Shown here in pieces: positions 1 to 64,000 of a DNA stretch of 64,000 nucleotides (positions within the stretch are counted from its first letter, which is position 1; the number at the start of each line of letters is the position of its first letter). The DNA comes from Sediminicoccus sp. KRV36 (GTDB lineage: Bacteria; Pseudomonadota; Alphaproteobacteria; Acetobacterales; Acetobacteraceae): positions 558,001 to 622,000 of the forward strand of contig NZ_CP085081.1 of assembly GCF_023243115.1 (NCBI RefSeq). Direction: 5' to 3'. Both the position numbers and the translations under genes were made by a program. A model generated the notes under the pieces. It was not told the DNA's origin, did not search any database, and saw only the letters and a list, made by a program, of their open reading frames with translations.

Positions 1-1115
1 GGCAGCCATTCGGCCGGGGCATGCGCGCTTTTGGCCAGCGGCCCGCGCCAGCCGCCGCGGCGGCGGTCAAAGGCCAGCAGGCCGTTGCGCAGGGCCACCT
101 CGGTCGCCGCCTGGAGCGCCGGATCGAGGCTGGTGCGGACGACGAGGCCGCCCCCCTGGGTCTGCTCCTGCCCGAAGCGCGAAATCAGCTCGCGGCGCAC
201 ATCCTCGGTGAAATGGCCACCCACCGGCACCACTTCGGGGCGGCGCAGAGGGCGGGCGAGGATGGTCTCGGCATGGGCGGCCGCGGCTTCCTGCGGGGTG
301 ATCACGCGGTCTTCCAGCATGCGGTCCAGCACCCAGTCGCGGCGAATGCGGGCCTGGTCGGGGAAGCGCAGCGGATTGTAGTTGTTCGGCGCCTTGGGCA
401 GGGCGGCCAGGAAGGCCATCTCCGAGATGGTGAGCTCCTCCAGCGCCTTGTTGAAATAGGCCTGGGCGGCTGCGGCCACGCCATAGGCCTGAGCGCCGAG
501 GAAAATCTCGTTCAGGTAGATTTCCAGGATGCGGGATTTCGGCAGGGCGTTCTCCAGCCGGATCGCCAGCAGCGCCTCCCGCGCCTTGCGCAGCACGGTG
601 CGGTCACTGCCGACCAGCATGTTCTTCGCGACCTGCTGCGTGATGGTCGAAGCGCCGACCATCCGCCGGCCAGTGCCATATTGCTCCAGATTGGTGATGA
701 CGGCGCGGAGCACGGCGATGGGGTCCACGCCGCGATGGCTCTCGAAATTCTGGTCCTCGGCGGAAATGAAGGCCTGCTGGAGGCGGCGCGGGATCGCCTC
801 GATGGGCACGAAGACGCGCCGCTCGGCGGCGAGTTCGGCCATCAGGCGGCTATCGCCGGCGTAGATGCGGCTCATCTGCGGGGGTGAGTAATCGGCCAGC
901 CAGCGGTAATCGGGCAGGCCGGCCTCCAGGCTGCGATACAACCCATAGGCGGCGACGGCGCCCCCCAGCAGCACGACGGCGGCCAGGATAAAGAGCGAGC
1001 GGATGAAGCCGCCAAACAGCCGGAAGGGCGGGCGCTTGGGCGGCTTGGGGGGGGCGACCTTGTCCGGCCGGGGCGGGACGATCGGGGCTTCAATGGCGGG
1101 CGAAGGCGCGTTCAT
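1..1115 (-). CDS. mrcA: Penicillin-binding protein 1A (bifunctional PBP), N-terminal part
   Basis: Class A PBPs polymerise lipid II with a GT51 glycosyltransferase domain and cross-link peptides with a transpeptidase domain, anchored in the inner membrane. The ATG at 1113-1115 opens a frame that runs off the left edge, giving about 371 residues here. There is a proline- and lysine-rich cytoplasmic tail, one membrane segment at about residues 38-60, then the GT51 signature SAEDQNFESHRGVD near 118-131 with the EDxxF catalytic Glu, and GASTITQQVAKN further on. The transpeptidase SxxK region lies outside the window. The frame is intact throughout. The gene is divergent from the ABC importer operon. 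Family assignment is secure; 1A rather than another class A PBP is inferred from domain order. Confidence 0.9.
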   Translation of the reverse strand, partial: MNAPSPAIEAPIVPPRPDKVAPPKPPKRPPFRLFGGFIRSLFILAAVVLLGGAVAAYGLYRSLEAGLPDYRWLADYSPPQMSRIYAGDSRLMAELAAERRVFVPIEAIPRRLQQAFISAEDQNFESHRGVDPIAVLRAVITNLEQYGTGRRMVGASTITQQVAKNMLVGSDRTVLRKAREALLAIRLENALPKSRILEIYLNEIFLGAQAYGVAAAAQAYFNKALEELTISEMAFLAALPKAPNNYNPLRFPDQARIRRDWVLDRMLEDRVITPQEAAAAHAETILARPLRRPEVVPVGGHFTEDVRRELISRFGQEQTQGGGLVVRTSLDPALQAATEVALRNGLLAFDRRRGGWRGPLAKSAHAPAEWL

Positions 1116-1326
1116 GCGGGGCGTTTAGCACAGAATGCGCAACAATCCCGCCCCTTCTGCACAGGCTCGAAAATGCGGGGCAATGCGGCAGGAATCCGGG
1201 CTTCTGCGGCGGCTTTGGGCGTGTGCCGCCGGAGCCGCGCAAGAAAGATGAAGCCCACCTAGCTCGCCGCGTAATCTTGCTGCTACACAGGTCGCTTCCC
1301 GTTGCGGCTCCATCGGAGAGAACTGA

Positions 1327-2901
1327 ATGGCCTGGATGTCTCGCGCCTTTGCCCTGCTGGGTGCGCTCGCGCTTGTGGCGCCCGCCTCCGCGCAGAACCT
1401 CAACATGGCCGTGGGGGCGCCGGTCACGTCGATTGATCCGCATTTCCATCAACTCTCGCCGAACAATGCCGTGGCAGGCATGATCTTTGACCGGCTGATC
1501 AACACGGATGGCCAGTCGCGCATGACGCCGGGCCTGGCCGAGAGCTGGACCGCGATCGCCCCCGATGTCTGGGAATTCAAGCTTCGCCGTGGCGTGCGCT
1601 TCCACAATGGCAGCGAATTCACCGCCGAGGATGTGGCCTTCACCTTTCAGCGTGTGCCCAATGTGCCCAACAGCCCATCGAGCTTCGCGGCCTTCGTGCG
1701 CCCGATGCGCAGCGTCGAGGTGGTGGACAGCCACACGCTGCGCGTCACCACCCATGGCCCCTATCCGCTGCTGCCGCAGGACATGACCAACCTCTACATC
1801 CTCGACCGCGAGACGCATCAGGGCGTCACGACCGAGGATTTCAATGCCGGCCGCGCCGCCATCGGCACCGGGCCCTACCGCATGGTCAGCCATCGCATGG
1901 GCGATCGCATCGAGTTCGAGCGCAATGACCAGTATTTCGGCGAGCGCCCGGCCTTTGCCCGCGTGAATTACCGCATGATCACCAATGACAGCGCCCGCAC
2001 GGCCGCTCTGCTGGCCGGCGATGTCGAGTTCATTGACCAGGTCCCCACGGCTGACCTCACGCGTCTGCGCGGCGACCAGCGGATGGCCATGAGCGAGGTG
2101 ACGGGCCTGCGGCTGATCTATCTCAGCTTCGACCACCACCGCGACGAGGCTTCGCCCTTCGTGACCGACCAGGAAGGCCGCCCCCTGCCGCGCAACCCCT
2201 TGCGGGATGTGCGGGTGCGGCGCGCCCTCTCCATGGCGATTGACCGCCCCGCGATCGTGGAGCGGGTGATGGAGGGGGCCGGCACGCCATCGGCGCAATT
2301 CTTCCCGCCGGGCGTGTTTTCCTACATCCCGGATTTCCCCGCGCAGCGCCCAGATCCCGAAGCCGCGCGCCGCCTGCTGGCCGAGGCCGGTTTCCCGCAG
2401 GGCTTCCGCATCACCCTGCATGGCCCCAATGACCGCTACCCGAATGACGGCCGCGTGATCCAGGCGATCGGCCAGATGTGGACGCGGCTTGGCGTGCGCA
2501 CGGCGGTTGAGGCGCAGCCCTGGACCACCTTCGTGGCCCGCGCCGGCCGGGGCGAATTCTCCGCCTTCCTGATCGGCTGGGGCTCCAACCCCGAAGGCTC
2601 CCACCCGCTGCGCAACCTGATCGCGACACCGGATCGCGAGCGCGGCTGGGGGGCGAGCAATCGCGGCCGCTACAGCAATCGCGAGATTGACGGCCAGCTG
2701 GACGTGGCGCTGCGCGAAATTGATGACACGCGGCGCGAGCAATTGCTGATCGCGGCCCAGCGCGCCGCCTTTGAGGATGCGGCCATCGTGCCGCTCTACA
2801 TCCAGACCAATATCTGGGCGATGCGCCGCACCCTCCAGCACGCGTCCCGGACGGATGAGCTGACGCGGGCCCAGGATATCCGCCCCGCCACGGCACGTTA
2901 G
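1327..2901 (+). CDS. ABC transporter substrate-binding protein, peptide/nickel (SBP family 5)
   Basis: Periplasmic solute receptor for a peptide/nickel/oligosaccharide-type importer, 524 residues, the usual length for DppA/OppA-like proteins. The N-terminus is a Sec signal peptide (hydrophobic stretch, cleavage likely after APASAQ near residue 23). The body has the family pattern of a LAESWT motif followed by FKLRRGVRFHNG at about residues 65-100. The ATG at 1327 follows the purine-rich GGAGAGAA and is the first start that leaves a complete signal peptide. It is the first gene of a run to 8590 with gaps of only a few bases or overlaps. The substrate cannot be read from sequence; dipeptides, oligopeptides and other small solutes are all possible. 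Confidence 0.92.
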   Translation: MAWMSRAFALLGALALVAPASAQNLNMAVGAPVTSIDPHFHQLSPNNAVAGMIFDRLINTDGQSRMTPGLAESWTAIAPDVWEFKLRRGVRFHNGSEFTAEDVAFTFQRVPNVPNSPSSFAAFVRPMRSVEVVDSHTLRVTTHGPYPLLPQDMTNLYILDRETHQGVTTEDFNAGRAAIGTGPYRMVSHRMGDRIEFERNDQYFGERPAFARVNYRMITNDSARTAALLAGDVEFIDQVPTADLTRLRGDQRMAMSEVTGLRLIYLSFDHHRDEASPFVTDQEGRPLPRNPLRDVRVRRALSMAIDRPAIVERVMEGAGTPSAQFFPPGVFSYIPDFPAQRPDPEAARRLLAEAGFPQGFRITLHGPNDRYPNDGRVIQAIGQMWTRLGVRTAVEAQPWTTFVARAGRGEFSAFLIGWGSNPEGSHPLRNLIATPDRERGWGASNRGRYSNREIDGQLDVALREIDDTRREQLLIAAQRAAFEDAAIVPLYIQTNIWAMRRTLQHASRTDELTRAQDIRPATAR

Positions 2902-2905
2902 GGCC

Positions 2906-3880
2906 ATGACCGCCTATCTGCTGCGGCGCATTTCCCAATCCGTCCTCGTGCTGATCGCGATGAGCATCATCGTCTTTGTCGGCGTCTATGCGGTGGGTGA
3001 TCCGGTGGAAATCCTGATCTCCCCCGATGCCGACCAGATGGAGCGCGAGCGCGCCATCCAGGCTCTGGGCCTCGACCTGCCGCTGTGGGAGCAATATGCG
3101 GTCTTTGTCTGGCGCGCGCTGCACGGCGATCTGGGCCGCAGCTTCGTCTATAACGAGCCGGCGCTGCAGCTGATCCTGCAGAAGATGCCAGCGACGCTGG
3201 AACTCGCCTTCGGCTCCATGTTCATCTCCATCCTGATCGGCCTGCCGCTGGGGATGTATGCGGGGCTCAAGCCCGACAGCGCCGGCTCCAAGGTGATCAT
3301 GGCGGGCAGCATCCTCGGCTTCTCGCTGCCCACCTTCTGGGTGGGGTTGATGCTGATCATGGTCTTCGCGGTCCAGCTCGGCTGGCTGCCTTCGACCGGC
3401 CGCGGGGACACAGCCAGCCTGCTCGGGCTGCAATGGTCCTTCCTCACGGCGAACGGGCTTTCGCACCTCGTCATGCCGGCGGTGAATCTGGCGTTGTTCA
3501 AGATCAGCCTGGTGATCCGCCTCACGCGTTCGGGCGTGCGCGAGACCATGCTGATGGATTATGTGAAATTCGCCCGCGCCAAGGGGCTGTCCCCGGCGCG
3601 CGTCACCTTCGTGCATGTGTTCAAGAATATCCTGATCCCGGTGGTCACCGTGGTCGGGCTGGAGCTGGGCTCCACCATCGCGTTCAGCGTGGTGACCGAG
3701 AGCGTCTTTGCCTGGCCGGGCATGGGCAAGCTCATCATTGACAGCATCAACGTTCTCGATCGGCCGGTAATCGTCGCTTATCTACTGATCATCGTGGTGA
3801 TGTTCATCACCATCAACCTGATCGTGGACCTGCTCTATTCGGCACTCGATCCGCGCGTGCGGCTGGAGGGCAAGGCATGA
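2906..3880 (+). CDS. ABC transporter permease, DppB type
   Basis: Inner-membrane permease subunit, 324 residues. It begins with the DppB-family opening MTAYLLRRISQSVLVLI (first membrane helix), followed by a periplasmic loop with LGLDLPLWEQY and a LGRSF motif. The EAA-loop region that docks the ATPases is visible as RAKGLSPARVTFVHVFKN. Six membrane segments are expected and seen. It starts 4 bases after the receptor gene and its end overlaps the next permease by 4 bases (ATGA), so translation is coupled. It would pair with the DppC-type subunit to form the channel. Confidence 0.93.
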   Translation: MTAYLLRRISQSVLVLIAMSIIVFVGVYAVGDPVEILISPDADQMERERAIQALGLDLPLWEQYAVFVWRALHGDLGRSFVYNEPALQLILQKMPATLELAFGSMFISILIGLPLGMYAGLKPDSAGSKVIMAGSILGFSLPTFWVGLMLIMVFAVQLGWLPSTGRGDTASLLGLQWSFLTANGLSHLVMPAVNLALFKISLVIRLTRSGVRETMLMDYVKFARAKGLSPARVTFVHVFKNILIPVVTVVGLELGSTIAFSVVTESVFAWPGMGKLIIDSINVLDRPVIVAYLLIIVVMFITINLIVDLLYSALDPRVRLEGKA

Positions 3881-4785
3881 GCGACCTGGCTTTGCCTCCC
3901 GTGGCGGTGCGGGAGGAAACCCCCTTCCGCCGCTTCGTCTCGGAATTCTTCGCCAGCAAGATCGCGGTAGGCGGGCTGCTGGTCTTCACCATCATCGCCC
4001 TGCTGGCGATTTTCGCGCCCTGGATCACGCCGCAAAACCCCTATGACCTGGCGCAACTCGACATCATGGATGGCCGGCTGGAACCGGGCGCGGTGGGTGG
4101 TGGTGGCATGGTCCATTGGCTCGGCACGGATGACCAGGGGCGGGACATGCTGTCCGGCATCATCTACGGGCTGCGCATTTCGCTGACGGTGGGCGTCGGC
4201 TCAGCCCTGATCGCCTGCCTGGTGGGCGCCTCGCTGGGGCTGCTGGCGGCCTATGCCGGCGGCAAGACCGACAGCCTGATCATGCGCGTGGTGGATCTGC
4301 AGCTCTCCTTCCCGACCATCCTCGCCGCACTCATGATCCTGGCCTTCCTGGGCAAGGGCATCACGAATGTGGTGATCGCGCTGGTGGTCGTCGAATGGGC
4401 CTATTATGCGCGCACCGTGCGCGGCTCCGCCCTGGTCGAGCGGCGGCGCGAATACATCGAAGCCGCGCAATGCCTCGCTTTGCCCACCTCGCGCATCCTG
4501 TTCCGGCATTTGCTGCCGAATTGCCTGCCGCCGCTGATCGTGGTCGGCACCATCCAGATCGCCCGCGCCATCGCGCTGGAGGCGACACTCTCCTTCCTGG
4601 GCCTCGGCGTGCCGATCACGGAGCCTTCGCTCGGGCTGCTGATCGCCAATGGCTACGAGTACATGCTGAGCGGGAAATACTGGATCAGCTTCTATCCGGG
4701 TATCGCGCTGCTGGTGACCATCGTCAGCATCAATCTGATGGGCGATCATCTGCGGGACGTGTTGAACCCGAGGTTGAAGAAGTGA
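3877..4785 (+). CDS. ABC transporter permease, DppC type
   Basis: Second inner-membrane permease, 302 residues. It has the DppC-family N-terminal pattern: a cytoplasmic tail, a first helix, then a periplasmic segment containing WLGTDDQGRDMLSGIIYG, the diagnostic LGTDxxGRDxLS motif. The EAA loop appears as EAAQCLALPTSRILFRHLLP. The start ATG overlaps the stop of the preceding gene, and its own TGA overlaps the GTG of the following ATPase gene. The typical order receptor-B-C-D-F is intact. Confidence 0.93.
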   Translation: MSDLALPPVAVREETPFRRFVSEFFASKIAVGGLLVFTIIALLAIFAPWITPQNPYDLAQLDIMDGRLEPGAVGGGGMVHWLGTDDQGRDMLSGIIYGLRISLTVGVGSALIACLVGASLGLLAAYAGGKTDSLIMRVVDLQLSFPTILAALMILAFLGKGITNVVIALVVVEWAYYARTVRGSALVERRREYIEAAQCLALPTSRILFRHLLPNCLPPLIVVGTIQIARAIALEATLSFLGLGVPITEPSLGLLIANGYEYMLSGKYWISFYPGIALLVTIVSINLMGDHLRDVLNPRLKK

Positions 4786-5759
4786 GCGCCACGCTGGAAG
4801 TCCGCAATCTGCGGACGCATTTCTTCACCCGCGCCGGCGTCGTGAAGGCGGTGGATGGCGTCAGCTTCACCGTGGGGCGCGGCAAGGTGATGGGCCTGGT
4901 CGGGGAGTCCGGCTCGGGCAAGACGGTCACGGGATTTTCCATCATTGGCCTGGTGGATGCACCCGGCCGGGTGGTGGAGGGGGAAATCCTCTACCAGGGC
5001 CGCAATCTCGCCCGGCTGAGCGAGGAGGAGATGCGCAGCCTGCGCGGCAACCGCATCGCCATGATCTTCCAGGACCCGATGATGACGCTGAACCCGGTGC
5101 TCCGGGTGGATACCCAGATGATCGAGACGGTGCTGGCGCATGACAAGGTCAGCAAGGACGAAGCCCGCCAGCGGGCGCGCGACGCGCTCGGCATGGTCGG
5201 CATCCCATCGCCCGATGAACGGCTGAAATCCTATCCGCATCAATTCTCGGGCGGCATGCGCCAGCGCGTGGCCATCGCCATCGCGCTGCTGCACCGGCCG
5301 GAACTCATCATCGCGGATGAACCCACCACGGCGCTGGACGTCACCATCCAGGGGCAAATCCTGGCGGAGGTGCAGAAGCTCGCCGCCAATACCGGCACCA
5401 GCCTGATCTGGATCACGCATGATCTCTCCGTCGTCGCGGGTTTGGCGGATGACATCGCCGTGATGTATGCGGGCCGCGTGGTCGAGGACGGCCCGGTTTC
5501 CGAGGTGCTGGACCGGCCGCTGCATCCCTATACCCACGGGCTGATCGGCTCCGTCCCCAGCCGCAACAAGCGCGGCGAGCCGCTGCGGCAGATTCCCGGC
5601 ATGACGCCCTCCCTCCTGAACCTCCCCGTGGGCTGCGCCTTCCGTGCCCGCTGCCCGCGCGCGGACGAGGCCTGCCGCGCGGAACAGACGCTGGAGGAAT
5701 TGCTGCCCGGCCGCCACGCGCGCTGCGTGCATCCGCATCGTGATGAGGTGCCGGCCTGA
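4782..5759 (+). CDS. ABC transporter ATP-binding protein, DppD type
   Basis: Cytoplasmic ATPase, 325 residues. I place the start at the GTG of 4782, which overlaps the preceding TGA (GTGA) and begins [13 protein letters not shown]; a longer in-frame ORF upstream is a shadow of the permease gene. Walker A is GESGSGKT (around residues 41-48), the Q-loop is in [11 protein letters not shown], the signature is SGGMRQR and Walker B is [13 protein letters not shown]. The C-terminus has the oligopeptide transporter extension with Cys-rich [15 protein letters not shown]. Its stop overlaps the next ATG (TGATG). Confidence 0.93.
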
Positions 5760-6751
5760 TGGACACGCCGATCATCGAGCTGCGCAACATCACGAAGCGC
5801 TTCGAGAAGAAGCTCGACTTCGCCGGCAAGATCGCCAAGCGGCTGGGGGCTCCCATCCGCGAGGAAATCGTCCATGCCGTGGACGGCGTGAACCTCTCCA
5901 TCCGCAAGGGCGAGGTGGTGGGGCTGGTGGGCGAATCCGGCTGCGGCAAATCCACGCTGGGCCGTGTGGTCGCCGGCATCCTGCCGCCCTCCGAAGGCAC
6001 TGTCCTGTGGCGCGGGACGGATGTGAACGCGCTGACCGGGGCCGCGAAGAAAGAGGCGCAGCTGCGCGCCCAGATGATCTTCCAGGACCCTTACGCCTCG
6101 CTCAATCCGCGCATGAAGGTACAGGATATCGTGGGCGAGGCGCCGCTGGTGCATGGCATCACCACGCGCTCCGGCTTCGATGAATATGTGGATGAGCAGA
6201 TCCGCCGCGCCGGCCTCGATCCCGCCTTCAAGAAGCGCTACCCGCATCAATTCTCGGGCGGCCAGCGCCAGCGCATTGGCATCGCCCGCGCACTGGCGGT
6301 GAAGCCGGAATTCCTGGTCTGCGACGAGGCGGTGGCGGCACTCGACGTCTCCATCCAGGCGCAGATCCTCAACCTCTTCATGCAGCTGCGCGCCGAGCTC
6401 GATCTCACCTATCTCTTCATCAGCCATGATCTGGGCGTGGTGGAGCATCTGAGCGACCGCGTGGTGATCATGTATCTCGGCCGCGTGGTGGAACAGGCGC
6501 CGAGCGAGGAGGTCTTTGCCCGCGCTAACCATCCCTACACCGCCTCGCTGCTCTCCGCCGTGCCGCGGATCGAGGCGCGCAAGCGGGTCTTCGCCGTGGT
6601 GCAGGGTGAAATTCCCTCCCCGCTCAATCCGCCCAGCGGCTGCCATTTCCACCCGCGCTGCCCGCATGCGATGCCGCGCTGCGGGGCCGAGGTTCCGAAG
6701 CTGCGCGAAATCGCGCCCGGGCATTTCTCGGCATGCCACCTGAACGGGTGA
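5759..6751 (+). CDS. ABC transporter ATP-binding protein, DppF type
   Basis: Second ATPase of the importer, 330 residues. Walker A is GESGCGKS, the signature SGGQRQRIGIARAL, Walker B is EFLVCDEAVAALD, and the switch His lies in FISHDLGVVEHLSDR. The C-terminal Cys-containing oligopeptide-transporter domain is present (GCHFHPRCPHAMPRC). The N-terminal region holds an insertion between the first strand and the Walker A segment (about residues 14-36, LDFAGKIAKRLGAP), somewhat longer than in E. coli DppF. The Walker B motif reads DEAVAALD, a common DppF-like variant of DEPTSALD. Confidence 0.92.
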   Translation: MDTPIIELRNITKRFEKKLDFAGKIAKRLGAPIREEIVHAVDGVNLSIRKGEVVGLVGESGCGKSTLGRVVAGILPPSEGTVLWRGTDVNALTGAAKKEAQLRAQMIFQDPYASLNPRMKVQDIVGEAPLVHGITTRSGFDEYVDEQIRRAGLDPAFKKRYPHQFSGGQRQRIGIARALAVKPEFLVCDEAVAALDVSIQAQILNLFMQLRAELDLTYLFISHDLGVVEHLSDRVVIMYLGRVVEQAPSEEVFARANHPYTASLLSAVPRIEARKRVFAVVQGEIPSPLNPPSGCHFHPRCPHAMPRCGAEVPKLREIAPGHFSACHLNG

Positions 6752-6752
6752 G

Positions 6753-7424
6753 ATGCGCGCGGCCTTGCCCCGCCGCTGGTTCTGCGCAGCCGCGCTGGCC
6801 GGCTGCGCGCATGAGCCACCCGCCGCGCCGCCCGGCACGATGATCCCGCCCTATTTCGCGCAGTGGGAATCGCCGGAGCTGGTCGAGGCTTTCCTGAACG
6901 GGCGCGACGCCGCGACCGACCCGCGCTGGGCCGAATCCGGCGCGGCGGACGCCGCCGAATATGCCCGCTGGGCCGAGCATCTCTGCGGCATGGCCTGCCT
7001 GCGCATGGCCATGGCCGCGCGTGGCGAAAGCCTGACCATCCATGATCTGCGCCGCGCCGTGCAGCCGCTGGGCGGGTATGTCGAGGAACCGGGTGGCTTC
7101 ATCCGGGGGCTGATCTATGCGGGCGCGGTGCGCTGGCTGAATGACCGCGGCATCGCCGCGCGCATCGTGCTGGACGAGCCCATGCCCGCCCTTGGCCGGG
7201 GCGAATTCTACATCGCGTCCGTCCATGCCGCGATCCGCACGCCGGAGGTGGAGCCGCCGCGCAAGGGCGGCCACCTGGTGCTGGTCTTCGGCGCGGATGA
7301 GGCCGGGCGCTGGCGTTTCCACAACCCCTCGGGCATCGGCGTGGCGCAACAGCGTGACGTGCGGCTCTCGCCCGCGGCCTTCTCGCGCTTTCACGCGGAT
7401 CGGGGCATCCTCATCCCGTTGTGA
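6753..7424 (+). CDS. Putative C39-like (papain-fold) peptidase lipoprotein
   Basis: 223 residues, beginning one base after the ATPase gene. The N-terminus looks like a lipoprotein signal: RRWFCAAALAGC, with the lipobox Cys at residue 18. The mature part matches the peptidase C39-like pattern: a Cys in EHLCGMACLRMAM (C78, with C82 nearby), a His in KGGHLVLVFG (about residue 171), and an Asn in RFHNPSG (about 190), which would form a Cys-His-Asn triad. Position suggests a membrane-anchored periplasmic enzyme that supplies or trims peptides for the importer; that is inference. It could also be a non-catalytic C39-like domain. Its end overlaps the MFS gene (GTGA). Confidence 0.6.
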   Translation: MRAALPRRWFCAAALAGCAHEPPAAPPGTMIPPYFAQWESPELVEAFLNGRDAATDPRWAESGAADAAEYARWAEHLCGMACLRMAMAARGESLTIHDLRRAVQPLGGYVEEPGGFIRGLIYAGAVRWLNDRGIAARIVLDEPMPALGRGEFYIASVHAAIRTPEVEPPRKGGHLVLVFGADEAGRWRFHNPSGIGVAQQRDVRLSPAAFSRFHADRGILIPL

Positions 7425-8590
7425 ACCGCATCTCCGATCGCGCGCTGACCCTTGGCACCGCCCTGACCCAGACCATCGGCTGGGGCACGCTGTTCATTCC
7501 ATTCGCCTTGATGGTCCAGCCGATGGAGGCCGAGCTCGGCTGGAGCCGGGCAGAAATCAATGGCGCCTTCACCCTGGGCATCCTCATGTCCGGCATCCTG
7601 GCGATTCCCGTGGGGCGCTGGGTGGACCGGCATGGCGGGCGCGCGCCCCTGGCCTGGGGCAGCGTGCTGGGCAGCGCCCTGCTGGCCGGTTGGGCGGTGA
7701 TGGACCAGCTGTGGATGTTCTACCTGCTCTGGTTCGGGCTGGGCATCGCCCATGCCACAGCGCTCTGGGGGCCGGCCATGGCGGTGGTGGTCGCGCTGGC
7801 GCGGCAGCCGATGCGCGTCATCACCGCCATCACCTTCATCACGGGTTTCGCCGGAACCATCTTCATCCCGCTGGTGGCCGCCCTGATTTCAGTGATGGGC
7901 TGGCGGGGGGCGCTCTGGGCGCTGGCCGGGCTGCAATTGCTGCCGGCCCTGGTGGCCTGGTGGCAATTCGCGGGCGCCGCGCCGGCCATGCCCCCCCAAC
8001 GCAACCGCGGCGAGGACGCCTTCGCGCGCACGCTGCGCCGCCCGGCCTTCTGGGGCCTGGCACTCTGCTTTGCCGCGCATGCCTTCATCGGCGTCGGGCT
8101 CGGCGCGCATCTGGTTCCCCTGCTGCGCGAGGCCGGGCTGCCCGAGGGCAGCGTGATCCTGCTGGTGGCGCTGCATGGCCCGCTGCAGGTGGCGGCGCGT
8201 GCCGGGCTCTATGTGGCGGGCGGCCGGGCCTCGATGCGCTGGGTCGGCATGGGGGCGATGCTGCTGCTGCCGCTCGCGCTGCTCTGGCTCGCGGGCGCCC
8301 CGGCGACCTTCATCTGGCTGCTGCCCTTCGTGCTGTTCTGGGCCGTGGCGGATGGCTTGCTGACCATTGTCCGCGCGGCGGGGACGGCGGAAATCCTGGG
8401 GCGGGATGGCTATGGGGCGGTGACCGGCGCGCTCAGCCTGATCGCGGTTCTGCCGCGCACCCTGGGGCCGATCACGCTGGCGCTGATCTGGCAGGCGAAT
8501 GGCGGCTACGGGGCAATTCCCTGGTTGCTGGCGGGTGTGGGGTTGCTGGGCGCGGCGAGCTTTTCCCTGGCATTGCGGGATCGCGACTAG
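7421..8590 (+). CDS. MFS transporter
   Basis: Major facilitator protein of 389 residues with twelve predicted membrane segments. After helix 1 comes the motif GWSRAEINGAFTLGILMSGI, followed by PVGRWVDRHGGR (the MFS loop 2-3 motif) and a second half starting near residue 210. Composition resembles the monocarboxylate/oxalate-formate-type MFS proteins common in alphaproteobacteria. The GTG start at 7421 overlaps the stop of the lipoprotein gene, so it is the last gene of the peptide-importer operon. The substrate is unknown. Confidence 0.85.
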   Translation: MNRISDRALTLGTALTQTIGWGTLFIPFALMVQPMEAELGWSRAEINGAFTLGILMSGILAIPVGRWVDRHGGRAPLAWGSVLGSALLAGWAVMDQLWMFYLLWFGLGIAHATALWGPAMAVVVALARQPMRVITAITFITGFAGTIFIPLVAALISVMGWRGALWALAGLQLLPALVAWWQFAGAAPAMPPQRNRGEDAFARTLRRPAFWGLALCFAAHAFIGVGLGAHLVPLLREAGLPEGSVILLVALHGPLQVAARAGLYVAGGRASMRWVGMGAMLLLPLALLWLAGAPATFIWLLPFVLFWAVADGLLTIVRAAGTAEILGRDGYGAVTGALSLIAVLPRTLGPITLALIWQANGGYGAIPWLLAGVGLLGAASFSLALRDRD

Positions 8591-8628
8591 GAGCCGCGCG
8601 GCCAAAGGGGTGGGTGGCGCGCGCGAGA

Positions 8629-8669
8629 GGGGCCTCCGGCGGCTGGGGCCATTGGCCCCAGACCCCTTT
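8629..8669 (-). repeat. Dispersed palindromic repeat, copy A
   Basis: On the minus strand this reads GGGGTC, then the hairpin TGGGGCC-AAT-GGCCCCA, then GCCGCCGGAGGCCCC. It is one of five copies in this window and is nearly identical to copy E at 33905. It lies between convergent genes (MFS on plus, usg on minus) and is preceded on its own strand by GAAA. It may act as a transcription terminator and/or a REP-type element. With copy B it forms an oppositely oriented doublet separated by about 46-48 bp. Confidence 0.8.
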
Positions 8670-8715
8670 CGTAGGCAAGCCATGATCAAATCATTGTGAC
8701 ATAACCCATGTAAAT

Positions 8716-8756
8716 GGGGTCTGGGGCCCGCGGCCCTAGCCGCCGGAGGCCCCTTT
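8716..8756 (+). repeat. Dispersed palindromic repeat, copy B
   Basis: Plus-strand copy GGGGTC-TGGGGCC...GGCCCTA-GCCGCCGGAGGCCCC, followed by TTTG. The central hairpin has one mismatch relative to copies A and E (GGCCCTA for GGCCCCA). It is in opposite orientation to copy A, with the GGGGTC ends facing each other across an AT-richer spacer, as in a REP doublet. Confidence 0.75.
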
Positions 8757-8845
8757 GTTGGACTGTCACCCGCCTCGTATCGGAACCGGTTCAGCTTCAA
8801 TGGGCGTCCGGCGAGGTGCCCGCGCCTGCAGCCTTGGCCGGCCGC

Positions 8846-9133
8846 TCAGTGCAGCAGGAACACGCCGTTGGAATAGCGCAGCTCGGCCGGCTTGATGAGC
8901 GAGGCGCTGGCCACGCGCACGGAATGCAGCGCGCCCTCGATCTCGCGCTTCCAGAAGTCCAGGAAGCGGGTCAGCTCCGGGAAGGCGGGTGCCAGGTCAT
9001 GTTTTTGCCAGACGAAGCTTTGCAGAAGTGCCGGATGATCGGGCAGGTGGTACAGGATCTCCGCCGTGGTCAGCCGCCAGTCCTTCATGTGCTGGGCGGG
9101 TTGGCGGATCATGGGGTTCAAGACATCCAGCAT
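8846..9133 (-). CDS. usg: Usg family protein
   Basis: A 95-residue soluble protein matching the alphaproteobacterial Usg family: LTTAEILYHLPDHPALLQSFVWQKHDLAP, FPELTRFLDFWKREIEG and LHSVRVA are the conserved blocks (no stretch longer than the family core is quoted whole). The family is named from a gene upstream of trpF in Caulobacter; its biochemical role is not established. I start it at the ATG of 9131-9133, which has a strong AAGGAGG 7 bases upstream, rather than at the TTG one codon earlier. It is divergent from groES, with about 290 bp between them. Confidence 0.8.
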   Translation of the reverse strand: MLDVLNPMIRQPAQHMKDWRLTTAEILYHLPDHPALLQSFVWQKHDLAPAFPELTRFLDFWKREIEGALHSVRVASASLIKPAELRYSNGVFLLH

Positions 9134-9274
9134 CAAGCAGCCTCCTTGGGGTCAATGAAGCCCGCGGAACCGGCTGATCCTCCTGCCGGCCCGTCGCGCG
9201 GGCTGGTCGTCTGTCGTCAGGCTGACATGATCGGAAGGGGCTTCGCCAGAAAAATCGTCAGTGATTTCAGGTCA

Positions 9275-9301
9275 TTGGCACTCGCACTCAGAGAGTGCTG
9301 C
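9275..9301 (+). promoter_or_regulatory. CIRCE operator 1 (HrcA binding site)
   Basis: TTGGCACTC-N9-GAGTGCTGC, a close match to the CIRCE consensus TTAGCACTC-N9-GAGTGCTAA. It lies just upstream of the groES -35 box. HrcA, its cognate repressor, is not encoded in the window. Confidence 0.88.
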
Positions 9302-9309
9302 CATTTGCC

Positions 9310-9338
9310 TTGACTCTCTCCGGGCCCCCGCCTAGGTA
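9310..9338 (+). promoter_or_regulatory. groESL promoter (sigma70 type)
   Basis: TTGACT at 9310-9315 and TAGGTA at 9333-9338 with a 17-bp spacer, between the two CIRCE elements. The predicted transcription start falls at about 9345, inside CIRCE 2, a usual geometry for HrcA repression. Confidence 0.75.
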
Positions 9339-9339
9339 G

Positions 9340-9366
9340 CTGGCACTCCTCGCCAGTGAGTGCCAA
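9340..9366 (+). promoter_or_regulatory. CIRCE operator 2 (HrcA binding site)
   Basis: CTGGCACTC-N9-GAGTGCCAA, the second CIRCE, centred about 65 bp after the first and overlapping the predicted transcription start. It is therefore also in the mRNA leader, where CIRCE can form a stem-loop. Confidence 0.88.
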
Positions 9367-9425
9367 CAGGCAGCACGCGCGGGGAGGTTCCCATTGCCTG
9401 CTCAGACCAGGAGGAAAGAACCCAC

Positions 9426-9740
9426 ATGAAGTTCCGCCCCTTGCACGACCGCGTCCTCGTCCGCCGCATCACGGCCGAAGAGAAGACCGCCGGCGGCATC
9501 ATCATCCCCGACACCGCCAAGGAGAAGCCCCAGGAGGGTGAAGTCCTGGCCGTCGGCGCCGGCACCATCAATGACAAGGGTGAAGTCCGCCCGCTGGACG
9601 TGAAGGCGGGTGACCGCATCCTCTTCGGCAAGTGGTCCGGCACCGAGGTCAAGATCGACGGCGAAGAGCTGCTGATCATGAAGGAATCCGACGTGATGGG
9701 CATCGTCGAGGCTCCGGCCGCGGCGAAGAAGGCGGCGTGA
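9426..9740 (+). CDS. groES: Co-chaperonin GroES
   Basis: 104 residues; forms the heptameric lid of the GroEL folding chamber in the cytoplasm. It has the typical start [14 protein letters not shown] and the mobile loop [18 protein letters not shown] (about residues 16-33). The ATG at 9426 follows AGGAGG at 9409-9414; earlier in-frame starts lie inside the promoter region. The C-terminus is alanine/lysine rich (APAAAKKAA). It is transcribed with groEL from the CIRCE-controlled promoter. Confidence 0.98.
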
Positions 9741-9744
9741 TCCT

Positions 9745-9792
9745 GAGCGGGATGCGTCAAGGCGAAATCGCTGAAAACGCCGAATCCCGCTC
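9745..9792 (+). promoter_or_regulatory. groES-groEL intercistronic stem-loop
   Basis: A perfect 9-bp inverted repeat, GAGCGGGAT (9745-9753) and ATCCCGCTC (9784-9792), encloses a 30-nt loop that contains a smaller possible stem (GGCG/CGCC). It starts 4 bases after the groES stop and is not followed by a T-run, so it does not look like a terminator. An RNA-processing or stability element is the likely role, by analogy with the cleaved groESL transcript of Agrobacterium. Confidence 0.6.
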
Positions 9793-9832
9793 ACTTCCGG
9801 CTCCTCTCCATCCGCTCTCCACAACATATTGA

Positions 9833-11488
<1,656 letters not shown>

Positions 11489-11513
11489 GTCCAAACGCCT
11501 TGGCGAATGGAAG

Positions 11514-11544
11514 GGGGCGGCCTGCAAGGGCCGCCCCTTTTTTT
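11514..11544 (+). terminator. groEL intrinsic terminator
   Basis: Stem GGGGCGGCC (11514-11522) pairs with GGCCGCCCC (11529-11537) around a 6-nt loop and is followed by seven T residues (11538-11544). It is a textbook rho-independent terminator 25 bases after the groEL stop. Confidence 0.92.
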
Positions 11545-11591
11545 GTGTTGCCCGACTTCGGGCGGAGATCGAACCCTGGGCCGCGCCACCT

Positions 11592-12842
11592 TCAGCGCGC
11601 AGCACCGCTCCAGACGATCGCGCCGGCGGTGCCGCAGGCCTGGCAGAGCGGCTTCCATGCATTGTGCTCGGCGCCGCAATGGCCGCAGCGCCACACAGGT
11701 TCCAGCGGCGCCTGCGCCGCCTCGCGCAGCCAGCCGGCCTCCCGCTCCCGCGCGGCATCCGGCCCATGCTCTGCCCGCTCCACCTCGCCCAGCAGCGCGT
11801 AGCAGCGCCGATCCGCCTGGCCGGTCTCCCGCCAGAGGGTGAGTTCATGCCGGGCGCGGCCGGTCAGTCCGGCATCCAGCGCCACGCGCGCGCGCAGCAA
11901 CCGGCTTTCCGGATGCGCCATGGTCTGGCGCGTCAATTCATCCACCAGGCGCACCCGGCGGATGCGGTCGGTTTCCAGGGCCAGCAGGGCTTCTGCGATG
12001 TCCGGGTGAGGGGCTGCATTCCAGCCCTGTTGCAGCACCCCGCGCGCCCGGCGCGGATGGCCGGCATCCAGCAGCCGATTGGCATGGGCCAGGACCGCGG
12101 GCGTGAAGCCGGGTTCGGCGAGGAAGGCCTGGCGTTCCAGTTCCCCCGCCCGCACCGGGTCCCCTTCCTGCCGTGCGGCGGCGAGGCTGAGGGCGGCGCG
12201 CGGTGCATCCGCGCCGGACAGCGCCAGCGCCTCGCTCCAATCCTCCCGCCGCCGCGCCACTTCGGAGCGTTCGGCGCGCAGCCATTCGGCCTCGGGCTCC
12301 TTCGCCTGGGCCTCGGCGGCGATGTCGCGCGCGGCATCCCAATCGCCACGCGCCTCGGCCTGCCGGAGCAGGCCACGCAGCCCGAGGAAGCGCGCTTCCG
12401 GTTGCGCCGCCAGGGCCTCAAAGGCCAGGGTCGCGGCGGGTTCATCACCCTCGGCCCGCGCAGCCTCGGCGGCCAGCAGCAGCAATTGCGGCGTATCGCC
12501 CATGAGGCGCCGGGCCCGCGCCACCTCGATGCGCGCTGCATCGGGCCGCCCGGCGGCCAGCGCCACCAGCCCGCGGGTGAGGGCAAGATCCGCCTCCGCC
12601 CGGTGTTCCAGATGCAGCCGCAGCCGCCGGCGCTCCGGCCAGGCCAGCAGCCAGGACCAGAGCCGCAGCAGCCCATGCAGCAGCAGAAATCCGCCGATCA
12701 GCGCCAGGATGGCCGCGGCGAGCGGCATGCCGATCCAGAGGTCGGCCAGGCGGATTTCGACGCTGCCGCCAAGCTCCGCCAGCCACATGACGCTGGCGAA
12801 GCCGGCCAGCAGGACCAGCAGCAGCTTGAGGACCAGCCGCAT
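11592..12842 (-). CDS. hemY: HemY-like heme biosynthesis-associated membrane protein
   Basis: 416 residues. Two N-terminal membrane segments (about 5-22 and 39-62, separated by ADLWIGMPL) and a following tetratricopeptide-rich region match the proteobacterial HemY family, an inner-membrane protein genetically linked to late heme synthesis (distinct from the Bacillus HemY oxidase). The C-terminal 30 residues add a zinc-ribbon pattern, CGHCG and CQACG, as in other alphaproteobacterial members. It is the last gene of hemC-hemD-mic60-hemY, and its ATG overlaps the mic60 stop. Its precise role is unknown in any organism. Confidence 0.82.
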   Translation of the reverse strand: MRLVLKLLLVLLAGFASVMWLAELGGSVEIRLADLWIGMPLAAAILALIGGFLLLHGLLRLWSWLLAWPERRRLRLHLEHRAEADLALTRGLVALAAGRPDAARIEVARARRLMGDTPQLLLLAAEAARAEGDEPAATLAFEALAAQPEARFLGLRGLLRQAEARGDWDAARDIAAEAQAKEPEAEWLRAERSEVARRREDWSEALALSGADAPRAALSLAAARQEGDPVRAGELERQAFLAEPGFTPAVLAHANRLLDAGHPRRARGVLQQGWNAAPHPDIAEALLALETDRIRRVRLVDELTRQTMAHPESRLLRARVALDAGLTGRARHELTLWRETGQADRRCYALLGEVERAEHGPDAAREREAGWLREAAQAPLEPVWRCGHCGAEHNAWKPLCQACGTAGAIVWSGAAR

Positions 12843-13945
12843 CAGCCGCCGGCCAGGGCGCGCAAGGCGAAGCGCGCGGCGGCCAGGGCCTGGGCCTCAT
12901 CCAGCCAGGCGCGCATGCCCTGGCGCAAGCTCTCCGGCAGGCGGCTGAGATGCCCCAGCGCGCCCTCCACATCGCCGGCTTCCAGGGCGCGGCGGGCGCG
13001 TTCCACATTGGCCTCGGTCGCGTCGCCCCAGACCACATCCTCGCCCCGGCGAATGGTCAGCAGGCTGTTGAGGCGCGGCAGCGCGCCCTCCTGTGCTGCG
13101 CTGCGGGCCTGGCGCAAGGCTTCCTCGAAGCTGAGGCGCAGCGCGGGTTCCGTAGGCGGCGCCAGGCTGGCGAAGCGCGCAAGGGCCGGCGGTGGCGCCT
13201 GGCCCAGCCGGCTGAGGGCCGGGGCCAGGGGCTGCCCCGCATCGAGCAGGGCGCGCAATGCATCAATGGCGGCCAGCCGCTCGGTCCGCGCCTCCGCCGC
13301 GCCCAGGCGCTGCAGGGCCTGCTCCAGCGGTGCAAGGCGCTGCGCCGCGCTCGCCTCGATGGCGGCAAGGCGCTGCAGCAGCGTGGATTCCAGATTGGTC
13401 ATCCGCTGGCCCAGGCTGGCCTCGCCCGTCAGGCGGGCCTGGTCCAGTGCGGCCAGCCGGGTGGCCTGCGCCTGTTCCGCCGCCTCGCCAGCGGCCCTGG
13501 CCGCGCCGATCCGGCCGGTGAGGCCGGCCTCCAGCGTGGCGAGGCGCTGATCCAGCCGCGCTGCGCCACCTGCGTCCAGCGTGGCGATGGCCTGGCTGAT
13601 GCGTGCGTTGAGCGTCGCTTCCAGCGCCGCCAGCCGCTCGGCCAGCGCCGCGTCGCCGGCCGCGCGGTTGGCGGCGGTCTGGCGCTCCAGCGCCACCAGC
13701 GCGGCCGGATCGCCGGCCGGCCGGTCGCTGAGCAGGCGCAGGGTGGCCTCCGCGGCGGTGAGGCGGATGAGGGCGGCGTCCAGCCGCTCCGCCATGGGTG
13801 CGATCCGGTCGGGCTCGGCCGTGGCGATGGGGGCGGGGGGCGGCGCGCGGCCGCTCATCAACCAAAGGATGACCAGGACCAACACGCCCGCCGCCCCCAG
13901 CAGCGCCAACCAGGCGGGATCGAGCTTGCGGGGATTGGGGGTCAT
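12842..13945 (-). CDS. Mic60/mitofilin-family inner-membrane protein
   Basis: 367 residues with one N-terminal membrane segment (WLALLGAAGVLVLVILWLM, about 14-32), a long Ala/Arg/Gln/Leu-rich predicted coiled coil (about 50-250) with repeated RLA(A)LE heptad-like units, and a C-terminal mitofilin-signature-like region ending EAQALAAARFALRALAGG. Alphaproteobacterial Mic60, the ancestor of the mitochondrial crista-junction protein, is known to sit beside hemD/hemY, exactly the context here. It probably bridges or bends inner membrane. The coiled coil is low in complexity, so the assignment leans on synteny as well as architecture. Confidence 0.75.
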   Translation of the reverse strand: MTPNPRKLDPAWLALLGAAGVLVLVILWLMSGRAPPPAPIATAEPDRIAPMAERLDAALIRLTAAEATLRLLSDRPAGDPAALVALERQTAANRAAGDAALAERLAALEATLNARISQAIATLDAGGAARLDQRLATLEAGLTGRIGAARAAGEAAEQAQATRLAALDQARLTGEASLGQRMTNLESTLLQRLAAIEASAAQRLAPLEQALQRLGAAEARTERLAAIDALRALLDAGQPLAPALSRLGQAPPPALARFASLAPPTEPALRLSFEEALRQARSAAQEGALPRLNSLLTIRRGEDVVWGDATEANVERARRALEAGDVEGALGHLSRLPESLRQGMRAWLDEAQALAAARFALRALAGG

Positions 13946-14637
13946 GGCGTGCCGAGCAACTCCAGAAGATGGTCCTGATCCGGCCGCCGGGCCACGCGGA
14001 TGCGCCGCCAGGGCAAGGCTTCCAGCGCCAGCGCCACGCGCGGGCTGATCGCCAGCGCCTCGACCCCCGCGACCGAAGCGGTGAGCCCCGCCGCCGAGAT
14101 CGCCGCAAGGCTACACGCGGCGCTGCGCGGGGAGAAGAACATCGCGTGTGACACTTCACCCCCGAGCAGCGCCCTTGCCGCCGATTCGGGCAATCCGGGG
14201 GCCTCGGCGGCCGCATAGACGACGCGCCGGATCACCCGGAAGCCCCGGGCGCGCAGGAGGGCCGTGAGGTCGAGCGAATAGGCGGCGCCGACCGCCAGCA
14301 GCAGCGCCCCATCGGCGGGGTCGAGCGTCCTGGCGCATAGGGCGGCCAGGGCCGCGGCATCCCCTTCGGCCGCCCGCACCTGGGCAAAGCCCTGCGCACG
14401 GGCCGTCTCAGCCGTGGCGTTGCCCACGGCGAGCACCGGGATGGGCCAGGGCGTCAGCGCGCGGGCGGCGGCGCGGCTGGTCAGCAACAGGGCCTGGGCC
14501 CGGGGCGGGTGGGGCAGCGGGCGTGGCGCGAGGCGCAGCGCGGGGGCCAGGATCGGCGTCCAGCCGAGGGTGGTCAGCCGTGCGGCGGTCTCGGCTGCCC
14601 CGGGTTCCGGCCGGGTGACGAGGACGCCGCGCGCCAT
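13942..14637 (-). CDS. hemD: Uroporphyrinogen-III synthase
   Basis: 231 residues; cyclises hydroxymethylbilane to uroporphyrinogen III with inversion of ring D. The start at the ATG of 14635-14637 gives MARGVLVTRPEPGAAETAARL, the usual HemD opening; longer frames read into hemC. Other family hallmarks are LLLTSRAAARAL near residues 50-60 and FFSPRSAACSL. HemD is weakly conserved, so adjacency to hemC supports the call. It begins one base after the hemC stop and overlaps mic60 by 4 bases. Confidence 0.85.
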   Translation of the reverse strand: MARGVLVTRPEPGAAETAARLTTLGWTPILAPALRLAPRPLPHPPRAQALLLTSRAAARALTPWPIPVLAVGNATAETARAQGFAQVRAAEGDAAALAALCARTLDPADGALLLAVGAAYSLDLTALLRARGFRVIRRVVYAAAEAPGLPESAARALLGGEVSHAMFFSPRSAACSLAAISAAGLTASVAGVEALAISPRVALALEALPWRRIRVARRPDQDHLLELLGTP

Positions 14638-14638
14638 G

Positions 14639-15643
14639 TCAGCCAAAGATATCGGCCGGGCTCGCGGCCCGCAGCGCGGCGCCCAGCTTGGCACCGAGCT
14701 GCGCCGCCTCGCTGGCCGGGCCCTGGATGTGCTGCTTGTGCAGGAAACTTCCATCCTCCCGCGCGACCAGCCCGGTCAGGTGCAGGCGGCCATCGGGCAG
14801 CAGCCGCGCATGCCCGCCGATCGGTGTCCGGCAGGAGCCATCCAGCGCCGCCAGCAGGGCGCGTTCGGCGGTCGAGACGCAGGCAGCCTCACGATCCTCA
14901 ATGCCGGAGAGGAGCTCGCGCAGTTCCACGTCATCGGCGCGGGTGGTGATGCCCACGATGCCCTGCCCGGCCGAGGGCACCATCGCCTCGGGGTCGAGCG
15001 CCAGCGCCGCATGATGCTCCAGGCCCAGGCGCCGCAGCCCGGCCAGCGCCAGGAGGCTGGCGGCGACTTCGCCGCGGGCCACGCGGTCCAGCCGGGTTTG
15101 CACATTGCCGCGCAGGGTCACGAATTGCAGATCGGGCCGGGCGGCCAGAAGCTGCGATTGTCGGCGCAGCGAGGAGGAGCCGATGACGGCCCCCCGGGGG
15201 AGGCAGGCATAGGGGTCGCTGGCATCGGGCGTGCCGCAGCCGGGGCCCAGGATCAGCGCATCCCGCGCATCCTCCCGCCGCAGCGTGCAGGCCAGCACGA
15301 TGCCGGGCGGCATTTCCGTCTCCAGATCCTTCAGCGAATGAACGGCGAAATCCACCCGGCCATCCAGCAGCGCCTCATGGATTTCCTTCGCGAAGAGCCC
15401 CTTGCCGCCGATATCCGCCAGGCGCCGGTTCTGCACCAGGTCGCCTGTCGTGGCGATGGCGTGCTCCTCAAAGGCGTTCACGCCGCGCAGCACCGGGCAG
15501 AAGCCGGTGATGATCTCCAGGAAGTGCCGCGTCTGCCACAAGGCGAGGGGGGAGGCGCGGGTGCCCACGCGCAGCGGCAAGGCGCGCATGCGGGAATGCT
15601 TGGCCGTGACGGGTTGATGGGGGCTGGACGTGGCGGAAGACAT
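14639..15643 (-). CDS. hemC: Porphobilinogen deaminase (hydroxymethylbilane synthase)
   Basis: 334 residues; condenses four porphobilinogens. Conserved blocks: LRVGTRASPLALWQT, the catalytic-Asp motif VDFAVHSLKDLETEMP, SLRRQSQL, TLRGNVQTRLDRV and the dipyrromethane-cofactor cysteine in DGSCRTPIGGHA. The start is placed at the ATG of 15641-15643; a longer reading would cross the tsaD start. It heads the heme operon. The divergent tsaD ATG lies only 25 bases away. Confidence 0.95.
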   Translation of the reverse strand: MSSATSSPHQPVTAKHSRMRALPLRVGTRASPLALWQTRHFLEIITGFCPVLRGVNAFEEHAIATTGDLVQNRRLADIGGKGLFAKEIHEALLDGRVDFAVHSLKDLETEMPPGIVLACTLRREDARDALILGPGCGTPDASDPYACLPRGAVIGSSSLRRQSQLLAARPDLQFVTLRGNVQTRLDRVARGEVAASLLALAGLRRLGLEHHAALALDPEAMVPSAGQGIVGITTRADDVELRELLSGIEDREAACVSTAERALLAALDGSCRTPIGGHARLLPDGRLHLTGLVAREDGSFLHKQHIQGPASEAAQLGAKLGAALRAASPADIFG

Positions 15644-15668
15644 GCGCGCGTCATATAGGGCGCAGGTG
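15644..15668. promoter_or_regulatory. Very short divergent promoter region hemC/tsaD
   Basis: Only 25 bases separate the divergent ATGs. An AT-rich core CATATAGGG lies in the middle. It offers -10-like boxes on both strands (TATAGG for tsaD, TATATG for hemC) roughly 8-12 bases from each ATG. No Shine-Dalgarno with normal spacing fits for tsaD. Leaderless or near-leaderless transcripts in both directions are implied; -35 boxes would lie within the opposite coding sequences. Confidence 0.45.
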
Positions 15669-16718
15669 ATGAACGAAACCCGCACCCCCGCAGATCAGCC
15701 GCGCCCGAATCCGGGGCCTGTCCTGGGAATCGAAAGCAGCTGCGACGAAACCGCGGTCGCCGTGCTGGACGGCGCCGGCCGCATCCTGGGCGAGGCGGTC
15801 TTCACCCAATCGGCCGAGCATGCGCGGTTCGGCGGCGTGGTGCCTGAAATCGCCGCCCGGGCGCATCTGCAACGGCTGGGCGGCATGGTGCGCGGCGTGC
15901 TGGCCGAGGCGGCGCTCTCGCCCGCCGATCTCAGCGGCGTGGCGGCGACGGCGGGGCCGGGGCTGATCGGTGGCCTCATCGTGGGGGCGAGCTTCGGCAA
16001 GGGGCTCGCACTCGGCGCTGGCCTGCCTTTCCTGGCGGTGAACCACCTGGAAGCCCATGCGCTGACGGCGCGGCTGCCGGGGCTTTTCCCGCACCCGCCC
16101 GCTTACCCGTATCTCCTGATTCTGGTGTCGGGCGGGCATTGCCAATGCGTGGCGGTGGAGGGCCTGGGCCGCTACCGCCGGCTCGGCACCACGCTGGATG
16201 ACGCGGTGGGCGAGGCCTTCGACAAGGCGGCGAAGCTTCTGGGCCTGCCCTGGCCGGGGGGCGCGCATCTGGAGCGGCTGGCCGCACAGGGCGATGCGCG
16301 CGCGGTGAAGCTGCCGCGCCCGCTGCTGGGCCGCGTGGGCTGCGATTTCTCCTTCTCGGGCCTCAAGACCGCCGTGGCCCAGGCGGTCGGCAAGGGGTTC
16401 CGGCGTGAGGATATCGCCGCCAGCTTCCAGCAAGCCGTGGCCGCCGTGCTGAGTGACCGCGCGCGCCATGCGGCGGCGATGCTGCCCGAGGCGACGGCCC
16501 TGGTGGTGGCGGGTGGCGTCGCCGCCAACCAGGCAGTGCGTGCGGCGCTGGCCGAAGCAACACCGCTGCCGCTGCTGGCGCCGCCGCTGCGGCTCTGCGG
16601 TGACAATGCCGTGATGGTGGCCTGGGCCGGGCTGGAGCGGCTGCGCGCCGGGCAGCGCGACCCCCTGGGAATCGCACCGCGTCCGCGCTGGCCGCTGGGC
16701 GAACTCAGCCCGCCCTGA
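15669..16718 (+). CDS. tsaD: tRNA N6-adenosine threonylcarbamoyltransferase TsaD
   Basis: 349 residues; transfers the threonylcarbamoyl group to A37 of ANN-decoding tRNAs, working with TsaB/C/E. It has the ASKHA-fold opening VLGIESSCDETAVAVLD, the metal-binding HxxxH in NHLEAHALT (about 128-132), GGHCQCV, the nucleotide loop DDAVGEAFDKAAKLLGLPWPGG (quoted in part), and the C-terminal CGDNAVMVAWAGLERL. The start is the ATG at 15669; an earlier in-frame start would overlap hemC. Linkage hemC/tsaD is common in alphaproteobacteria; the usual next gene, gpsA, is absent here. Confidence 0.96.
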   Translation: MNETRTPADQPRPNPGPVLGIESSCDETAVAVLDGAGRILGEAVFTQSAEHARFGGVVPEIAARAHLQRLGGMVRGVLAEAALSPADLSGVAATAGPGLIGGLIVGASFGKGLALGAGLPFLAVNHLEAHALTARLPGLFPHPPAYPYLLILVSGGHCQCVAVEGLGRYRRLGTTLDDAVGEAFDKAAKLLGLPWPGGAHLERLAAQGDARAVKLPRPLLGRVGCDFSFSGLKTAVAQAVGKGFRREDIAASFQQAVAAVLSDRARHAAAMLPEATALVVAGGVAANQAVRAALAEATPLPLLAPPLRLCGDNAVMVAWAGLERLRAGQRDPLGIAPRPRWPLGELSPP

Positions 16719-16727
16719 GGGAGCCCG

Positions 16728-16886
16728 TCACTCCGTGGTCATGACGCCCTGGCGCGCCAGGGCGCCGGGGAGGGGGATGCCCTGTACGCCCATGCCATGG
16801 CTGGTGATGGCGCTGCCCCAATTCGCCTGGGCCTGGCTGGCCAGAGCAAGGGTGAGGCAGGCAGCGATACAAAGGATCTGGCGCAT
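16728..16886 (-). CDS. Small secreted protein of unknown function
   Basis: 52 residues from the ATG at 16884-16886. A Sec signal peptide (MRQILCIAACLTLALASQAQA) leaves a mature peptide of about 31 residues, NWGSAITSHGMGVQGIP onward, rich in Gly. A weak GGACGAGA lies upstream. It ends 10 bases beyond the tsaD stop, in convergent orientation. I do not recognise the family. The clean signal peptide is the main reason for calling it real. Confidence 0.5.
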   Translation of the reverse strand: MRQILCIAACLTLALASQAQANWGSAITSHGMGVQGIPLPGALARQGVMTTE

Positions 16887-17077
16887 GATGTCTCGTCCTG
16901 GATGGGGTGGCGCCGGATCGTCCCGGCGTCTTGCAGGCATCATGCCCTCTCCGTGTCGCGCCCCGATCGCGCGCCGGGGGTGTTTGCGTCATGTCTGTCG
17001 CGTCGCGCGGCATGAAATGGCGGTAAGGCCCAATCCCCCGCATTGACGCCGCCCCGCCCCGCCCTCAATTTCGGTGA

Positions 17078-18319
17078 ATGAGCGAAACCATGCCGGCATC
17101 CCATCACGAAGCGGTCCTGTCACCGCGCCGTGACGCCCAGATCTGCGCCCTGATCGGCACGGGCCACTTCCTCAGCCATTTCTACATGCTGTGCCTGCCA
17201 CCCCTGTTCCTGGTCTGGCGCGCGGAGTTTGACGTCTCCTTCGCCATGCTCGGCGCATCGCTCGCGCTGATGAGCGGCACCACGGCGCTGTTGCAGACGC
17301 CGGTCGGCTTCCTGGTGGACAAGCACGGCGCGCGGCGCTTCCTGGTGGGCGGGACGCTGCTGATGGCCCTCTCCATCAGCGCCATGGCCTTCGTGCATGA
17401 TTTCCGGCTGATCCTGCTGCTTTCGGTGCTCTCGGGCATCGGCAATTCGGTGATCCACCCGGCCGATTACGCCATTCTCGCCGGCTCCATCCGCAAGGAG
17501 TTCATTGGCCGCGCCTTTGCCCTGCACACCTTCACCGGCAATCTGGGCTTCGCCCTGGCGCCGCCCACCATCGCGCTCTTGCTGCTGGCGATGGATTGGC
17601 GCGGTGCGCTGTTGCTGGTGGGGCTGCTCGGCGTGCCGGTGGTGGGGCTGATCCTCTGGCAATCGCGCATCCTGAGCGACCAGCCCAAGGCGCGCGGCGC
17701 CCGCAAGGAAAGCGGTGCCCGGCTGCTGACCAGCAAGCCCATCCTGGCCTTCTTCGCCTTCTTCCTGCTCTCCGCCATGGCGGGTTCAGGCATGACGGCC
17801 TTCCTGATCACCGTGCTCGGCAAGCTTTGGGATACGCCGATCGCCGCGGCTTCCCTCGCGCTGACGGGCTATATGGCGGGGGCCACCGGCGGCACGCTGG
17901 TGGGTGGCTGGTGGGCGGACAAGAAGGGCGGCAACCTGCTGGGCTTCGTCACCGTGCTGACGCTGTGCGCCATTGCGCTGATCCTCTCGCTCGGCCTCAT
18001 TCCCTATGAGGAGTGGCTGTTGCCCCTGGTGGCGCTGGTGGCGGGGCTTTGCCTCGGCTCCTCGCGCACGCCGCGCGATGTGATGTTGAAGGAAGCCTGC
18101 CCGCCCGGGGAAATCGGCAAGGTCTTCGGCTTTGTCAGCGCCGGCCTGCCGCTGGGCTCCGCGCTGATGCCGGTGCCGATGGGGTTGCTCATTGATTTCG
18201 GCCTGACCTGGATGGTGCTGCCGGTGGTGGCCATCCTGCTGGCCCTCTCATTGCTCTGCGCTGGCAGCGCGCGCGCCATGGCGCCGATGCCCAGCCCCAG
18301 GGCGCAGCCGGCGGAATAG
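17078..18319 (+). CDS. MFS transporter, fosmidomycin-resistance (Fsr)-like
   Basis: 413 residues, twelve predicted membrane segments. The GHFLSHFYMLCLPPLF segment in helix 1 and the GIGNSVIHPADYAILAGS block in helix 4 match the Fsr-like MFS subgroup. The loop 2-3 motif is GFLVDKHGARRFLVGG. The cytoplasmic centre is rich in Lys/Arg (QPKARGARKESGARL). No coupled partner gene is evident. Export of a small molecule is expected; the substrate is unknown. Confidence 0.85.
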   Translation: MSETMPASHHEAVLSPRRDAQICALIGTGHFLSHFYMLCLPPLFLVWRAEFDVSFAMLGASLALMSGTTALLQTPVGFLVDKHGARRFLVGGTLLMALSISAMAFVHDFRLILLLSVLSGIGNSVIHPADYAILAGSIRKEFIGRAFALHTFTGNLGFALAPPTIALLLLAMDWRGALLLVGLLGVPVVGLILWQSRILSDQPKARGARKESGARLLTSKPILAFFAFFLLSAMAGSGMTAFLITVLGKLWDTPIAAASLALTGYMAGATGGTLVGGWWADKKGGNLLGFVTVLTLCAIALILSLGLIPYEEWLLPLVALVAGLCLGSSRTPRDVMLKEACPPGEIGKVFGFVSAGLPLGSALMPVPMGLLIDFGLTWMVLPVVAILLALSLLCAGSARAMAPMPSPRAQPAE

Positions 18320-18424
18320 GGCATCGCCGTTTCCGGCAGTCATGCTTGAATGATGCTGGACGCGCCCAGACACCCCAAAGCCGGAGGCTGTGCCTTGAAC
18401 CCCCGCGAACGAGACATGCCCTAG

Positions 18425-19075
18425 GTGACCGGGTTTGACGCCTGGCTCTACTGGATTGACCACGCGGCCATCGCCGTCTTTGCCATTTCCGGCGCGCTGG
18501 TCGCTTCGCGCAAGCAGATGGATGCGGTGGGGTTCATCCTGATCGCCATCGTCACGGGCTTCGGTGGCGGCACGCTGCGGGATCTGCTGCTGGGCCGCAC
18601 GCCGGTCTTCTGGTTGCGCGCGCCGGAGCTGGTGGGCGTTGCGGTGGTCGCGGCGGTGGTGGTGTTCTTCACGGCGCACCGCTTTCAGAATCGCTTTCGC
18701 GCGCTGCTCTGGGCCGATGCCGTGGGCCTTTCCATCTATGCCGTGCTGGGGGCCGAAATCGCGCTGCTGGCCGGGGCGCATGCCTGGGCGGCGGTCATCC
18801 TCGGCGTGATCACCGCCACCTTCGGCGGCATCGCGCGCGATGTGATCTGCAACGAGATCCCGCTGATCCTGCGCAAGGAGATCTACGTCACGGCCGCCGC
18901 CGCCGGGGCAACCATGTTCATCCTGCTGCGGCTGGAGGGCATTTGGCGCGAACCGGCCTTCCTGGCCGGCGCCCTCACCTGCTTTGCCATCCGCGCGGCG
19001 GCGATCCAGCTCGGATGGAGCCTGCCGGGGTATCGCGGCCGGCCGGGCCGGGATTATCCTGACCGGGACGGCTGA
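18425..19075 (+). CDS. TRIC-family (UPF0126) cation channel protein
   Basis: 216 residues with seven predicted membrane segments formed by two homologous three-helix units plus one. Each unit has the glycine-rich kink motif: GFGGGTLRDLLLGRTP in the first and TFGGIARDVICNEIPLIL in the second. Structural work on this family shows trimeric K+-permeable channels. The start is the GTG at 18425; no strong Shine-Dalgarno is seen. It stands alone, with 105 bp upstream and 84 bp downstream. Confidence 0.88.
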   Translation: MTGFDAWLYWIDHAAIAVFAISGALVASRKQMDAVGFILIAIVTGFGGGTLRDLLLGRTPVFWLRAPELVGVAVVAAVVVFFTAHRFQNRFRALLWADAVGLSIYAVLGAEIALLAGAHAWAAVILGVITATFGGIARDVICNEIPLILRKEIYVTAAAAGATMFILLRLEGIWREPAFLAGALTCFAIRAAAIQLGWSLPGYRGRPGRDYPDRDG

Positions 19076-19159
19076 GGGGCTTTGCCCCCGATGCCCCGGC
19101 AGGGTGAAAACCTGCCTGGTTCTCACAAGATCCCGGCACCTCCGGCTGAAGGACAGAGC

Positions 19160-20167
19160 ATGGAATATCGTATCTTGGGGCGCAGCGGCGTCCGGGTCAG
19201 CCGGCTTTGCCTCGGCGCCATGATGTTCGGCGGGCCAACCGATGCGGCCACCAGCGCCCGCATGATCGCCACGGCCCGGGAGGCCGGGTTCAACTTCCTC
19301 GACACGGCCGATGTCTATTCGCGCGGCGCCTCGGAGGAGGTGGTGAGCGCCGCTCTCGCGGGCACGCGCCATGACTGGGTGCTGGCCACCAAGCTCGGCA
19401 ATGCGATGGGGGCCGGAGCGAATGAGAAGGGCCTCTCGCGCGCCTGGATGACCCGCGCCGTGGAGGGCAGCCTCAAGCGCCTCGGCACGGACCATATCGA
19501 CCTGCTGTATCTGCACCGCGAGGATCATGACACCCCGCTGGAGGTCACCGTCGCGGCCCTGGGCGACCTGATCCGCGCGGGCAAGATCCGCGCCTTCGGC
19601 CTCTCGAATTTTCGCGCCTGGCGCATCGCGGCCCTCTGCGAGGCCTGTGACCGGCTGGGCGTGGACCGGCCCGTGGCCAATCAGCCCCTCTACCACGCGC
19701 TGAACCGCATGGTGGAGGTGGAGGTGCTGCCCGTCTCGGCGCATTACGGCCTTGGCGTCTTCCCCTACAGCCCGCTGGCGCGCGGCGTGCTCACGGCGAA
19801 ATACAACCCCGAGGCGGCGCCCGAACCCGAAAGCCGCGCCGGCCGCGGTGACAAGCGCATGCTGGAAGCGGAATGGCACCCGGCTTCGATCGCGCTTGCC
19901 CAGCGCCTCGCGCAGCATGCGGCGGCGCGGGGGGTGAGTTCGGCGCATCTCGCCATTCAATGGGTGCTGCACAATCCGATGATCACGGGGGCCATCGTCG
20001 GCCCGCGCACCGAAGCGCAACTGGCGGATTACATCGCCGCCCTGGACTGCCCCTACACCGCCGCGGATGAGGCGGTGATCAGCGCGCTGGTCTCACCCGG
20101 CCATGCGGCCACGCCGGGTTATAACGACCCGGCCTATCGGATCGAGGGGCGGCCGGGCGCGGCTTAG
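19160..20167 (+). CDS. Aldo/keto reductase
   Basis: 335 residues, cytoplasmic NADPH-dependent oxidoreductase. Opens MEYRILGRSGVRVSRLCLGAM. The catalytic tetrad is visible: Asp and Tyr in DTADVYSRG, Lys in VLATKLGN and His in LLYLHREDH. The central GKIRAFGLSNFRAWRI and the C-terminal cofactor region GAIVGPRTEAQLAD are typical. The ATG at 19160 follows GAAGGA; a longer in-frame start has no support. It resembles the group that includes YajO/potassium-channel beta-like reductases; the substrate is unknown. Confidence 0.92.
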   Translation: MEYRILGRSGVRVSRLCLGAMMFGGPTDAATSARMIATAREAGFNFLDTADVYSRGASEEVVSAALAGTRHDWVLATKLGNAMGAGANEKGLSRAWMTRAVEGSLKRLGTDHIDLLYLHREDHDTPLEVTVAALGDLIRAGKIRAFGLSNFRAWRIAALCEACDRLGVDRPVANQPLYHALNRMVEVEVLPVSAHYGLGVFPYSPLARGVLTAKYNPEAAPEPESRAGRGDKRMLEAEWHPASIALAQRLAQHAAARGVSSAHLAIQWVLHNPMITGAIVGPRTEAQLADYIAALDCPYTAADEAVISALVSPGHAATPGYNDPAYRIEGRPGAA

Positions 20168-20189
20168 GTCTGGGATAGGGGAGTGGAAG

Positions 20190-20227
20190 TGGCCTCCGGC
20201 GGCTGGGGCCATGGGCCCCAGACCCCA
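20190..20227 (-). repeat. Dispersed palindromic repeat, copy C
   Basis: Minus-strand copy: GGGGTC, hairpin TGGGGCC-CAT-GGCCCCA, then GCCGCCGGAGGCC. It lies 23 bases after the aldo/keto reductase stop, between convergent genes. With copy D it forms an oppositely oriented doublet separated by about 51 bp, the same arrangement as A/B. Confidence 0.8.
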
Positions 20228-20278
20228 TTCGTGTTGTGCCGCGCTGACGATCTCTCTCCCGCTGAGGCGGCAAGGAAC

Positions 20279-20315
20279 GGCGGCTGGGGCCCATGGCCCC
20301 AGCCGCCGGAGGCCC
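20279..20315 (+). repeat. Dispersed palindromic repeat, copy D (symmetrical variant)
   Basis: Plus-strand copy in which the usual GGGGTC left end is replaced, so the hairpin is longer: GGCGGCTGGGGCC (20279-20291), CAT, GGCCCCAGCCGCC (20295-20307), then GGAGGCCCC. The 13-bp stem is perfect. It ends 16 bases before the ahpD stop. Confidence 0.8.
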
Positions 20316-20330
20316 CTTGCGATGCCGCGA

Positions 20331-20861
20331 TCAGGCGGCCAGCGCTTCCTCGCCCTCGATCGTCACCGCCGCCGCATGCACGGCGGAGGCGATGCGGACG
20401 GCGGCCTGCACCTGCTCGCTGGTCAGCCCGGCATGCTTCACCACCTTCTCGTGGCTTTCCATGCACATCCCGCAGCCATTGATGGCCGAGACCGCGAGGG
20501 ACCAAAGCTCGAAATCCGCCTTCTCCACGCCGGGCCGGGCCATGATGTTCATGCGCAGCTTGGCCGGCATCGAGGGGTAATCGCCGCCGACCAGATGGGT
20601 GAAGCGGTAGTAGATATTGTTCATCCCCATGATCGAGGCGGCGCCCTTGGCGGCCACCAGCGCCTCGGCACTCAACTGCGGGCCGAATTCGGCCAGGATG
20701 GCGCGGGTGGTGGTCGCGTTGCGGCTGGCCAGCGCCGAGACGATGAAGGTGCCGGCGCGCTGCTGCACGGTCAGCGCCGGCTCGGCTGCCAGGGAGCCGA
20801 GATTCAGCTTCTGGTCCTTGGCGTATTCAGGAAGGGCATTGCGCAGCGATTCCAGCGACAT
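20331..20861 (-). CDS. ahpD: Alkyl hydroperoxide reductase AhpD (carboxymuconolactone decarboxylase fold)
   Basis: 176 residues. AhpD reduces oxidised AhpC using a CxxC dithiol; here it is in [16 protein letters not shown] (near residues 131-146, Cys-Gly-Met-Cys followed by the proton-relay His). Length and the N-terminal [22 protein letters not shown] match the AhpD family as known from Mycobacterium. It follows ahpC on the same strand with 145 bases between, containing two stem-loops. The pair forms a self-contained peroxidase system without AhpF. Confidence 0.93.
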
Positions 20862-20931
20862 GGCGCGGGCTCCAAAAGAAACAAATGTTGGGGAGAAAAC
20901 CGCCCCGTCGCGCAGCGACCGGGGGGTATGA

Positions 20932-20950
20932 GGGGGGCTGAATGCCCCCC
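20932..20950. promoter_or_regulatory. GC hairpin between ahpC and ahpD
   Basis: GGGGGGC-TGAAT-GCCCCCC, a perfect 7-bp stem. It lies downstream of the larger ahpC stem-loop and upstream of ahpD in the transcript direction. It could reinforce termination or shield the ahpD leader. On the minus strand it is not followed by a T-run. Confidence 0.4.
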
Positions 20951-20952
20951 TT

Positions 20953-20998
20953 TCGCTTGCGGCGGTAGCGTTGGTGTGGCGGCTACCGCCGCAAGCGA
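20953..20998 (-). promoter_or_regulatory. 17-bp inverted repeat after ahpC (attenuator or mRNA stabiliser)
   Basis: TCGCTTGCGGCGGTAGC (20953-20969) and its perfect reverse complement (20982-20998) surround a 12-nt loop, starting 8 bases after the ahpC stop. No T-run follows in the ahpC direction (it is followed by AAAGG), so a partial attenuator or 3'-end stabiliser that lowers ahpD relative to ahpC is more likely than a classical terminator. Confidence 0.6.
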
Positions 20999-21006
20999 CA
21001 GATGAT

Positions 21007-21582
21007 TCAGGCCGCCTTGTCGAAGAGTTCCTGCGGCTTCAGCGCCTCTTCACCCTTGGTCCAGTTGCAGGGGCACAGCTCATCCGTCTGCAGCGCGTCG
21101 AGGATGCGCAGCGTCTCCTGGGGGTTGCGGCCGACATTCAGGCCGTTCACCGAGACATGCATGATCGTGCCCTCGGGGTCCACGACGAAGGTGACGCGCA
21201 GCGGAACGCCGGCGGTCTTGTCGAGGACGCCCAGCGCCGTGCTCAGCTCGCGCTTCACATCGGCCAGCATCGGGAAGGGCAGGTCCTTGATGTCGTTGTT
21301 ATAGACGCGCCAGTTGAGGTGCACGAACTCGCTATCGGTCGAGACGCCGTAGATCACGGTGTCACGGTCGGCGAATTCACCGGACAGCTTGCCGAAGGCG
21401 GCGATTTCGGTCGGGCAGATGAAGGTGAAATCCTTCGGCCAGAAGAACACGACCTTCCACTTCCCGGCATCGCTCTGGTCCGTCACCTGGATGAAGGACT
21501 TGCCCGGGCCCTTCAGCCCCTCGGGGCCGCCCTGCACGGCGGTGAGGTCGAAGCTCGGGAATTTGTCGCCGACGGTCAGCAT
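21007..21582 (-). CDS. ahpC: Alkyl hydroperoxide reductase AhpC (2-Cys peroxiredoxin)
   Basis: 191 residues; reduces H2O2 and organic peroxides in the cytoplasm. The peroxidatic Cys is in [14 protein letters not shown] (about residue 60) and the resolving Cys in [16 protein letters not shown] near the C-terminus. The start at 21582 ([16 protein letters not shown]) has AGGAG 8 bases upstream; the longer ORF has no ribosome site. The close actinobacterial-type pairing with AhpD suggests electrons come from the lipoyl/dihydrolipoamide route. No OxyR gene is adjacent. Confidence 0.95.
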
Positions 21583-21701
21583 GAAATCATCTCCTGGGGG
21601 ATCAAAAAGGCGGCAGGTCATTCCAGCCACGGAGAGACATATTGCGGCGCACCATGGATTTTCCAGGGCGTATTCCATGATATTTTGCGATGCAGCATCG
21701 C

Positions 21702-24700
21702 TTATGCCCGCGGCTTGGGCACCCATTGCCCGGAGCCGATCAGCATGGCCAGCCGTGCGGCGATGCCGGGCATGGCGGCCGCATCCAGGCCGAACAACCG
21801 GACCAGGCCGGCCGCCAGCTCCGCCTCATCGGCCCCGGCATCCAGTTCCAGGAGCAGGCTTGCGCCCACGGCGACCTCCTCGGGGTGGATCATCGCGGGG
21901 CGGCGCAGGTGGGGGGCTGCGGCGCTGCGGTCGCGCGGGGTGACGGGGCCGCGCGCTTCCGGAAACCAGAAGCCGGATGATTCGACGATTCCGTGCAGCA
22001 GCCGCGCCTCATTCAGCGCGGCGGCGAAGGCCGTGGCGTCCGGCGCGCCCTGGCCCAGCAGCAGGCGCAGGCGTTCCAGCACGGCATCGCCATGCACCGG
22101 CGCCTCGGTGGCCACGATGCTGGCGATCAGCGCGGCCAGTTCGGCGCGTTTGGTGGGAGCCTCGTCCATGGTTGCCTCGACATAGGCAGGCGCCAGCCGG
22201 GCCGCCGGCAGTGGCGCGGCCATGGCCGGCGCGGCCAGGCCCAGGGGCGCGCGCAGCTTCGCCGCCGCTGCCTCGGGCTGGTTCAGCCAATCCAGCGACC
22301 AGCTGCGCGCCAAGGCCCAGCCCATGCCCTCCAGCGCCATTTGCCGCCCGCGATCGCGGTCCCGCGCGCAGCGCAGGCCGGACCAGTCGGCGCCATCCAC
22401 CTCCACGCCCAGGTCAAAGCCAGCCTCCCCCCGCGCCGCGACATCGAGGAACAGGCCGGACAGCCCGATGCGTGGCACCGCCTCCCGCCCCGATTGGGTG
22501 ATCAGGCCACCGATCAGCCTGGCAATGGCCGAGCCCTGGCCAGCTTCCGTCCGCGCCGTGGCGCCATCGGCGGCGAAGCCCAGGAAGGCCTTGAGCGACT
22601 TCTCACCACCGATACCATCACTGCGAGAGAGATCGATGTCCTCCGCAGTGATGTCGCTGAAAACAACACACCGCTTCTTGGCACGGGTGATCAAGACGTT
22701 GAGGCGGCGCTCACCTCCTTCCGCCGAAACCGGACCGAAATTCATTCGGAGGGCTTGGCCTTTCGTTCGAGCATATCCGATGGAGATCATGATCGCGTCA
22801 CGCTCGTCGCCTTGGACATTCTCAAGGTTCTTGATAAAGAACGGTTCCGCCGGATTCGCGCTGAAGAAGAGCTCCGCATCTGGCGCTTCTTTGCGAGCGG
22901 CTTCGACGGCGTCGATGATCAAGTCTCGCTGACGCTCAGAGAAAGCAGCAACGCCCAGACTATCGCCCGGGGTTCTCCTGGCATGGTCGATAACGGCCGC
23001 CGCGACTGCCTCTGCCTGCCTACGCCGTCCAGCATTGTCATCATCAACGTCCAGCTTAATCAGCGAGAGCCCGAGGGTCGGGCTGCGCGGCCGGGGCGAG
23101 GGCAGCACCAGCAGGCGGTTGCCATAGAATTCCGCATTGCTGGTGGCGATCAGGCTTTCGTGCCGGCTGCGGTAGTGCCAGCGCAGCAGGGCGGTCGGGA
23201 TGCCGCGCGCATTGGCGAGGCCGAGGATGCTCTCCACGTCGCGTGCATCAAGGGTGTCATCCCCATCCACCGCGTCCTCGCTGTCTTCCGTCATGCGCTG
23301 GAAGAAGCGGGTGGGCGGCATCTGCTTGTCATCGCCGACGACGACGATCTGGTTGGCCCGGGCGATGGCGCCCAGCGCATCCACCGGCTCGATCTGGCTC
23401 GCCTCATCCATCACCAGCAGGTCAAAGACCGGGAAGCCCGGCTGTGTCGCATGGTGCGGATTGGCCAGGAACTGCGCCAGGCTCAGCGGGCTGAGCATCA
23501 GGATCGGTTTGGCCTTGCGGATCAGCGGCGCTGCGCGGGAGAGCAGCATGCGCAAGGACGCATGCCCGCGCTTGCGCTCGAATTCGCCGCGCAGGAAAGC
23601 GAGGCTGGCGGCCTCCTCGCCCTTGCGCAGGGCGTCCACCCGGGTGGCATGGATCGCCGCCGCCTCGGCGCGGGCCAGGCGGACCCGGGCGGCGTCGGCC
23701 GCGCGGAAATCCAGCACCCAGCGATCCGCCGCCGCGCCGTCAAAGGCCGCGAGTTCGGGGTGTTCGCGCATCGCCACCCGCAGCAGCGCCTCAAGGCTGG
23801 CGAAGTCCAGCGCCGCCTCGGCCGTATCGGGCGGCAGGGCGCCGCTGCTCAGCGCCTCCGCCAGGGGGGCGAGGCCTGGCTGCGCGGCCGCGGCGCGGGC
23901 CCATGCCTGCCAGGGAGCGAGCGCCTCTGGCTCGGCCGCCATGGCGGCCAGGCGCTCGGCGGTGGCGGCAAAGCTGGCATCGGGTGTCAGGCCGGTGGCG
24001 TCACGGATTGCGCCCCAGGCGGCCAGCGCCTGGCGCTGTGCCGGGCTGGCAGCCAGGGTGGTGAAAGCATCGGCATTCGCCGCGATCCAGGCCAGCTGCG
24101 TGCTCAGCTCCGCCGCATCCGGGCCGGGGCCAAGCCGCGCGCGCGCCGCCTGGGCCGCCAGAAGCGCGTCAAGCGCCGCCGCATCCTCCGGATCGCGCAG
24201 CGCGGCGGCCAGGGTCGCCTTCGCCGCGCGCCGTGCGCCGTCGAGGAAGCCCAGCATGCCGCCGGGCCTGGCCAGCGTGTCCCGCGCGGCGGCGAGGCCG
24301 GGCTGCTCCAGCGCCCCGGGCAGGAAGCGCGGATCGGGCGTGGCCAGCAGGCGCAGATCCGCAAGCCGCGCCTCGGCGGCGGGAACATCCTCGGGCCGCA
24401 GCGGCGCCGTGGCGCGCAGCGCTTCGGCGGCCAGCGCGGCTTCCACCTCGGCCACGCCACCTGGTGCCGCGGCCAGGATGCGGATCGCGCCGGGCAACTC
24501 GCCCAGCAGCCGTGCCGCCGCGATGGCATCCATCGCCGCCGCAACCCCGCGCCAGGGGCTTCTGGCGCCGGCGATGCTGGCGGCCATGTCCCGCGCCGCC
24601 TCGCGCAGGGCTCGCAGCCGCGCCGCATCCCAGCCGGTGGGGTCGAGCCGGAATGGCGGGGGCTTGGCGCCCGAGGCCCGCAGGGCTGCCAGCCGGCCCA

Positions 24701-25982
24701 CCACCTCCTGCACCGCGATACCCGTCTCGCCCACCAAGGCGCGCATGGCGGCGGCGTGGCGGTTGAGCCGGCCGCGCAGATCGCCCAGGCGTTGCACCGC
24801 CGCCTCGCGCTGTGGAGGCGCGGGGGGCGGCAGGGCTAGGGTGGCGCGGAGTTCGTCCAGCACGGCGCGTCTGGATTGCTTTTCGCTGTGCAATTCCAGC
24901 ACGGCCGCACCCAGGCCGAATTGTTCCAGGCGGCGCTTCACCACCTCCAGCGCCGCCGCTTTCTCGGCCACGAAGATCACGCTGCGCCCATCCAGCACGG
25001 CCTGGGCCAGGATGTTCACGATGGTCTGGCTCTTGCCGGTGCCGGGCGGGCCCTGGATCACCATGGAACGGCCGCGCCGCACGGCTTCCGCCGCCAGCGC
25101 CTGGCTGCCATCCACCTCCACCACGTGATCGAGTTTTTCCACCGGAATCGCCGCATCCACGTCGGCGTCATCGGCGAAAAGCGGAGCTTCGGGCGGTGGT
25201 GCGGCGGGGTCGAGCAGGCGCAGCAGCATGGGATGCGCCAGCAGCCCCGGATGTGCCACGGGGTCGAGGTCGCGCCACATCAGGAATTTGGCGAAGGCGA
25301 AGATGCCGAGCGCCAGCGCATCGGCCTCCACGCGCCAGCCCTCGCGCCCGGCGGTCGCCGCCTGCATGCGCGCGGCCCAATCCGCCGGGGTCTCGCCCGT
25401 AAAATCCGGCAGGGTGATGCGGAAATCCGTCCCTAGCTTTTCCCGCAGCGAGAGGTTTTCCACCACATCCTCGGGGCTTGCGCGGAGGCGGAAGCGGTTG
25501 CTGACCCCCTCGCGCTCCAGCGTGGCCGGGATCAGCGCGAGGGGGGCCGCGCGCTCCGTCCCTGGCGTGCCCGGATCGCGCCAGACCAACGCGCCGATGG
25601 CGAGGAACAGGCTCGGCACGCCGCTTTCCTCGCGTGCGCTGCGCGCATCGCCCATCACATCGCGCAGGCGGCGCGTCAGTTCCTCGGCCGGGAGGGCGAC
25701 GCGCAGCTGGGTGTCGCGCTGCCATTCCTCGCGCGTGGCGCTGGCGCTCGCGGTGGCCACGCCCTCGGCCCGCTTGCGGGACCTGGCTTCGGTGGCAATG
25801 CCCGCTTCGAAGCCGAACGCCTTGCCGGCGGCCAGCTGCGCCACGACGAAGCCGGCATCCTCATCCTCGATGCGGATCACCCCGCGTGAGCGCCCTTGCG
25901 CCGGCAGGCTGAGCAGCCGGTTGCGGGTGGAGAGGTCAATCAGCGCCCGCCGCGCCTGTTCCAACTGCGCCGCGAGACTCAT
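21702..25982 (-). CDS. DUF4011 superfamily I helicase with C-terminal Vsr/MTES_1575-type nuclease domain
   Basis: 1426 residues. Order: N-terminal DUF4011 region (SLAAQLEQARRALIDLSTRN); Walker A IQGPPGTGKSQT (about 309-320); a long Ala-rich middle (about 400-830); Walker B/motif II MDEASQIEPVDALG (about 856-869) and motif III VVGDDKQMPPT; motif IV region LRWHYRSRHESLI; motifs V/VI VQGDERDAIMIS and LNVLITRAKKR (about 1095); then a restriction-endonuclease-like domain, FDLGVEVDGADWSG...ARDRDRGRQ...GWALARSWSLDWL; and a DUF3320-like tail. This is the architecture reported for the Hhe antiphage gene. Its ATG overlaps the antiporter stop (ATGA). Defence is inference; a housekeeping repair role is possible. 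A lower-GC patch lies at about 22600-23065. Confidence 0.85.
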   Translation of the reverse strand: MSLAAQLEQARRALIDLSTRNRLLSLPAQGRSRGVIRIEDEDAGFVVAQLAAGKAFGFEAGIATEARSRKRAEGVATASASATREEWQRDTQLRVALPAEELTRRLRDVMGDARSAREESGVPSLFLAIGALVWRDPGTPGTERAAPLALIPATLEREGVSNRFRLRASPEDVVENLSLREKLGTDFRITLPDFTGETPADWAARMQAATAGREGWRVEADALALGIFAFAKFLMWRDLDPVAHPGLLAHPMLLRLLDPAAPPPEAPLFADDADVDAAIPVEKLDHVVEVDGSQALAAEAVRRGRSMVIQGPPGTGKSQTIVNILAQAVLDGRSVIFVAEKAAALEVVKRRLEQFGLGAAVLELHSEKQSRRAVLDELRATLALPPPAPPQREAAVQRLGDLRGRLNRHAAAMRALVGETGIAVQEVVGRLAALRASGAKPPPFRLDPTGWDAARLRALREAARDMAASIAGARSPWRGVAAAMDAIAAARLLGELPGAIRILAAAPGGVAEVEAALAAEALRATAPLRPEDVPAAEARLADLRLLATPDPRFLPGALEQPGLAAARDTLARPGGMLGFLDGARRAAKATLAAALRDPEDAAALDALLAAQAARARLGPGPDAAELSTQLAWIAANADAFTTLAASPAQRQALAAWGAIRDATGLTPDASFAATAERLAAMAAEPEALAPWQAWARAAAAQPGLAPLAEALSSGALPPDTAEAALDFASLEALLRVAMREHPELAAFDGAAADRWVLDFRAADAARVRLARAEAAAIHATRVDALRKGEEAASLAFLRGEFERKRGHASLRMLLSRAAPLIRKAKPILMLSPLSLAQFLANPHHATQPGFPVFDLLVMDEASQIEPVDALGAIARANQIVVVGDDKQMPPTRFFQRMTEDSEDAVDGDDTLDARDVESILGLANARGIPTALLRWHYRSRHESLIATSNAEFYGNRLLVLPSPRPRSPTLGLSLIKLDVDDDNAGRRRQAEAVAAAVIDHARRTPGDSLGVAAFSERQRDLIIDAVEAARKEAPDAELFFSANPAEPFFIKNLENVQGDERDAIMISIGYARTKGQALRMNFGPVSAEGGERRLNVLITRAKKRCVVFSDITAEDIDLSRSDGIGGEKSLKAFLGFAADGATARTEAGQGSAIARLIGGLITQSGREAVPRIGLSGLFLDVAARGEAGFDLGVEVDGADWSGLRCARDRDRGRQMALEGMGWALARSWSLDWLNQPEAAAAKLRAPLGLAAPAMAAPLPAARLAPAYVEATMDEAPTKRAELAALIASIVATEAPVHGDAVLERLRLLLGQGAPDATAFAAALNEARLLHGIVESSGFWFPEARGPVTPRDRSAAAPHLRRPAMIHPEEVAVGASLLLELDAGADEAELAAGLVRLFGLDAAAMPGIAARLAMLIGSGQWVPKPRA

Positions 25983-27547
25983 CCGAGCGCGTTCCGCAGC
26001 CGATTTTCCTCAAAATCCAGCTCCTGACCCAGCTTGGTCAGCAATTCCTCGGTCAATTCGCCCTGGGCTTGCAGGACGAGAATGGCGGCGCGCGCCGCGT
26101 CAATCGCCTCCAGCCGCACGGCCCGCCGCGCGGCGCGCTCGGCCGCCGCCGCGCCGCCACCCTGCGTCACCCGCTCCAGATGCGCCGCACGGTCGGCATG
26201 CTCGGCCAGGAGGTCACTCGCGATCGGACCATAGAGCACATCGCTGGCGCGCTTGCGGATGGCCTCCAGCATGGCCTGGGCCGCGATGTGCCGGGCGCGT
26301 GCCTCCTCCGGGTCAATGCCGTTCGGGTGGGGCGGCTGCACCAGGCCCAGCCGCTTGATCATCCATTCCAGGGTGGTGCCCTGCAGCACCAGCGTCGCGA
26401 GGATGGCGCAGAAGGCGAGGAAGATGATCAGGTCGCGCTCGGGGAATCCCAGCGGCAGGGCGAGTGCGGCGGCGAGCGAAACCACCCCGCGCATGCCTGC
26501 CCAGGACAGGATCACCATATGCGCGACCGGTGGCGGGGAAGCCCGCCCCGCCAGGCTGCGGATCAGCCGGGGCAGCCAGAGCGCCGGAAACACCCACATG
26601 AAGCGCGAGACGATGAGTGCCAGCGAAACCGCCACCGCAAGGCCGGCCAGCTGCCAGACGCTGCGGTTTCCCAGGCGTTCCAGGATGTCGTTCAGTTCCA
26701 GCCCGATCAGGATGAAGATCAGCGAGGTCAGAACGAATTCGATGAATTGCCAGACCGCCCGGGATTCCAGCCGCGTCCGGGCGGAAAAGACGCGGTGCTG
26801 GGCCCGCCCCAGCATGATCCCGGCCGTCACCACCGCCATCACGCCCGAGAGATGCGCCATCTCCGCCGCCAGGAAGGCCGCATAGCCGGCCAGGAAGGAG
26901 AGGGCCGTTTCCAGCAGCGTGTCGCGCAGCCGCACAAAGGCCCAGAGTGTCGCCCGGCCCACCGCCCAGCCCACCGCGATGCCGCCCAGCCCCAGCAGGA
27001 AGAAGCTGCCGACGGCTTCCAGCGGCACGAAGCTCCCTGCCGCCATGGCCGCGATGGCAACGCGGTAGATGACCAGCGCCGAAGCGTCATTCACCAGGCT
27101 CTCGCCCTCCAGCACGGTGACGATGCGGCGCGGCAGGTTGAGGCGTTGCAGCACGGCGGCGGCGGCCACGGCATCGGGCGGGGCGAGGATGGCGCCGAGC
27201 GCGATGGCCGCGGCCCAGGGCATCTCCGGGATCAGCAGCCGTGCGACCAGCCCGATCAGGAAGGCGGTGAAGATGACGCAGCCCACCGCCAGCAGCAGGA
27301 TGGCGCGGATATTGCGCAGGAAGGCGGGCCAATCCGTGCGATAGGCGCTGGCCTGCAGCAGCGGCGGGAGGAAAAACGCGAGCGCCAGCGCCGGGTCCAG
27401 CGCGATCTGCGGCAGGCCCGGGATGAAGGCGATGACCGAGCCCGCCAGGATCAGCACCACCGCATAGGGAAGCCCGGCAAAGCGCGCCAGCACCGCCAGA
27501 GCCACGCAGGCGGCCATGAGGGCCAGGACGGCCTCGACGGTTTCCAT
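25979..27547 (-). CDS. Na+/H+ antiporter, CPA1 (NhaP-like) family
   Basis: 522 residues with about twelve membrane segments followed by a cytoplasmic tail of roughly 130 residues. The core CPA1 signatures are present: LAPPDAVAAAAVL (the P-D-A-V unwound-helix region; many antiporters have TDPVA here) and GESLVNDASALVIYR (the ND motif that carries the ion-binding Asp). The region GVVSLAAALALPLG in helix 10-11 is also typical. It exchanges Na+ (or K+) for H+ across the inner membrane. The start ATG overlaps the stop of a 52-residue membrane peptide gene and its stop overlaps the helicase start, so three genes are translationally coupled. Confidence 0.9.
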   Translation of the reverse strand: METVEAVLALMAACVALAVLARFAGLPYAVVLILAGSVIAFIPGLPQIALDPALALAFFLPPLLQASAYRTDWPAFLRNIRAILLLAVGCVIFTAFLIGLVARLLIPEMPWAAAIALGAILAPPDAVAAAAVLQRLNLPRRIVTVLEGESLVNDASALVIYRVAIAAMAAGSFVPLEAVGSFFLLGLGGIAVGWAVGRATLWAFVRLRDTLLETALSFLAGYAAFLAAEMAHLSGVMAVVTAGIMLGRAQHRVFSARTRLESRAVWQFIEFVLTSLIFILIGLELNDILERLGNRSVWQLAGLAVAVSLALIVSRFMWVFPALWLPRLIRSLAGRASPPPVAHMVILSWAGMRGVVSLAAALALPLGFPERDLIIFLAFCAILATLVLQGTTLEWMIKRLGLVQPPHPNGIDPEEARARHIAAQAMLEAIRKRASDVLYGPIASDLLAEHADRAAHLERVTQGGGAAAAERAARRAVRLEAIDAARAAILVLQAQGELTEELLTKLGQELDFEENRLRNALG

Positions 27548-27705
27548 CAGCGGCGGCGGATCAATGCGGCAGCCACAACGCAGACGGCGATGATCGCCAC
27601 CGTCATCATCCCCTGGACGACGGTGTAGTTGGGCGCATCCGGCGCCACGAACCAGGCGGCGACAGCGCCCCCGGCCAGCATCGCAATTCGCAAAATCCAG
27701 GCCAT
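27547..27705 (-). CDS. Small (52-aa) two-helix membrane protein upstream of the antiporter
   Basis: From the ATG at 27703-27705, preceded by GGAGGTGATG. Two hydrophobic segments are evident: WILRIAMLAGGAVAAWFV (about 3-20) and MMTVAIIAVCVVAAALI (about 33-49), with a positively charged end RRR, joined by a short polar stretch APDAPNYTVVQG. The stop overlaps the antiporter ATG (TGATG). Coupling suggests a small partner of the antiporter, but no homology is known to me. The strong ribosome site and coupling support its reality. Confidence 0.65.
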   Translation of the reverse strand: MAWILRIAMLAGGAVAAWFVAPDAPNYTVVQGMMTVAIIAVCVVAAALIRRR

Positions 27706-27765
27706 GGCATCACCTCCGCTGGACAGAATGCCATGCGCCCCGGCCGCTCGCCATGGCCCCCGCCC

Positions 27766-28602
27766 TCAGACAGGCATCAGGCGCGTGAGGCGCGAGGGGT
27801 TGATCTCCGCCAGCAGGACGCTGCCATCCGGGTGCAGCGCCAGGCCATGTGCGCCGTTCAGCACCGCCCGCGCCCGGCCGATCAGCGCGCCCTGGCGCGA
27901 AAAGATCGAGAGCCTGGGCACCTGGTCCGTCACCCACCAATTGCCCTCGGCGTCGGAGGTGATGTCCATGGGTTTGTGGACGTCAGTGATCTCCCGCAGG
28001 AATTCGCCGGCTTGCGTGAAGATCTGCACGCGGCTGTTGTCGCGGTCGGCCACGGCGAGCTCGCCGGCATTGTTCAGCCAGACGGCATGCGGCGTGCAGA
28101 ATTGCCCGGGCCCGCGCCCCGGCTCACCCCAGCCGCCATCCGGCGTGCCATCCGGCTTGAACCGATGAATGCGCGAGGCGGCATAGCCATCCCCCACGAA
28201 GGCCGTGCCATCGGGCGCGAAGCAGATATCGCAGGGACTGTTGAAGGGCGCGCCAGGGGCGTGGCGCGTGCCGAGCGCGCCGAGCCTTTCGCCATCCGGC
28301 TCGAAGCGGATCACCTCATGCGCGTCGCGGTCCACCACATGCACGCAGCCATCGGGTCCCACGGCCAGCATGTGGCCATCGGCTACGGCTTCGCCCCAGG
28401 CATCCAGGCGCTTGCCCTGGGCATCGAGCACGATGACGGTGGCGACGGCCGAATCCACATAGGGGTCCGCGCGCAGCAGGACGAAGATGCGCCCCTCCGC
28501 ATCCGTCGCCACATCGGAGACGCGGCCGGCCCCGTCGGGGACGGCGCCCCAGGGGCGTTGGATGCGGTAGCGTTGCGCGCCGAGCGTGACATAAAGTTCC
28601 AT
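27766..28602 (-). CDS. NHL-repeat (beta-propeller) protein
   Basis: 278 residues from the ATG at 28602 (MELYVTLGAQRYRIQRPWG); an upstream in-frame extension would run into the ureD start. Repeating units of about 45 residues have the NHL pattern: GRVSDVATDAEGRIFVLL, DGHMLAVGPDGCVHVVDR, FNSPCDICFAPDGTAFVGD, TPHAVWLNNAGELAVADR, MDITSDAEGNWWVTDQ, GAHGLALHPDGSVLLAE, so six blades are visible. No signal peptide is seen, suggesting a cytoplasmic location. Some relatives are labelled as peptidylglycine amidating-lyase-like, but catalytic identity cannot be shown here. It is divergent from ureD with 48 bp between. Confidence 0.75.
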   Translation of the reverse strand: MELYVTLGAQRYRIQRPWGAVPDGAGRVSDVATDAEGRIFVLLRADPYVDSAVATVIVLDAQGKRLDAWGEAVADGHMLAVGPDGCVHVVDRDAHEVIRFEPDGERLGALGTRHAPGAPFNSPCDICFAPDGTAFVGDGYAASRIHRFKPDGTPDGGWGEPGRGPGQFCTPHAVWLNNAGELAVADRDNSRVQIFTQAGEFLREITDVHKPMDITSDAEGNWWVTDQVPRLSIFSRQGALIGRARAVLNGAHGLALHPDGSVLLAEINPSRLTRLMPV

Positions 28603-28650
28603 GACGCGAGCTTGCCACGCGCGCGGCTTGGCGGCCAAGCTTCTTCCCGC

Positions 28651-29442
28651 ATGATTCGACACCAACGCGCCATCGGCGCCGCGTCCATGGAAGTGGCTTC
28701 CCATGGGCTGGCCCGGCTGTCCCAGGCCTCCCCCCTGCGCATCCTCTTTCCGACGCCAGAGCCTGGCGCGCCGTTGGAAGCGGCCCTCGTCAATGTCGCG
28801 GGGGGGCTTGCCGGGGGGGATTCCCTGGCGGTCACGCTGGCGCTGCGGGCGGGAGCGCGGGCGCAGATCACCACCCCCGCGGCCGAAAAGATCTATCGCA
28901 GCCTGGGTGACACCTCAGGCATCGCAACCCGCATCGCGGTCGCGGCGGATGCCGTGCTGGAGTTCCTGCCGCAGGAGGCGATCCTGTTCGACGGTGCCAG
29001 GCTGAACCGCGGCATGGAGGCGCGGGTGGCGCCGGGCGGCACGCTGCTCGCCGCCGAATCGGTGGTGCTGGGGCGCATCGCCCGTGGCGAGGTCTGGCGG
29101 CACGGCTCCCTGCGCGACAGCTGGCGCCTGTATCAGGGCGAGCGGCTCATCTGGGCCGATGCGCTGCACCTCGAAGCCACCACCCGGCACGCGGAGTTCG
29201 GCCTGGATGGGGCCGATTCGCTCGGCATGATCCTGCTGCTGGCCGAGAATGCGGCGGCGCATCGGGAATTGGCGCGGGAATTGACCGCGGGCGCCGCCTC
29301 GCTCGTGCGGCCCGGATTGCTGCTGCTTCGCTTTCTCGGCTCGGCCGGGGGGGTGCGCGGTGCGATGGCCGAGGCGATTCCGGCACTGCGCGCGGCGGCA
29401 CTCGGCCTGCCGCCCAGGCTGCCAAGGCTGTGGACGTGCTGA
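28651..29442 (+). CDS. ureD: Urease accessory protein UreD
   Basis: 263 residues; scaffold that binds apo-urease and, with UreF and UreG, helps load nickel and CO2. Family motifs: LLNVAGGLAGGDSL-type segment (here ALVNVAGGLAGGDSLAVTL), TTPAAEKIYRS, and VLEFLPQEAILFDGARLNR. The start is the ATG at 28651; upstream in-frame sequence is antisense to the NHL gene. It heads the operon ureDABCEFG. The divergent gene begins only 48 bases away, so the urease promoter must be compact or inside that gene. Confidence 0.94.
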   Translation: MIRHQRAIGAASMEVASHGLARLSQASPLRILFPTPEPGAPLEAALVNVAGGLAGGDSLAVTLALRAGARAQITTPAAEKIYRSLGDTSGIATRIAVAADAVLEFLPQEAILFDGARLNRGMEARVAPGGTLLAAESVVLGRIARGEVWRHGSLRDSWRLYQGERLIWADALHLEATTRHAEFGLDGADSLGMILLLAENAAAHRELARELTAGAASLVRPGLLLLRFLGSAGGVRGAMAEAIPALRAAALGLPPRLPRLWTC

Positions 29443-29466
29443 GGCAACCCGTTCCATGATGCTGCA

Positions 29467-29769
29467 ATGCACCTGACCCCCCGCGAAAAAGACAAGCTGC
29501 TCATCGCCATGGCCGCCCAGGTGGCGCGCCGAAGGCTGGAGCGTGGCGTGAAGCTGAACCACCCCGAGGCCATCGCCCTGATCAGCGACTTCGTGGTGGA
29601 GGGCGCGCGCGATGGCCGTTCCGTGGCCGAACTCATGGCCGCCGGCGGCGAGGTCATCACGCGCGACCAGGTGATGGAGGGGATCGCGGAGATGATCCAC
29701 GACATCCAGGTGGAAGCGACCTTCCCGGACGGCACCAAGCTCGTCACCGTCCACAACCCGATCCGCTAG
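29467..29769 (+). CDS. ureA: Urease subunit gamma
   Basis: 100 residues, the canonical length. [23 protein letters not shown] opens the protein (given here in part), followed by [21 protein letters not shown] and the C-terminal [18 protein letters not shown], all diagnostic. It is the smallest structural subunit of the nickel-dependent enzyme that hydrolyses urea to ammonia and carbamate. It is separated from ureD by 24 bases. Confidence 0.98.
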
Positions 29770-29778
29770 GTGGCGCCC

Positions 29779-30084
29779 ATGATCCCAGGTGAAGTGATCT
29801 GCGCCGCGGGCGAGATCGAGTTGAATGCGGGCCAGACGGTGACGGAGCTGGAGGTCGCGAATATCGGCGACCGGCCGATCCAGGTCGGCAGCCATTACCA
29901 TTTCTTTGAAACCAACCCGGCGCTGGAATTCGACCGCGCGGCGGCGCGCGGCCAAAGGCTGGACATCGCGGCCGGCACGGCCGTGCGCTTCGAGCCGGGG
30001 CAGTCGCGCAAGGTGCGGCTGATCCCGCTGCGCGGGGCGCGTGTGGTGCATGGATTTCGTGGCGACGTGGAAGGCAAGCTGTGA
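29779..30084 (+). CDS. ureB: Urease subunit beta
   Basis: 101 residues. It starts at the ATG of 29779 ([18 protein letters not shown]), matching classical UreB proteins; the in-frame GTG at 29770, three codons earlier and abutting the ureA stop, is an alternative. [20 protein letters not shown] and [18 protein letters not shown] are the hallmark blocks. A separate gamma and beta gene is the usual bacterial arrangement. Its stop overlaps the ATG of an 18-codon ORF. Confidence 0.97.
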
Positions 30085-30139
30085 TGCGGGACCTGCTGAT
30101 CGCCTTCGGGCTCCGCCCTCATCCGGCAGGGCGCGTCTG

Positions 30140-30140
<1 letters not shown>
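30084..30140 (+). CDS. 18-codon ORF bridging ureB and ureC
   Basis: ATG at 30084-30086 overlaps the ureB TGA (TGATG), and its own TGA at 30138-30140 overlaps the ureC ATG (TGATG). It would encode [18 protein letters not shown]. It fills the whole 55-base gap between the two structural genes. Translation of it would carry ribosomes from ureB to ureC. I cannot tell whether the peptide itself matters or whether it is a degenerate remnant of a longer gene. Confidence 0.4.
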
Positions 30141-31849
<1,709 letters not shown>

Positions 31850-31860
31850 GGTTCACGCCG

Positions 31861-32409
31861 ATGCATGACACCCTCCCCCGCGCCACGCGCGTCGCCCCCC
31901 CCGGCAGCTTTACCGCCGATGCGGAAGTGATGCTCGATTTCGACGACCGCTTCCGCCGCCGCAAGCGCTATGAGTCCGCCGGCGGCATCCCCTTCGTACT
32001 GGACCTGGCCGAAGCCCAGGTGCTGCGCGAGGGCGATGGCCTGATCCTGGATGATGGCCGCTTCATCCTGGTCCGCGCCGCCGAGGAACCTTTAGTGGAA
32101 ATCCGCGCCGCCAATGCGGCGGAGATGATCCGCCTCGCCTGGCATCTCGGCAACCGGCACCTGCCCGCCGAATTGCAGGAGGCGCGCATCCTGATCCGCG
32201 AGGATCACGTGATCGAGCAGATGCTGCGCGGCCTGGGCGCGCAAATCCAGAAGGTCCGCGCGCCATTCAACCCTGAGGGCGGCGCCTATGGCGAGCACAA
32301 CCGCTCCACGCATCAGCATCATCATGGTCACGTCCATGGTCACGACCATCATCACGATGACGACCATCATCACGATGACGGGCATCATCATCATCACCCC
32401 GGCGACTGA
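31861..32409 (+). CDS. ureE: Urease accessory protein UreE (nickel metallochaperone)
   Basis: 182 residues from the ATG at 31861. The N-terminal domain holds FDDRFRRRKRYESAGG and the DVFL-like segment; the central domain has IRLAWHLGNRHLPAELQ (metal-site His region) and VIEQMLRGLGAQIQKVRAPFNPEGGAYG. The C-terminal roughly 33 residues are extremely His-rich (18 His by my count, interleaved with Asp), a nickel-storage tail as in Klebsiella UreE. It lies 11 bases after ureC. Confidence 0.95.
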   Translation: MHDTLPRATRVAPPGSFTADAEVMLDFDDRFRRRKRYESAGGIPFVLDLAEAQVLREGDGLILDDGRFILVRAAEEPLVEIRAANAAEMIRLAWHLGNRHLPAELQEARILIREDHVIEQMLRGLGAQIQKVRAPFNPEGGAYGEHNRSTHQHHHGHVHGHDHHHDDDHHHDDGHHHHHPGD

Positions 32410-32419
32410 TCCACCGGCC

Positions 32420-33091
32420 ATGCAGGATGCAGACCTCTTCCGGCTGATGGCCTGGACCTCGCCCGCCTATCCGGTGGGCGGCTTCAGCTACAGCCACGGG
32501 ATCGAGATGGCGGTGGAGGAAGGCCGGCTGATGAAGCAGGCCGAATTGGTGGCCTATATCGCCAGCGTGCTCCGGCAGGGCGCTGGCCGGGTGGATGCGG
32601 TGCTGTTTGCGCAGGCCCATTGCGCCTCGGACGAGGCGCGGCTGGACGAGATTGCCGAGCTCGCCGCCGCCTGGCGCGGCACGGCGGAGAGCGCGCTTGA
32701 AGCCGCCCAGCAGGGCGGCAGCTTTGCCAGCGTCACCATCCGATGCTGGCCTGAGGCGCGCTACGCCGCCTTTGCCGCGCGGCATGGCGGGCGGCTTTCC
32801 CATTCCGTGGCCTTCGGCGCGGCGGCCGGCATGGCGGGCATACCCCTGCGCCCGGCGCTCTTTGCCTTCCTGCAAGGCTTCTGCGGCAATCTGGTGAGTG
32901 CCGGCGTGCGCCTGATCCCGCTCGGCCAGACGGATGGCCAGATCGCGACGGCTGCGTTGCTGCCCATCATTTCGGAATGTACCGATGCGGCGCTGACCAC
33001 GTCGCTGGATGAACTCGGCACGGCCTCACCGCTGCTCGACATGCTCTCCATGCGCCACGAAACCCAATACACAAGGCTGTTCCGCTCATGA
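32420..33091 (+). CDS. ureF: Urease accessory protein UreF
   Basis: 223 residues, all-helical GTPase-regulating partner of UreG in the UreDFG complex. From the ATG at 32420 it reads [29 protein letters not shown], where the [12 protein letters not shown] block is diagnostic (quoted in part). It starts 10 bases after ureE and its stop overlaps the ureG ATG (ATGA). The C-terminal [18 protein letters not shown] is typical. Confidence 0.95.
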
Positions 33092-33903
33092 GTGATGTTG
33101 CCAGCCGACCGATTCAGACCTCCGGGCAAGAGCCTTCCAGTCATCGGGGGGATGCTGCCCGACCGATTCAGACCTCCGGGCAAGAGCCCTCCAGTCATCG
33201 GGGGGATGCTGCCCGACCGATTCAGACTTCCGGGCAAGAGCCCTCCAGTCATCGGGCGGGGCACGGCCCCTTCCGCGTCGGTGTCGGCGGGCCCGTCGGC
33301 TCCGGCAAGACGGCGCTGGTCGAGCGCCTGTGCCGGATGCTGCGCCAGACGCATGACATCGCGGCGATCACCAATGACATCTACACCAAGGAAGACGCCG
33401 AATTCCTGACCCGCGCCGGCGCGCTCGATGCGGATCGCATCATGGGGGTGGAGACCGGCGGCTGCCCGCACACGGCGATCCGGGAGGATGCCTCCATCAA
33501 TCTGGCCGCGGTGGAGGATATGTCCGCGCGGTTCCCCGGGCTGGAGCTGCTGTTTATCGAAAGCGGCGGCGACAACCTGGCGGCAACCTTCAGCCCGGAG
33601 CTGGCGGACCTGACGATCTATGTGATTGACGTCTCGGCCGGGGACAAGATTCCCCGCAAGGGCGGGCCTGGCATCACGCGCTCGGACATGCTTGTGATCA
33701 ACAAGATTGACCTGGCCCCGCTGGTCGGCGCCGACCTTTCGGTGATGGACCGCGATGCCGGGCGCATGCGTGGCAAGCGCCCCTTCATCTTCACGAATCT
33801 GAAGGTGGACAAGGGTGTCACCGAGATCGCCGATTTCATCCTGGAGCAGGGTGGCTTGGCAACGCGTGAGTCCCGCAAGCTGCCAGAGCCCCCCGGCAAC
33901 TGA
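33088..33903 (+). CDS. ureG: Urease accessory protein UreG with an in-frame repeat extension
   Basis: 271 residues; GTPase that drives nickel insertion. The catalytic part is standard: P-loop [13 protein letters not shown] (K74, T75), [11 protein letters not shown], the metal-binding Cys-Pro-His in [34 protein letters not shown] and [13 protein letters not shown]. Family members are usually about 205 residues; here about 56 extra N-terminal residues are encoded by 2.8 copies of a 54-bp unit. No in-frame ATG, GTG or TTG lies between the first ATG (overlapping the ureF stop) and the P-loop, so the extension must be translated if the protein is made. It would be a flexible tail rich in Ser, Gln, Pro and Arg. 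Confidence 0.93.
33106..33255 (+). repeat. 54-bp tandem repeat (2.8 copies), each unit a REP-like hairpin, within ureG
   Basis: Unit boundaries are 33106-33159, 33160-33213 and 33214-33255. Copies differ at only a few positions (CCT/CCC, ACC/ACT). Each unit carries nested inverted symmetry: CCGAT...ATCGG outside, GAC...GTC inside, and GGGC-AAGA-GCCC at the tip. Because 54 is a multiple of 3, all copies stay in frame and encode [18 protein letters not shown]. Expansion by slippage or recombination is likely. Confidence 0.9.
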
Positions 33904-33904
33904 A

Positions 33905-33945
33905 GGGGTCTGGGGCCAATGGCCCCAGCCGCCGGAGGCCCTTTT
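33905..33945 (+). repeat. Dispersed palindromic repeat, copy E
   Basis: GGGGTC, hairpin TGGGGCC-AAT-GGCCCCA, then GCCGCCGGAGGCC, followed by CTTTT. It begins one base after the ureG stop and ends at the stop of the convergent MFS gene. It would make a good terminator for the urease operon: a strong stem with a short T-run about 20 bases after it. Nearly identical to copy A. Confidence 0.85.
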
Positions 33946-33947
33946 CC

Positions 33948-35291
33948 TCACCGTCGAGCCAAGCTCAGCAGCCCCGCCATCACCGCCAGCACCGCCCCGC
34001 AATAGAAACCCATCCATGGCCCCGCGAGCGTAAAGCACGCGGCGGCCGTCGTGGCGCCCAGGCTTTGCCCCAGCACCCGCGCCGTCGCCTGCATGCCCCC
34101 CGCGCTGCCGGCCCGATGGCGTGGCGCCGTCGAGAGAATCGCGCGGTTGTTCGGCGCCTGGAAGCAGCCAAAGCCGATGCCGGCCAGCATCAACGCGGCG
34201 CAGACCCAGGGCGTGGCCGTCGCGGGCAAGCTGCCCAGCAGGACCAGCGCCAGCGCCAGCACGCCACCCCCCGCCGCCACCGGCAGGGCCGAGGCGGTGC
34301 GGTCCGCGAAGCGCCCGGCGATGGGCGCCAGCAGCCCCACCGCGATGGGATAGGGCGTGATGATCAGGCCGATCTGCACGGGCGAAAATCCCGCCGCCGA
34401 GAGATGGAAGGGCATGGAGATCACCGTCACCATATGCGCCGAGAACATGCAGACGGACGCGCCGATCGCCAGCCGCACGGTGCGGATGCGCAGCAGGTCG
34501 AGCGGCAGAAGGGGCACGGAGCGTGCCATTTCGCGCCGGATCAACGCCGCACCGATCACGATGCCGGTGGCCAAGGCCACCACGCCCAGCACGGGCCAAT
34601 GCAGCACCAGATCCAGCCCGAGAAACACCAGCCCGAAGGCCGCGACATTCATGGCGGCCGCGCCGAGGTCAAAGGCGCGGGGCTGGCGCGGCACATCGGG
34701 CAGGACGCGGGCACCAAAGACCAAGGCTGCGAGGCCGACCGGCAGATGCACCAGGAACACCGCCGGCCAATCCGCCAGGGCCAGCACGGCCGCCCCCACG
34801 GAAGGCCCTGTCGCGGAACACAGCGCGACCACCATCGCGTTGAAGCCGATGGCGCGGCCAAGCTGCGCGCTGGGATAGGTGTGCCGCACCAGGCCCGACA
34901 TCAGGCTCATCACCGCGGCACCACCCAGCCCCTGCGCGATCCGCGCGGCCAGCAGCGCCTCGAAATTCGGCGCCAGGGCGGAACACAGGGCGGCCAGCAG
35001 GAACAGCGCGAGCCCCCAGTTCCAGACCCGCTTGAAGCCCAGGATTTCCCCCAGCGCGGCAAAGGGGATCAGCGTGCCGACGACGGTGATCTGATAGGCG
35101 TTCACCACCCAGACCGCATCCGCCGGTGTTAGCCCAAGGTCACGCGCGGCCGAGGGCAGCGCGATATTGACCATCGCCGCATCGAGCACGGTGAGCGAGA
35201 TGCCGGCCGCAATGCACGCGGCGGCCTGGGTCCTGCGGGGTTCCGGGAGGCCGTCCGCCTCCGCCTGGACCACCACCCTCTGGGGGCTCAC
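33948..35291 (-). CDS. MFS transporter, DHA2 (drug:H+ antiporter 14-TM) family
   Basis: 447 residues. Motifs of DHA2 exporters are visible: SLTVLDAAMVNIALPSAARDL in helix 1, GLGGAAVMSLMSGLVRHTYP, and a GRAIGFNAM... region after it, and the loop 2-3 equivalent GEILGFKRVWNWGLALF. About thirteen to fourteen membrane segments are expected. The GTG start at 35291 overlaps the stop of the nitrile hydratase alpha-like gene (GTGA), so it is the fourth gene of that operon. It may export an amide, acid or toxic substrate of the enzyme; that is inference. Confidence 0.85.
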   Translation of the reverse strand: MSPQRVVVQAEADGLPEPRRTQAAACIAAGISLTVLDAAMVNIALPSAARDLGLTPADAVWVVNAYQITVVGTLIPFAALGEILGFKRVWNWGLALFLLAALCSALAPNFEALLAARIAQGLGGAAVMSLMSGLVRHTYPSAQLGRAIGFNAMVVALCSATGPSVGAAVLALADWPAVFLVHLPVGLAALVFGARVLPDVPRQPRAFDLGAAAMNVAAFGLVFLGLDLVLHWPVLGVVALATGIVIGAALIRREMARSVPLLPLDLLRIRTVRLAIGASVCMFSAHMVTVISMPFHLSAAGFSPVQIGLIITPYPIAVGLLAPIAGRFADRTASALPVAAGGGVLALALVLLGSLPATATPWVCAALMLAGIGFGCFQAPNNRAILSTAPRHRAGSAGGMQATARVLGQSLGATTAAACFTLAGPWMGFYCGAVLAVMAGLLSLARR

Positions 35292-35896
35292 GCCGCGCGC
35301 GAGACCTTCTGCGCCGCGCTGGGCAGGGAAACCCCCACCAGGTGATCGCGCGAGACGATCGCGGTCAGTTGCTCCTCGCTCCAGCCCTCGGTGCCTTCGG
35401 GGCGCAGCGGCAGGACCATCCAGCGGAAATCGGCCGTGCTGTCCACGACGCGGACCTGGATGCCGGCCGGCAGGACGGTCCCGAATTCGGCCAGCACCGC
35501 GCGCGGCTCACGCACGGCGCGGCTGCGATAGGCGGCGGATTTATACCAATGCGGCGGATAGCCGATGATGGCGCGCGGATAGCAGGAGCACAGCGTGCAG
35601 ACGACCAGGTGATGCACGCCGGGTGTGTCTTCCAGCACGCCCAACGGCGGGTTGCCATGCATCGAAACACCCATCGCCTCGGCCGCCGCGGTCCCGTCGC
35701 GCAGCAGGAATTCGCGCCATTCCGGATCCACCCAGGCGCGGGCCACCATGCGCGCGCCCGTCTCGGGGTTGGCGCGCTCGGCGATGTTCTGGCGCAGCGT
35801 GATCTCCGCCTCGGTCACGATGCCGCGGGCCTTGAGCGCCGTGACCAGCTTTTCCAGCAGCGCCACGCTTTCCGGGCGAGGGTCATATCCGGCCAT
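35288..35896 (-). CDS. Nitrile hydratase alpha / thiocyanate hydrolase gamma-like subunit
   Basis: 202 residues. The metal site is VVCTLCSCYP with C100, C103 and C105; a Thr after the first Cys and Tyr after the last fits the cobalt-type cluster (iron enzymes have Ser/Thr in these places). Upstream, WVDPEWREFLLRDGTAAAEAMG is the typical alpha-subunit block, and downstream WYKSAAYRSRAVREPRAVL with DSTADFRWMVLP. The ATG at 35896 has GGAGGAA upstream. Enzymes of this family hydrate nitriles to amides or hydrolyse thiocyanate. Substrate cannot be settled from sequence. Confidence 0.88.
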   Translation of the reverse strand: MAGYDPRPESVALLEKLVTALKARGIVTEAEITLRQNIAERANPETGARMVARAWVDPEWREFLLRDGTAAAEAMGVSMHGNPPLGVLEDTPGVHHLVVCTLCSCYPRAIIGYPPHWYKSAAYRSRAVREPRAVLAEFGTVLPAGIQVRVVDSTADFRWMVLPLRPEGTEGWSEEQLTAIVSRDHLVGVSLPSAAQKVSRAA

Positions 35897-35898
35897 GA

Positions 35899-36210
35899 CT
35901 ACGCTTCCTCCAGCCAATGTTCGAACAGCTCGATCAGCAGCGTGTCTCCGGGTTGACCCTCGTTCCAGACCGGCGGCTGATCGAACAGCACATGATACAG
36001 CACGCGCGGTTCGGCCGGCCGGTTGAAGGCGATATCCTCCGGATTCGGGAAGGTGCCGAGGGCCCGTTCCACAATGCCCAGCCGCCCACGCACGTAATGC
36101 GGCGTGCGCAGATGCAGCCGCGCGATGCGCTCCGGCCGCGCATCCTTCACCCGCACCCGCTGCCCGGCCTGGAAGCGGGCCGCGGCGGTCTCTCCGACAC
36201 CCGTGCTCAC
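35899..36210 (-). CDS. Nitrile hydratase beta, C-terminal half (separate subunit)
   Basis: 103 residues. RFQAGQRVRVKDARPERIARL, the HYVRGRLGIVERALGTFPNPED block and VLYHVLFDQPPVW...GDTLLIELFEHWLEEA match the C-terminal SH3-like half of nitrile hydratase beta. I start it at the GTG of 36208-36210 that overlaps the upstream stop (GTGA); longer frames are shadows. In thiocyanate hydrolase and toyocamycin nitrile hydratase this half is likewise an independent subunit. Confidence 0.85.
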   Translation of the reverse strand: MSTGVGETAAARFQAGQRVRVKDARPERIARLHLRTPHYVRGRLGIVERALGTFPNPEDIAFNRPAEPRVLYHVLFDQPPVWNEGQPGDTLLIELFEHWLEEA

Positions 36211-36503
36211 TGCAGATCCTCCCAGGTCACGGCGCCCTTGGCGAGCATGACGGCGGCGATGGCGCGCAGCCATTTCTCGTAATAGGTGAGGCCGAAATAC
36301 TCCGCCTCGGGCAGGCTTTCGATGTTCAGCCGCTGCTCATCCGTGGTGAGCAGGCCCTTCTCGCGCAGCACCAGGCGCAGCGCATCCACGCGTTTGCCGA
36401 AATCATCCGGCGGCGCATCGGCATCGGGCTCCACCGGCGTGCAGCGGAAGCGGGGGTTGCCGCCAAGGTCATGCTGGGCGGGCGCGGGTTCTGGCATATC
36501 CAT
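36207..36503 (-). CDS. Nitrile hydratase beta, N-terminal half (separate subunit)
   Basis: 98 residues. The helical core DDFGKRVDALRLVLREKGLL, then RLNIESL and GLTYYEKWLRAIAAVMLAKGAVTWEDL, matches the N-terminal domain of nitrile hydratase beta (YY..W..A....L...G pattern). P14K-type activators share this fold, so an activator role is an alternative. The ATG at 36503 has no strong ribosome site. It is the first gene of the four-gene operon; with the next two genes it makes the three-subunit order seen in thiocyanate hydrolase (beta-alpha-gamma). Confidence 0.8.
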   Translation of the reverse strand: MDMPEPAPAQHDLGGNPRFRCTPVEPDADAPPDDFGKRVDALRLVLREKGLLTTDEQRLNIESLPEAEYFGLTYYEKWLRAIAAVMLAKGAVTWEDLQ

Positions 36504-36802
36504 CGGGTAAGCCTACGCCCGCCTGCCGCGCGCTCGCAACCGGGATGCGCTGGCCGTCATGGTCCGCCAAAGCCCGCCCGGCCTTTCCGCGCCATGGCCC
36601 AGCCCAACATGGCCCTGCACGCGGGAGTGATGCTGCACGCCGAGAGTCTGGCGGCGCCGGTTCAGCGGGTCGTCCGCGCCCCCATGCGCGATGCGCGGTG
36701 GGCAGCGGATGCGGCGGCTGGGATCCATGCCGAATGAGGATTATGGCCGGTTGACGGGGTGAAATAGGATGCCTGGGCACAGACAAGTTGGGGTCAAGGT
36801 CC
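36504..36802. other. Non-coding stretch between nitrile hydratase and pst operons
   Basis: No gene with family or ribosome-site support is seen. It should contain the promoter for the minus-strand nitrile hydratase operon in its left part and upstream control sequences for pst in its right part. No repeats or RNA gene recognised. Confidence 0.6.
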
Positions 36803-36820
36803 ATGTCATCGAAGCTTCAT
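36803..36820 (+). promoter_or_regulatory. Candidate Pho box upstream of pstS
   Basis: ATGTCAT-CGAA-GCTTCAT: two heptamers 4 bases apart. The first matches the PhoB half-site CTGTCAT in 6 of 7 positions, the second in 4 of 7. It is 98 bases upstream of the proposed pstS start, in AT-richer DNA, and the operon encodes PhoB itself, consistent with autoregulation. Confidence 0.55.
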
Positions 36821-36917
36821 AAAAGTGAAACACCCTAGTCGCTGGCAGGGCCTAACCGCTCGGCCAGCCGGGGTGGCAGTCCTTCACGCTGTCCGCCCCA
36901 TCATGATGGAGACTTCC

Positions 36918-37976
36918 GTGAACCGACGTTCGCTTCTCGCCCTTGGTACCGCCCTTCCCATGCTGCCCCGCGCGGGCTTCGCCCAGCAGACCACGATCAC
37001 GGGTGCCGGCGCCACCTTCCCCCGCCCGCTCTATGAGCGCTGGTCCCAGGCCGCGCGTGAGCCGCTGAGCGTAACGTTGAACTACCAGTCCATCGGCTCG
37101 GGTGGCGGCATCAACCAGATCACCGCTCGCACGGTGGATTTCGGCGCCTCCGATGCGCCGCTCACCACCGCCCAGCTCACCGAGCGCAAGCTGATGCAAT
37201 TCCCCTCGGTGCTCGGTTCGGTGGTGCTCAGCGCCAATCTGCCCGGTGTGGCGGATAACGCGCTGAAGCTGACGCCCGAGGTCATCGTGGACATCTTCAT
37301 GGGCCGCGTGGCGCGCTGGAATGATCCGCGCCTGGTCGAGCTCAACCGCGACATCCGGCTGCCCAACCTGCCGGTCTCGCCCTGCTATCGCGCCGATGGC
37401 TCGGGCACGACCTGGGTCTTCACCACCTATCTCTCGCGCGTGTCGGAGGCCTGGAAGAATGGTCCGGGTGCCGGCACCGCGATCAGCTGGCCGGCCGGCA
37501 ATGGCGCGCGCGGCAATGAGGGCGTTTCCAACATCATCCGCAACACGCCCGGCGCCATCGGCTATATCGAGAACGCCTATGCCGTCGTGAACCGCATGAC
37601 GACGACGCAGCTGCGCAACAAGGGCGGCCGCTTCATCGCCCCGGAAATGCCGGCCTTCCTCGCCGCCGCCGCCGCGGCCGACTGGACGGTGCCGAATTTC
37701 GCCGCGGATACGATTGACCTGGCCGACCCCGCCGCCTGGCCGATCACCAGCCCGACCTACATCCTGCTGCCGATGGACCCCCCGGCCGACAAGGTTCCCG
37801 GCAGCCGGAACACCATGCGCTTCTTCGACTGGGCCTTCCGCAACGGCAGTGACATCGCGCGCCGCCTGGAATACATCGCCCTGCCGAGCGCTGCGCATGA
37901 TCTGATCCGTGCCGCCTGGGCACAGCAGGTGCGTGACCCTTCGGGCGCGCCCGTCTGGACCGCCCCCGCCGCCTGA
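36918..37976 (+). CDS. pstS: Phosphate ABC transporter substrate-binding protein PstS
   Basis: 352 residues from the GTG at 36918, which sits 5 bases after GGAGA and opens VNRRSLLALGTALPMLPRAGFAQ, a signal peptide (cleavage near AQ). ATGs at 36903/36906 would add 4-5 residues. The mature protein has TITGAGATFPRPLYERW, YQSIGSGGGINQI, VDFGASDAPL and ADGSGTTWVFTTYLSR, the phosphate-binding blocks. It captures inorganic phosphate in the periplasm. First gene of pstSCAB-phoU-phoB. Confidence 0.96.
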   Translation: MNRRSLLALGTALPMLPRAGFAQQTTITGAGATFPRPLYERWSQAAREPLSVTLNYQSIGSGGGINQITARTVDFGASDAPLTTAQLTERKLMQFPSVLGSVVLSANLPGVADNALKLTPEVIVDIFMGRVARWNDPRLVELNRDIRLPNLPVSPCYRADGSGTTWVFTTYLSRVSEAWKNGPGAGTAISWPAGNGARGNEGVSNIIRNTPGAIGYIENAYAVVNRMTTTQLRNKGGRFIAPEMPAFLAAAAAADWTVPNFAADTIDLADPAAWPITSPTYILLPMDPPADKVPGSRNTMRFFDWAFRNGSDIARRLEYIALPSAAHDLIRAAWAQQVRDPSGAPVWTAPAA

Positions 37977-37989
37977 GGCGCTTCCCCCG

Positions 37990-38011
37990 GGGCCAGGCGC
38001 AGGCCTGGCCC
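37990..38011 (+). promoter_or_regulatory. Stem-loop between pstS and pstC
   Basis: GGGCCAGG (37990-37997) pairs with CCTGGCCC (38004-38011), loop of 6. It starts 14 bases after the pstS stop and is followed by ATTGTTCTTCTT, a weak T-rich run. It is a candidate partial terminator or mRNA 3' stabiliser, allowing more PstS than permease, as is common in pst operons. Confidence 0.55.
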
Positions 38012-38037
38012 ATTGTTCTTCTTGCAAGGGTCACCTC

Positions 38038-39000
38038 GTGCAGCAAACGACAACCGCCCCGGCGCGCCGGAGCTCCGGCTCCATGGGCGACCTCGTCTTC
38101 GAATGGATGTGCCGGGGGGCGGGCCTGTTCGTGCTGCTGCTGCTGGGCGGCATCATCGTCACGCTGTTCATCGGCGGGCTGCCGGCCTTCCGGCAATTCG
38201 GTCTCGATTTCCTGGTCAGCACGCGCTGGGACCCGGTGGAAGGGCGCGAGCAATTCGGCGGTGCCGTCGCCATCATCGGTACGCTGATGTCCTCCATCCT
38301 CGCCATCATCTTCGCGGTGCCGGTGGCCTTCGGCATCGCCTTCTTCCTGACCGAGCTGGCGCCGCCGTGGCTGCGGCGCCCCATGGGCACGGCGATCGAG
38401 CTGCTCGCTGCGGTGCCTTCGATCATCTTCGGCATGTGGGGCCTGTTCGTCCTGGTGCCGTTTGTCCAGCGCAACATCCAGCTGCCCTTCGGCGATGCGC
38501 TCAGCGAATTGCCCCTGATCGGCGTGTTGTTCCAGAGCACGAATTTCGCCGGCACCTCCATCTTCGCGGCCTCGCTCGTCCTGGCGATCATGATCCTGCC
38601 CTTCATCGCCGCGACCATGCGCGACGTGTTTGAGCAGGTCCCGCCGGTCTACAAGGAAAGCGCCTACGGGCTCGGCGGTACCCGCTGGGAGGTGATGACC
38701 GGCGTGGTGATCCCCTATACCCGCATCTCCGTCGTGGGCGGCATCATGCTGGGGCTGGGCCGTGCGCTGGGGGAGACCATGGCGGTCACCTTCGTCATCG
38801 GCAATGCCAACCGCATCGCCACCTCCTTCTTCGACCCGACGACGACGATCGCCTCGGTCATCGCCATGGAATTCCCGGAGAGCCTGGCCGGTGGCCTGCA
38901 GCAATCCTCGCTGTTCGCGCTGGGCTTCCTGCTCTTTCTGATCTCCTTCATCGTGCTCGCCTCGTCGCGCTACCTGCTGCGCTCGCGGCTGAAAGGCTGA
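38038..39000 (+). CDS. pstC: Phosphate ABC transporter permease PstC
   Basis: 320 residues from the GTG at 38038 (VQQTTTAPARRSSGSMGDLV); sequence before it is not PstC-like. Membrane segments begin with GAGLFVLLLLGGIIVTLFI. Family features: FLVSTRWDPVEGREQFGGAVAIIGTL, VPSIIFGMWGLFV, PPVYKESAYGLGGTRWEVM (ATPase-docking loop) and GRALGETMAVTFVIGN (diagnostic). It pairs with PstA in the inner membrane. Confidence 0.95.
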   Translation: MQQTTTAPARRSSGSMGDLVFEWMCRGAGLFVLLLLGGIIVTLFIGGLPAFRQFGLDFLVSTRWDPVEGREQFGGAVAIIGTLMSSILAIIFAVPVAFGIAFFLTELAPPWLRRPMGTAIELLAAVPSIIFGMWGLFVLVPFVQRNIQLPFGDALSELPLIGVLFQSTNFAGTSIFAASLVLAIMILPFIAATMRDVFEQVPPVYKESAYGLGGTRWEVMTGVVIPYTRISVVGGIMLGLGRALGETMAVTFVIGNANRIATSFFDPTTTIASVIAMEFPESLAGGLQQSSLFALGFLLFLISFIVLASSRYLLRSRLKG

Positions 39001-39004
39001 GGCC

Positions 39005-39916
39005 ATGAGCGCCACCACCGAGCTTCACGCCATCGCCATGCGGCCGCGCGACGAACGCGCCCGCCGCGCCCGCGGCCGCCGCCGCCATCTGGTGGATCAG
39101 GCCGTTCGCCTCTTCTGCCTGATCGCGACGGCGATCGGCGTCTTTTTCCTCGCCTCCATCCTGATCACGCTGCTGTGGCGCGGCGCGCCGGCGATTGACC
39201 TGACCATCTTCATCACCGATTTCCGGCCCACCACCTATGGGGACCCCGATGCCGAGAAAGGCGGGCTGCTGCACGCCATCCTGGGCAGCTTCGTGCAGGC
39301 CGGCATCGGCGTGACGGTGGGCACGCCCATCGGCATCCTGGTGGGCACCTACCTCGCCGAATATGCCCGCCAGACGGCGCTCGGCAATGCGGTGCGCTTC
39401 GTCTCGGACGTGCTGCTCTCCGCCCCCTCGATCCTGGTGGGCCTCTTCATCTACCAGCTGGTTGTGCTGCCGATGGGGGGCTTCTCCGGGATTGCGGGCG
39501 GGCTGGCGCTGTCCATCATCGTGATCCCTGTAGTGGTGCGCACGACCGAGGACATGCTCTCCCTGATCCCGAACACGCTGCGGGAGGCCGTGGTCGCACT
39601 GGGCGCCCCCAAGTGGAAGATGATCACGCTGGTCGCCTATCGCGCGGCGCTGTCCGGCATGGTGACGGGCATCCTGCTGGCCTTCGCGCGCATCGCCGGC
39701 GAGACGGCGCCGCTGCTGCTGACCAGCTTCGGCAACAACGTCGTCACCTGGGATCTGGGCAAGGCGATGGCGAGCCTGCCGGTGGCGATCTACCAGCAGG
39801 CCAATTCCGGCTTCCCGGACTTGATCGAGATCGCCTGGGCCGGGGCGCTGATGATCACCGTCGGCGTGTTGTTCGTGAACATCATCGCGCGCACGCTGCT
39901 GCGCAAACGCATCTGA
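39005..39916 (+). CDS. pstA: Phosphate ABC transporter permease PstA
   Basis: 303 residues, six membrane segments after an Arg-rich cytoplasmic tail ([11 protein letters not shown]). PstA hallmarks: [44 protein letters not shown], the docking-loop [16 protein letters not shown], and the diagnostic [19 protein letters not shown]. It lies 4 bases after pstC. Confidence 0.96.
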
Positions 39917-39930
39917 GCAGGGGCAGGCCC

Positions 39931-40773
39931 ATGAATTCCGAAACCCAGACCAACATCGCCACTCCCGGCAGCTTCGGCGGCGTCCAGGTGCGATCCGAGG
40001 CGGCGCTCAACACGGATAACCGCATCACCATCTCCAACCTTGATTTCTACTATGGCCCGACGCTGCCCAAGGCGCTGAAGGGGATCAATCTGAAATTCCC
40101 GAACCGCCAGGTGACGGGCATGATCGGCCCCTCGGGCTGCGGCAAATCCACCCTGCTGCGGGTGATGAACCGCATGTACAGCCTCTATCCCGGGCAGCGC
40201 GCCGAGGGCGAGGTGATGATGGATGGGGTCAATCTGATCGACCCCAAGGTGGACATCAACGAGCTGCGCTCCAAGATCGGCATGGTCTTCCAGAAGCCCA
40301 CGCCCTTCCCGATGACGATCTATGAGAACATCGCCTTCGGCGTGCGCCTGCATGAAAAGCTGTCCAGGGCCGAGATGGATCAGCGGGTGGAATGGGCGCT
40401 GACCCGTGCGGCCATCTGGGGCGAGGTGAAGGACCGGCTGCAGACCAACGCCATGGGCCTTTCGGGCGGCCAGCAGCAGCGCCTCTGTATCGCGCGCTCC
40501 ATCGCGGTGCGCCCCGAGGTGATCCTGTTCGACGAGCCGACCTCGGCGCTCGATCCCATCAGCACCCTCAAGATCGAGGAATTGATTGACGAGTTGAAGC
40601 GCGATTTCACCATCTGCATCGTCACGCACAACATGCAGCAGGCGGCGCGCTGCGCCGATCAGGTGGCCTTCTTCTACCTGGGCGAACTCATCGAGGTGGC
40701 GCCGGCGGCGGAGATGTTCACGGCCCCCAAGCAGCAGAAGACCCAGGATTACATCACCGGCCGGTTCGGCTGA
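39931..40773 (+). CDS. pstB: Phosphate ABC transporter ATP-binding protein PstB
   Basis: 280 residues from the ATG at 39931. Walker [14 protein letters not shown]-loop [19 protein letters not shown], signature [14 protein letters not shown], Walker [14 protein letters not shown] and switch [13 protein letters not shown]. The stretch [19 protein letters not shown] is PstB-specific. An N-terminal leader of about 30 residues precedes the ATPase fold. A longer ORF upstream is antisense/out-of-frame to pstA. Confidence 0.97.
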
Positions 40774-40778
40774 GGAGC

Positions 40779-41507
40779 ATGGCCATGCCCAACACGTCCC
40801 CCTCCCATATCGTGAAATCCTACGAAGAGGATCTGAAGCGCCTGCGCGAGATGATCGCGCGCATGGGCGGCCTCGCCGAGCGCCAGGTGGCGGATGCGGC
40901 CGATGCGCTGGTCCGCCGTGACACCAAGCTCGCCAGTGAGGTCGTGGCGCGTGACAAGCTGCTCGATGACATGGAGCGCGATGTCGAGCAGTTCTGCGTG
41001 CGCCTGCTGGCGCTGCGCCAGCCCATGGCGCAGGATCTGCGCCTGATCATCGCCTGCATGAAGATCAGCCAGGATCTGGAGCGCATCGGCGATTACGCGC
41101 GCAATGGCGCGAAGCGCGCCATCGTCGTCTCCCAGCAGCCGATCCTGGGCAGCCTCAATGGCTTTGAGCGGATGGCGGAGCTGGTGCAGGAGAACCTCAA
41201 GGGCGCGATTGACGCGCTGGTCGAGGGCGACAGCGCCATGGCCGATGCCGTCTGGGCGAATGACGAGCCGATTGACGGCATCTACAACGGCATCTTCCGA
41301 GAAATGCTGACCTTCATGATGGAAGATCCGCGCAACATCACCGCCGCCACGCATCTGCTCTTCATCGCGAAGAACATGGAACGCATCGGCGACCACGCGA
41401 CCAACATCGCCGAGCGTGTGCATTTCGCCGTGCTCGGGACTCCACTGACCGAGGATCGCCCCAAGGCGGACAACTCCTCCTCGGCGGTGGTCAATCCGCC
41501 GGCATAA
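40779..41507 (+). CDS. phoU: Phosphate transport regulator PhoU
   Basis: 242 residues; two tandem three-helix PhoU units. The metal/acidic motifs are in ERIGDYARNGAKRA and ERIGDHATNIAERV. PhoU links the Pst transporter to the PhoR kinase and limits phosphate uptake. It begins 5 bases after pstB, with GAGGAG upstream of the ATG at 40779. Confidence 0.96.
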   Translation: MAMPNTSPSHIVKSYEEDLKRLREMIARMGGLAERQVADAADALVRRDTKLASEVVARDKLLDDMERDVEQFCVRLLALRQPMAQDLRLIIACMKISQDLERIGDYARNGAKRAIVVSQQPILGSLNGFERMAELVQENLKGAIDALVEGDSAMADAVWANDEPIDGIYNGIFREMLTFMMEDPRNITAATHLLFIAKNMERIGDHATNIAERVHFAVLGTPLTEDRPKADNSSSAVVNPPA

Positions 41508-41519
41508 GGAGTGAAGGCC

Positions 41520-42236
41520 ATGCCCGAAGGCTTCAACGGGGGCGGCAAGCCCACCATCCTCGTCGTCGAGGATGAGGCGGCGCTGCTCGCCCTGCTGCGC
41601 TACAATCTGGAACGGCAGGGCTTCAACGTCGAGGAAGCGACCGACGGGCAGGAGGCGCTGCTGCGCATCGCCGAAGCCAAGCCGGACCTCGTTCTGCTCG
41701 ACTGGATGCTGCCCGCCATGTCGGGCATCGAGGTCTGCCGGCAGATCCGCCGCCGCCCCGCCACGCGGGACCTGCCCGTCATCATGGTGACCGCCCGCAC
41801 CGAGGACCAGGACGCGGTGCGTGCCCTGGATACCGGCGCTGACGACTATATCGCCAAGCCCTTCGCAGTGGAGGCGCTGCTGGCGCGCATCCGGGCGCTG
41901 CTGCGGCGTTCCTCCAATGTCTCGGCCAAGGGCAGCATCGCCTATCTCGACCTGGCGATGGACCAGGATGCGCATCGCGTCACGCGCAATGGCCGCCCGC
42001 TGCATCTGGGGCCGACCGAGTACCGGCTGCTGGAATTCTTCCTCTCCCACCCGCGCCGCGTCTTCACGCGGGAACAGCTGCTGGACGCGGTCTGGGGGCG
42101 CGATATCCATGTGGAATTGCGCACGGTGGATGTGCATATCCGCCGGCTGCGCAAGGCGATCAACACGGATGGCGAGCTGGACCTGATCCGGACCGTGCGC
42201 TCCGCCGGCTATGCGCTGGACGCGGATAACGGCTGA
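41520..42236 (+). CDS. phoB: Phosphate regulon response regulator PhoB
   Basis: 238 residues, receiver plus winged-helix (OmpR/PhoB class). The phospho-acceptor is D61 in LVLLDWMLPAMSGIEV; the switch Lys is in GADDYIAKPF. The DNA-binding domain contains LGPTEYRLLEFFLSHPRRVF and RTVDVHIRRLRKAI, characteristic of PhoB. The ATG at 41520 follows AAGGAG. The partner kinase phoR is not next to it; upstream of pstS lies the nitrile hydratase operon instead. Confidence 0.94.
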   Translation: MPEGFNGGGKPTILVVEDEAALLALLRYNLERQGFNVEEATDGQEALLRIAEAKPDLVLLDWMLPAMSGIEVCRQIRRRPATRDLPVIMVTARTEDQDAVRALDTGADDYIAKPFAVEALLARIRALLRRSSNVSAKGSIAYLDLAMDQDAHRVTRNGRPLHLGPTEYRLLEFFLSHPRRVFTREQLLDAVWGRDIHVELRTVDVHIRRLRKAINTDGELDLIRTVRSAGYALDADNG

Positions 42237-42366
42237 CCTGCGGCACCCTGGGCGGGCGCCTCCGCCCGGATGGCTGCCTCCCGCCTTGCTGCCCCGCACC
42301 CCGTTGACAGGGGAGCACCCCCGGCCGGACAATCGGGGAAACAGTACCGAGCAGGGGAAGCAGTCC

Positions 42367-44451
42367 ATGGCCGAAGAGCGGTTCGTCGAGCACGCGCGTG
42401 ACGGCGATATTCACATCCTTCGCATCGCCAACCCGCCGGTCAATACGCTGCGGACCGGCGTGCGCGCCGGGCTGCATGCCGGGATCGGCGCGGCCCTCAA
42501 GGAGGGGGCCCGCGCCATTGTCCTGATCGGCGAAGGCCGCCTTTTCTGCGCCGGCGCGGAGATGACCGAATTCAACAAGCCGCGCCAACCCCCCAGCCTT
42601 CCCGAGGTGTTCGACGCGATCGAGAATTGCAAGGTGCCCGTCATCGCCGCCATCCATGGCTCGGCGCTGGGTGGCGGGCTGGAATTGGCACTGGCCTGCC
42701 ATGCGCGCGTGGCGCTGGCCAGCGCGCAGGTCGGCCTGCCCGAGGTGAAGCGCGGCTTCGTGCCCGGCGCCGGCGGCACCCAGCGCCTGCCACGGCTGAT
42801 CGGCCCCGAGGCGGCCCTCAAGATCATCGTGACGGGGGAGCCGATTTCGGCGGCCGAGGCGCTGAAGCTCGGCGCCATCAATGCCGTGGTGGAGGGCCCG
42901 CTGGAGGCTGCCGCGGTGGCCTGGGCGCGCGCCCATGCCGGGGAGAGCTTCACCCTGGCCCGTAAGCGCGAGGACAGGATCAAGGGCGCCGACCTGGCAG
43001 CCTTTGACGCCGCCGCCGCGACCCTGCTGAAGCGCACACGCGGCCAGGAAAGCCCGAAGGGCTGTGTTGCCGCCGTGCGCGCCTCCATCACCCATTCCTT
43101 CGAGGATGGGCTGAACATCGAGCGCGAGCAGTTCCAGAAACTCGTCGCCGGCGAGCAGAGCTTCGCACTGCGCCACATCTTCTTTGGCGAGCGCGAGGCG
43201 GTGCGCGTCCCGGGCCTGCCCGAGGATGTGAAGGGCACGCCCGTGAACAACGCGGTCGTCATCGGCGGCGGCACGATGGGCGGCGGGATCGCGATGAATT
43301 TCGCCAATGCCGGCATCCCCGTCACCATCGTGGAAACCACGCAGGAGGCGCTGGACAAGGGCCTGGCGCGCTGCGAGGCGAATTGGCAGCGCAGCGTCAC
43401 CTCAGGCCGCATGAACCAGGCCGAGTATGAGAAGCGCCGCTCCTTCCTCAAGGGCAGCACCAGCCTGGATGTGGTGAAGGAGGCCGACCTCGTGATCGAG
43501 GCGATCTTCGAGAATATGGACGCGAAGAAGGAGCTTTTCGCCAAGCTGGATAAGCTGGCGCGGCCTGGCGTGGTGCTGGCTTCCAACACCTCCACCCTCT
43601 CCATTGACGAGATCGCCTCGGCCACGTCTCGGCCGGAACTGGTGATCGGGATGCATTTCTTCTCGCCCGCCAATGTCATGCGGCTTTTGGAGAATGTGCG
43701 CGGCGCCAAGACCAACCATGTGGCCATCGCGACGGCGACGGAGGTGGGCAAGCGCATCGCCAAGCTGCCCGTCCTGGTCGGCAATTGCGACGGTTTCGTC
43801 GGCAACCGCATGACCGGCAAGCGCGGCCCCCAGCAGGAGAAATTGTTGCTGGAAGGCGCGCTCCCGCAGGATATCGACCGGGTGATGGAGGCCTATGGCA
43901 TGGCCATGGGGCCTTGTGCCACGGGCGATCTCGCCGGGCTCGATATCGGTGCTGCCGTGCGCAAGGCGCGCGGCACGGTGGCGCCCATCGCCGATGCGCT
44001 GTTCGCCGCCGGCCGCTACGGGCAAAAGACCAGCAAGGGCTGGTACATGTATGACGAAAAGCGCACCCGCATCGTGGACCCCGAGGTGGAGCGCATCATC
44101 CTCGACATCGCCGAGAAGATGCAGGTCCGCCGCCGCAAGATCGAGGATGGCGAAATCCTGGAGCGCATGCTGCTGCCCATGGTGAATGAGGGCGCGCGAA
44201 TCCTGGAGGAGGGCGTGGCCTCCCGCGCCATTGATATCGACGTCATCTTCTGCAACGGCTTCGGCTGGCCCGCATGGCGCGGCGGCCCGATGTTCTGGGC
44301 CGACCGCATCGGCCTCAAGGCCGTGCGCGACAAGCTGGCGCATTACGCCGCCGCGACGAATGATCCCAACATGAAACCCGCCGCGCTGATCGAGACGCTC
44401 GCCGCTTCCGGGGGCAGCTTCGCCACGGGCAGCGCCAAGAGCGCGGCATAA
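42367..44451 (+). CDS. Bifunctional enoyl-CoA hydratase / 3-hydroxyacyl-CoA dehydrogenase
   Basis: 694 residues; performs the second and third steps of beta-oxidation. The N-terminal crotonase part has GRLFCAGAEMTEF and the oxyanion-hole region GSALGGGLELALACHAR, with PEVKRGFVPGAGGTQRLPRL. The dehydrogenase part has the NAD-binding VVIGGGTMGGGIAMNFANAG near residue 298, NTSTLSIDEIAS and GMHFFSPANVMRLLENV. The ATG at 42367 follows AGGGGAAG. Its order with the two acyl-CoA dehydrogenase genes resembles pimF-pimC-pimD of Rhodopseudomonas; FadJ is an alternative label. Confidence 0.9.
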   Translation: MAEERFVEHARDGDIHILRIANPPVNTLRTGVRAGLHAGIGAALKEGARAIVLIGEGRLFCAGAEMTEFNKPRQPPSLPEVFDAIENCKVPVIAAIHGSALGGGLELALACHARVALASAQVGLPEVKRGFVPGAGGTQRLPRLIGPEAALKIIVTGEPISAAEALKLGAINAVVEGPLEAAAVAWARAHAGESFTLARKREDRIKGADLAAFDAAAATLLKRTRGQESPKGCVAAVRASITHSFEDGLNIEREQFQKLVAGEQSFALRHIFFGEREAVRVPGLPEDVKGTPVNNAVVIGGGTMGGGIAMNFANAGIPVTIVETTQEALDKGLARCEANWQRSVTSGRMNQAEYEKRRSFLKGSTSLDVVKEADLVIEAIFENMDAKKELFAKLDKLARPGVVLASNTSTLSIDEIASATSRPELVIGMHFFSPANVMRLLENVRGAKTNHVAIATATEVGKRIAKLPVLVGNCDGFVGNRMTGKRGPQQEKLLLEGALPQDIDRVMEAYGMAMGPCATGDLAGLDIGAAVRKARGTVAPIADALFAAGRYGQKTSKGWYMYDEKRTRIVDPEVERIILDIAEKMQVRRRKIEDGEILERMLLPMVNEGARILEEGVASRAIDIDVIFCNGFGWPAWRGGPMFWADRIGLKAVRDKLAHYAAATNDPNMKPAALIETLAASGGSFATGSAKSAA

Positions 44452-44463
44452 GGAAACTCCGCC

Positions 44464-45666
44464 ATGGAACTCCGTTTCACCGAGACCGAGCTGAACTTCC
44501 GGCAGGAGGTGCGCGATTTCCTCGCCGCTGAATGCCCGCCCGAAACCCGCGCCCATATGGTCGCCGGCAAATCCCCCACCAAGGCGATGGTGGTGGAGTG
44601 GCAGAAGAAGCTGAACGCCCGCGGCTGGGCGGCACCCGAATGGCCGGTCGAGCATGGGGGCCCCGGCTGGTCGCCCGCGCAAAAATACATCTTCCGCGAG
44701 GAGCTGCAGATGTGGCCCGCACCCTCGCCGCTCGGCTTCAACATCAACATGTGCGGCCCGGTCATCATCGAATTCGGCACGCCCGAGCAGAAGGCCCGCT
44801 TCCTGCCGCGCATGCGCAACCTCGATGATTGGTGGTGCCAGGGCTTTTCGGAGCCGGGTGCCGGCTCCGACCTTGCGGGGCTGAAGACCAAGGCCGTTCT
44901 CGAAAACGGCGAGTGGGTGATCAATGGGCAAAAGACCTGGACCACGCTGGCGCAGCATGCCGACTGGATCTTCGTCCTCGCCCGCACCGATTTCGCGGCG
45001 AAGAAGCAGGAGGGAATTTCCTTCCTCCTCGTGGACATGAAGACGCCCGGCATCACGGTGCGCCCGATCATCACGATCGAGGGCGGGCATGAGGTGAATG
45101 AGGTCTTCTTCGACGATGTCCGCGTCCCGGCCGACCAGCTGGTGGGCGAGGTGAACAAGGGCTGGGATTGCGCGAAATTCCTGCTGGGCAATGAGCGCTT
45201 TGGCCAGGCCCGCGTCGGCGCCAGCCGCGAGCGCATTCGCCGCCTGAAGATGATCGCGAGGGACACCATGGATGGCGGCCGCCCGCTGATCGAGGATCCG
45301 GAATTCCGCCGCCAGGTGACGGAGATGGAGATCGAGCTGAAGGCGCTGGAGATGACGGTCATGCGCGTCATCGCGAATGAGACGAAGCGCGCCGGCACCG
45401 GCAAGCCGGACCCCGCGACCTCCGTGCTCAAGATCAAGGGCACCGAGATCCAGCAGGGTGTGTCGGAACTCCTGATGAAGGCCGCCGGCCCCTATGCCTG
45501 GGTGGATGGGGACCCCGATGCCGAGGGCAGCAATGACTGGGATGTGGCGCCCGACTGGGCCTTCGGCCTGGCCGGCGTCTATTTCAACTGGCGCAAGCAG
45601 AGCATCTACGGTGGATCCAACGAGATCCAGCGCAACATCATGGCGAAAGCCTTTCTGGGATTGTGA
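44464..45666 (+). CDS. Acyl-CoA dehydrogenase, large subunit (PimC-like)
   Basis: 400 residues, FAD-dependent dehydrogenation of an acyl-CoA. Typical blocks: WCQGFSEPGAGSDLAGLKT (FAD/substrate region), VINGQKTWTTLAQHADW, VNEVFFDDVRVP and the C-terminal YGGSNEIQRNIMAKAFLGL. An insertion-rich N-terminal domain (AHMVAGKSPTKAMVVEWQKKL) resembles the large subunit of two-component dehydrogenases such as PimC. It lies 12 bases after the bifunctional enzyme gene. Confidence 0.88.
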   Translation: MELRFTETELNFRQEVRDFLAAECPPETRAHMVAGKSPTKAMVVEWQKKLNARGWAAPEWPVEHGGPGWSPAQKYIFREELQMWPAPSPLGFNINMCGPVIIEFGTPEQKARFLPRMRNLDDWWCQGFSEPGAGSDLAGLKTKAVLENGEWVINGQKTWTTLAQHADWIFVLARTDFAAKKQEGISFLLVDMKTPGITVRPIITIEGGHEVNEVFFDDVRVPADQLVGEVNKGWDCAKFLLGNERFGQARVGASRERIRRLKMIARDTMDGGRPLIEDPEFRRQVTEMEIELKALEMTVMRVIANETKRAGTGKPDPATSVLKIKGTEIQQGVSELLMKAAGPYAWVDGDPDAEGSNDWDVAPDWAFGLAGVYFNWRKQSIYGGSNEIQRNIMAKAFLGL

Positions 45667-45672
45667 TGCATC

Positions 45673-46818
45673 ATGGATTTTGATCTCAACGAATCCCAGT
45701 CGCTCCTGCAGGACAGCATCCGCAAGACGCTGACGGCGAAATACGGCTTCGAGAATCGCAAGGCTTACATGGCCAGCGAAACCGGCTGGAGCCGCGAGAT
45801 GTGGGCCCAATACGCCGAGCTGGGTTTGCTGGGCCTGCCCTTCTCGGAAGAGGATGGCGGCTTCGGCGGTGGCCCGGAGGAAACCATGCTGGTGGCCGAG
45901 CAGATGGGCCGGCACATCACGCTGGAACCTTGGTTCAGCACGGTGGTGCTGGGCGGTGGCTTCCTGCGCCATGGTGCCGATGCCGGACTTCGCCAGCAGA
46001 TGGTGGAGGGTGTGGCCGCGGGCCAAACGCTGCTCGCCTTCGCGCAGGTGGAACGCCAGTCCCGCTATGACCTGTTCGACGTGCAGACCACGGCGAAGAA
46101 GGATGGCGCCGGCTGGGTGATCACCGGCCGCAAGGGCATGGTGCTGCATGGCGATACGGCCGATCAGTTTTTCGTGACGGCCCGTGTCTCCGGCGCATCA
46201 CGGGATCACGGCGGTATCGGTGTCTTCGTCGTGCCGGCGACGGCGGAGGGCGTCTCCGTGCGCGGTTTCCGCATGGTGGATGGCAGCCGTGCGGCGGAAG
46301 TGGATTTCACCGCAGCCCGCGCGACCCATGTGCTGGGCGATGCCGAAGGCGGCCTGCCACTGGTGGACCGCGTGGTGGATGAGGCCATCGCCGTGCTGGC
46401 GGCCGAGGCGATCGGCGCCATGGATGTCGTGCACAACATGACGCTCGACTACCTCAAGACGCGCCAGCAATTCGGCCGCGCCATCGGCAGCTTCCAGGCC
46501 TTGCAGCACAAGGCGGCGGATATGCTGGTGGCACTGGAGCAGTCCCGCAGCATGGCCTATTTCGCCACCATGGCGGGGCAGGGGAGCGACCCGGCGGAGC
46601 GCCGGCGCAACATGCATGCGGTCAAGGCGCAGATCGGCCGCTCACAGCGCTTCGTCGGCCAGCAGAGCATCCAGCTGCATGGCGGCATCGCGATGACGAT
46701 GGAATATGGCGCTGGCCATTACTTCAAGCGGCTGACGGTGAATGAGGCGATGTTCGGCGATACCGATCATCACCTGCGCGCCCTGGCCGATGCCGGCGGC
46801 CTGCTCCAGGCCGCCTGA
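45673..46818 (+). CDS. Acyl-CoA dehydrogenase, small subunit (PimD-like)
   Basis: 381 residues. Starts MDFDLNESQSLLQDSIRKTL. It keeps the overall fold but has divergent FAD/substrate motifs: VITGRKGMVLHGDTADQF in place of the ET/STEPGAGSD-type region, LHGGIAMTMEYGAGHYFKRL at the C-terminus. This pattern fits the second subunit of a heteromeric dehydrogenase (PimD, FadE28/29 type) acting on dicarboxylyl- or bulky acyl-CoA. It begins 6 bases after its partner. No thiolase is adjacent. Confidence 0.85.
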   Translation: MDFDLNESQSLLQDSIRKTLTAKYGFENRKAYMASETGWSREMWAQYAELGLLGLPFSEEDGGFGGGPEETMLVAEQMGRHITLEPWFSTVVLGGGFLRHGADAGLRQQMVEGVAAGQTLLAFAQVERQSRYDLFDVQTTAKKDGAGWVITGRKGMVLHGDTADQFFVTARVSGASRDHGGIGVFVVPATAEGVSVRGFRMVDGSRAAEVDFTAARATHVLGDAEGGLPLVDRVVDEAIAVLAAEAIGAMDVVHNMTLDYLKTRQQFGRAIGSFQALQHKAADMLVALEQSRSMAYFATMAGQGSDPAERRRNMHAVKAQIGRSQRFVGQQSIQLHGGIAMTMEYGAGHYFKRLTVNEAMFGDTDHHLRALADAGGLLQAA

Positions 46819-46821
46819 GCC

Positions 46822-47154
46822 TCAGCGGGTGCGCGCCGGGGCGGAGGTCGAGCTGGAACTGCCCGGCACGCTGCCCGCCAGATAGGCGGCGGCGATCAGC
46901 GGCAGGGCGATCAGGGCAGGGGCAGCCAGGCCCAGGCCGCCTGCCGCGCCGCTGGTTTCCAGCATGGGCCGCGTCATGGGCTGGCCGGGGCCCGGAATGC
47001 GTGGCCGGGGCGCGCGCACCAGGCTCGGCCCCTCGGCGCCGCGGGGCGGGATGACGATCTCGGCGCCGGCTGGCACCACCACCACGCGCTGCTGCGCCGC
47101 CGCAGGCGCGGTGACAGCGGAAAGGGCGAAGGCGATGAGCGGAATGCAACGCAT
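46822..47154 (-). CDS. Secreted or membrane-anchored Pro/Gly-rich protein of unknown function
   Basis: 110 residues from the ATG at 47154. N-terminal signal peptide MRCIPLIAFALSAVTAPAAAQ; mature region rich in Pro, Arg and Gly (GPSLVRAPRPRIPGPGQPM); then a hydrophobic segment GLAAPALIALPLIAAAYLAG (about 77-96) and a Ser-rich tail. It may be attached to the membrane by this second segment. It lies 42 bases downstream of the acyl-CoA dehydrogenase gene on the same strand; no family recognised. Confidence 0.55.
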   Translation of the reverse strand: MRCIPLIAFALSAVTAPAAAQQRVVVVPAGAEIVIPPRGAEGPSLVRAPRPRIPGPGQPMTRPMLETSGAAGGLGLAAPALIALPLIAAAYLAGSVPGSSSSTSAPARTR

Positions 47155-47196
47155 GGTTGAGTATAGCGGCATCCTGCTGGGGTGAGGCAACCCCCT

Positions 47197-48333
47197 TCAG
47201 CGCCCGAGAACCTGCCGGGCGATGATCACCCGCATGATTTCATTGGTCCCTTCCAGGATCCGGTGCACCCGCAGATCCCGGACAATCTTCTCGATGCCGT
47301 AATCGGCCAGGTAGCCATAGCCGCCCAGCAATTGCAGCGCCTCATCGGCGATGCGGTGGCCGGTATCGGTGACGAAGCGCTTGGCCATGGCGCAGAACAG
47401 CGTGGCATCGGGCGCCTTTGCGTCCAGCTTGGCGCAGGCCCGCCAGAGGAAGCTGCGCGCCACTTCAAGCTCCGTCGCCATGTCGGCCAGGCGGAATTGC
47501 GTCGCCTGGAATTCGGCGACGGCCTTGCCGAAGGCGCGGCGGGATTTCACATAATCGAGCGCGATATCCAACGCCGCCTGCGCACCGCCAAGGGAGCAGG
47601 CGGCGATGTTCAGCCGCCCGCCATCCAGCCCGGCCATGGCATAGCGGAAGCCCTGGCCCTCCTCGCCCAGCAGGGCTTCGGCGGGGAGGCGGGTCTCCTC
47701 GAAGATCACCTGGCGTGTCGGCTGGGCGTTCCAGCCCATCTTCTTTTCATTGGCACCGAAGCTGAGCCCGGGTGCTTCCTTGGGCACCAGCATGGCCGAG
47801 ACGCCATCCGCACCAGGCCCCCCGGTGCGCGCCATGGTGAGATAGAGGTCCGAGACGCCGGCACCGCTGATGAACTGCTTCACGCCATCCATCACATAAC
47901 CCGCATTGTCCCGCCGCGCGCGGGTGGAGAGCGCCACCGCATCGCTGCCCGAGCCGGGTTCGGTGAGGCAGTAGGAGGCGATCTTCTCCATGGTCAGCAG
48001 CGGCGGCAGCCATTGGGCGCGCTGCGCCGCATCCCCCCAGCGGTCAATCATCCAGGCGACCATGTTGTGGATGGACAGGAAGGCGCTGATGGTCGGGCAG
48101 CCCGTTGCCAGCGCCTCGAACACCACGGCCGCATCGAGCCGCGTGAGGCCGGAGCCGCCGCTCTCCTCGCGCACATAAAGCCCGGCCATGCCCAGGGCGG
48201 CGGCCTCGCGGAAGACGTCCAGCGGGAAGTGGCGGTCCTGGTCCCATTGGATGGCGTGTGGCGCGATGCGTTCGCGCGCGAAATCCCGCGCGGTGTCGCG
48301 CAAGGCGAGGGTGTCCTCGGGGAGTTCAAACAT
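47197..48333 (-). CDS. Acyl-CoA dehydrogenase (isobutyryl-CoA dehydrogenase/ACAD8-like)
   Basis: 378 residues. MFELPEDTLALRDTARDFARERIAPHA opens it (given in part). SYCLTEPGSGSDAVALSTRA, FISGAGVSDLYLTMARTG and KKMGWNAQPTRQVIFEETRLP match ACAD8 members; the C-terminus LGGYGYLADYGIEKIVRDLRVHRILEGTNEIMRVII contains the family GYG and EGTxEI motifs (quoted in part). Substrate probably a branched short acyl-CoA from amino-acid breakdown. The ATG overlaps the end of the oxidoreductase gene by 8 bases, so the two are one operon. Confidence 0.85.
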   Translation of the reverse strand: MFELPEDTLALRDTARDFARERIAPHAIQWDQDRHFPLDVFREAAALGMAGLYVREESGGSGLTRLDAAVVFEALATGCPTISAFLSIHNMVAWMIDRWGDAAQRAQWLPPLLTMEKIASYCLTEPGSGSDAVALSTRARRDNAGYVMDGVKQFISGAGVSDLYLTMARTGGPGADGVSAMLVPKEAPGLSFGANEKKMGWNAQPTRQVIFEETRLPAEALLGEEGQGFRYAMAGLDGGRLNIAACSLGGAQAALDIALDYVKSRRAFGKAVAEFQATQFRLADMATELEVARSFLWRACAKLDAKAPDATLFCAMAKRFVTDTGHRIADEALQLLGGYGYLADYGIEKIVRDLRVHRILEGTNEIMRVIIARQVLGR

Positions 48334-51300
48334 GTGCGGCGTCCATGGCGGCCCAACGGGCACGTGTGGCTTCGATGTTGCGCAGCTTCACCGGGCCGAA
48401 GCCCTTGATGCCGGCGGCCGCCTCGGCCCATTCGCAGGCCCGGGCGTAGTTGGTGGGGTGCAGCCCGGCCAGAAGGCGTTCGATGCCGGCGCGGTATTCG
48501 CCGATCAGCGCGCGTTCCACCCGGCGCTCCTCGGTGCGGCCAAAGGGATCGAGCGGCGTGCCTCGCAGCGCCTTGCCGTGCTGCAGCAGGCCCATGGCGC
48601 GCAGCATCCAGGGGCCGAAGCTGATCTTGCGGATGCGGCCATCGCTGCCGGGCTTGGCCAGCAGCGGCGGTGCCAGATGCAGGTTGATCCGCGTGGTGCC
48701 GGCAAAGCCCTCGGCCAGCTTGGCCTGCCAGGCGGGGTCGGTGTGCAGCCGCGCCACCTCATATTCATCCTTATAGGCCATGAGGCGATACAGCTGCGCG
48801 GCCACCGCGCGCGTCAGCCGCGTCTCACCCGGCGGCTCCGCCGCCTGCACCCGCGCCAGGAAGGCGCTGTAGCGCGCGGCATAGCGCGCCGATTGATAGG
48901 CGGTAAGGTCTTCGGCGCGGCGCGCGATCATGGCCTGCAACGTCTCGGGCGGCCTGGGCGCCGTCTCTGCCGCCAGGCGCCCCGCCTCGAAGGCGGTGAG
49001 GTTCTTGGGCACCGCAGCGCCATTGAGTTCGATGGCGCGGCGCAGCGCCTCACGCGACATGGGGATCAGCCCGCGCTGGAAGGCGGCGCCGAGCAGGTAG
49101 ATGTTCAGGAAGATCAGGTCGCCGAAATCATGCTCGATGGTGCGCGCGGCCGGCAGCGCCACCACCTCCCGCGCCACGGCGCGCACGCTCTCCAGCATGG
49201 CGGCCGGGTCGTCGCTGGTTTCAGTGTTCAGCACGAAGCGGCCGGTGGGCGAGACATCGCCACTGACCACCACGCGGGTGCGTTCGCGGCCCAGCAGCGG
49301 CCGTGCGGTGCGGCCATGCGCGCCCACGAGGTCCGCCGCGATCATCGCATCCGCCTGGCCCTGGCCAATGCGAGGGCTCAGCACGGCTTCCCCCACCCGG
49401 CCGATCCGCAACTGCGCGTAGACGCCGCCGCCCTTCTGCGCGAGGCCCAGCATGTCCAGCGTGCGCACGGGCCGCCCTTCGGCATGGGCCGCCATGGCCA
49501 GGATGGCGGAGAGTGCCGTGACGCCCTGCCCGCCCACACCGGCCAGCACGATGTTCCAGGCATCGCCCGGCGCCGCTTCGGGCAGCACCGGCAACGGCGC
49601 CTCGGTGGCGATGACAGGCATCGGCGGCTTGACCGGTTCGGCGCCTTCGAGCGTCAGGAAGGAAGGGCAGAACCCTTCGACGCAGGAAAAATCCTGGTTG
49701 CAGCCGGATTGATCAATGCGGCGCTTGCGGCCCCATTCCGTCTCGATCGGCTCGATCGCGATGCAGTTCGAGGCAGCCGAGCAATCGCCGCAATCCTCGC
49801 AGATTCGCGGATTGATGACGGCGCGCTTGGTGGCCTTGGGGGCCAGGTCCCGCTTGCGCTGGCGGCGCTTTTCCGTGGCGCATTGCTGGTCGTAGATCAG
49901 CACGGTGCAGCCTGGTGTGTCGCGCAGCATGCGCTGCACGGCATCCAGCTCGGCGCGGGGGAAGAAGGCGACGCCGCGCGGGATCAATGGATCGCCGCGA
50001 TGCCGCTCCGGGTCATCGCCGACGATGACCACGCGCTCGGCCCCTTCGGCCGCCATCTGGGCCGCGATGCGCGGCACAGTCATCTCGCCTTCCAGTGCCT
50101 GGCCGCCGGTCATCGCCACGGCCGAGTTCACCAGGATCTTGTAGGTGATGTTGGCCTTGCTCGCGATCGCGGCGCGGATCGCCAGCACGCCGGAATGGCC
50201 ATAGGTGCCATCCCCCATATTGGTGAAGACATGCGGCGTTTCGGTGAAGTGATGCTGGCCGATCCAGGCGGCACCCTCGCCGCCCATATGGCTGAACAGG
50301 TCGCTCTCGCGATTCATGTCCTTGGCCAGGTAGTGGCAACCGATGCCGGCCAGCGCGTGGCTGCCCTCCGGCACGCGGGTCGAGGTGTTGTGCGGGCAGC
50401 CCGGGCAGAAATAGGGCTGGCGCACATCCAGCGGCTCGGCCTGGGCGGCGGCCAGCATGTCGAGTTCGGCGATGCGCGCGGCCAGGCGCTCGGTGCGCAA
50501 CGCCTCGGGCAGGGTCTTGGCGAGGCCGCGCAGGATCATGGCGGCGTCGAGTTCAGAGAGGTCGCTCAGCACATCCTTGCCATGCAGGCGCGGGCGTTCC
50601 GTCTCGGCGTAGAGCGCCTCGCGCAGTTGCGACTCCAGGAAGCTGCGCCGGTCCTCCACCACCAGGACGCTTTCCAGGCCGCGGCAGAATGCGCGCGCGG
50701 CCTCGGCATCCAGTGGCCAGGCCAGGCCTACCTTCCAGATGCGCAAGCCGCCCATGCGCGCCAGTTCCGGCGTGATGCCGGCATCGGCCATGGCCTGCTT
50801 CAGCGTGGACCAGGCCTTGCCGCGCACCGCGATGCCGAAGCGCGCCTGCGGCGCTTCCTGCATGATGCGGTTGAAGCCATTGATGCGCGCGAAGGCGAGG
50901 GTCGCCGGCAGCTTGAAGTGCCGCACGCGTTCCTCGATCGGCAGCGCCGCATCCTTCAGGCGGATGTGCAGACCGCCGGGTGGGATCGCCACGCCATTGG
51001 GCGTCATCGTCATGAGGGCGGCCGGGTCCACCGTCAGGCTCATCGTCGCGTCCATCGTCTCGGCGATGCATTTCATGCCGACCCATAGGCCCGAGAAGCG
51101 CGAGAGGGCGATGGCCTTCACGCCATATTCCAGCACCTCCCCCACATCGGCGGGGTCGAGCATGGGCATTTCGAGATCGGCGAAGGCATATTCGGAGCCG
51201 CTGGTCACGGTGGAGGATTTGGAGGCTGGGTCATCGCCGGCCAGCGCCAGCACACCCCCCAGGGGCGAGGTGCCCGCACCATTCGCGTGGCGCAGCACAT

Positions 51301-51679
51301 CGCCGCTGCGATCCACGCCCGGCCCCTTGCCGTACCAGATGGCAAAGACGCCCTGGTGCTTCGCGTGCGGGTAAAGCCCCAATTGCTGGGTGCCCCAGCA
51401 GGCCGTCGCCGCCAGATCCTCGTTCAGGCCCGGCTCGAAGATGATGCGGTGGTCCTGGAGGCGTGCCTTCTGCTTCCAGAGTTCCCGGTCATAACCGCCG
51501 AGCGGCGAGCCGCGATAGCCGCTGATATAGGCGGCCGTATCCAGGCCCTCGGCGTCATCCAGCTCGCGCCGCAGCAGCGGGATGCGCACCAGGGCCTGCG
51601 TGCCCGTCAGCAGGGTTTCGCGCCCTGCCGCTTCCCAGCGCTCCTCCAGGGAGAGATCGGCGCGGATGATGCTGTTCAT
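48326..51679 (-). CDS. Indolepyruvate ferredoxin oxidoreductase, fused alpha-beta type
   Basis: 1117 residues, one polypeptide that contains all domains of a 2-oxoacid:ferredoxin oxidoreductase. In order: pyrimidine/TPP domain start (AAYISGYRGSPLGGYDREL), thiamine-diphosphate domain YFCPGCPHNTSTRVPEG and TNMGDGTYGHSG (GDG-type), a 4Fe-4S region CEDCGDCSAASNCIAIEP with further Cys CNQDFSCVEGFCP, a gamma domain GVGGQGVTALSAILAM, and a C-terminal DUF6537-like region. It probably oxidatively decarboxylates aryl or branched-chain 2-oxoacids. The ATG at 51679 adjoins an 11-bp inverted repeat shared with the Lrp gene. Confidence 0.9.
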   Translation of the reverse strand: MNSIIRADLSLEERWEAAGRETLLTGTQALVRIPLLRRELDDAEGLDTAAYISGYRGSPLGGYDRELWKQKARLQDHRIIFEPGLNEDLAATACWGTQQLGLYPHAKHQGVFAIWYGKGPGVDRSGDVLRHANGAGTSPLGGVLALAGDDPASKSSTVTSGSEYAFADLEMPMLDPADVGEVLEYGVKAIALSRFSGLWVGMKCIAETMDATMSLTVDPAALMTMTPNGVAIPPGGLHIRLKDAALPIEERVRHFKLPATLAFARINGFNRIMQEAPQARFGIAVRGKAWSTLKQAMADAGITPELARMGGLRIWKVGLAWPLDAEAARAFCRGLESVLVVEDRRSFLESQLREALYAETERPRLHGKDVLSDLSELDAAMILRGLAKTLPEALRTERLAARIAELDMLAAAQAEPLDVRQPYFCPGCPHNTSTRVPEGSHALAGIGCHYLAKDMNRESDLFSHMGGEGAAWIGQHHFTETPHVFTNMGDGTYGHSGVLAIRAAIASKANITYKILVNSAVAMTGGQALEGEMTVPRIAAQMAAEGAERVVIVGDDPERHRGDPLIPRGVAFFPRAELDAVQRMLRDTPGCTVLIYDQQCATEKRRQRKRDLAPKATKRAVINPRICEDCGDCSAASNCIAIEPIETEWGRKRRIDQSGCNQDFSCVEGFCPSFLTLEGAEPVKPPMPVIATEAPLPVLPEAAPGDAWNIVLAGVGGQGVTALSAILAMAAHAEGRPVRTLDMLGLAQKGGGVYAQLRIGRVGEAVLSPRIGQGQADAMIAADLVGAHGRTARPLLGRERTRVVVSGDVSPTGRFVLNTETSDDPAAMLESVRAVAREVVALPAARTIEHDFGDLIFLNIYLLGAAFQRGLIPMSREALRRAIELNGAAVPKNLTAFEAGRLAAETAPRPPETLQAMIARRAEDLTAYQSARYAARYSAFLARVQAAEPPGETRLTRAVAAQLYRLMAYKDEYEVARLHTDPAWQAKLAEGFAGTTRINLHLAPPLLAKPGSDGRIRKISFGPWMLRAMGLLQHGKALRGTPLDPFGRTEERRVERALIGEYRAGIERLLAGLHPTNYARACEWAEAAAGIKGFGPVKLRNIEATRARWAAMDAAHV

Positions 51680-51680
51680 G

Positions 51681-51744
51681 AAAATCTCCGGTCCCTGACC
51701 GAGTATGACGATGGGAGACTGGGCTGGAAAGCGCCGGAGATTTT
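51681..51744. promoter_or_regulatory. Widely spaced 11-bp inverted repeat between oxidoreductase and lrp
   Basis: AAAATCTCCGG at 51681-51691 and its perfect reverse complement CCGGAGATTTT at 51734-51744 flank 42 bases, centre to centre about 53 bp (five helical turns). It fills most of the 112-bp divergent promoter. Likely an operator for the neighbouring Lrp-type regulator, whose dimers can wrap or loop DNA. Confidence 0.5.
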
Positions 51745-51791
51745 GCCGCATTCTGTTGTGCAGCGCCGAAATTCCAGAAGGATCTGCCGCG

Positions 51792-52247
51792 ATGGATGCC
51801 ATTGACCGCCGAATTCTCCGCGCCCTGCATGGCGAAGCCCGGCTGACCAATGCCGAGCTGGCCGAGCGCGCGGGGCTCTCCCCCTCGCCCTGCTGGGCGC
51901 GGGTGCGGCGGCTGGAGCAGGCGGGCGTGATCCGTGGCTACCGGGCGGAGCTGGACCAGGCCAAACTCGGCCTGCCCGATACGGTCATCATCGAGGTGAT
52001 GACGGAAAAGCATGATGAAACCCAACTCGCCCGTTTCGAGGAGGCCATCGCCAATATGCCCGAGGTGATCGAGGCCTGGCTGGTCACCGGCGAATACGAC
52101 TACATCCTCAAGGCGGCCGTGGGCGGCACGGCGGGCTATGAACGCCTGCTGCGCGAGAAGATCTATCGCCTGCCGGGGGTGCGCCACACCCGCACCGCCT
52201 TTGGCATACGCTGCCTGAAGCAGGTCTTCACGCCCTTGCCGGCCTGA
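51792..52247 (+). CDS. Lrp/AsnC family transcriptional regulator
   Basis: 151 residues from the ATG at 51792. The N-terminal helix-turn-helix is DAIDRRILRALHGEARLTNAELAERAGLSPSPCWARVRRLEQAGVI (quoted as segments DAIDRRILRALHGEARL and AELAERAGLSPSPCWARVRR), followed by the RAM/asnC ligand domain with EAWLVTGEYDYILKAAV. It is divergently transcribed from the indolepyruvate oxidoreductase operon, so it most likely senses an amino acid or its oxoacid and controls that operon. Confidence 0.92.
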   Translation: MDAIDRRILRALHGEARLTNAELAERAGLSPSPCWARVRRLEQAGVIRGYRAELDQAKLGLPDTVIIEVMTEKHDETQLARFEEAIANMPEVIEAWLVTGEYDYILKAAVGGTAGYERLLREKIYRLPGVRHTRTAFGIRCLKQVFTPLPA

Positions 52248-52463
52248 ACCGGCAAACGCCGCCTCTGGCGCGGATGACGCCCCGGACGACGCCCCGGATG
52301 CGCCGGCGCAGGGACGCATCCCATGGACATCAGCCGGCACTGATGATCTTGATGCGGCCTGGACGTGGTGCATGGCGCCTTGGCTTTGCCAGGACCGCCA
52401 GCCGGAAGGGGGCCGCATGGGCAACAGGATCGGGTCGGACCATGGCAATCCGGGGGCTGCGTG

Positions 52464-53276
52464 ATGCCCGCCTGGCGCGCCAGCCTGCCCATGTACAACC
52501 TGCCCGAGATGCGGCCAGCGAATGCCGCCTTCTGGGCGGCCCTGCGCGAAGAGCTGCAGGGCGACGTCCCGGGCGAGCTTCCCGACGAACTCAGCTTCGA
52601 CCGGCTGCCCGTGCCCAGCGCGATCGAGCCCGAGAACCTGTTCACCCAGGTCTGTGGCTATCCGCTGCAGACGATCTATCGGGGCCAGGCACGCCTGCTC
52701 GGTGTGCCCAGCTATACGGCGCCGCATTGCGGCCCGGGCCTGCATGCGGGCGTCTTCATCGTGGCCGCCGATGCGCCCTATCGGAGCCTCGGAGAGCTGC
52801 GCGGCGCGCATTTCGTCTATAACAGCCGGCATTCCAATTCGGGCATGAACCTGCCGCGCCGGGCGCTGGCGGAACTTGCCGGCGGCGGGGCGTTCTTCGC
52901 GTCCATCGCGGAGACCCACAGCCAGCCCGGCAATATCGAGCGCGTCGCCCGGGGCGCGGCCGATGCGACTTGCGTGGATTGCGTGACCTACGCCTTTTAT
53001 TGCCGCCATCGGCCGGAACTGGGCGCGCGCACACGCATCCTCGCCGCCACGCCCGCAACACCGGCCATTCCCTTCGTCACGGCCGTCTCCACGCCCGAGC
53101 CCGTGGTGGAGTTGCTCCAGGCCGCGCTGTTCCGTGTGGCACGGGCCGCGCGATGGGCCGGGGTGCGGGAAGGGCTGATGCTGGCCGATATCCTGCCGCC
53201 GGAGGTCGCGGATTACCCGCTGCAATTGCGGCATGAGGAGGAAGCGGCCACCCTGGGTTATGCCGAACTCCGGTGA
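52464..53276 (+). CDS. PhnD-like phosphate/phosphonate-binding-fold protein
   Basis: 270 residues. The PBP-fold blocks YRGQARLLGVPSYTAPHCGPG, VFIVAADAPYRSLGELRGAHFVYNSRHSNSGMNLPRRAL and the late DCVTYAFYCRHRPEL match the PhnD/phosphonate substrate-binding family, where the SxxSGxxxP segment contacts ligand. No signal peptide is visible from the ATG at 52464, so it may be cytoplasmic, and no permease or ATPase gene is adjacent. A ligand-sensing role or an orphan binding protein is possible. Confidence 0.7.
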   Translation: MPAWRASLPMYNLPEMRPANAAFWAALREELQGDVPGELPDELSFDRLPVPSAIEPENLFTQVCGYPLQTIYRGQARLLGVPSYTAPHCGPGLHAGVFIVAADAPYRSLGELRGAHFVYNSRHSNSGMNLPRRALAELAGGGAFFASIAETHSQPGNIERVARGAADATCVDCVTYAFYCRHRPELGARTRILAATPATPAIPFVTAVSTPEPVVELLQAALFRVARAARWAGVREGLMLADILPPEVADYPLQLRHEEEAATLGYAELR

Positions 53277-53306
53277 CGGCGCGCTGGCCAGTCTCCCGCG
53301 CGCCGG

Positions 53307-54461
53307 TCAGGCCGGCTCCAGCAACCCCATGCCCCAGAGCTTGCGCGCAAAACCCGATTCGCCCGGCTCGGCGCCTTCGGCCAGGGCCATGAGCTCAGCC
53401 GCCTCGGCCGCGCTGAGCGGGAGGGCGCCGCCGGTCCAGAACAGCGTGCTCGATCCGTCATCGCCCTGCGCCAGATGGGTGTGCATGCCCTCGGTCAGCC
53501 GCAGCGGCCCCTCGGGCAGGGGCGCGAAAAGCCCGCGCGCGGGCAGGGGCTGACGGTCCCGCGCCAGTTGTTCGAGCGTGAGGTTGGCCAGCCGCTCGGC
53601 ATGCGCCGCCGTCGCGAGGCGGCTGAGCTTTTCGGCCAAGGCGGGCAGGAGATCAGCCTCGCCGATGCGCCAGCTCGGCAGGCTTTCGCGCAGGCCGGCG
53701 TCGAACAGCTCGGCCTCGTCCACCAGGGCACGGATCGCCTGGGCCCAGGAATTCTCCATGAAGCCGATGGTGGCGTGCAGGGAACGGCCGCCTGGCTCGG
53801 TCGCGGCATCATGCATGACGCCGCGCGGGATATAGAGGGAGTCGCCCGGCTCCAGGATCACCACATGCGGCTCGCCCACGGGTTCCATGTTGCCGGGCCA
53901 GGGGGTGCGCCGTGTTGGCCGCTCGATGCGTTCGCCATCCCAGATGCGCCAGCGCTTGCGGCCATCCACCTGCAGGACCAGCACGTCATGCGTGTCGAAA
54001 TGGGTGCGGAAGCCCTGGGCGGCGGGTGGTGTCAGGTAGATGTTCGACTGCACGGCATGCAGGAAAAGCCGCTCCAGCCCGCGGCAGAAGCGGGCCAATG
54101 GCGGGTGCGTCTCGTGGAATTGCGACACCACGAGCGAGGCGCCCTGGTCGAAGCGGGCGAGCAGGCTCGGCAGATCCACCCGGCCATCGGGGAGCGCGAA
54201 TTCCGCCTCCGGCACGCCGGCGCTGCCGCTGCGCGCTTCATCCGCCATGGCGATGCGGGGCGTGCGGGCACCGTCCGTGCGCAGATGCGCGTCGAGCACC
54301 TCGATACTGAGCAGGTCAGCGAAGCGATCGGCGGAGGAGCCCTTGAAATGCTTCCATTCGAGGCCTTCGCGCAGCGCGAGAACCTCATCCACGGACATTC
54401 CCTCAAAAGCCAGGCCGAAGGCGGCTTCCGTGATTCCCTGGTTCATGTGGCCCTGGTTCAT
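53307..54461 (-). CDS. JmjC/cupin-8-domain protein, putative 2-oxoglutarate-dependent oxygenase
   Basis: 384 residues from the ATG at 54461 (54446 is an alternative). The iron site is seen as HxD in THFDTHDVLV (about residues 145-155) and the distal His in YIPRGVMHDAATEP. Other cues: QSNIYLTPPAAQGF and WRIWDGERIERPT. The order and length resemble bacterial ribosomal oxygenases (RoxA/YcfD, MINA53/NO66 group), which hydroxylate ribosomal proteins. The target here is unknown. Confidence 0.75.
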   Translation of the reverse strand: MNQGHMNQGITEAAFGLAFEGMSVDEVLALREGLEWKHFKGSSADRFADLLSIEVLDAHLRTDGARTPRIAMADEARSGSAGVPEAEFALPDGRVDLPSLLARFDQGASLVVSQFHETHPPLARFCRGLERLFLHAVQSNIYLTPPAAQGFRTHFDTHDVLVLQVDGRKRWRIWDGERIERPTRRTPWPGNMEPVGEPHVVILEPGDSLYIPRGVMHDAATEPGGRSLHATIGFMENSWAQAIRALVDEAELFDAGLRESLPSWRIGEADLLPALAEKLSRLATAAHAERLANLTLEQLARDRQPLPARGLFAPLPEGPLRLTEGMHTHLAQGDDGSSTLFWTGGALPLSAAEAAELMALAEGAEPGESGFARKLWGMGLLEPA

Positions 54462-54571
54462 GGGACCCGGATGCCCTGGACCACGGCAAGCCGGGCCCAG
54501 GCCCACCGGATCATCCGGTCTGGTGTTGCGAAGATGTGGGTTGCGAAGCGGCGGGCCGCCCCGCGAGGCGC

Positions 54572-55018
54572 CTAGTAGCGCCCCCGGCCCGGCGCGTCGC
54601 GCGGGTCGGAATCGGTGCGGCCCGTGCCACGATAGCCGCCGCGTCCGCGCCCCGGCCCATCATTCGGATCACGGTCGGTGATGCCGGTCCCGCCGCTGAC
54701 GCCGCGATAGCCGCCACGGCCATTGCCGGGGCCATCGCTGGGGTCCCGATCGGTGATGCCGGTGCCGCGCCGGCCGCCGCGGCCATTGCCCGGGCCGTCG
54801 CTGGGGTCCGCATCGGTGATGCCGGTACCACGCCGGCCGCCGCGGCCATTGCCCGGGCCGTCATTGGGATCCGCATCGGTGATGCCGGTCCCGCGCGCCA
54901 CCGGGGCCGAGTAATAGGCGGGCGCCGGCGCGGCGACGCAACCGGCCAGTGCCGTGCTGGTGCCGGCGATGGCGGCGACACGAAGCACCATGAGGCGCCG
55001 GGAAAGACGTTCTTCCAT
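54572..55018 (-). CDS. Secreted Asp/Gly-repeat lipoprotein (five TDxDPxDGPGxGRG repeats)
   Basis: 148 residues from the ATG at 55018. Signal region SRRLMVLRVAAIAG...ALAGC with a lipobox Cys (about residue 26). The rest is five imperfect ~21-residue repeats of the form GTGITDxDPxDGPGxGRGG, ending GRTDSDPRDAPGRGRY. The spacing of Asp residues with Gly recalls calcium-binding loops, but metal binding is inference. A paralog follows upstream on the same strand. Function unknown. Confidence 0.7.
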   Translation of the reverse strand: MEERLSRRLMVLRVAAIAGTSTALAGCVAAPAPAYYSAPVARGTGITDADPNDGPGNGRGGRRGTGITDADPSDGPGNGRGGRRGTGITDRDPSDGPGNGRGGYRGVSGGTGITDRDPNDGPGRGRGGYRGTGRTDSDPRDAPGRGRY

Positions 55019-55281
55019 CGTTTTTATCCTAGCAAGTGAGTTTGGCCGGCGGCGAAGGCATCTTGCGTACCAAAGCGAAACGCTAGCACCCGAAGACGCT
55101 GATATCCAAGCGGTCTGACATCCATCCCGTAGCGTTTGCAACCGGCCGGATGGCCGGCATGCTCTCGCGGAACACCGCCCATCCTGTGTTGACGCCTGGC
55201 CGGCCTGCTGGTTGCCGCGCCGATGCTTGATCTGGCGTTGGCGCCGGGTTCACGGGCGCCGCGCTCAGGGGCGCTGGGCGC

Positions 55282-55638
55282 TCAGCGCCGGCCGCGGCCG
55301 GGGCCGTCCGATGGGTCGCTGTCGGTCCGGCCCGAACGGCCGCGTCCCGGACCATCGCTCGGATCGCGGTCGGTGAAGCCTGTGGAGGAACCGGTGCCGC
55401 GTCCGCGGCCTGGACCATCGCTGGGGTCACGGTCGGTCGCGTTGGTGCGGTATTGCCCGCCACCCGAACCACGCCCCTGGCCAGCACCGTCGCGCGGGTC
55501 GGCGTCGGTGACGCCGCGCTGGGCGCTGGCTTCGCTCGCCACGGCTGTCACCGCCGCGACCAGGCCCGCGCCGCTCGCGGCCCGCGCCACCATGAGGCGG
55601 CGGCTCAGCCTTGGGTCTTTCTTGTCGTGATCGGCCAT
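55282..55638 (-). CDS. Secreted Asp/Gly-repeat protein (four repeats), paralog of the neighbour
   Basis: 118 residues from the ATG at 55638, preceded by AGGAGGG. The N-terminus carries SRRLMVARAASGAGLVAAV (twin-Arg followed by a hydrophobic segment; cleavage likely after ASAQ), so Tat or Sec export is likely. The mature part has four repeats: GVTDADPRDGAGQGRG, NATDRDPSDGPGRGRG, GFTDRDPSDGPGRGR and GRTDSDPSDGPGRGR. Lipobox absent, unlike its neighbour. The shared SRRLMV start shows common descent. Confidence 0.7.
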   Translation of the reverse strand: MADHDKKDPRLSRRLMVARAASGAGLVAAVTAVASEASAQRGVTDADPRDGAGQGRGSGGGQYRTNATDRDPSDGPGRGRGTGSSTGFTDRDPSDGPGRGRSGRTDSDPSDGPGRGRR

Positions 55639-56036
55639 GGGGCCCTCCTGTGATGCTGTATGGGTGTGCCGTGTCTAGGAATGTGCCGGGATTGGCGGGC
55701 CCGGCTTTCGAGGCCGCCTGGTCATTCCCCGTGCAGCGTGGAACCCGTGGCCGGATCGCCCCGCATTCCGCCCCGTGCCCCCGGAGCGAGGTCCACGACG
55801 CGTGAGGGAAAGGGCAGGGAGCAGCCCATCCGCTCCGCTGAACGGAACCGCGGCGCAACGCGCATCAAGCATATGTTGCGGCATTTTATTGGGCCTTGCG
55901 CTTCCTCTGGGGCTAAATCCTGCGCTATGGTTTCCTCCGGAGGCAAGTGGTTCAAAGACATGGGAACCCGGCTGTCTGAAGTTTAACCCAATAGCGTTCT
56001 CAATTCGCACACTGCGCATTCCGGGAGACACACCGC
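55639..56036. other. Non-coding stretch ahead of sapC
   Basis: About 400 bases without a supported gene. It should hold the divergent promoters for the repeat-protein gene and sapC. The right half (about 55850-56000) is noticeably AT-richer than the flanks. No terminator, riboswitch or tRNA is recognised. Confidence 0.55.
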
Positions 56037-56753
56037 ATGAACACCCCGACCTTGCCGGTCCTCTACACCGCGCTGGAGCCACTCGACAGCGAGCGCCATG
56101 CGTCCCTTCAACTGCGCGATGTCGGGCATGGCTTCGCCAGCCATCTTTCGTCCATCCCGCTCGCCGTCGAGGAATTCGCGCTGGCCGGCCGGCACATGCC
56201 CGTGGTCTTCGCCTCCCAGGCGCCGCATATGCCGGTGGCACTGACCGGCCTCGCGCCCGACCGCAACCTCTTCGTGGATGAGCATGGCGCCTGGCGCCGG
56301 GGCACCTATGTGCCGGCCTATCTGCGCCGCTACCCCTTCCTGCTGGTCCGGGCCGCCGCCGATTCCGACCAGCTCGTGCTGTGCATTGACCCCGAGGCCC
56401 CGCAATTCGCCGCCTCCGCCGGCGAGCCCATCTTTGATGCCGAGCGCAAGCCGGCGCCCCTTGCCAGCAAGGCGCTGGAATTCACCCGCTCGGTCGAAGC
56501 CGCGTTCCGCAAGACGCAGGAATTCGCCGAGGGCCTCTCCCTGATGGGCCTGCTGCAACCGGCCGCCACGCAATTCGACTTCGACGGCAAGCCCTTCCGC
56601 GTGGACGGCTTCCATGCCGTGGACCGCGAGCGCCTGGCCAAGCTGACGGGAGAGCAACTGGCCACGCTGCGCGACAAGGGCTGGCTTGACGCCATCTACG
56701 CCCATCTCCTCTCGCTCGGCGGCATCGCCGAGCTCAAGCTGTTGCAGGGCTGA
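56037..56753 (+). CDS. sapC: SapC family protein
   Basis: 238 residues. The conserved centre FVDEHGAWRRGTYVPAYLRRYPFLL (quoted in part: GTYVPAYLRRYPF), LCIDPEAPQF and a C-terminal FRVDGFHAVDRERLAKL with ELKLLQ match the SapC family, first described beside a Campylobacter S-layer gene. Its function is unknown; a link to surface-layer or secreted proteins is suggested. No S-layer gene is present nearby, though secreted repeat proteins lie next to it. Starts at the ATG of 56037. Confidence 0.8.
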   Translation: MNTPTLPVLYTALEPLDSERHASLQLRDVGHGFASHLSSIPLAVEEFALAGRHMPVVFASQAPHMPVALTGLAPDRNLFVDEHGAWRRGTYVPAYLRRYPFLLVRAAADSDQLVLCIDPEAPQFAASAGEPIFDAERKPAPLASKALEFTRSVEAAFRKTQEFAEGLSLMGLLQPAATQFDFDGKPFRVDGFHAVDRERLAKLTGEQLATLRDKGWLDAIYAHLLSLGGIAELKLLQG

Positions 56754-56757
56754 GGGG

Positions 56758-57723
56758 ATGCAACGCCGGATGCTCCTGGCCGCGGCCGGCTTCGCGCCGC
56801 TGCTGGCCAGCAGGGCCATGGCCCAATCGCCGGCCCGTTTCAACAACATCAGCATGTTCATCCCCGCCGGCCCTGGCGGGGGATGGGACGGGCTGGGCCG
56901 CGCGATCGAGCAGGTGGCCCGCCAGGCCGGGCTGGTCGCCAATTTCCAATTCGAGAATGTGGGCGGTGCCGGCGGCATCGTCGGCCTGCCGCGCTTCGTC
57001 TCCCAGCGGCGCGGGCGGCCGGATGCCCTGATGGTCGCGGGTTCCGTCATGGTGGGTGCCGTGCTCACCAACCGATCGCCGATCGGGATGAGCAATGTGA
57101 CGCCGATCGCGCGGATGACGCAGGAGGTGGGCGTCGTGGTGGTACCCGCGCAATCCGACATCCAGGATATTGCGGGGCTGCTGGCGGCCTTCCGGGCCAA
57201 TCCGGGCGGCACTTCCGTGGCGGGCGGCAGCGCGGGCGGGACGGACCACATCACCCTCGGGCTCATCCTCAAGGCCTTGGGACGCAATGCGCGGGAGGCG
57301 AGCTACGTGGCCTTCGCCGGCGGCGGTCCGGCCCAGGCGGCCATCCTCGGCGCCCAGGTGAGGGCGGGCATCTCCGGCTATTCCGAATTCGCCGAACAGA
57401 TCCGCTCCGGCCGGATGCGGGCCCTGGCCACCACCGGCGAAACGCGCAGCGACCCCGCCGTCCCGACGCTGAAGGAATCGGGCGTGGATGTGGTGACGGC
57501 CAATTGGCGGGGCGTCTTCGGTGCGCCCGGCATCAACGCGAACCAGCGCGCGGCCCTGACGGCTCTGATCACCGAGGTGAATGCCCTGCCGGCCTGGCGC
57601 GAATTGCTCGCCACCCGCGGCTGGGACAATGCCTTTCTCGCCGGTGCGGATTTCGAGCGCTTCCTGGCCGCGGATGTGGCCGCGACCGAGACGGTGCTGA
57701 AGGAACTGGGTTTGGCGGGGTAA
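56758..57723 (+). CDS. tctC: Tripartite tricarboxylate transporter (TTT) substrate-binding protein
   Basis: 321 residues, BUG/TctC family. MQRRMLLAAAGFAPLLASRAMAQ is the signal peptide. The mature protein has FIPAGPGGGWDGLGRAIEQVA (carboxylate-binding loop), NVGGAGGIVGLPRFV, and GGSAGGTDHITLGLIL. It starts 5 bases after sapC. The membrane partners TctB and TctA lie 1.9 kb downstream beyond two unrelated genes, so co-function with them is likely but not shown by an operon. Confidence 0.9.
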   Translation: MQRRMLLAAAGFAPLLASRAMAQSPARFNNISMFIPAGPGGGWDGLGRAIEQVARQAGLVANFQFENVGGAGGIVGLPRFVSQRRGRPDALMVAGSVMVGAVLTNRSPIGMSNVTPIARMTQEVGVVVVPAQSDIQDIAGLLAAFRANPGGTSVAGGSAGGTDHITLGLILKALGRNAREASYVAFAGGGPAQAAILGAQVRAGISGYSEFAEQIRSGRMRALATTGETRSDPAVPTLKESGVDVVTANWRGVFGAPGINANQRAALTALITEVNALPAWRELLATRGWDNAFLAGADFERFLAADVAATETVLKELGLAG

Positions 57724-57856
57724 AGGTCCCCAGTGGCGATGACCGGGGGTGAATGAGCGTCATCACCAGCGCTGATTTCCCCCGGCAACCTCTTGTACCC
57801 ATCTTCCGTTGCAAGGGGGCGGCATGTTCCGCCCCATGCCACGGAGATTTCCCACC

Positions 57857-58906
57857 ATGTCCCTGTTTTCCCCGGTCACCCTCGGCGCGCTGAACCTGCC
57901 CAACCGCGTGGTCATGGCGCCGATGACGCGCAACCGCACGCCCGGCCAGACCCCGAACGCGCTGAATGCCGAGTATTATGCCCAACGCGCCACCGCCGGC
58001 CTGATCGTCACCGAGGGCACCACGCCCGATGCCTCGGGCCGCGGCTACATCGACATCCCCGGCCTCTACAACCACGCTCAGGTCGAGGGCTGGCGCCAGG
58101 TGGCGAGCGCCGTGCATGCCAAGGGCGGGCATGTCTTCGTGCAGCTCATGCACACCGGCCGCATCTCGCACCCCGACTTCCTGGATGGCGCGCAGCCGGT
58201 CTCGGCCTCGGCCATCGCCGCACCTGGCGAGATCTATACCCATGCGGGGATGAAGCCGCATGGCAAGCCGCGTGCGCTCGAGGCTTCGGAAATCCCCGCC
58301 CTGATCGCCACCTATGGCCGTGCGGCGACGCTCGCGCGGGAAGCCGGGCTGGATGGTGTGGAGGTGCATGGCGCCAATGGCTATCTGCCGGGCCAGTTCC
58401 TGGCGCCCAATGTCAACCAGCGCAGCGATGCATGGGGTGGCACCGTGGAAAACCGCGCCCGCTTCCTGCTGGGGGCGGTGGATTCCGCGGTGGCGGCCAT
58501 CGGCGCTGGTCGGGTGGGTGTGCGGCTCTCGCCCGGCGGCGTCTTCAACGACATCCATGACCCCGATGCGCCCGCGACCTATGCCTATGTGGCGGCGGAG
58601 CTGGCGAAGCGGAACCTCGCTTACCTGCACATCTTCAACACCAGCCCGGGCTTTGACGTGCCGGCCCTGATCCGCGCGCATTACAAGGGCACGCTGATCC
58701 TGAATGGCGGCTATGACCGGGCGCGGGCCGATGCCGATATCGCCTCGGGCCTGGCTGATCTGGTGGCGTTTGGCGTGCCGTTCCTGGCCAACCCGGACCT
58801 GCCGGCGCGGCTTGCGACAGGGGCGGCGCTGAACACACCGGACAAGGACAGCTTCTACGGCGGTGGCGCCAAGGGCTACACGGATTATCCCGTGCTGGCC
58901 GGCTGA
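57857..58906 (+). CDS. NADH:flavin oxidoreductase, Old Yellow Enzyme family (alkene reductase)
   Basis: 349 residues, FMN-dependent reductase of activated alkenes. MSLFSPVTLGALNLPNRVVMAPMTRNR is typical (MAPMTRNRT quoted). HGANGYLPGQFLAPNVNQRSDAWGGTVENRARFLL carries the FMN/substrate motif H-x-A-N-G-Y-L and the RTD-like WGGSxENR segment (quoted in part). SLAVQLMHTGRISH-type block is present as VFVQLMHTGRISHP. The ATG at 57857 has CGGAGA upstream. Its end overlaps the convergent methyltransferase gene by 22 bases. Confidence 0.93.
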   Translation: MSLFSPVTLGALNLPNRVVMAPMTRNRTPGQTPNALNAEYYAQRATAGLIVTEGTTPDASGRGYIDIPGLYNHAQVEGWRQVASAVHAKGGHVFVQLMHTGRISHPDFLDGAQPVSASAIAAPGEIYTHAGMKPHGKPRALEASEIPALIATYGRAATLAREAGLDGVEVHGANGYLPGQFLAPNVNQRSDAWGGTVENRARFLLGAVDSAVAAIGAGRVGVRLSPGGVFNDIHDPDAPATYAYVAAELAKRNLAYLHIFNTSPGFDVPALIRAHYKGTLILNGGYDRARADADIASGLADLVAFGVPFLANPDLPARLATGAALNTPDKDSFYGGGAKGYTDYPVLAG

Positions 58907-59508
58907 TCCGCCCCGGCGCGGCGGGCCAGCCAGATGGTGTGGCCGCCGCATTCCGGATCCTCGGCGCGGTGGGCCACCACCTCGAAGCCATGCCGCGCCA
59001 GCAGGGCGCGGTATTCGCCGGGGCTGAGGCTGGCATGGAACAGGGGCTCGCCCTCGAATTCCCCCATGGCCACGCCTGCCTCGGGGCCTGAGGTGAACAG
59101 CAGCGCGGCGCCGGGTGCTGCGTGCCGGGCAAAGACGGCAAACATCTCCGGCTGATCCGCCTGGTCCAGGTGAAAGAAGCTGTTCCAGGCGAGGATGCCC
59201 TCAAAGCGCTGTGCCAGGGCCAGATGCCGCATATCGCCCAGATGCCAGCTCTGCTCCGGGAAACGCGTGCGGGCCAGGCCCAGCAACTGGGGCGAAGTGT
59301 CCACCCCCGTCACGCGAAAGCCGCGCCCGATGAGGTGGGCAGCGATGGGCTCGGCCATGCCGCAGCCGAGATCGAGCACGGCGCCACCCGGCGGCAGCCA
59401 GGCGGCGAAGCGATCCAGCCAGCCGCGCTCGAACAACTGCCGGCCGCGCGCCGCGTCGAAAGCCAGCGCATGCCGCTGATACAGCCCGATGATCGCGTCC
59501 GATGCCAT
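58885..59508 (-). CDS. SAM-dependent methyltransferase (class I)
   Basis: 207 residues from the ATG at 59508 (MASDAIIGLYQRHALAFD). The SAM-binding motif I is GGAVLDLGCGMAEPIA, motif II VTGVDTSPQLLGLARTRFP, and motif III WHLGDMRHLAL. The C-terminal part has FHASLSPGEYRALLARHGF. The substrate cannot be inferred. The gene is antisense to the end of the Old Yellow Enzyme gene (overlap 22 bases). No conserved partner is adjacent. Confidence 0.85.
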   Translation of the reverse strand: MASDAIIGLYQRHALAFDAARGRQLFERGWLDRFAAWLPPGGAVLDLGCGMAEPIAAHLIGRGFRVTGVDTSPQLLGLARTRFPEQSWHLGDMRHLALAQRFEGILAWNSFFHLDQADQPEMFAVFARHAAPGAALLFTSGPEAGVAMGEFEGEPLFHASLSPGEYRALLARHGFEVVAHRAEDPECGGHTIWLARRAGADQPASTG

Positions 59509-59636
59509 GCGCCAATCTGCACGCGGGCCGCCCCCGGCGCCAAGCCTGCCGCGGATGACGCGCTTGCCACGCGCAAGACAGGTGACGGATCGCATGAAAA
59601 CGCCAAGACTGCCGCGGTGAGGAAATGCGAGGCGCC

Positions 59637-60146
59637 ATGACATCCCGGATTCCGGTGCCCGACCTTTTGGCCGGGCTTTTCGTGCTGGGCTTCGGCCTGG
59701 TGGGTTTCTGGCAGGCGGCGGCCATCCCCGTCTCGCCGCTCTATGCCCAGGTCGGTCCCAAGGCGGTGCCCTATGTGGTGGCGGGTGCCATGACCCTGCT
59801 GGGCGGGTTGCTGGTGCTTGCGGCGCTGCGGGGCGGATGGTCGGCCAGCGTGGCCGAGGTGGCGGAGGCCGGGCCGCCCAATCTGCGCGCGCTGGGGCTG
59901 CTCGGCGCGGGGCTCCTGGCCAATCTGCTGTTGATCGGGCCGGCCGGGTTTTCCATCGCGGCCTCGGTGCAGTTCGTGCTGGTGGCGGCGGCCTTTGGCA
60001 GCCGCTCCATGGCGCGGGACCTGCTGATCGCGCTGCCGCTGACCTTGCTGGTCTGGTTTCTTTTCGTGCAGGGCCTCGGCGTCAATATCGGCGCGGGGCT
60101 GCTGGAGGGCGTGATCCTGCGCCTGCTCGGGCAGGAGGTCCTCTGA
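59637..60146 (+). CDS. tctB: TTT family transporter small permease subunit TctB
   Basis: 169 residues with about four membrane segments ([71 protein letters not shown]), the typical TctB/DUF1468 pattern. The start is the ATG at 59637; an ATG at 59625 is an alternative. Its stop overlaps the tctA start (TGATG), so the two are translated together. Together with a TctC-type receptor they form a secondary, Na+- or H+-driven uptake system for tricarboxylates or related organic acids. Confidence 0.88.
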
Positions 60147-61645
60147 TGGAGGCGATCAACGGGCTGGCCATGGGCTTCTCCCATGCGCTGACGCTGACCA
60201 ATCTGAGCTGGGCGCTGCTCGGCTGCTTTCTTGGCACGGCGATTGGCGTGCTGCCGGGCATCGGCCCCGCGCTGACCATCGCATTGCTGCTGCCCATCAC
60301 CTTCCAGGTGAGTGCGACCGGCGCCTTCATCCTGTTCTGCGGGATTTTCTATGGCGCCATGTATGGCGGCAGCACCACCTCCATCCTGCTGAATGCGCCT
60401 GGGGAGAGCGGGTCCATCATTACGGCGCTGGAAGGGGCGAAGATGGCGCGCAACGGGCGCGCGGGGCCCGCACTGGCCACCGCCGCCCTGGGCAGCTTCG
60501 TGGCCGGCACGGTGGGCACGCTGGGCATCGCCTTCCTTGGCCCGGTGGTCGTGGATTTCGCGCTGCTGCTGGGCCCGGCCGAATATTTCGCGCTGATGGT
60601 GCTGTGCTTCGTCACCATTTCGGCCGTGTTGGGCGGTTCGGCGCTGCGGGGGCTGACCAGCCTGGCTTTCGGGCTGACCTTGGGGCTGATCGGGATTGAT
60701 CTGCAAACCGGCCAGCCGCGCATGACCTTTGGCCTGCCGGAACTCTTCGATGGCGTGAATGTCGTGCTGGTGGCCGTGGCGCTCTTTGCCGTGGCCGAGG
60801 CGCTGCACATGGCCTGGCGCTATCATGGCGGGAAGACGGAGGTGCTGCCGGTCGGCCGGCTCATGCTGTCCCGGAGCGATCTGAAGCGCAGCTTCTGGCC
60901 CTGGATTCGCGGCTCGGCGCTGGGCTTTCCCTTTGGCGTCCTGCCGGCCGGCGGCTCGGAAATGCCGACCATGCTGAGCTATTACGCCGAGCGGAAACTG
61001 GTGGCGCCCGAACACGCGCATGAATTCGGCACGACCGGTGCCATCGAGGGCGTGGCCGGGCCGGAGGCCGCGAACAACGCGGCGGCGGCGGGCATCCTGG
61101 TGCCGATGCTGACGCTGGGCCTGCCCACTTCGGCCACCGCCGCCATCATGCTCAGCGCCTTTCAGAGCTACGGCATCCAGCCGGGCCCGCTGCTGTTCGA
61201 GACGCAGGCCGACCTGGTCTGGACGCTGATCGCATCGCTCTTCATCGCCAATGTGATGCTGGTGGTGCTGAACCTGCCGCTGATCGGGCTTTGGGTGCGC
61301 ATCCTGAAAATCCCGACGCCGCAGCTCTACGCGGGCATCCTGGTCTTTGCGACTATCGGCACCTACGGGATTTCCAACTCCATCGTGGATCTGCTGCTGC
61401 TCTATGGCATCGGCATCCTGGGCATGTTCATGCGCCGCTTTGATTTCCCGGTGGCGCCGGTGGTGATCGGGATGATCCTGGGCCCCATGGCGGAACAGGC
61501 GTTGCGCCAGGCGCTGACGATCAGCCAGGGGGATTGGATGGTGTTTGTCACGCGGCCGGGGAGCCTCGCGATCCTGGTGGTGGCGGTGCTGGCACTGGCG
61601 GGCCCGCGGATTTACGGGGCCTGGGCGCGGCGAGGAGGGCGCTGA
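60146..61645 (+). CDS. tctA: TTT family transporter large permease subunit TctA
   Basis: 499 residues, twelve or so membrane segments. Diagnostic blocks: [61 protein letters not shown] and [31 protein letters not shown] (given in parts). It starts at 60146 with a 3-base overlap. The longer in-frame ORF upstream is a shadow. It ends 80 bases before the antitoxin gene. Confidence 0.93.
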
Positions 61646-61683
61646 GTGACATGGGTCAGTGCCGGCGCCCGGCTCCTGCGGCG

Positions 61684-61718
61684 TTGTGCTTGATTTGCAC
61701 AATCGCTATGTGCATATT
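61684..61718 (+). promoter_or_regulatory. Overlapping dyads and promoter upstream of the antitoxin gene
   Basis: Dyad 1 is TTGTGC-N7-GCACAA at 61684-61702; dyad 2 is TGCAC-N9-GTGCA at 61696-61714, sharing a half-site. A candidate promoter, TTGATT (61690-61695), 17-bp spacer, CATATT (61713-61718), lies inside them. The -10 is 6 bases from the ATG at 61725, so the transcript may be leaderless. Likely autoregulatory operator for the helix-turn-helix antitoxin. Confidence 0.55.
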
Positions 61719-61724
61719 TCGCTC

Positions 61725-62141
61725 ATGAAGCTGGCCGCATATCTGGAACAGACCGGCACGACCCTCCAGGCCTTTGGCGAGCGGCTGGGCGTGTCCCACA
61801 CGACCGTGCTGCGATGGGCCACCGGGCAGGCCGTTCCGCGTGGGCGTGGCCGCATGGAGGCCTTGGCCCGCGCCACCCAGGGCGCTGTAACCGCTGCCGA
61901 TTTCTTTCCGGATGCCGAGGTTTCGGTGCCCTCTGGCCTCGCCGAAAGCCAGGCCCCCTTCGCCGCCGAGGCAAAATCCCTCGGCCTCGACGCCGCCGCC
62001 ATTGCCGCCAAGGCCGTCCAGGACGCGATCCGCGCGGAGAGAGCCCGCCGCTGGCTGGCGGAAAACGCGGAGGCCATCGAGGCCTGGAATCGCTGGACCG
62101 AGAGCAACGAACTGCCCCTCGCCGAATATCGCATGTTCTGA
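61725..62141 (+). CDS. Antitoxin with Cro/XRE-type helix-turn-helix fused to a CcdA-type C-terminus
   Basis: 138 residues from the ATG at 61725. Residues 1-60 look like a Cro/YdaS-type DNA-binding domain: MKLAAYLEQTGTTLQAFGERLGVSHTTVLRWATGQAVPRGRGRMEALARATQG (quoted in parts: LQAFGERLGVSHTTVLRWA). The C-terminal 50 residues match CcdA, with RAERARRWLAENAEAIEAWNRWTESNELPLAEYRMF (given in part), the segment that wraps around CcdB. Classical CcdA has a ribbon-helix-helix N-terminus instead. It is followed after 4 bases by ccdB. No ribosome site is seen upstream. Confidence 0.85.
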   Translation: MKLAAYLEQTGTTLQAFGERLGVSHTTVLRWATGQAVPRGRGRMEALARATQGAVTAADFFPDAEVSVPSGLAESQAPFAAEAKSLGLDAAAIAAKAVQDAIRAERARRWLAENAEAIEAWNRWTESNELPLAEYRMF

Positions 62142-62145
62142 CCCG

Positions 62146-62448
62146 GTGGCGCGCTTCGACCTCTTTCGCCGCCCACGCGGCGCGCCAGGCTACCTGCTGC
62201 AAATCCAGAGTGATTTCCTCGACAGGCTGGAAACCCGGGTGGTGGCCCCGCTGCTGCCGCCCGACGCGTTGCCTCGCCCCATCCGGGACCTGCATCCGCG
62301 CTTCGAGATCGAAGGTCAGCCCTATCTCATGGCAACCCAGCTTCTGGGCGCCATCCCCAAGCGCGAACTTGGCCCTGCCATCGGCTCCCTCGCCGCCCAG
62401 CAGGACGACATCACCCGCGCGCTCGACGTGCTGATCACGGGCTTCTGA
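62146..62448 (+). CDS. ccdB: CcdB-type toxin (putative DNA gyrase poison)
   Basis: 100 residues from the GTG at 62146. ARFDLFRRPRGAPGYLLQIQSDFLDRLETRVVAPLLP shows the CcdB core (quoted in parts: GYLLQIQSDFLDRLETRVV), then HPRFEIEGQPYLMATQLLGAIPKRELG and the C-terminal DDITRALDVLITGF, where the terminal Gly-Phe parallels the Gly-Ile end essential for gyrase poisoning in F-plasmid CcdB. Length matches (about 101). It is preceded by its antitoxin gene. Confidence 0.88.
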   Translation: MARFDLFRRPRGAPGYLLQIQSDFLDRLETRVVAPLLPPDALPRPIRDLHPRFEIEGQPYLMATQLLGAIPKRELGPAIGSLAAQQDDITRALDVLITGF

Positions 62449-62450
62449 CC

Positions 62451-64000
62451 ATGGCCGAAGCCCCCCTGTTGAAGACCGAGGACGGCCAGCCCGAGCCGGA
62501 TCGCCGCCGGCGATGGGTTTCGCCGCTGCTGCGACGAATCCTGCTGGTGAACGCCCTGCCACCGGCGCTTTTGGCCGCCGCGTTGCTCTACCTCGACCAA
62601 TATCAGAACGGCTTGCTGGGGGCCGAGGTGGAAGCCATGCGCACCCAGGCGCGCATCTACGCTGGCGGCATCGCCGAGGCGGCGGTGCGCATCCAGGATG
62701 ACCGAGCGGTGCTGGTGCCCGAGGTGGCGCGCCCGCTGCTGCGCCGCTTGGTGGAACCCTCGCCCAACACCCAGGCCCGCCTGTTCGATACGGCGGGCCT
62801 CGTCGTCGCCGATAGCCGCGTGCGGGAGGCGGTGGGCGGCGCCGTGGTGACCGAGCCCTTGCCCGCGCCGGCCCCGCGCGGCGCGCTCTCGGACAGTGTT
62901 TCGAGCCTCTATGAGCGCGTGCTGGGGCTGCTGCCGCGCCAGGCGCTGAATCCGGTGGTGCTGGACACCACGCCCGATGCGCAAAGCTTCGACTGGCAGC
63001 CTGATCTCGGGCCCGAACGCCAGGCGGAGCTGCGCCTGGCGCTGGAGGGCGGGGTCACCCCCTATATCCGCCGCACGCCGGATGGGCGGCTGCTGGTGAG
63101 TGTCGCGGAGCCCGCGCGGCGCGGCGCGCAGGCCGTGGGCATCGTGCTGCTGACTCGCGAGGCGCGGGAGGTGGATGCGCGGCTGTTTGAAATCCGCGCC
63201 AGTGTGCTGGGCCTTTTCGTGCTGGCCTTGATCCTGACGGTGGCGGTTTCGCTGTATCTCGCACGAACACTGGCCAACCCGATCCTGCAACTGGCCGGTG
63301 CGGCGGCCGAGATGCGCCAGGGCAAGGGCCGCAGCGGCAGCGTGCCCGAACGCCTGCTGGAGCGGCAGGACGAGATCGGCATCCTGGCGCGGGACCTTCA
63401 GGCGGCGGCCCGCGCGCTCTGGGCGCGGATTGACGCCAATGAACGCTTCGCCGCCGATGTGGCGCATGAGCTGAAGAACCCACTCACCAGCGTGCGCAGC
63501 GCCATCGAGACGCTCCGCCGCGTGGAAGACCCGGCGCAGCAGAAGCGCCTGCTGGCCATCATCGCCAATGACGCGGTGCGGATGGACCGGCTGATCGGCG
63601 ATATCGCCGACAGCTCGCGCGTGGATGCGGAGCTTTCGCGCGCCGTGGCGGAGCCCGTGGATATCGGCCCGATCCTCGCCGTGCTGGTCGAGTTGCACAA
63701 CACGACGCGGCAGCCGCGTGACCCCGAGATGGAGCTGGAGGCGCCGGAAAAGCTGGTCGCGATGGGGGTGGAGGACCGCCTGGTGCAGGTGCTGCGCAAC
63801 CTGTTGGGGAATGCCGTCTCCTTCAGCCCGGATCACGGCCCCCAGCCGAGCCATGTGTGGCTGCGCGCGCGCGAGGCGGGGGCGGAGGTGGAACTCATCG
63901 TCGAGGATGAAGGCCCCGGCATCCCGGATGCGAAGCTGGAGGGGATTTTCGATCGCTTCTATTCCGAACGGCCGCGTGGCGAGCGCTTCGGGCAGCATTC
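62451..64000 (+). CDS. chvG: ChvG-like sensor histidine kinase, stimulus-sensing domain (truncated by window)
   Basis: At least 516 residues are in the window, starting at the ATG of 62451. Order: cytoplasmic N-tail, first membrane helix LLRRILLVNALPPALLAAALL (about 25-45; quoted in part), a periplasmic sensing domain with YAGGIAEAAVRIQDDRAVLVP, a second helix SVLGLFVLALILTVAVSLYLA (near 265), a HAMP-like segment, the HisKA box FAADVAHELKNPLTSVRSA (His near 343), then N-box GNAVSFSPDHGPQ and G1 EDEGPGIPDAKLEG. The periplasmic architecture matches ChvG/ExoS. The usual response regulator gene chvI is not upstream; the ccdAB pair is there instead. Confidence 0.85.
   Translation, partial: MAEAPLLKTEDGQPEPDRRRRWVSPLLRRILLVNALPPALLAAALLYLDQYQNGLLGAEVEAMRTQARIYAGGIAEAAVRIQDDRAVLVPEVARPLLRRLVEPSPNTQARLFDTAGLVVADSRVREAVGGAVVTEPLPAPAPRGALSDSVSSLYERVLGLLPRQALNPVVLDTTPDAQSFDWQPDLGPERQAELRLALEGGVTPYIRRTPDGRLLVSVAEPARRGAQAVGIVLLTREAREVDARLFEIRASVLGLFVLALILTVAVSLYLARTLANPILQLAGAAAEMRQGKGRSGSVPERLLERQDEIGILARDLQAAARALWARIDANERFAADVAHELKNPLTSVRSAIETLRRVEDPAQQKRLLAIIANDAVRMDRLIGDIADSSRVDAELSRAVAEPVDIGPILAVLVELHNTTRQPRDPEMELEAPEKLVAMGVEDRLVQVLRNLLGNAVSFSPDHGPQPSHVWLRAREAGAEVELIVEDEGPGIPDAKLEGIFDRFYSERPRGERFGQH

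Follow-up and report, generated by a model that had tools for sequence, protein, structure and literature searches.

What is the repeat that opens ureG in Sediminicoccus sp. KRV36, and how did it come to lie inside a gene? The locus was analysed within a stretch of 64,000 nucleotides (contig NZ_CP085081.1, positions 558,001 to 622,000), hereafter the window. Tandem Repeats Finder reports at 33105-33256 an array of period 54 with 2.8 copies, 97% matches and no indels, whose score ranks second of the 8 tandem-repeat rows in the window. This array, together with the open ORF 33088-33903, bears out the preliminary description of a 54-bp unit repeated 2.8 times in frame at the 5′ end of ureG. Judged on the assembled sequence the repeat is real, and the GGGC-AAGA-GCCC tip and nested symmetry ascribed to it are present in the ureG units. 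The features of the locus, in window coordinates, are these:

32288..33091, + strand: upstream ORF, ending in an ATGA shared with ureG
33088..33091, + strand: ATGA, in which the upstream stop overlaps the ureG start
33088..33903, + strand: ureG, 271 aa, with the GTPase domain from about residue 62
33095..33098, + strand: ATGT, possible left copy of a duplicated ATGG target, suggested by unit-less G015 (ATGAGCAATGGACC)
33105..33256, + strand: tandem array, 54 bp x 2.8, three hairpins and two spacers
33109..33147 (genome 591109-591147), + strand: hairpin core 1, CCGATTCAGACC...AGTCATCGG, 59.4 bits with model R1
33148..33162, + strand: 15-nt array spacer, repeated at 33202-33216
33163..33201, + strand: hairpin core 2, 63.2 bits with model R1
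33217..33255, + strand: hairpin core 3, 63.2 bits with model R1
33263..33266, + strand: ACGG, possible right copy of the ATGG target, suggested by ATGG in G005 and G001

The upstream ORF at 32288..33091 we take to be ureF, from its position in the gene order. The TIGR00101 (UreG) alignment begins at residue 62 of the product of ORF 33088-33903, and near relatives such as G014 and G015 have only 6 residues (MSNGPF) before the GTPase domain against 62 here, which leaves the 56 extra residues that had been noted. Reading of the sequence by eye found no ATG, GTG or TTG in frame between the first ATG and the GTPase domain, in agreement with the earlier statement that no start codon lies there; thus the tail is translated if ureG is. 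The encoded peptide is identical in all three copies, which differ at two bases, both of them third codon positions. In an AlphaFold2 model built on 35 sequences (mean pLDDT 74.2), residues 1-55 score below 50 and the chain is mostly confident thereafter, with a second weak stretch at residues 128-132; the tail is therefore predicted to be disordered. On our preferred reading it is a translated, probably disordered passenger, and such an N-terminal extension of UreG is probably neutral.

A DNA search found related stretches elsewhere in the genome, which rules out a repeat private to ureG and answers the question, raised in the preliminary description, of whether the unit occurs outside this gene. 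A strict pattern gave 22 matches in this genome against 0 for its reversed control. A covariance model built from 16 units, with which 150 of 6588 first-look candidates were scored, gave 101 matches at E <= 1 that group into 54 places, 28 of them single units and 26 arrays. Rescanning the 54 fetched stretches brought the family to 110 units at 54 loci, after removal of 5 reverse double matches. The arrays hold 2-5 detected units and are head-to-tail in 26/26 cases (units being joined if less than 300 bp apart). As a separate observation, in one stretch of the own genome (L010:451-732) a diverged form of the unit is repeated 5.2 times with a period of 54 bp; a normal two-unit array lies about 700 bp away on the opposite strand.

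The family extends through the genus and into its relatives. At E <= 0.01 the model matches 20 of the 21 genus genomes (own included) and 2 of 4 genomes from other genera of the family, and the unit was found in 0/16 genomes of other families. Within the genus, units are numerous in G010, G000 and G003 and sparse in G011 and G016. Over named genomes, a stricter pattern recovered at least 118 stretches; the 80 listed belong to Roseomonas, Falsiroseomonas, Plastoroseomonas, Siccirubricoccus, Paracraurococcus, Roseococcus, Belnapia, Dankookia, Paeniroseomonas or to Acetobacteraceae/Rhodospirillales assemblies. A known Rfam structured RNA is rejected for the 7 of 54 loci scanned, where no match rose above the gathering score; one match below that score lies away from the units (L115 2025-2107). 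Among the titles and abstract openings listed there was no publication on this hairpin family in roseomonads or on ATGA-duplicating hairpins, which leaves its absence from print unproven.

Each unit reads CCGAT-TCA-GACC...loop...GGTC-ATCGG or, in a second sub-type, CCGAT-TCA-CGCC...GGCG-ATCGG, and the outer flanks often pair too. Thermodynamic stability was dropped as evidence for a hairpin, as the two ureG units folded were only slightly better than shuffled sequences (z -0.6 and -1.2). Since single ureG units barely beat shuffles, the real evidence is covariation across copies. Among 104 distinct rows, aligned by fitting to the model and still holding 5 reverse-strand double matches, 91.6% of paired cells are complementary and 253 cells show double changes against 82.8 in shuffles (0/500 as high). 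Sliding the partner by one column lowers pairing to 41.2% or 31.2%, and the highest slid value is 50.6%. One pair of the hairpin is CG in 50 rows and GC in 46. The 16-unit MAFFT alignment (A1) gave 90.0% pairing and 18 double-change cells against 6.5 (0/500 shuffles as high); three of five covariation measures stood at 0/500 shuffles and two were not above shuffles (97 and 228 of 500). An unpaired TCA bulge beside GAT is found in 105/110 units; the near-invariance of these bases, next to pairs that covary freely, suggests recognition of the bulge by a protein. The CcrM methylation site, GANTC, is present in 100/110 units. Copies oriented as the genes show, by eye, GGAGG-like ends before starts.

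Where the units lie was read against coding-potential gene calls of this analysis, by which 91% of the window is coding. Co-directional gaps hold 46 of the 54 loci (ureG and addA counted here), with the unit opposite to the genes in 25 and along them in 21; 5 loci are in convergent gaps, 3 well inside an ORF and 0 in divergent gaps. In the window, divergent gaps number 8 of 58 and take up 51% of the intergenic bases. A stop codon lies within 10 nt of the hairpin at 35/54 loci, and at exactly 6 nt from the core at 18/54 (16 TGA, 2 TAA). Within this genome alone a preference for TGA at that distance was dropped, 16/18 showing no excess over 42 of 53 stops in the window (p 0.40). The periods of 18/26 arrays, taken by first period, are multiples of three, which hints at translation; the hint was not used because open frames and period are not independent.

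In other genera the pattern search rests on the GACC/GGTC sub-type. There, of 78 last units, 33 are followed by TCA at offset 6, and 6 or fewer at any other offset from 0 to 13; the right flanks of the 33 include 32 distinct ones. All 26 stops read at distance 6 are TGA against a baseline of 353/523 (67%), p 6e-5 if the loci are independent, several of which share a genome. Of 67 clusters, 45 are co-directional (with this sub-type opposite to the genes in 42), 15 convergent, 3 divergent, 3 inside genes and 1 undecided. An ATG at a constant 10 nt past the opposite end was tested on 62 single units from other genera and rejected: CAT is at offset 10 in 5 of them, and in 2 it is combined with TCA at offset 6, against 2.1 expected, so that the start-codon side is not fixed.

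Comparison of the same junction in related genomes shows it filled in some and empty in others. At the amidohydrolase locus (L101), 3 of 20 genomes are filled and 17 empty. The empty junction reads ..GCATGACCC.. in G005 and G017, and this genome reads ..GATGAGCGCCA(unit)AGGCGATATGACCC... Fifteen of the empty genomes have ATGA and two (G008, G014) have TGATG, whilst the filled G000 and G007 carry ATGA on both sides and G019 carries TAATG and TGATG. The BLAST pieces at this locus share exactly 4 nt in G015 and in G005, and 5 nt in G012. At the ABC2-permease locus (L107), examined in 21 genomes, 3 are filled, 17 empty and 1 has another insert; the three units of this genome and the one of G014 have ATGA on both sides, and the one of G005 lacks the left ATGA. 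A side observation at this junction, empty in 17/21, is an unrelated insert in G010 (L306), about 150 nt long, rich in hairpins and likewise flanked by two ATGAs.

The MacB-type permease locus (L057) is filled in 7 of 13 genomes (4 minus, 3 plus), empty in 5 and occupied by another insert in 1, the filled state and strands being confirmed by the unit model. Units run opposite to the genes in G000, G015, G008 (two units) and G019 (three), and along them in G006, G002 and G007 (three units). ATGA flanks the units on both sides in 6 of the 7 filled genomes, the exception being G007, whose left flank is GTGA. Different species thus carry units in opposite orientations at one ATGA, which implies independent insertions; insertion therefore recurs. 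At all three junctions most unit-less relatives have a single ATGA overlap and most filled genomes have ATGA on both sides. Two observations speak against so simple a rule. Only 5/54 own loci have an exact ATGA on each flank, which exceeds the 1.05% of random positions and is still a minority, and long hairpins of other, unrelated kinds lie between ATGA pairs at the same junctions (G014; G005, G014, G017; G010), the one in G014 at the MacB-type locus being a different hairpin.

A few units lie within coding genes. dnaE2 has three here and one in G008, in frame; the unit model found none in the other 15 genomes read. The gene that we take to be addA carries a short form of 39-bp period, with three model-found units and a diverged fourth in frame after ATGACC; none was found by the model in the addA of the other 15 genomes read, and no clean target duplication was seen at addA. 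By Pfam, one or two units fall inside HrpB-like and hydantoinase A ORFs, and QueG is preceded by an N-terminal run of units.

The history of the ureG unit was followed through ureG genes located at E <= 1e-40, which were recovered in 16 of the 21 genus genomes. Copy number, which the preliminary description wished to see compared, varies among species: three units here, one each in G005 and G001, a diverged one in G016, a remnant in G011 and none in 11/16. Of 83 ureG starts read (70, those with a match among 97 family genomes, and 13 more of the genus), 81 begin with ATGA or GTGA. A unit-derived tail is present in 9 of the 83, the G011 remnant counted, all inside one 40-row set (SH-aLRT 97), and its state requires 7 changes on a quick DNA tree, a count that is blind to gain versus loss. 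The tail motif is matched by 36/120 UreG homologues among those listed, from Sediminicoccus, Paracraurococcus, Siccirubricoccus, Falsiroseomonas and others. Several other genera thus have a single unit at this place as well, and among the sequences examined it is the triplication alone that sets this genome apart. All tails read share one frame and one orientation.

In G051 and G135 a unit lies precisely at the overlap where ureG starts, bounded on either side by TCATGA, and the congener G182 is empty. The unit of G005 is preceded by ATGT and followed by ATGG, and that of G001 by ATCG and ATGG. Set beside unit-less G015, these flanks suggest, without proving, that the ureG unit went in at ATGG with a duplication of it. 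Against a simple duplication, the putative target copies match at only 3 of 4 bases in ureG and dnaE2.

How, then, does the family compare with known systems? It had been likened to REP-type or palindromic elements, and in that the dispersed, REP-like character holds, whereas the tag and the transposase of REPs are missing in this genome. The survey PMC3733652, in the sections concerned, describes the REP GTAG and CGTC superfamilies as short imperfect high-copy hairpins lying between co-directional or convergent genes near the upstream 3′ end, sometimes inside genes, including dnaE2 and recombination-repair genes. The same sections state that CGTC repeats also occur without a known dedicated transposase, that CGTC dimers are mainly head-to-head with head-to-tail negligible, and that Acetobacteraceae lack CGTC repeats; the word 'duplication' is not used once in the survey. 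Like REPs, the units here are dispersed short imperfect palindromes, mainly extragenic and in high copy (110 units, 54 loci), and lie in co-directional or convergent gaps near stops (51/54, 0 divergent). Unlike REPs, they bear no GTAG or CGTC tag at their alignment ends (within 14 nt of the outer cores, per side at 54 loci, GTAG 2/0, CTAC 0/2, CGTC 1/2, GACG 3/3), have the near-invariant TCA bulge, and form head-to-tail arrays (26/26) and no inverted (BIME, head-to-head) pairs. A search for the Y1 (RAYT/IS200) transposase, PF01797, found none in this genome; of the 21 genus genomes it was found in one, G016, which has 4 unit matches. RAYT-driven GTAG REPs are rejected on this ground for this genome, the GTAG-REP route being unlikely here. 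As tag, inverted pairing and RAYT all fail, we regard the family as REP-like and outside the described superfamilies.

The likeness to Rickettsia palindromic elements, also raised in the preliminary description, holds for in-frame units that are translated if their gene is (ureG, dnaE2, addA) and fails for most copies, which lie between genes and often just behind a stop. Parts of PMC10969869 and PMC3733652 describe those elements as in-frame palindromic units in unrelated genes, with N-terminal insertions; here, compared by description only, in-frame units are a minority, with 3/54 loci well inside an ORF in addition to the translated N-terminal cases of ureG and addA. MITEs are likewise small, non-coding and of inverted symmetry, and they make a short target duplication. 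Possible signs of such a duplication here are the ATGA pairs with empty sites at three loci and the paired TCATGA where ureG starts in G051 and G135, the ATGA pattern being found at only 5/54 own loci. The unit differs from MITEs in being far shorter and one continuous hairpin. CIRs are more than 100 bp long and the units about 45-55 bp, a distinction drawn by description only. Shared with CIRs are an alphaproteobacterial host, the inverted repeat and the GANTC site (100/110 units); the name, Caulobacter CcrM-associated intergenic repeats, appears in a part of PMC10969869.

Taken together, the dispersal, the covarying hairpin with its bulge, the head-to-tail arrays, the placement, the empty sites and the recurrent insertion make it quite probable that the array in ureG arose by tandem triplication of one unit from a mobile REP-like hairpin family, about 45-55 bp long, of the roseomonads (Acetobacteraceae). 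For the integration step by itself, in which the unit inserts at (A)TGA, we see about an even chance. A putative enzyme would recognise the hairpin with its GATTCA bulge and insert it at (A)TGA, or a similar ATGN, with duplication of about 4 bp, so that both overlapping genes would keep their own stop and start. The GGAGG-like end of a unit could act as a new ribosome-binding site, and units would then multiply locally by tandem duplication. As the ureG unit lies about 7 nt inside the gene, only in-frame versions would survive there. More tentatively, the mover may be a transposase of a kind not linked to REPs before, which reads the bulged GATTCA hairpin, perhaps when single-stranded or CcrM-methylated, and integrates sequence-specifically at (A)TGA, the stop/start overlaps of operons being a harmless landing site as the duplication renews both codons.

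The same placement might arise with no target preference, if random insertions with a short duplication were filtered by selection to ATGA overlaps, to positions behind stops or into frame. Selection alone could indeed leave only insertions at stop/start overlaps. The compact genome (91% of the window coding), the unrelated hairpins with the same ATGA pairs and the lack of a TGA excess in this genome all suit such a filter; it explains less well why the large divergent intergenic space is unused, why the spacing to TGA is exactly 6 nt in several genera and why the same ATGA was hit in both orientations. We consider this account of targeting credible, if rather doubtful. Alternatively, the units could be functional RNA hairpins, selected at gene ends for 3′-end protection, attenuation or translational coupling and not mobile, with the stop position reflecting function. 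This would fit the mostly transcribed positions (0/54 divergent in this genome), the strong compensatory change, the fixed distance to the stop and the GGAGG-like ends. We hold it unlikely in view of the patchy presence among congeners at the same junction, both orientations at one junction, several units in coding frames, 3/67 clusters in divergent gaps in other genera, and the choice of TGA over TAA or TAG at 6 nt there, which function at the RNA level would not demand. On the reading of mobile units, position puts most of the hairpins within transcripts, where they may tune coupling or mRNA stability, yet spread is a likelier reason for their number than function.

Two further readings concern ureG alone. 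Its tail could serve UreG in some way, such as metal handling or partner binding, and have been selected for it, with an adaptive triplication, as the recurrence of the motif in homologues (36/120 among those listed, from several named genera) and the common frame and orientation of the tails would suggest. That is improbable given a tail absent from 11/16 ureG genes of the genus, changing 7 times on the tree, showing by eye no third-position bias between a G000 unit and the G005 unit and predicted to be disordered. One unit could also have been wrongly multiplied in assembly, relatives having one unit; two bases distinguish the copies, however, the same genome has 26 arrays in which 2-5 units were detected, and it is assembled as one 4.9-Mb contig, so that an artefact is very improbable.

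About a hundred small hairpins that tend to lie beside stop codons, and are sometimes taken into proteins, point to an undescribed route of spreading that spares operons. If our reading of mobile units is true, Acetobacteraceae hold a new hairpin family, and such a landing site would explain how operons fill without breakage of genes. Two questions become testable, namely what moves RAYT-less REP-like elements and how overlapping genes are separated in evolution. There is also a warning for annotation, in that captured repeat DNA can account for the N-terminal tails of certain annotated proteins (UreG, AddA, QueG). The novelty of the family would stand beside the report, in the relevant section of the REP survey PMC3733652, that the CGTC type does not occur in Acetobacteraceae.

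Lastly, other repeats were seen in the window. A His/Asp-rich repeat at 32317-32390 forms the end of ORF 31798-32409, which by position we presume to be ureE, and a further tandem array of 63 bp x 3.0 with 90% matches lies at 54710-54896. Directly 3′ of ureG, at 33905-33945, is a long GC-rich hairpin, GGGGTCTGGGGCC...GGCCCCAGCCGCCGGAGGCCCTTTT, which by eye resembles the type found between two ATGAs before addA in G005, G014 and G017 and at the MacB junction of G014; hairpins of this type are perhaps a second dispersed family, terminator-like in form.
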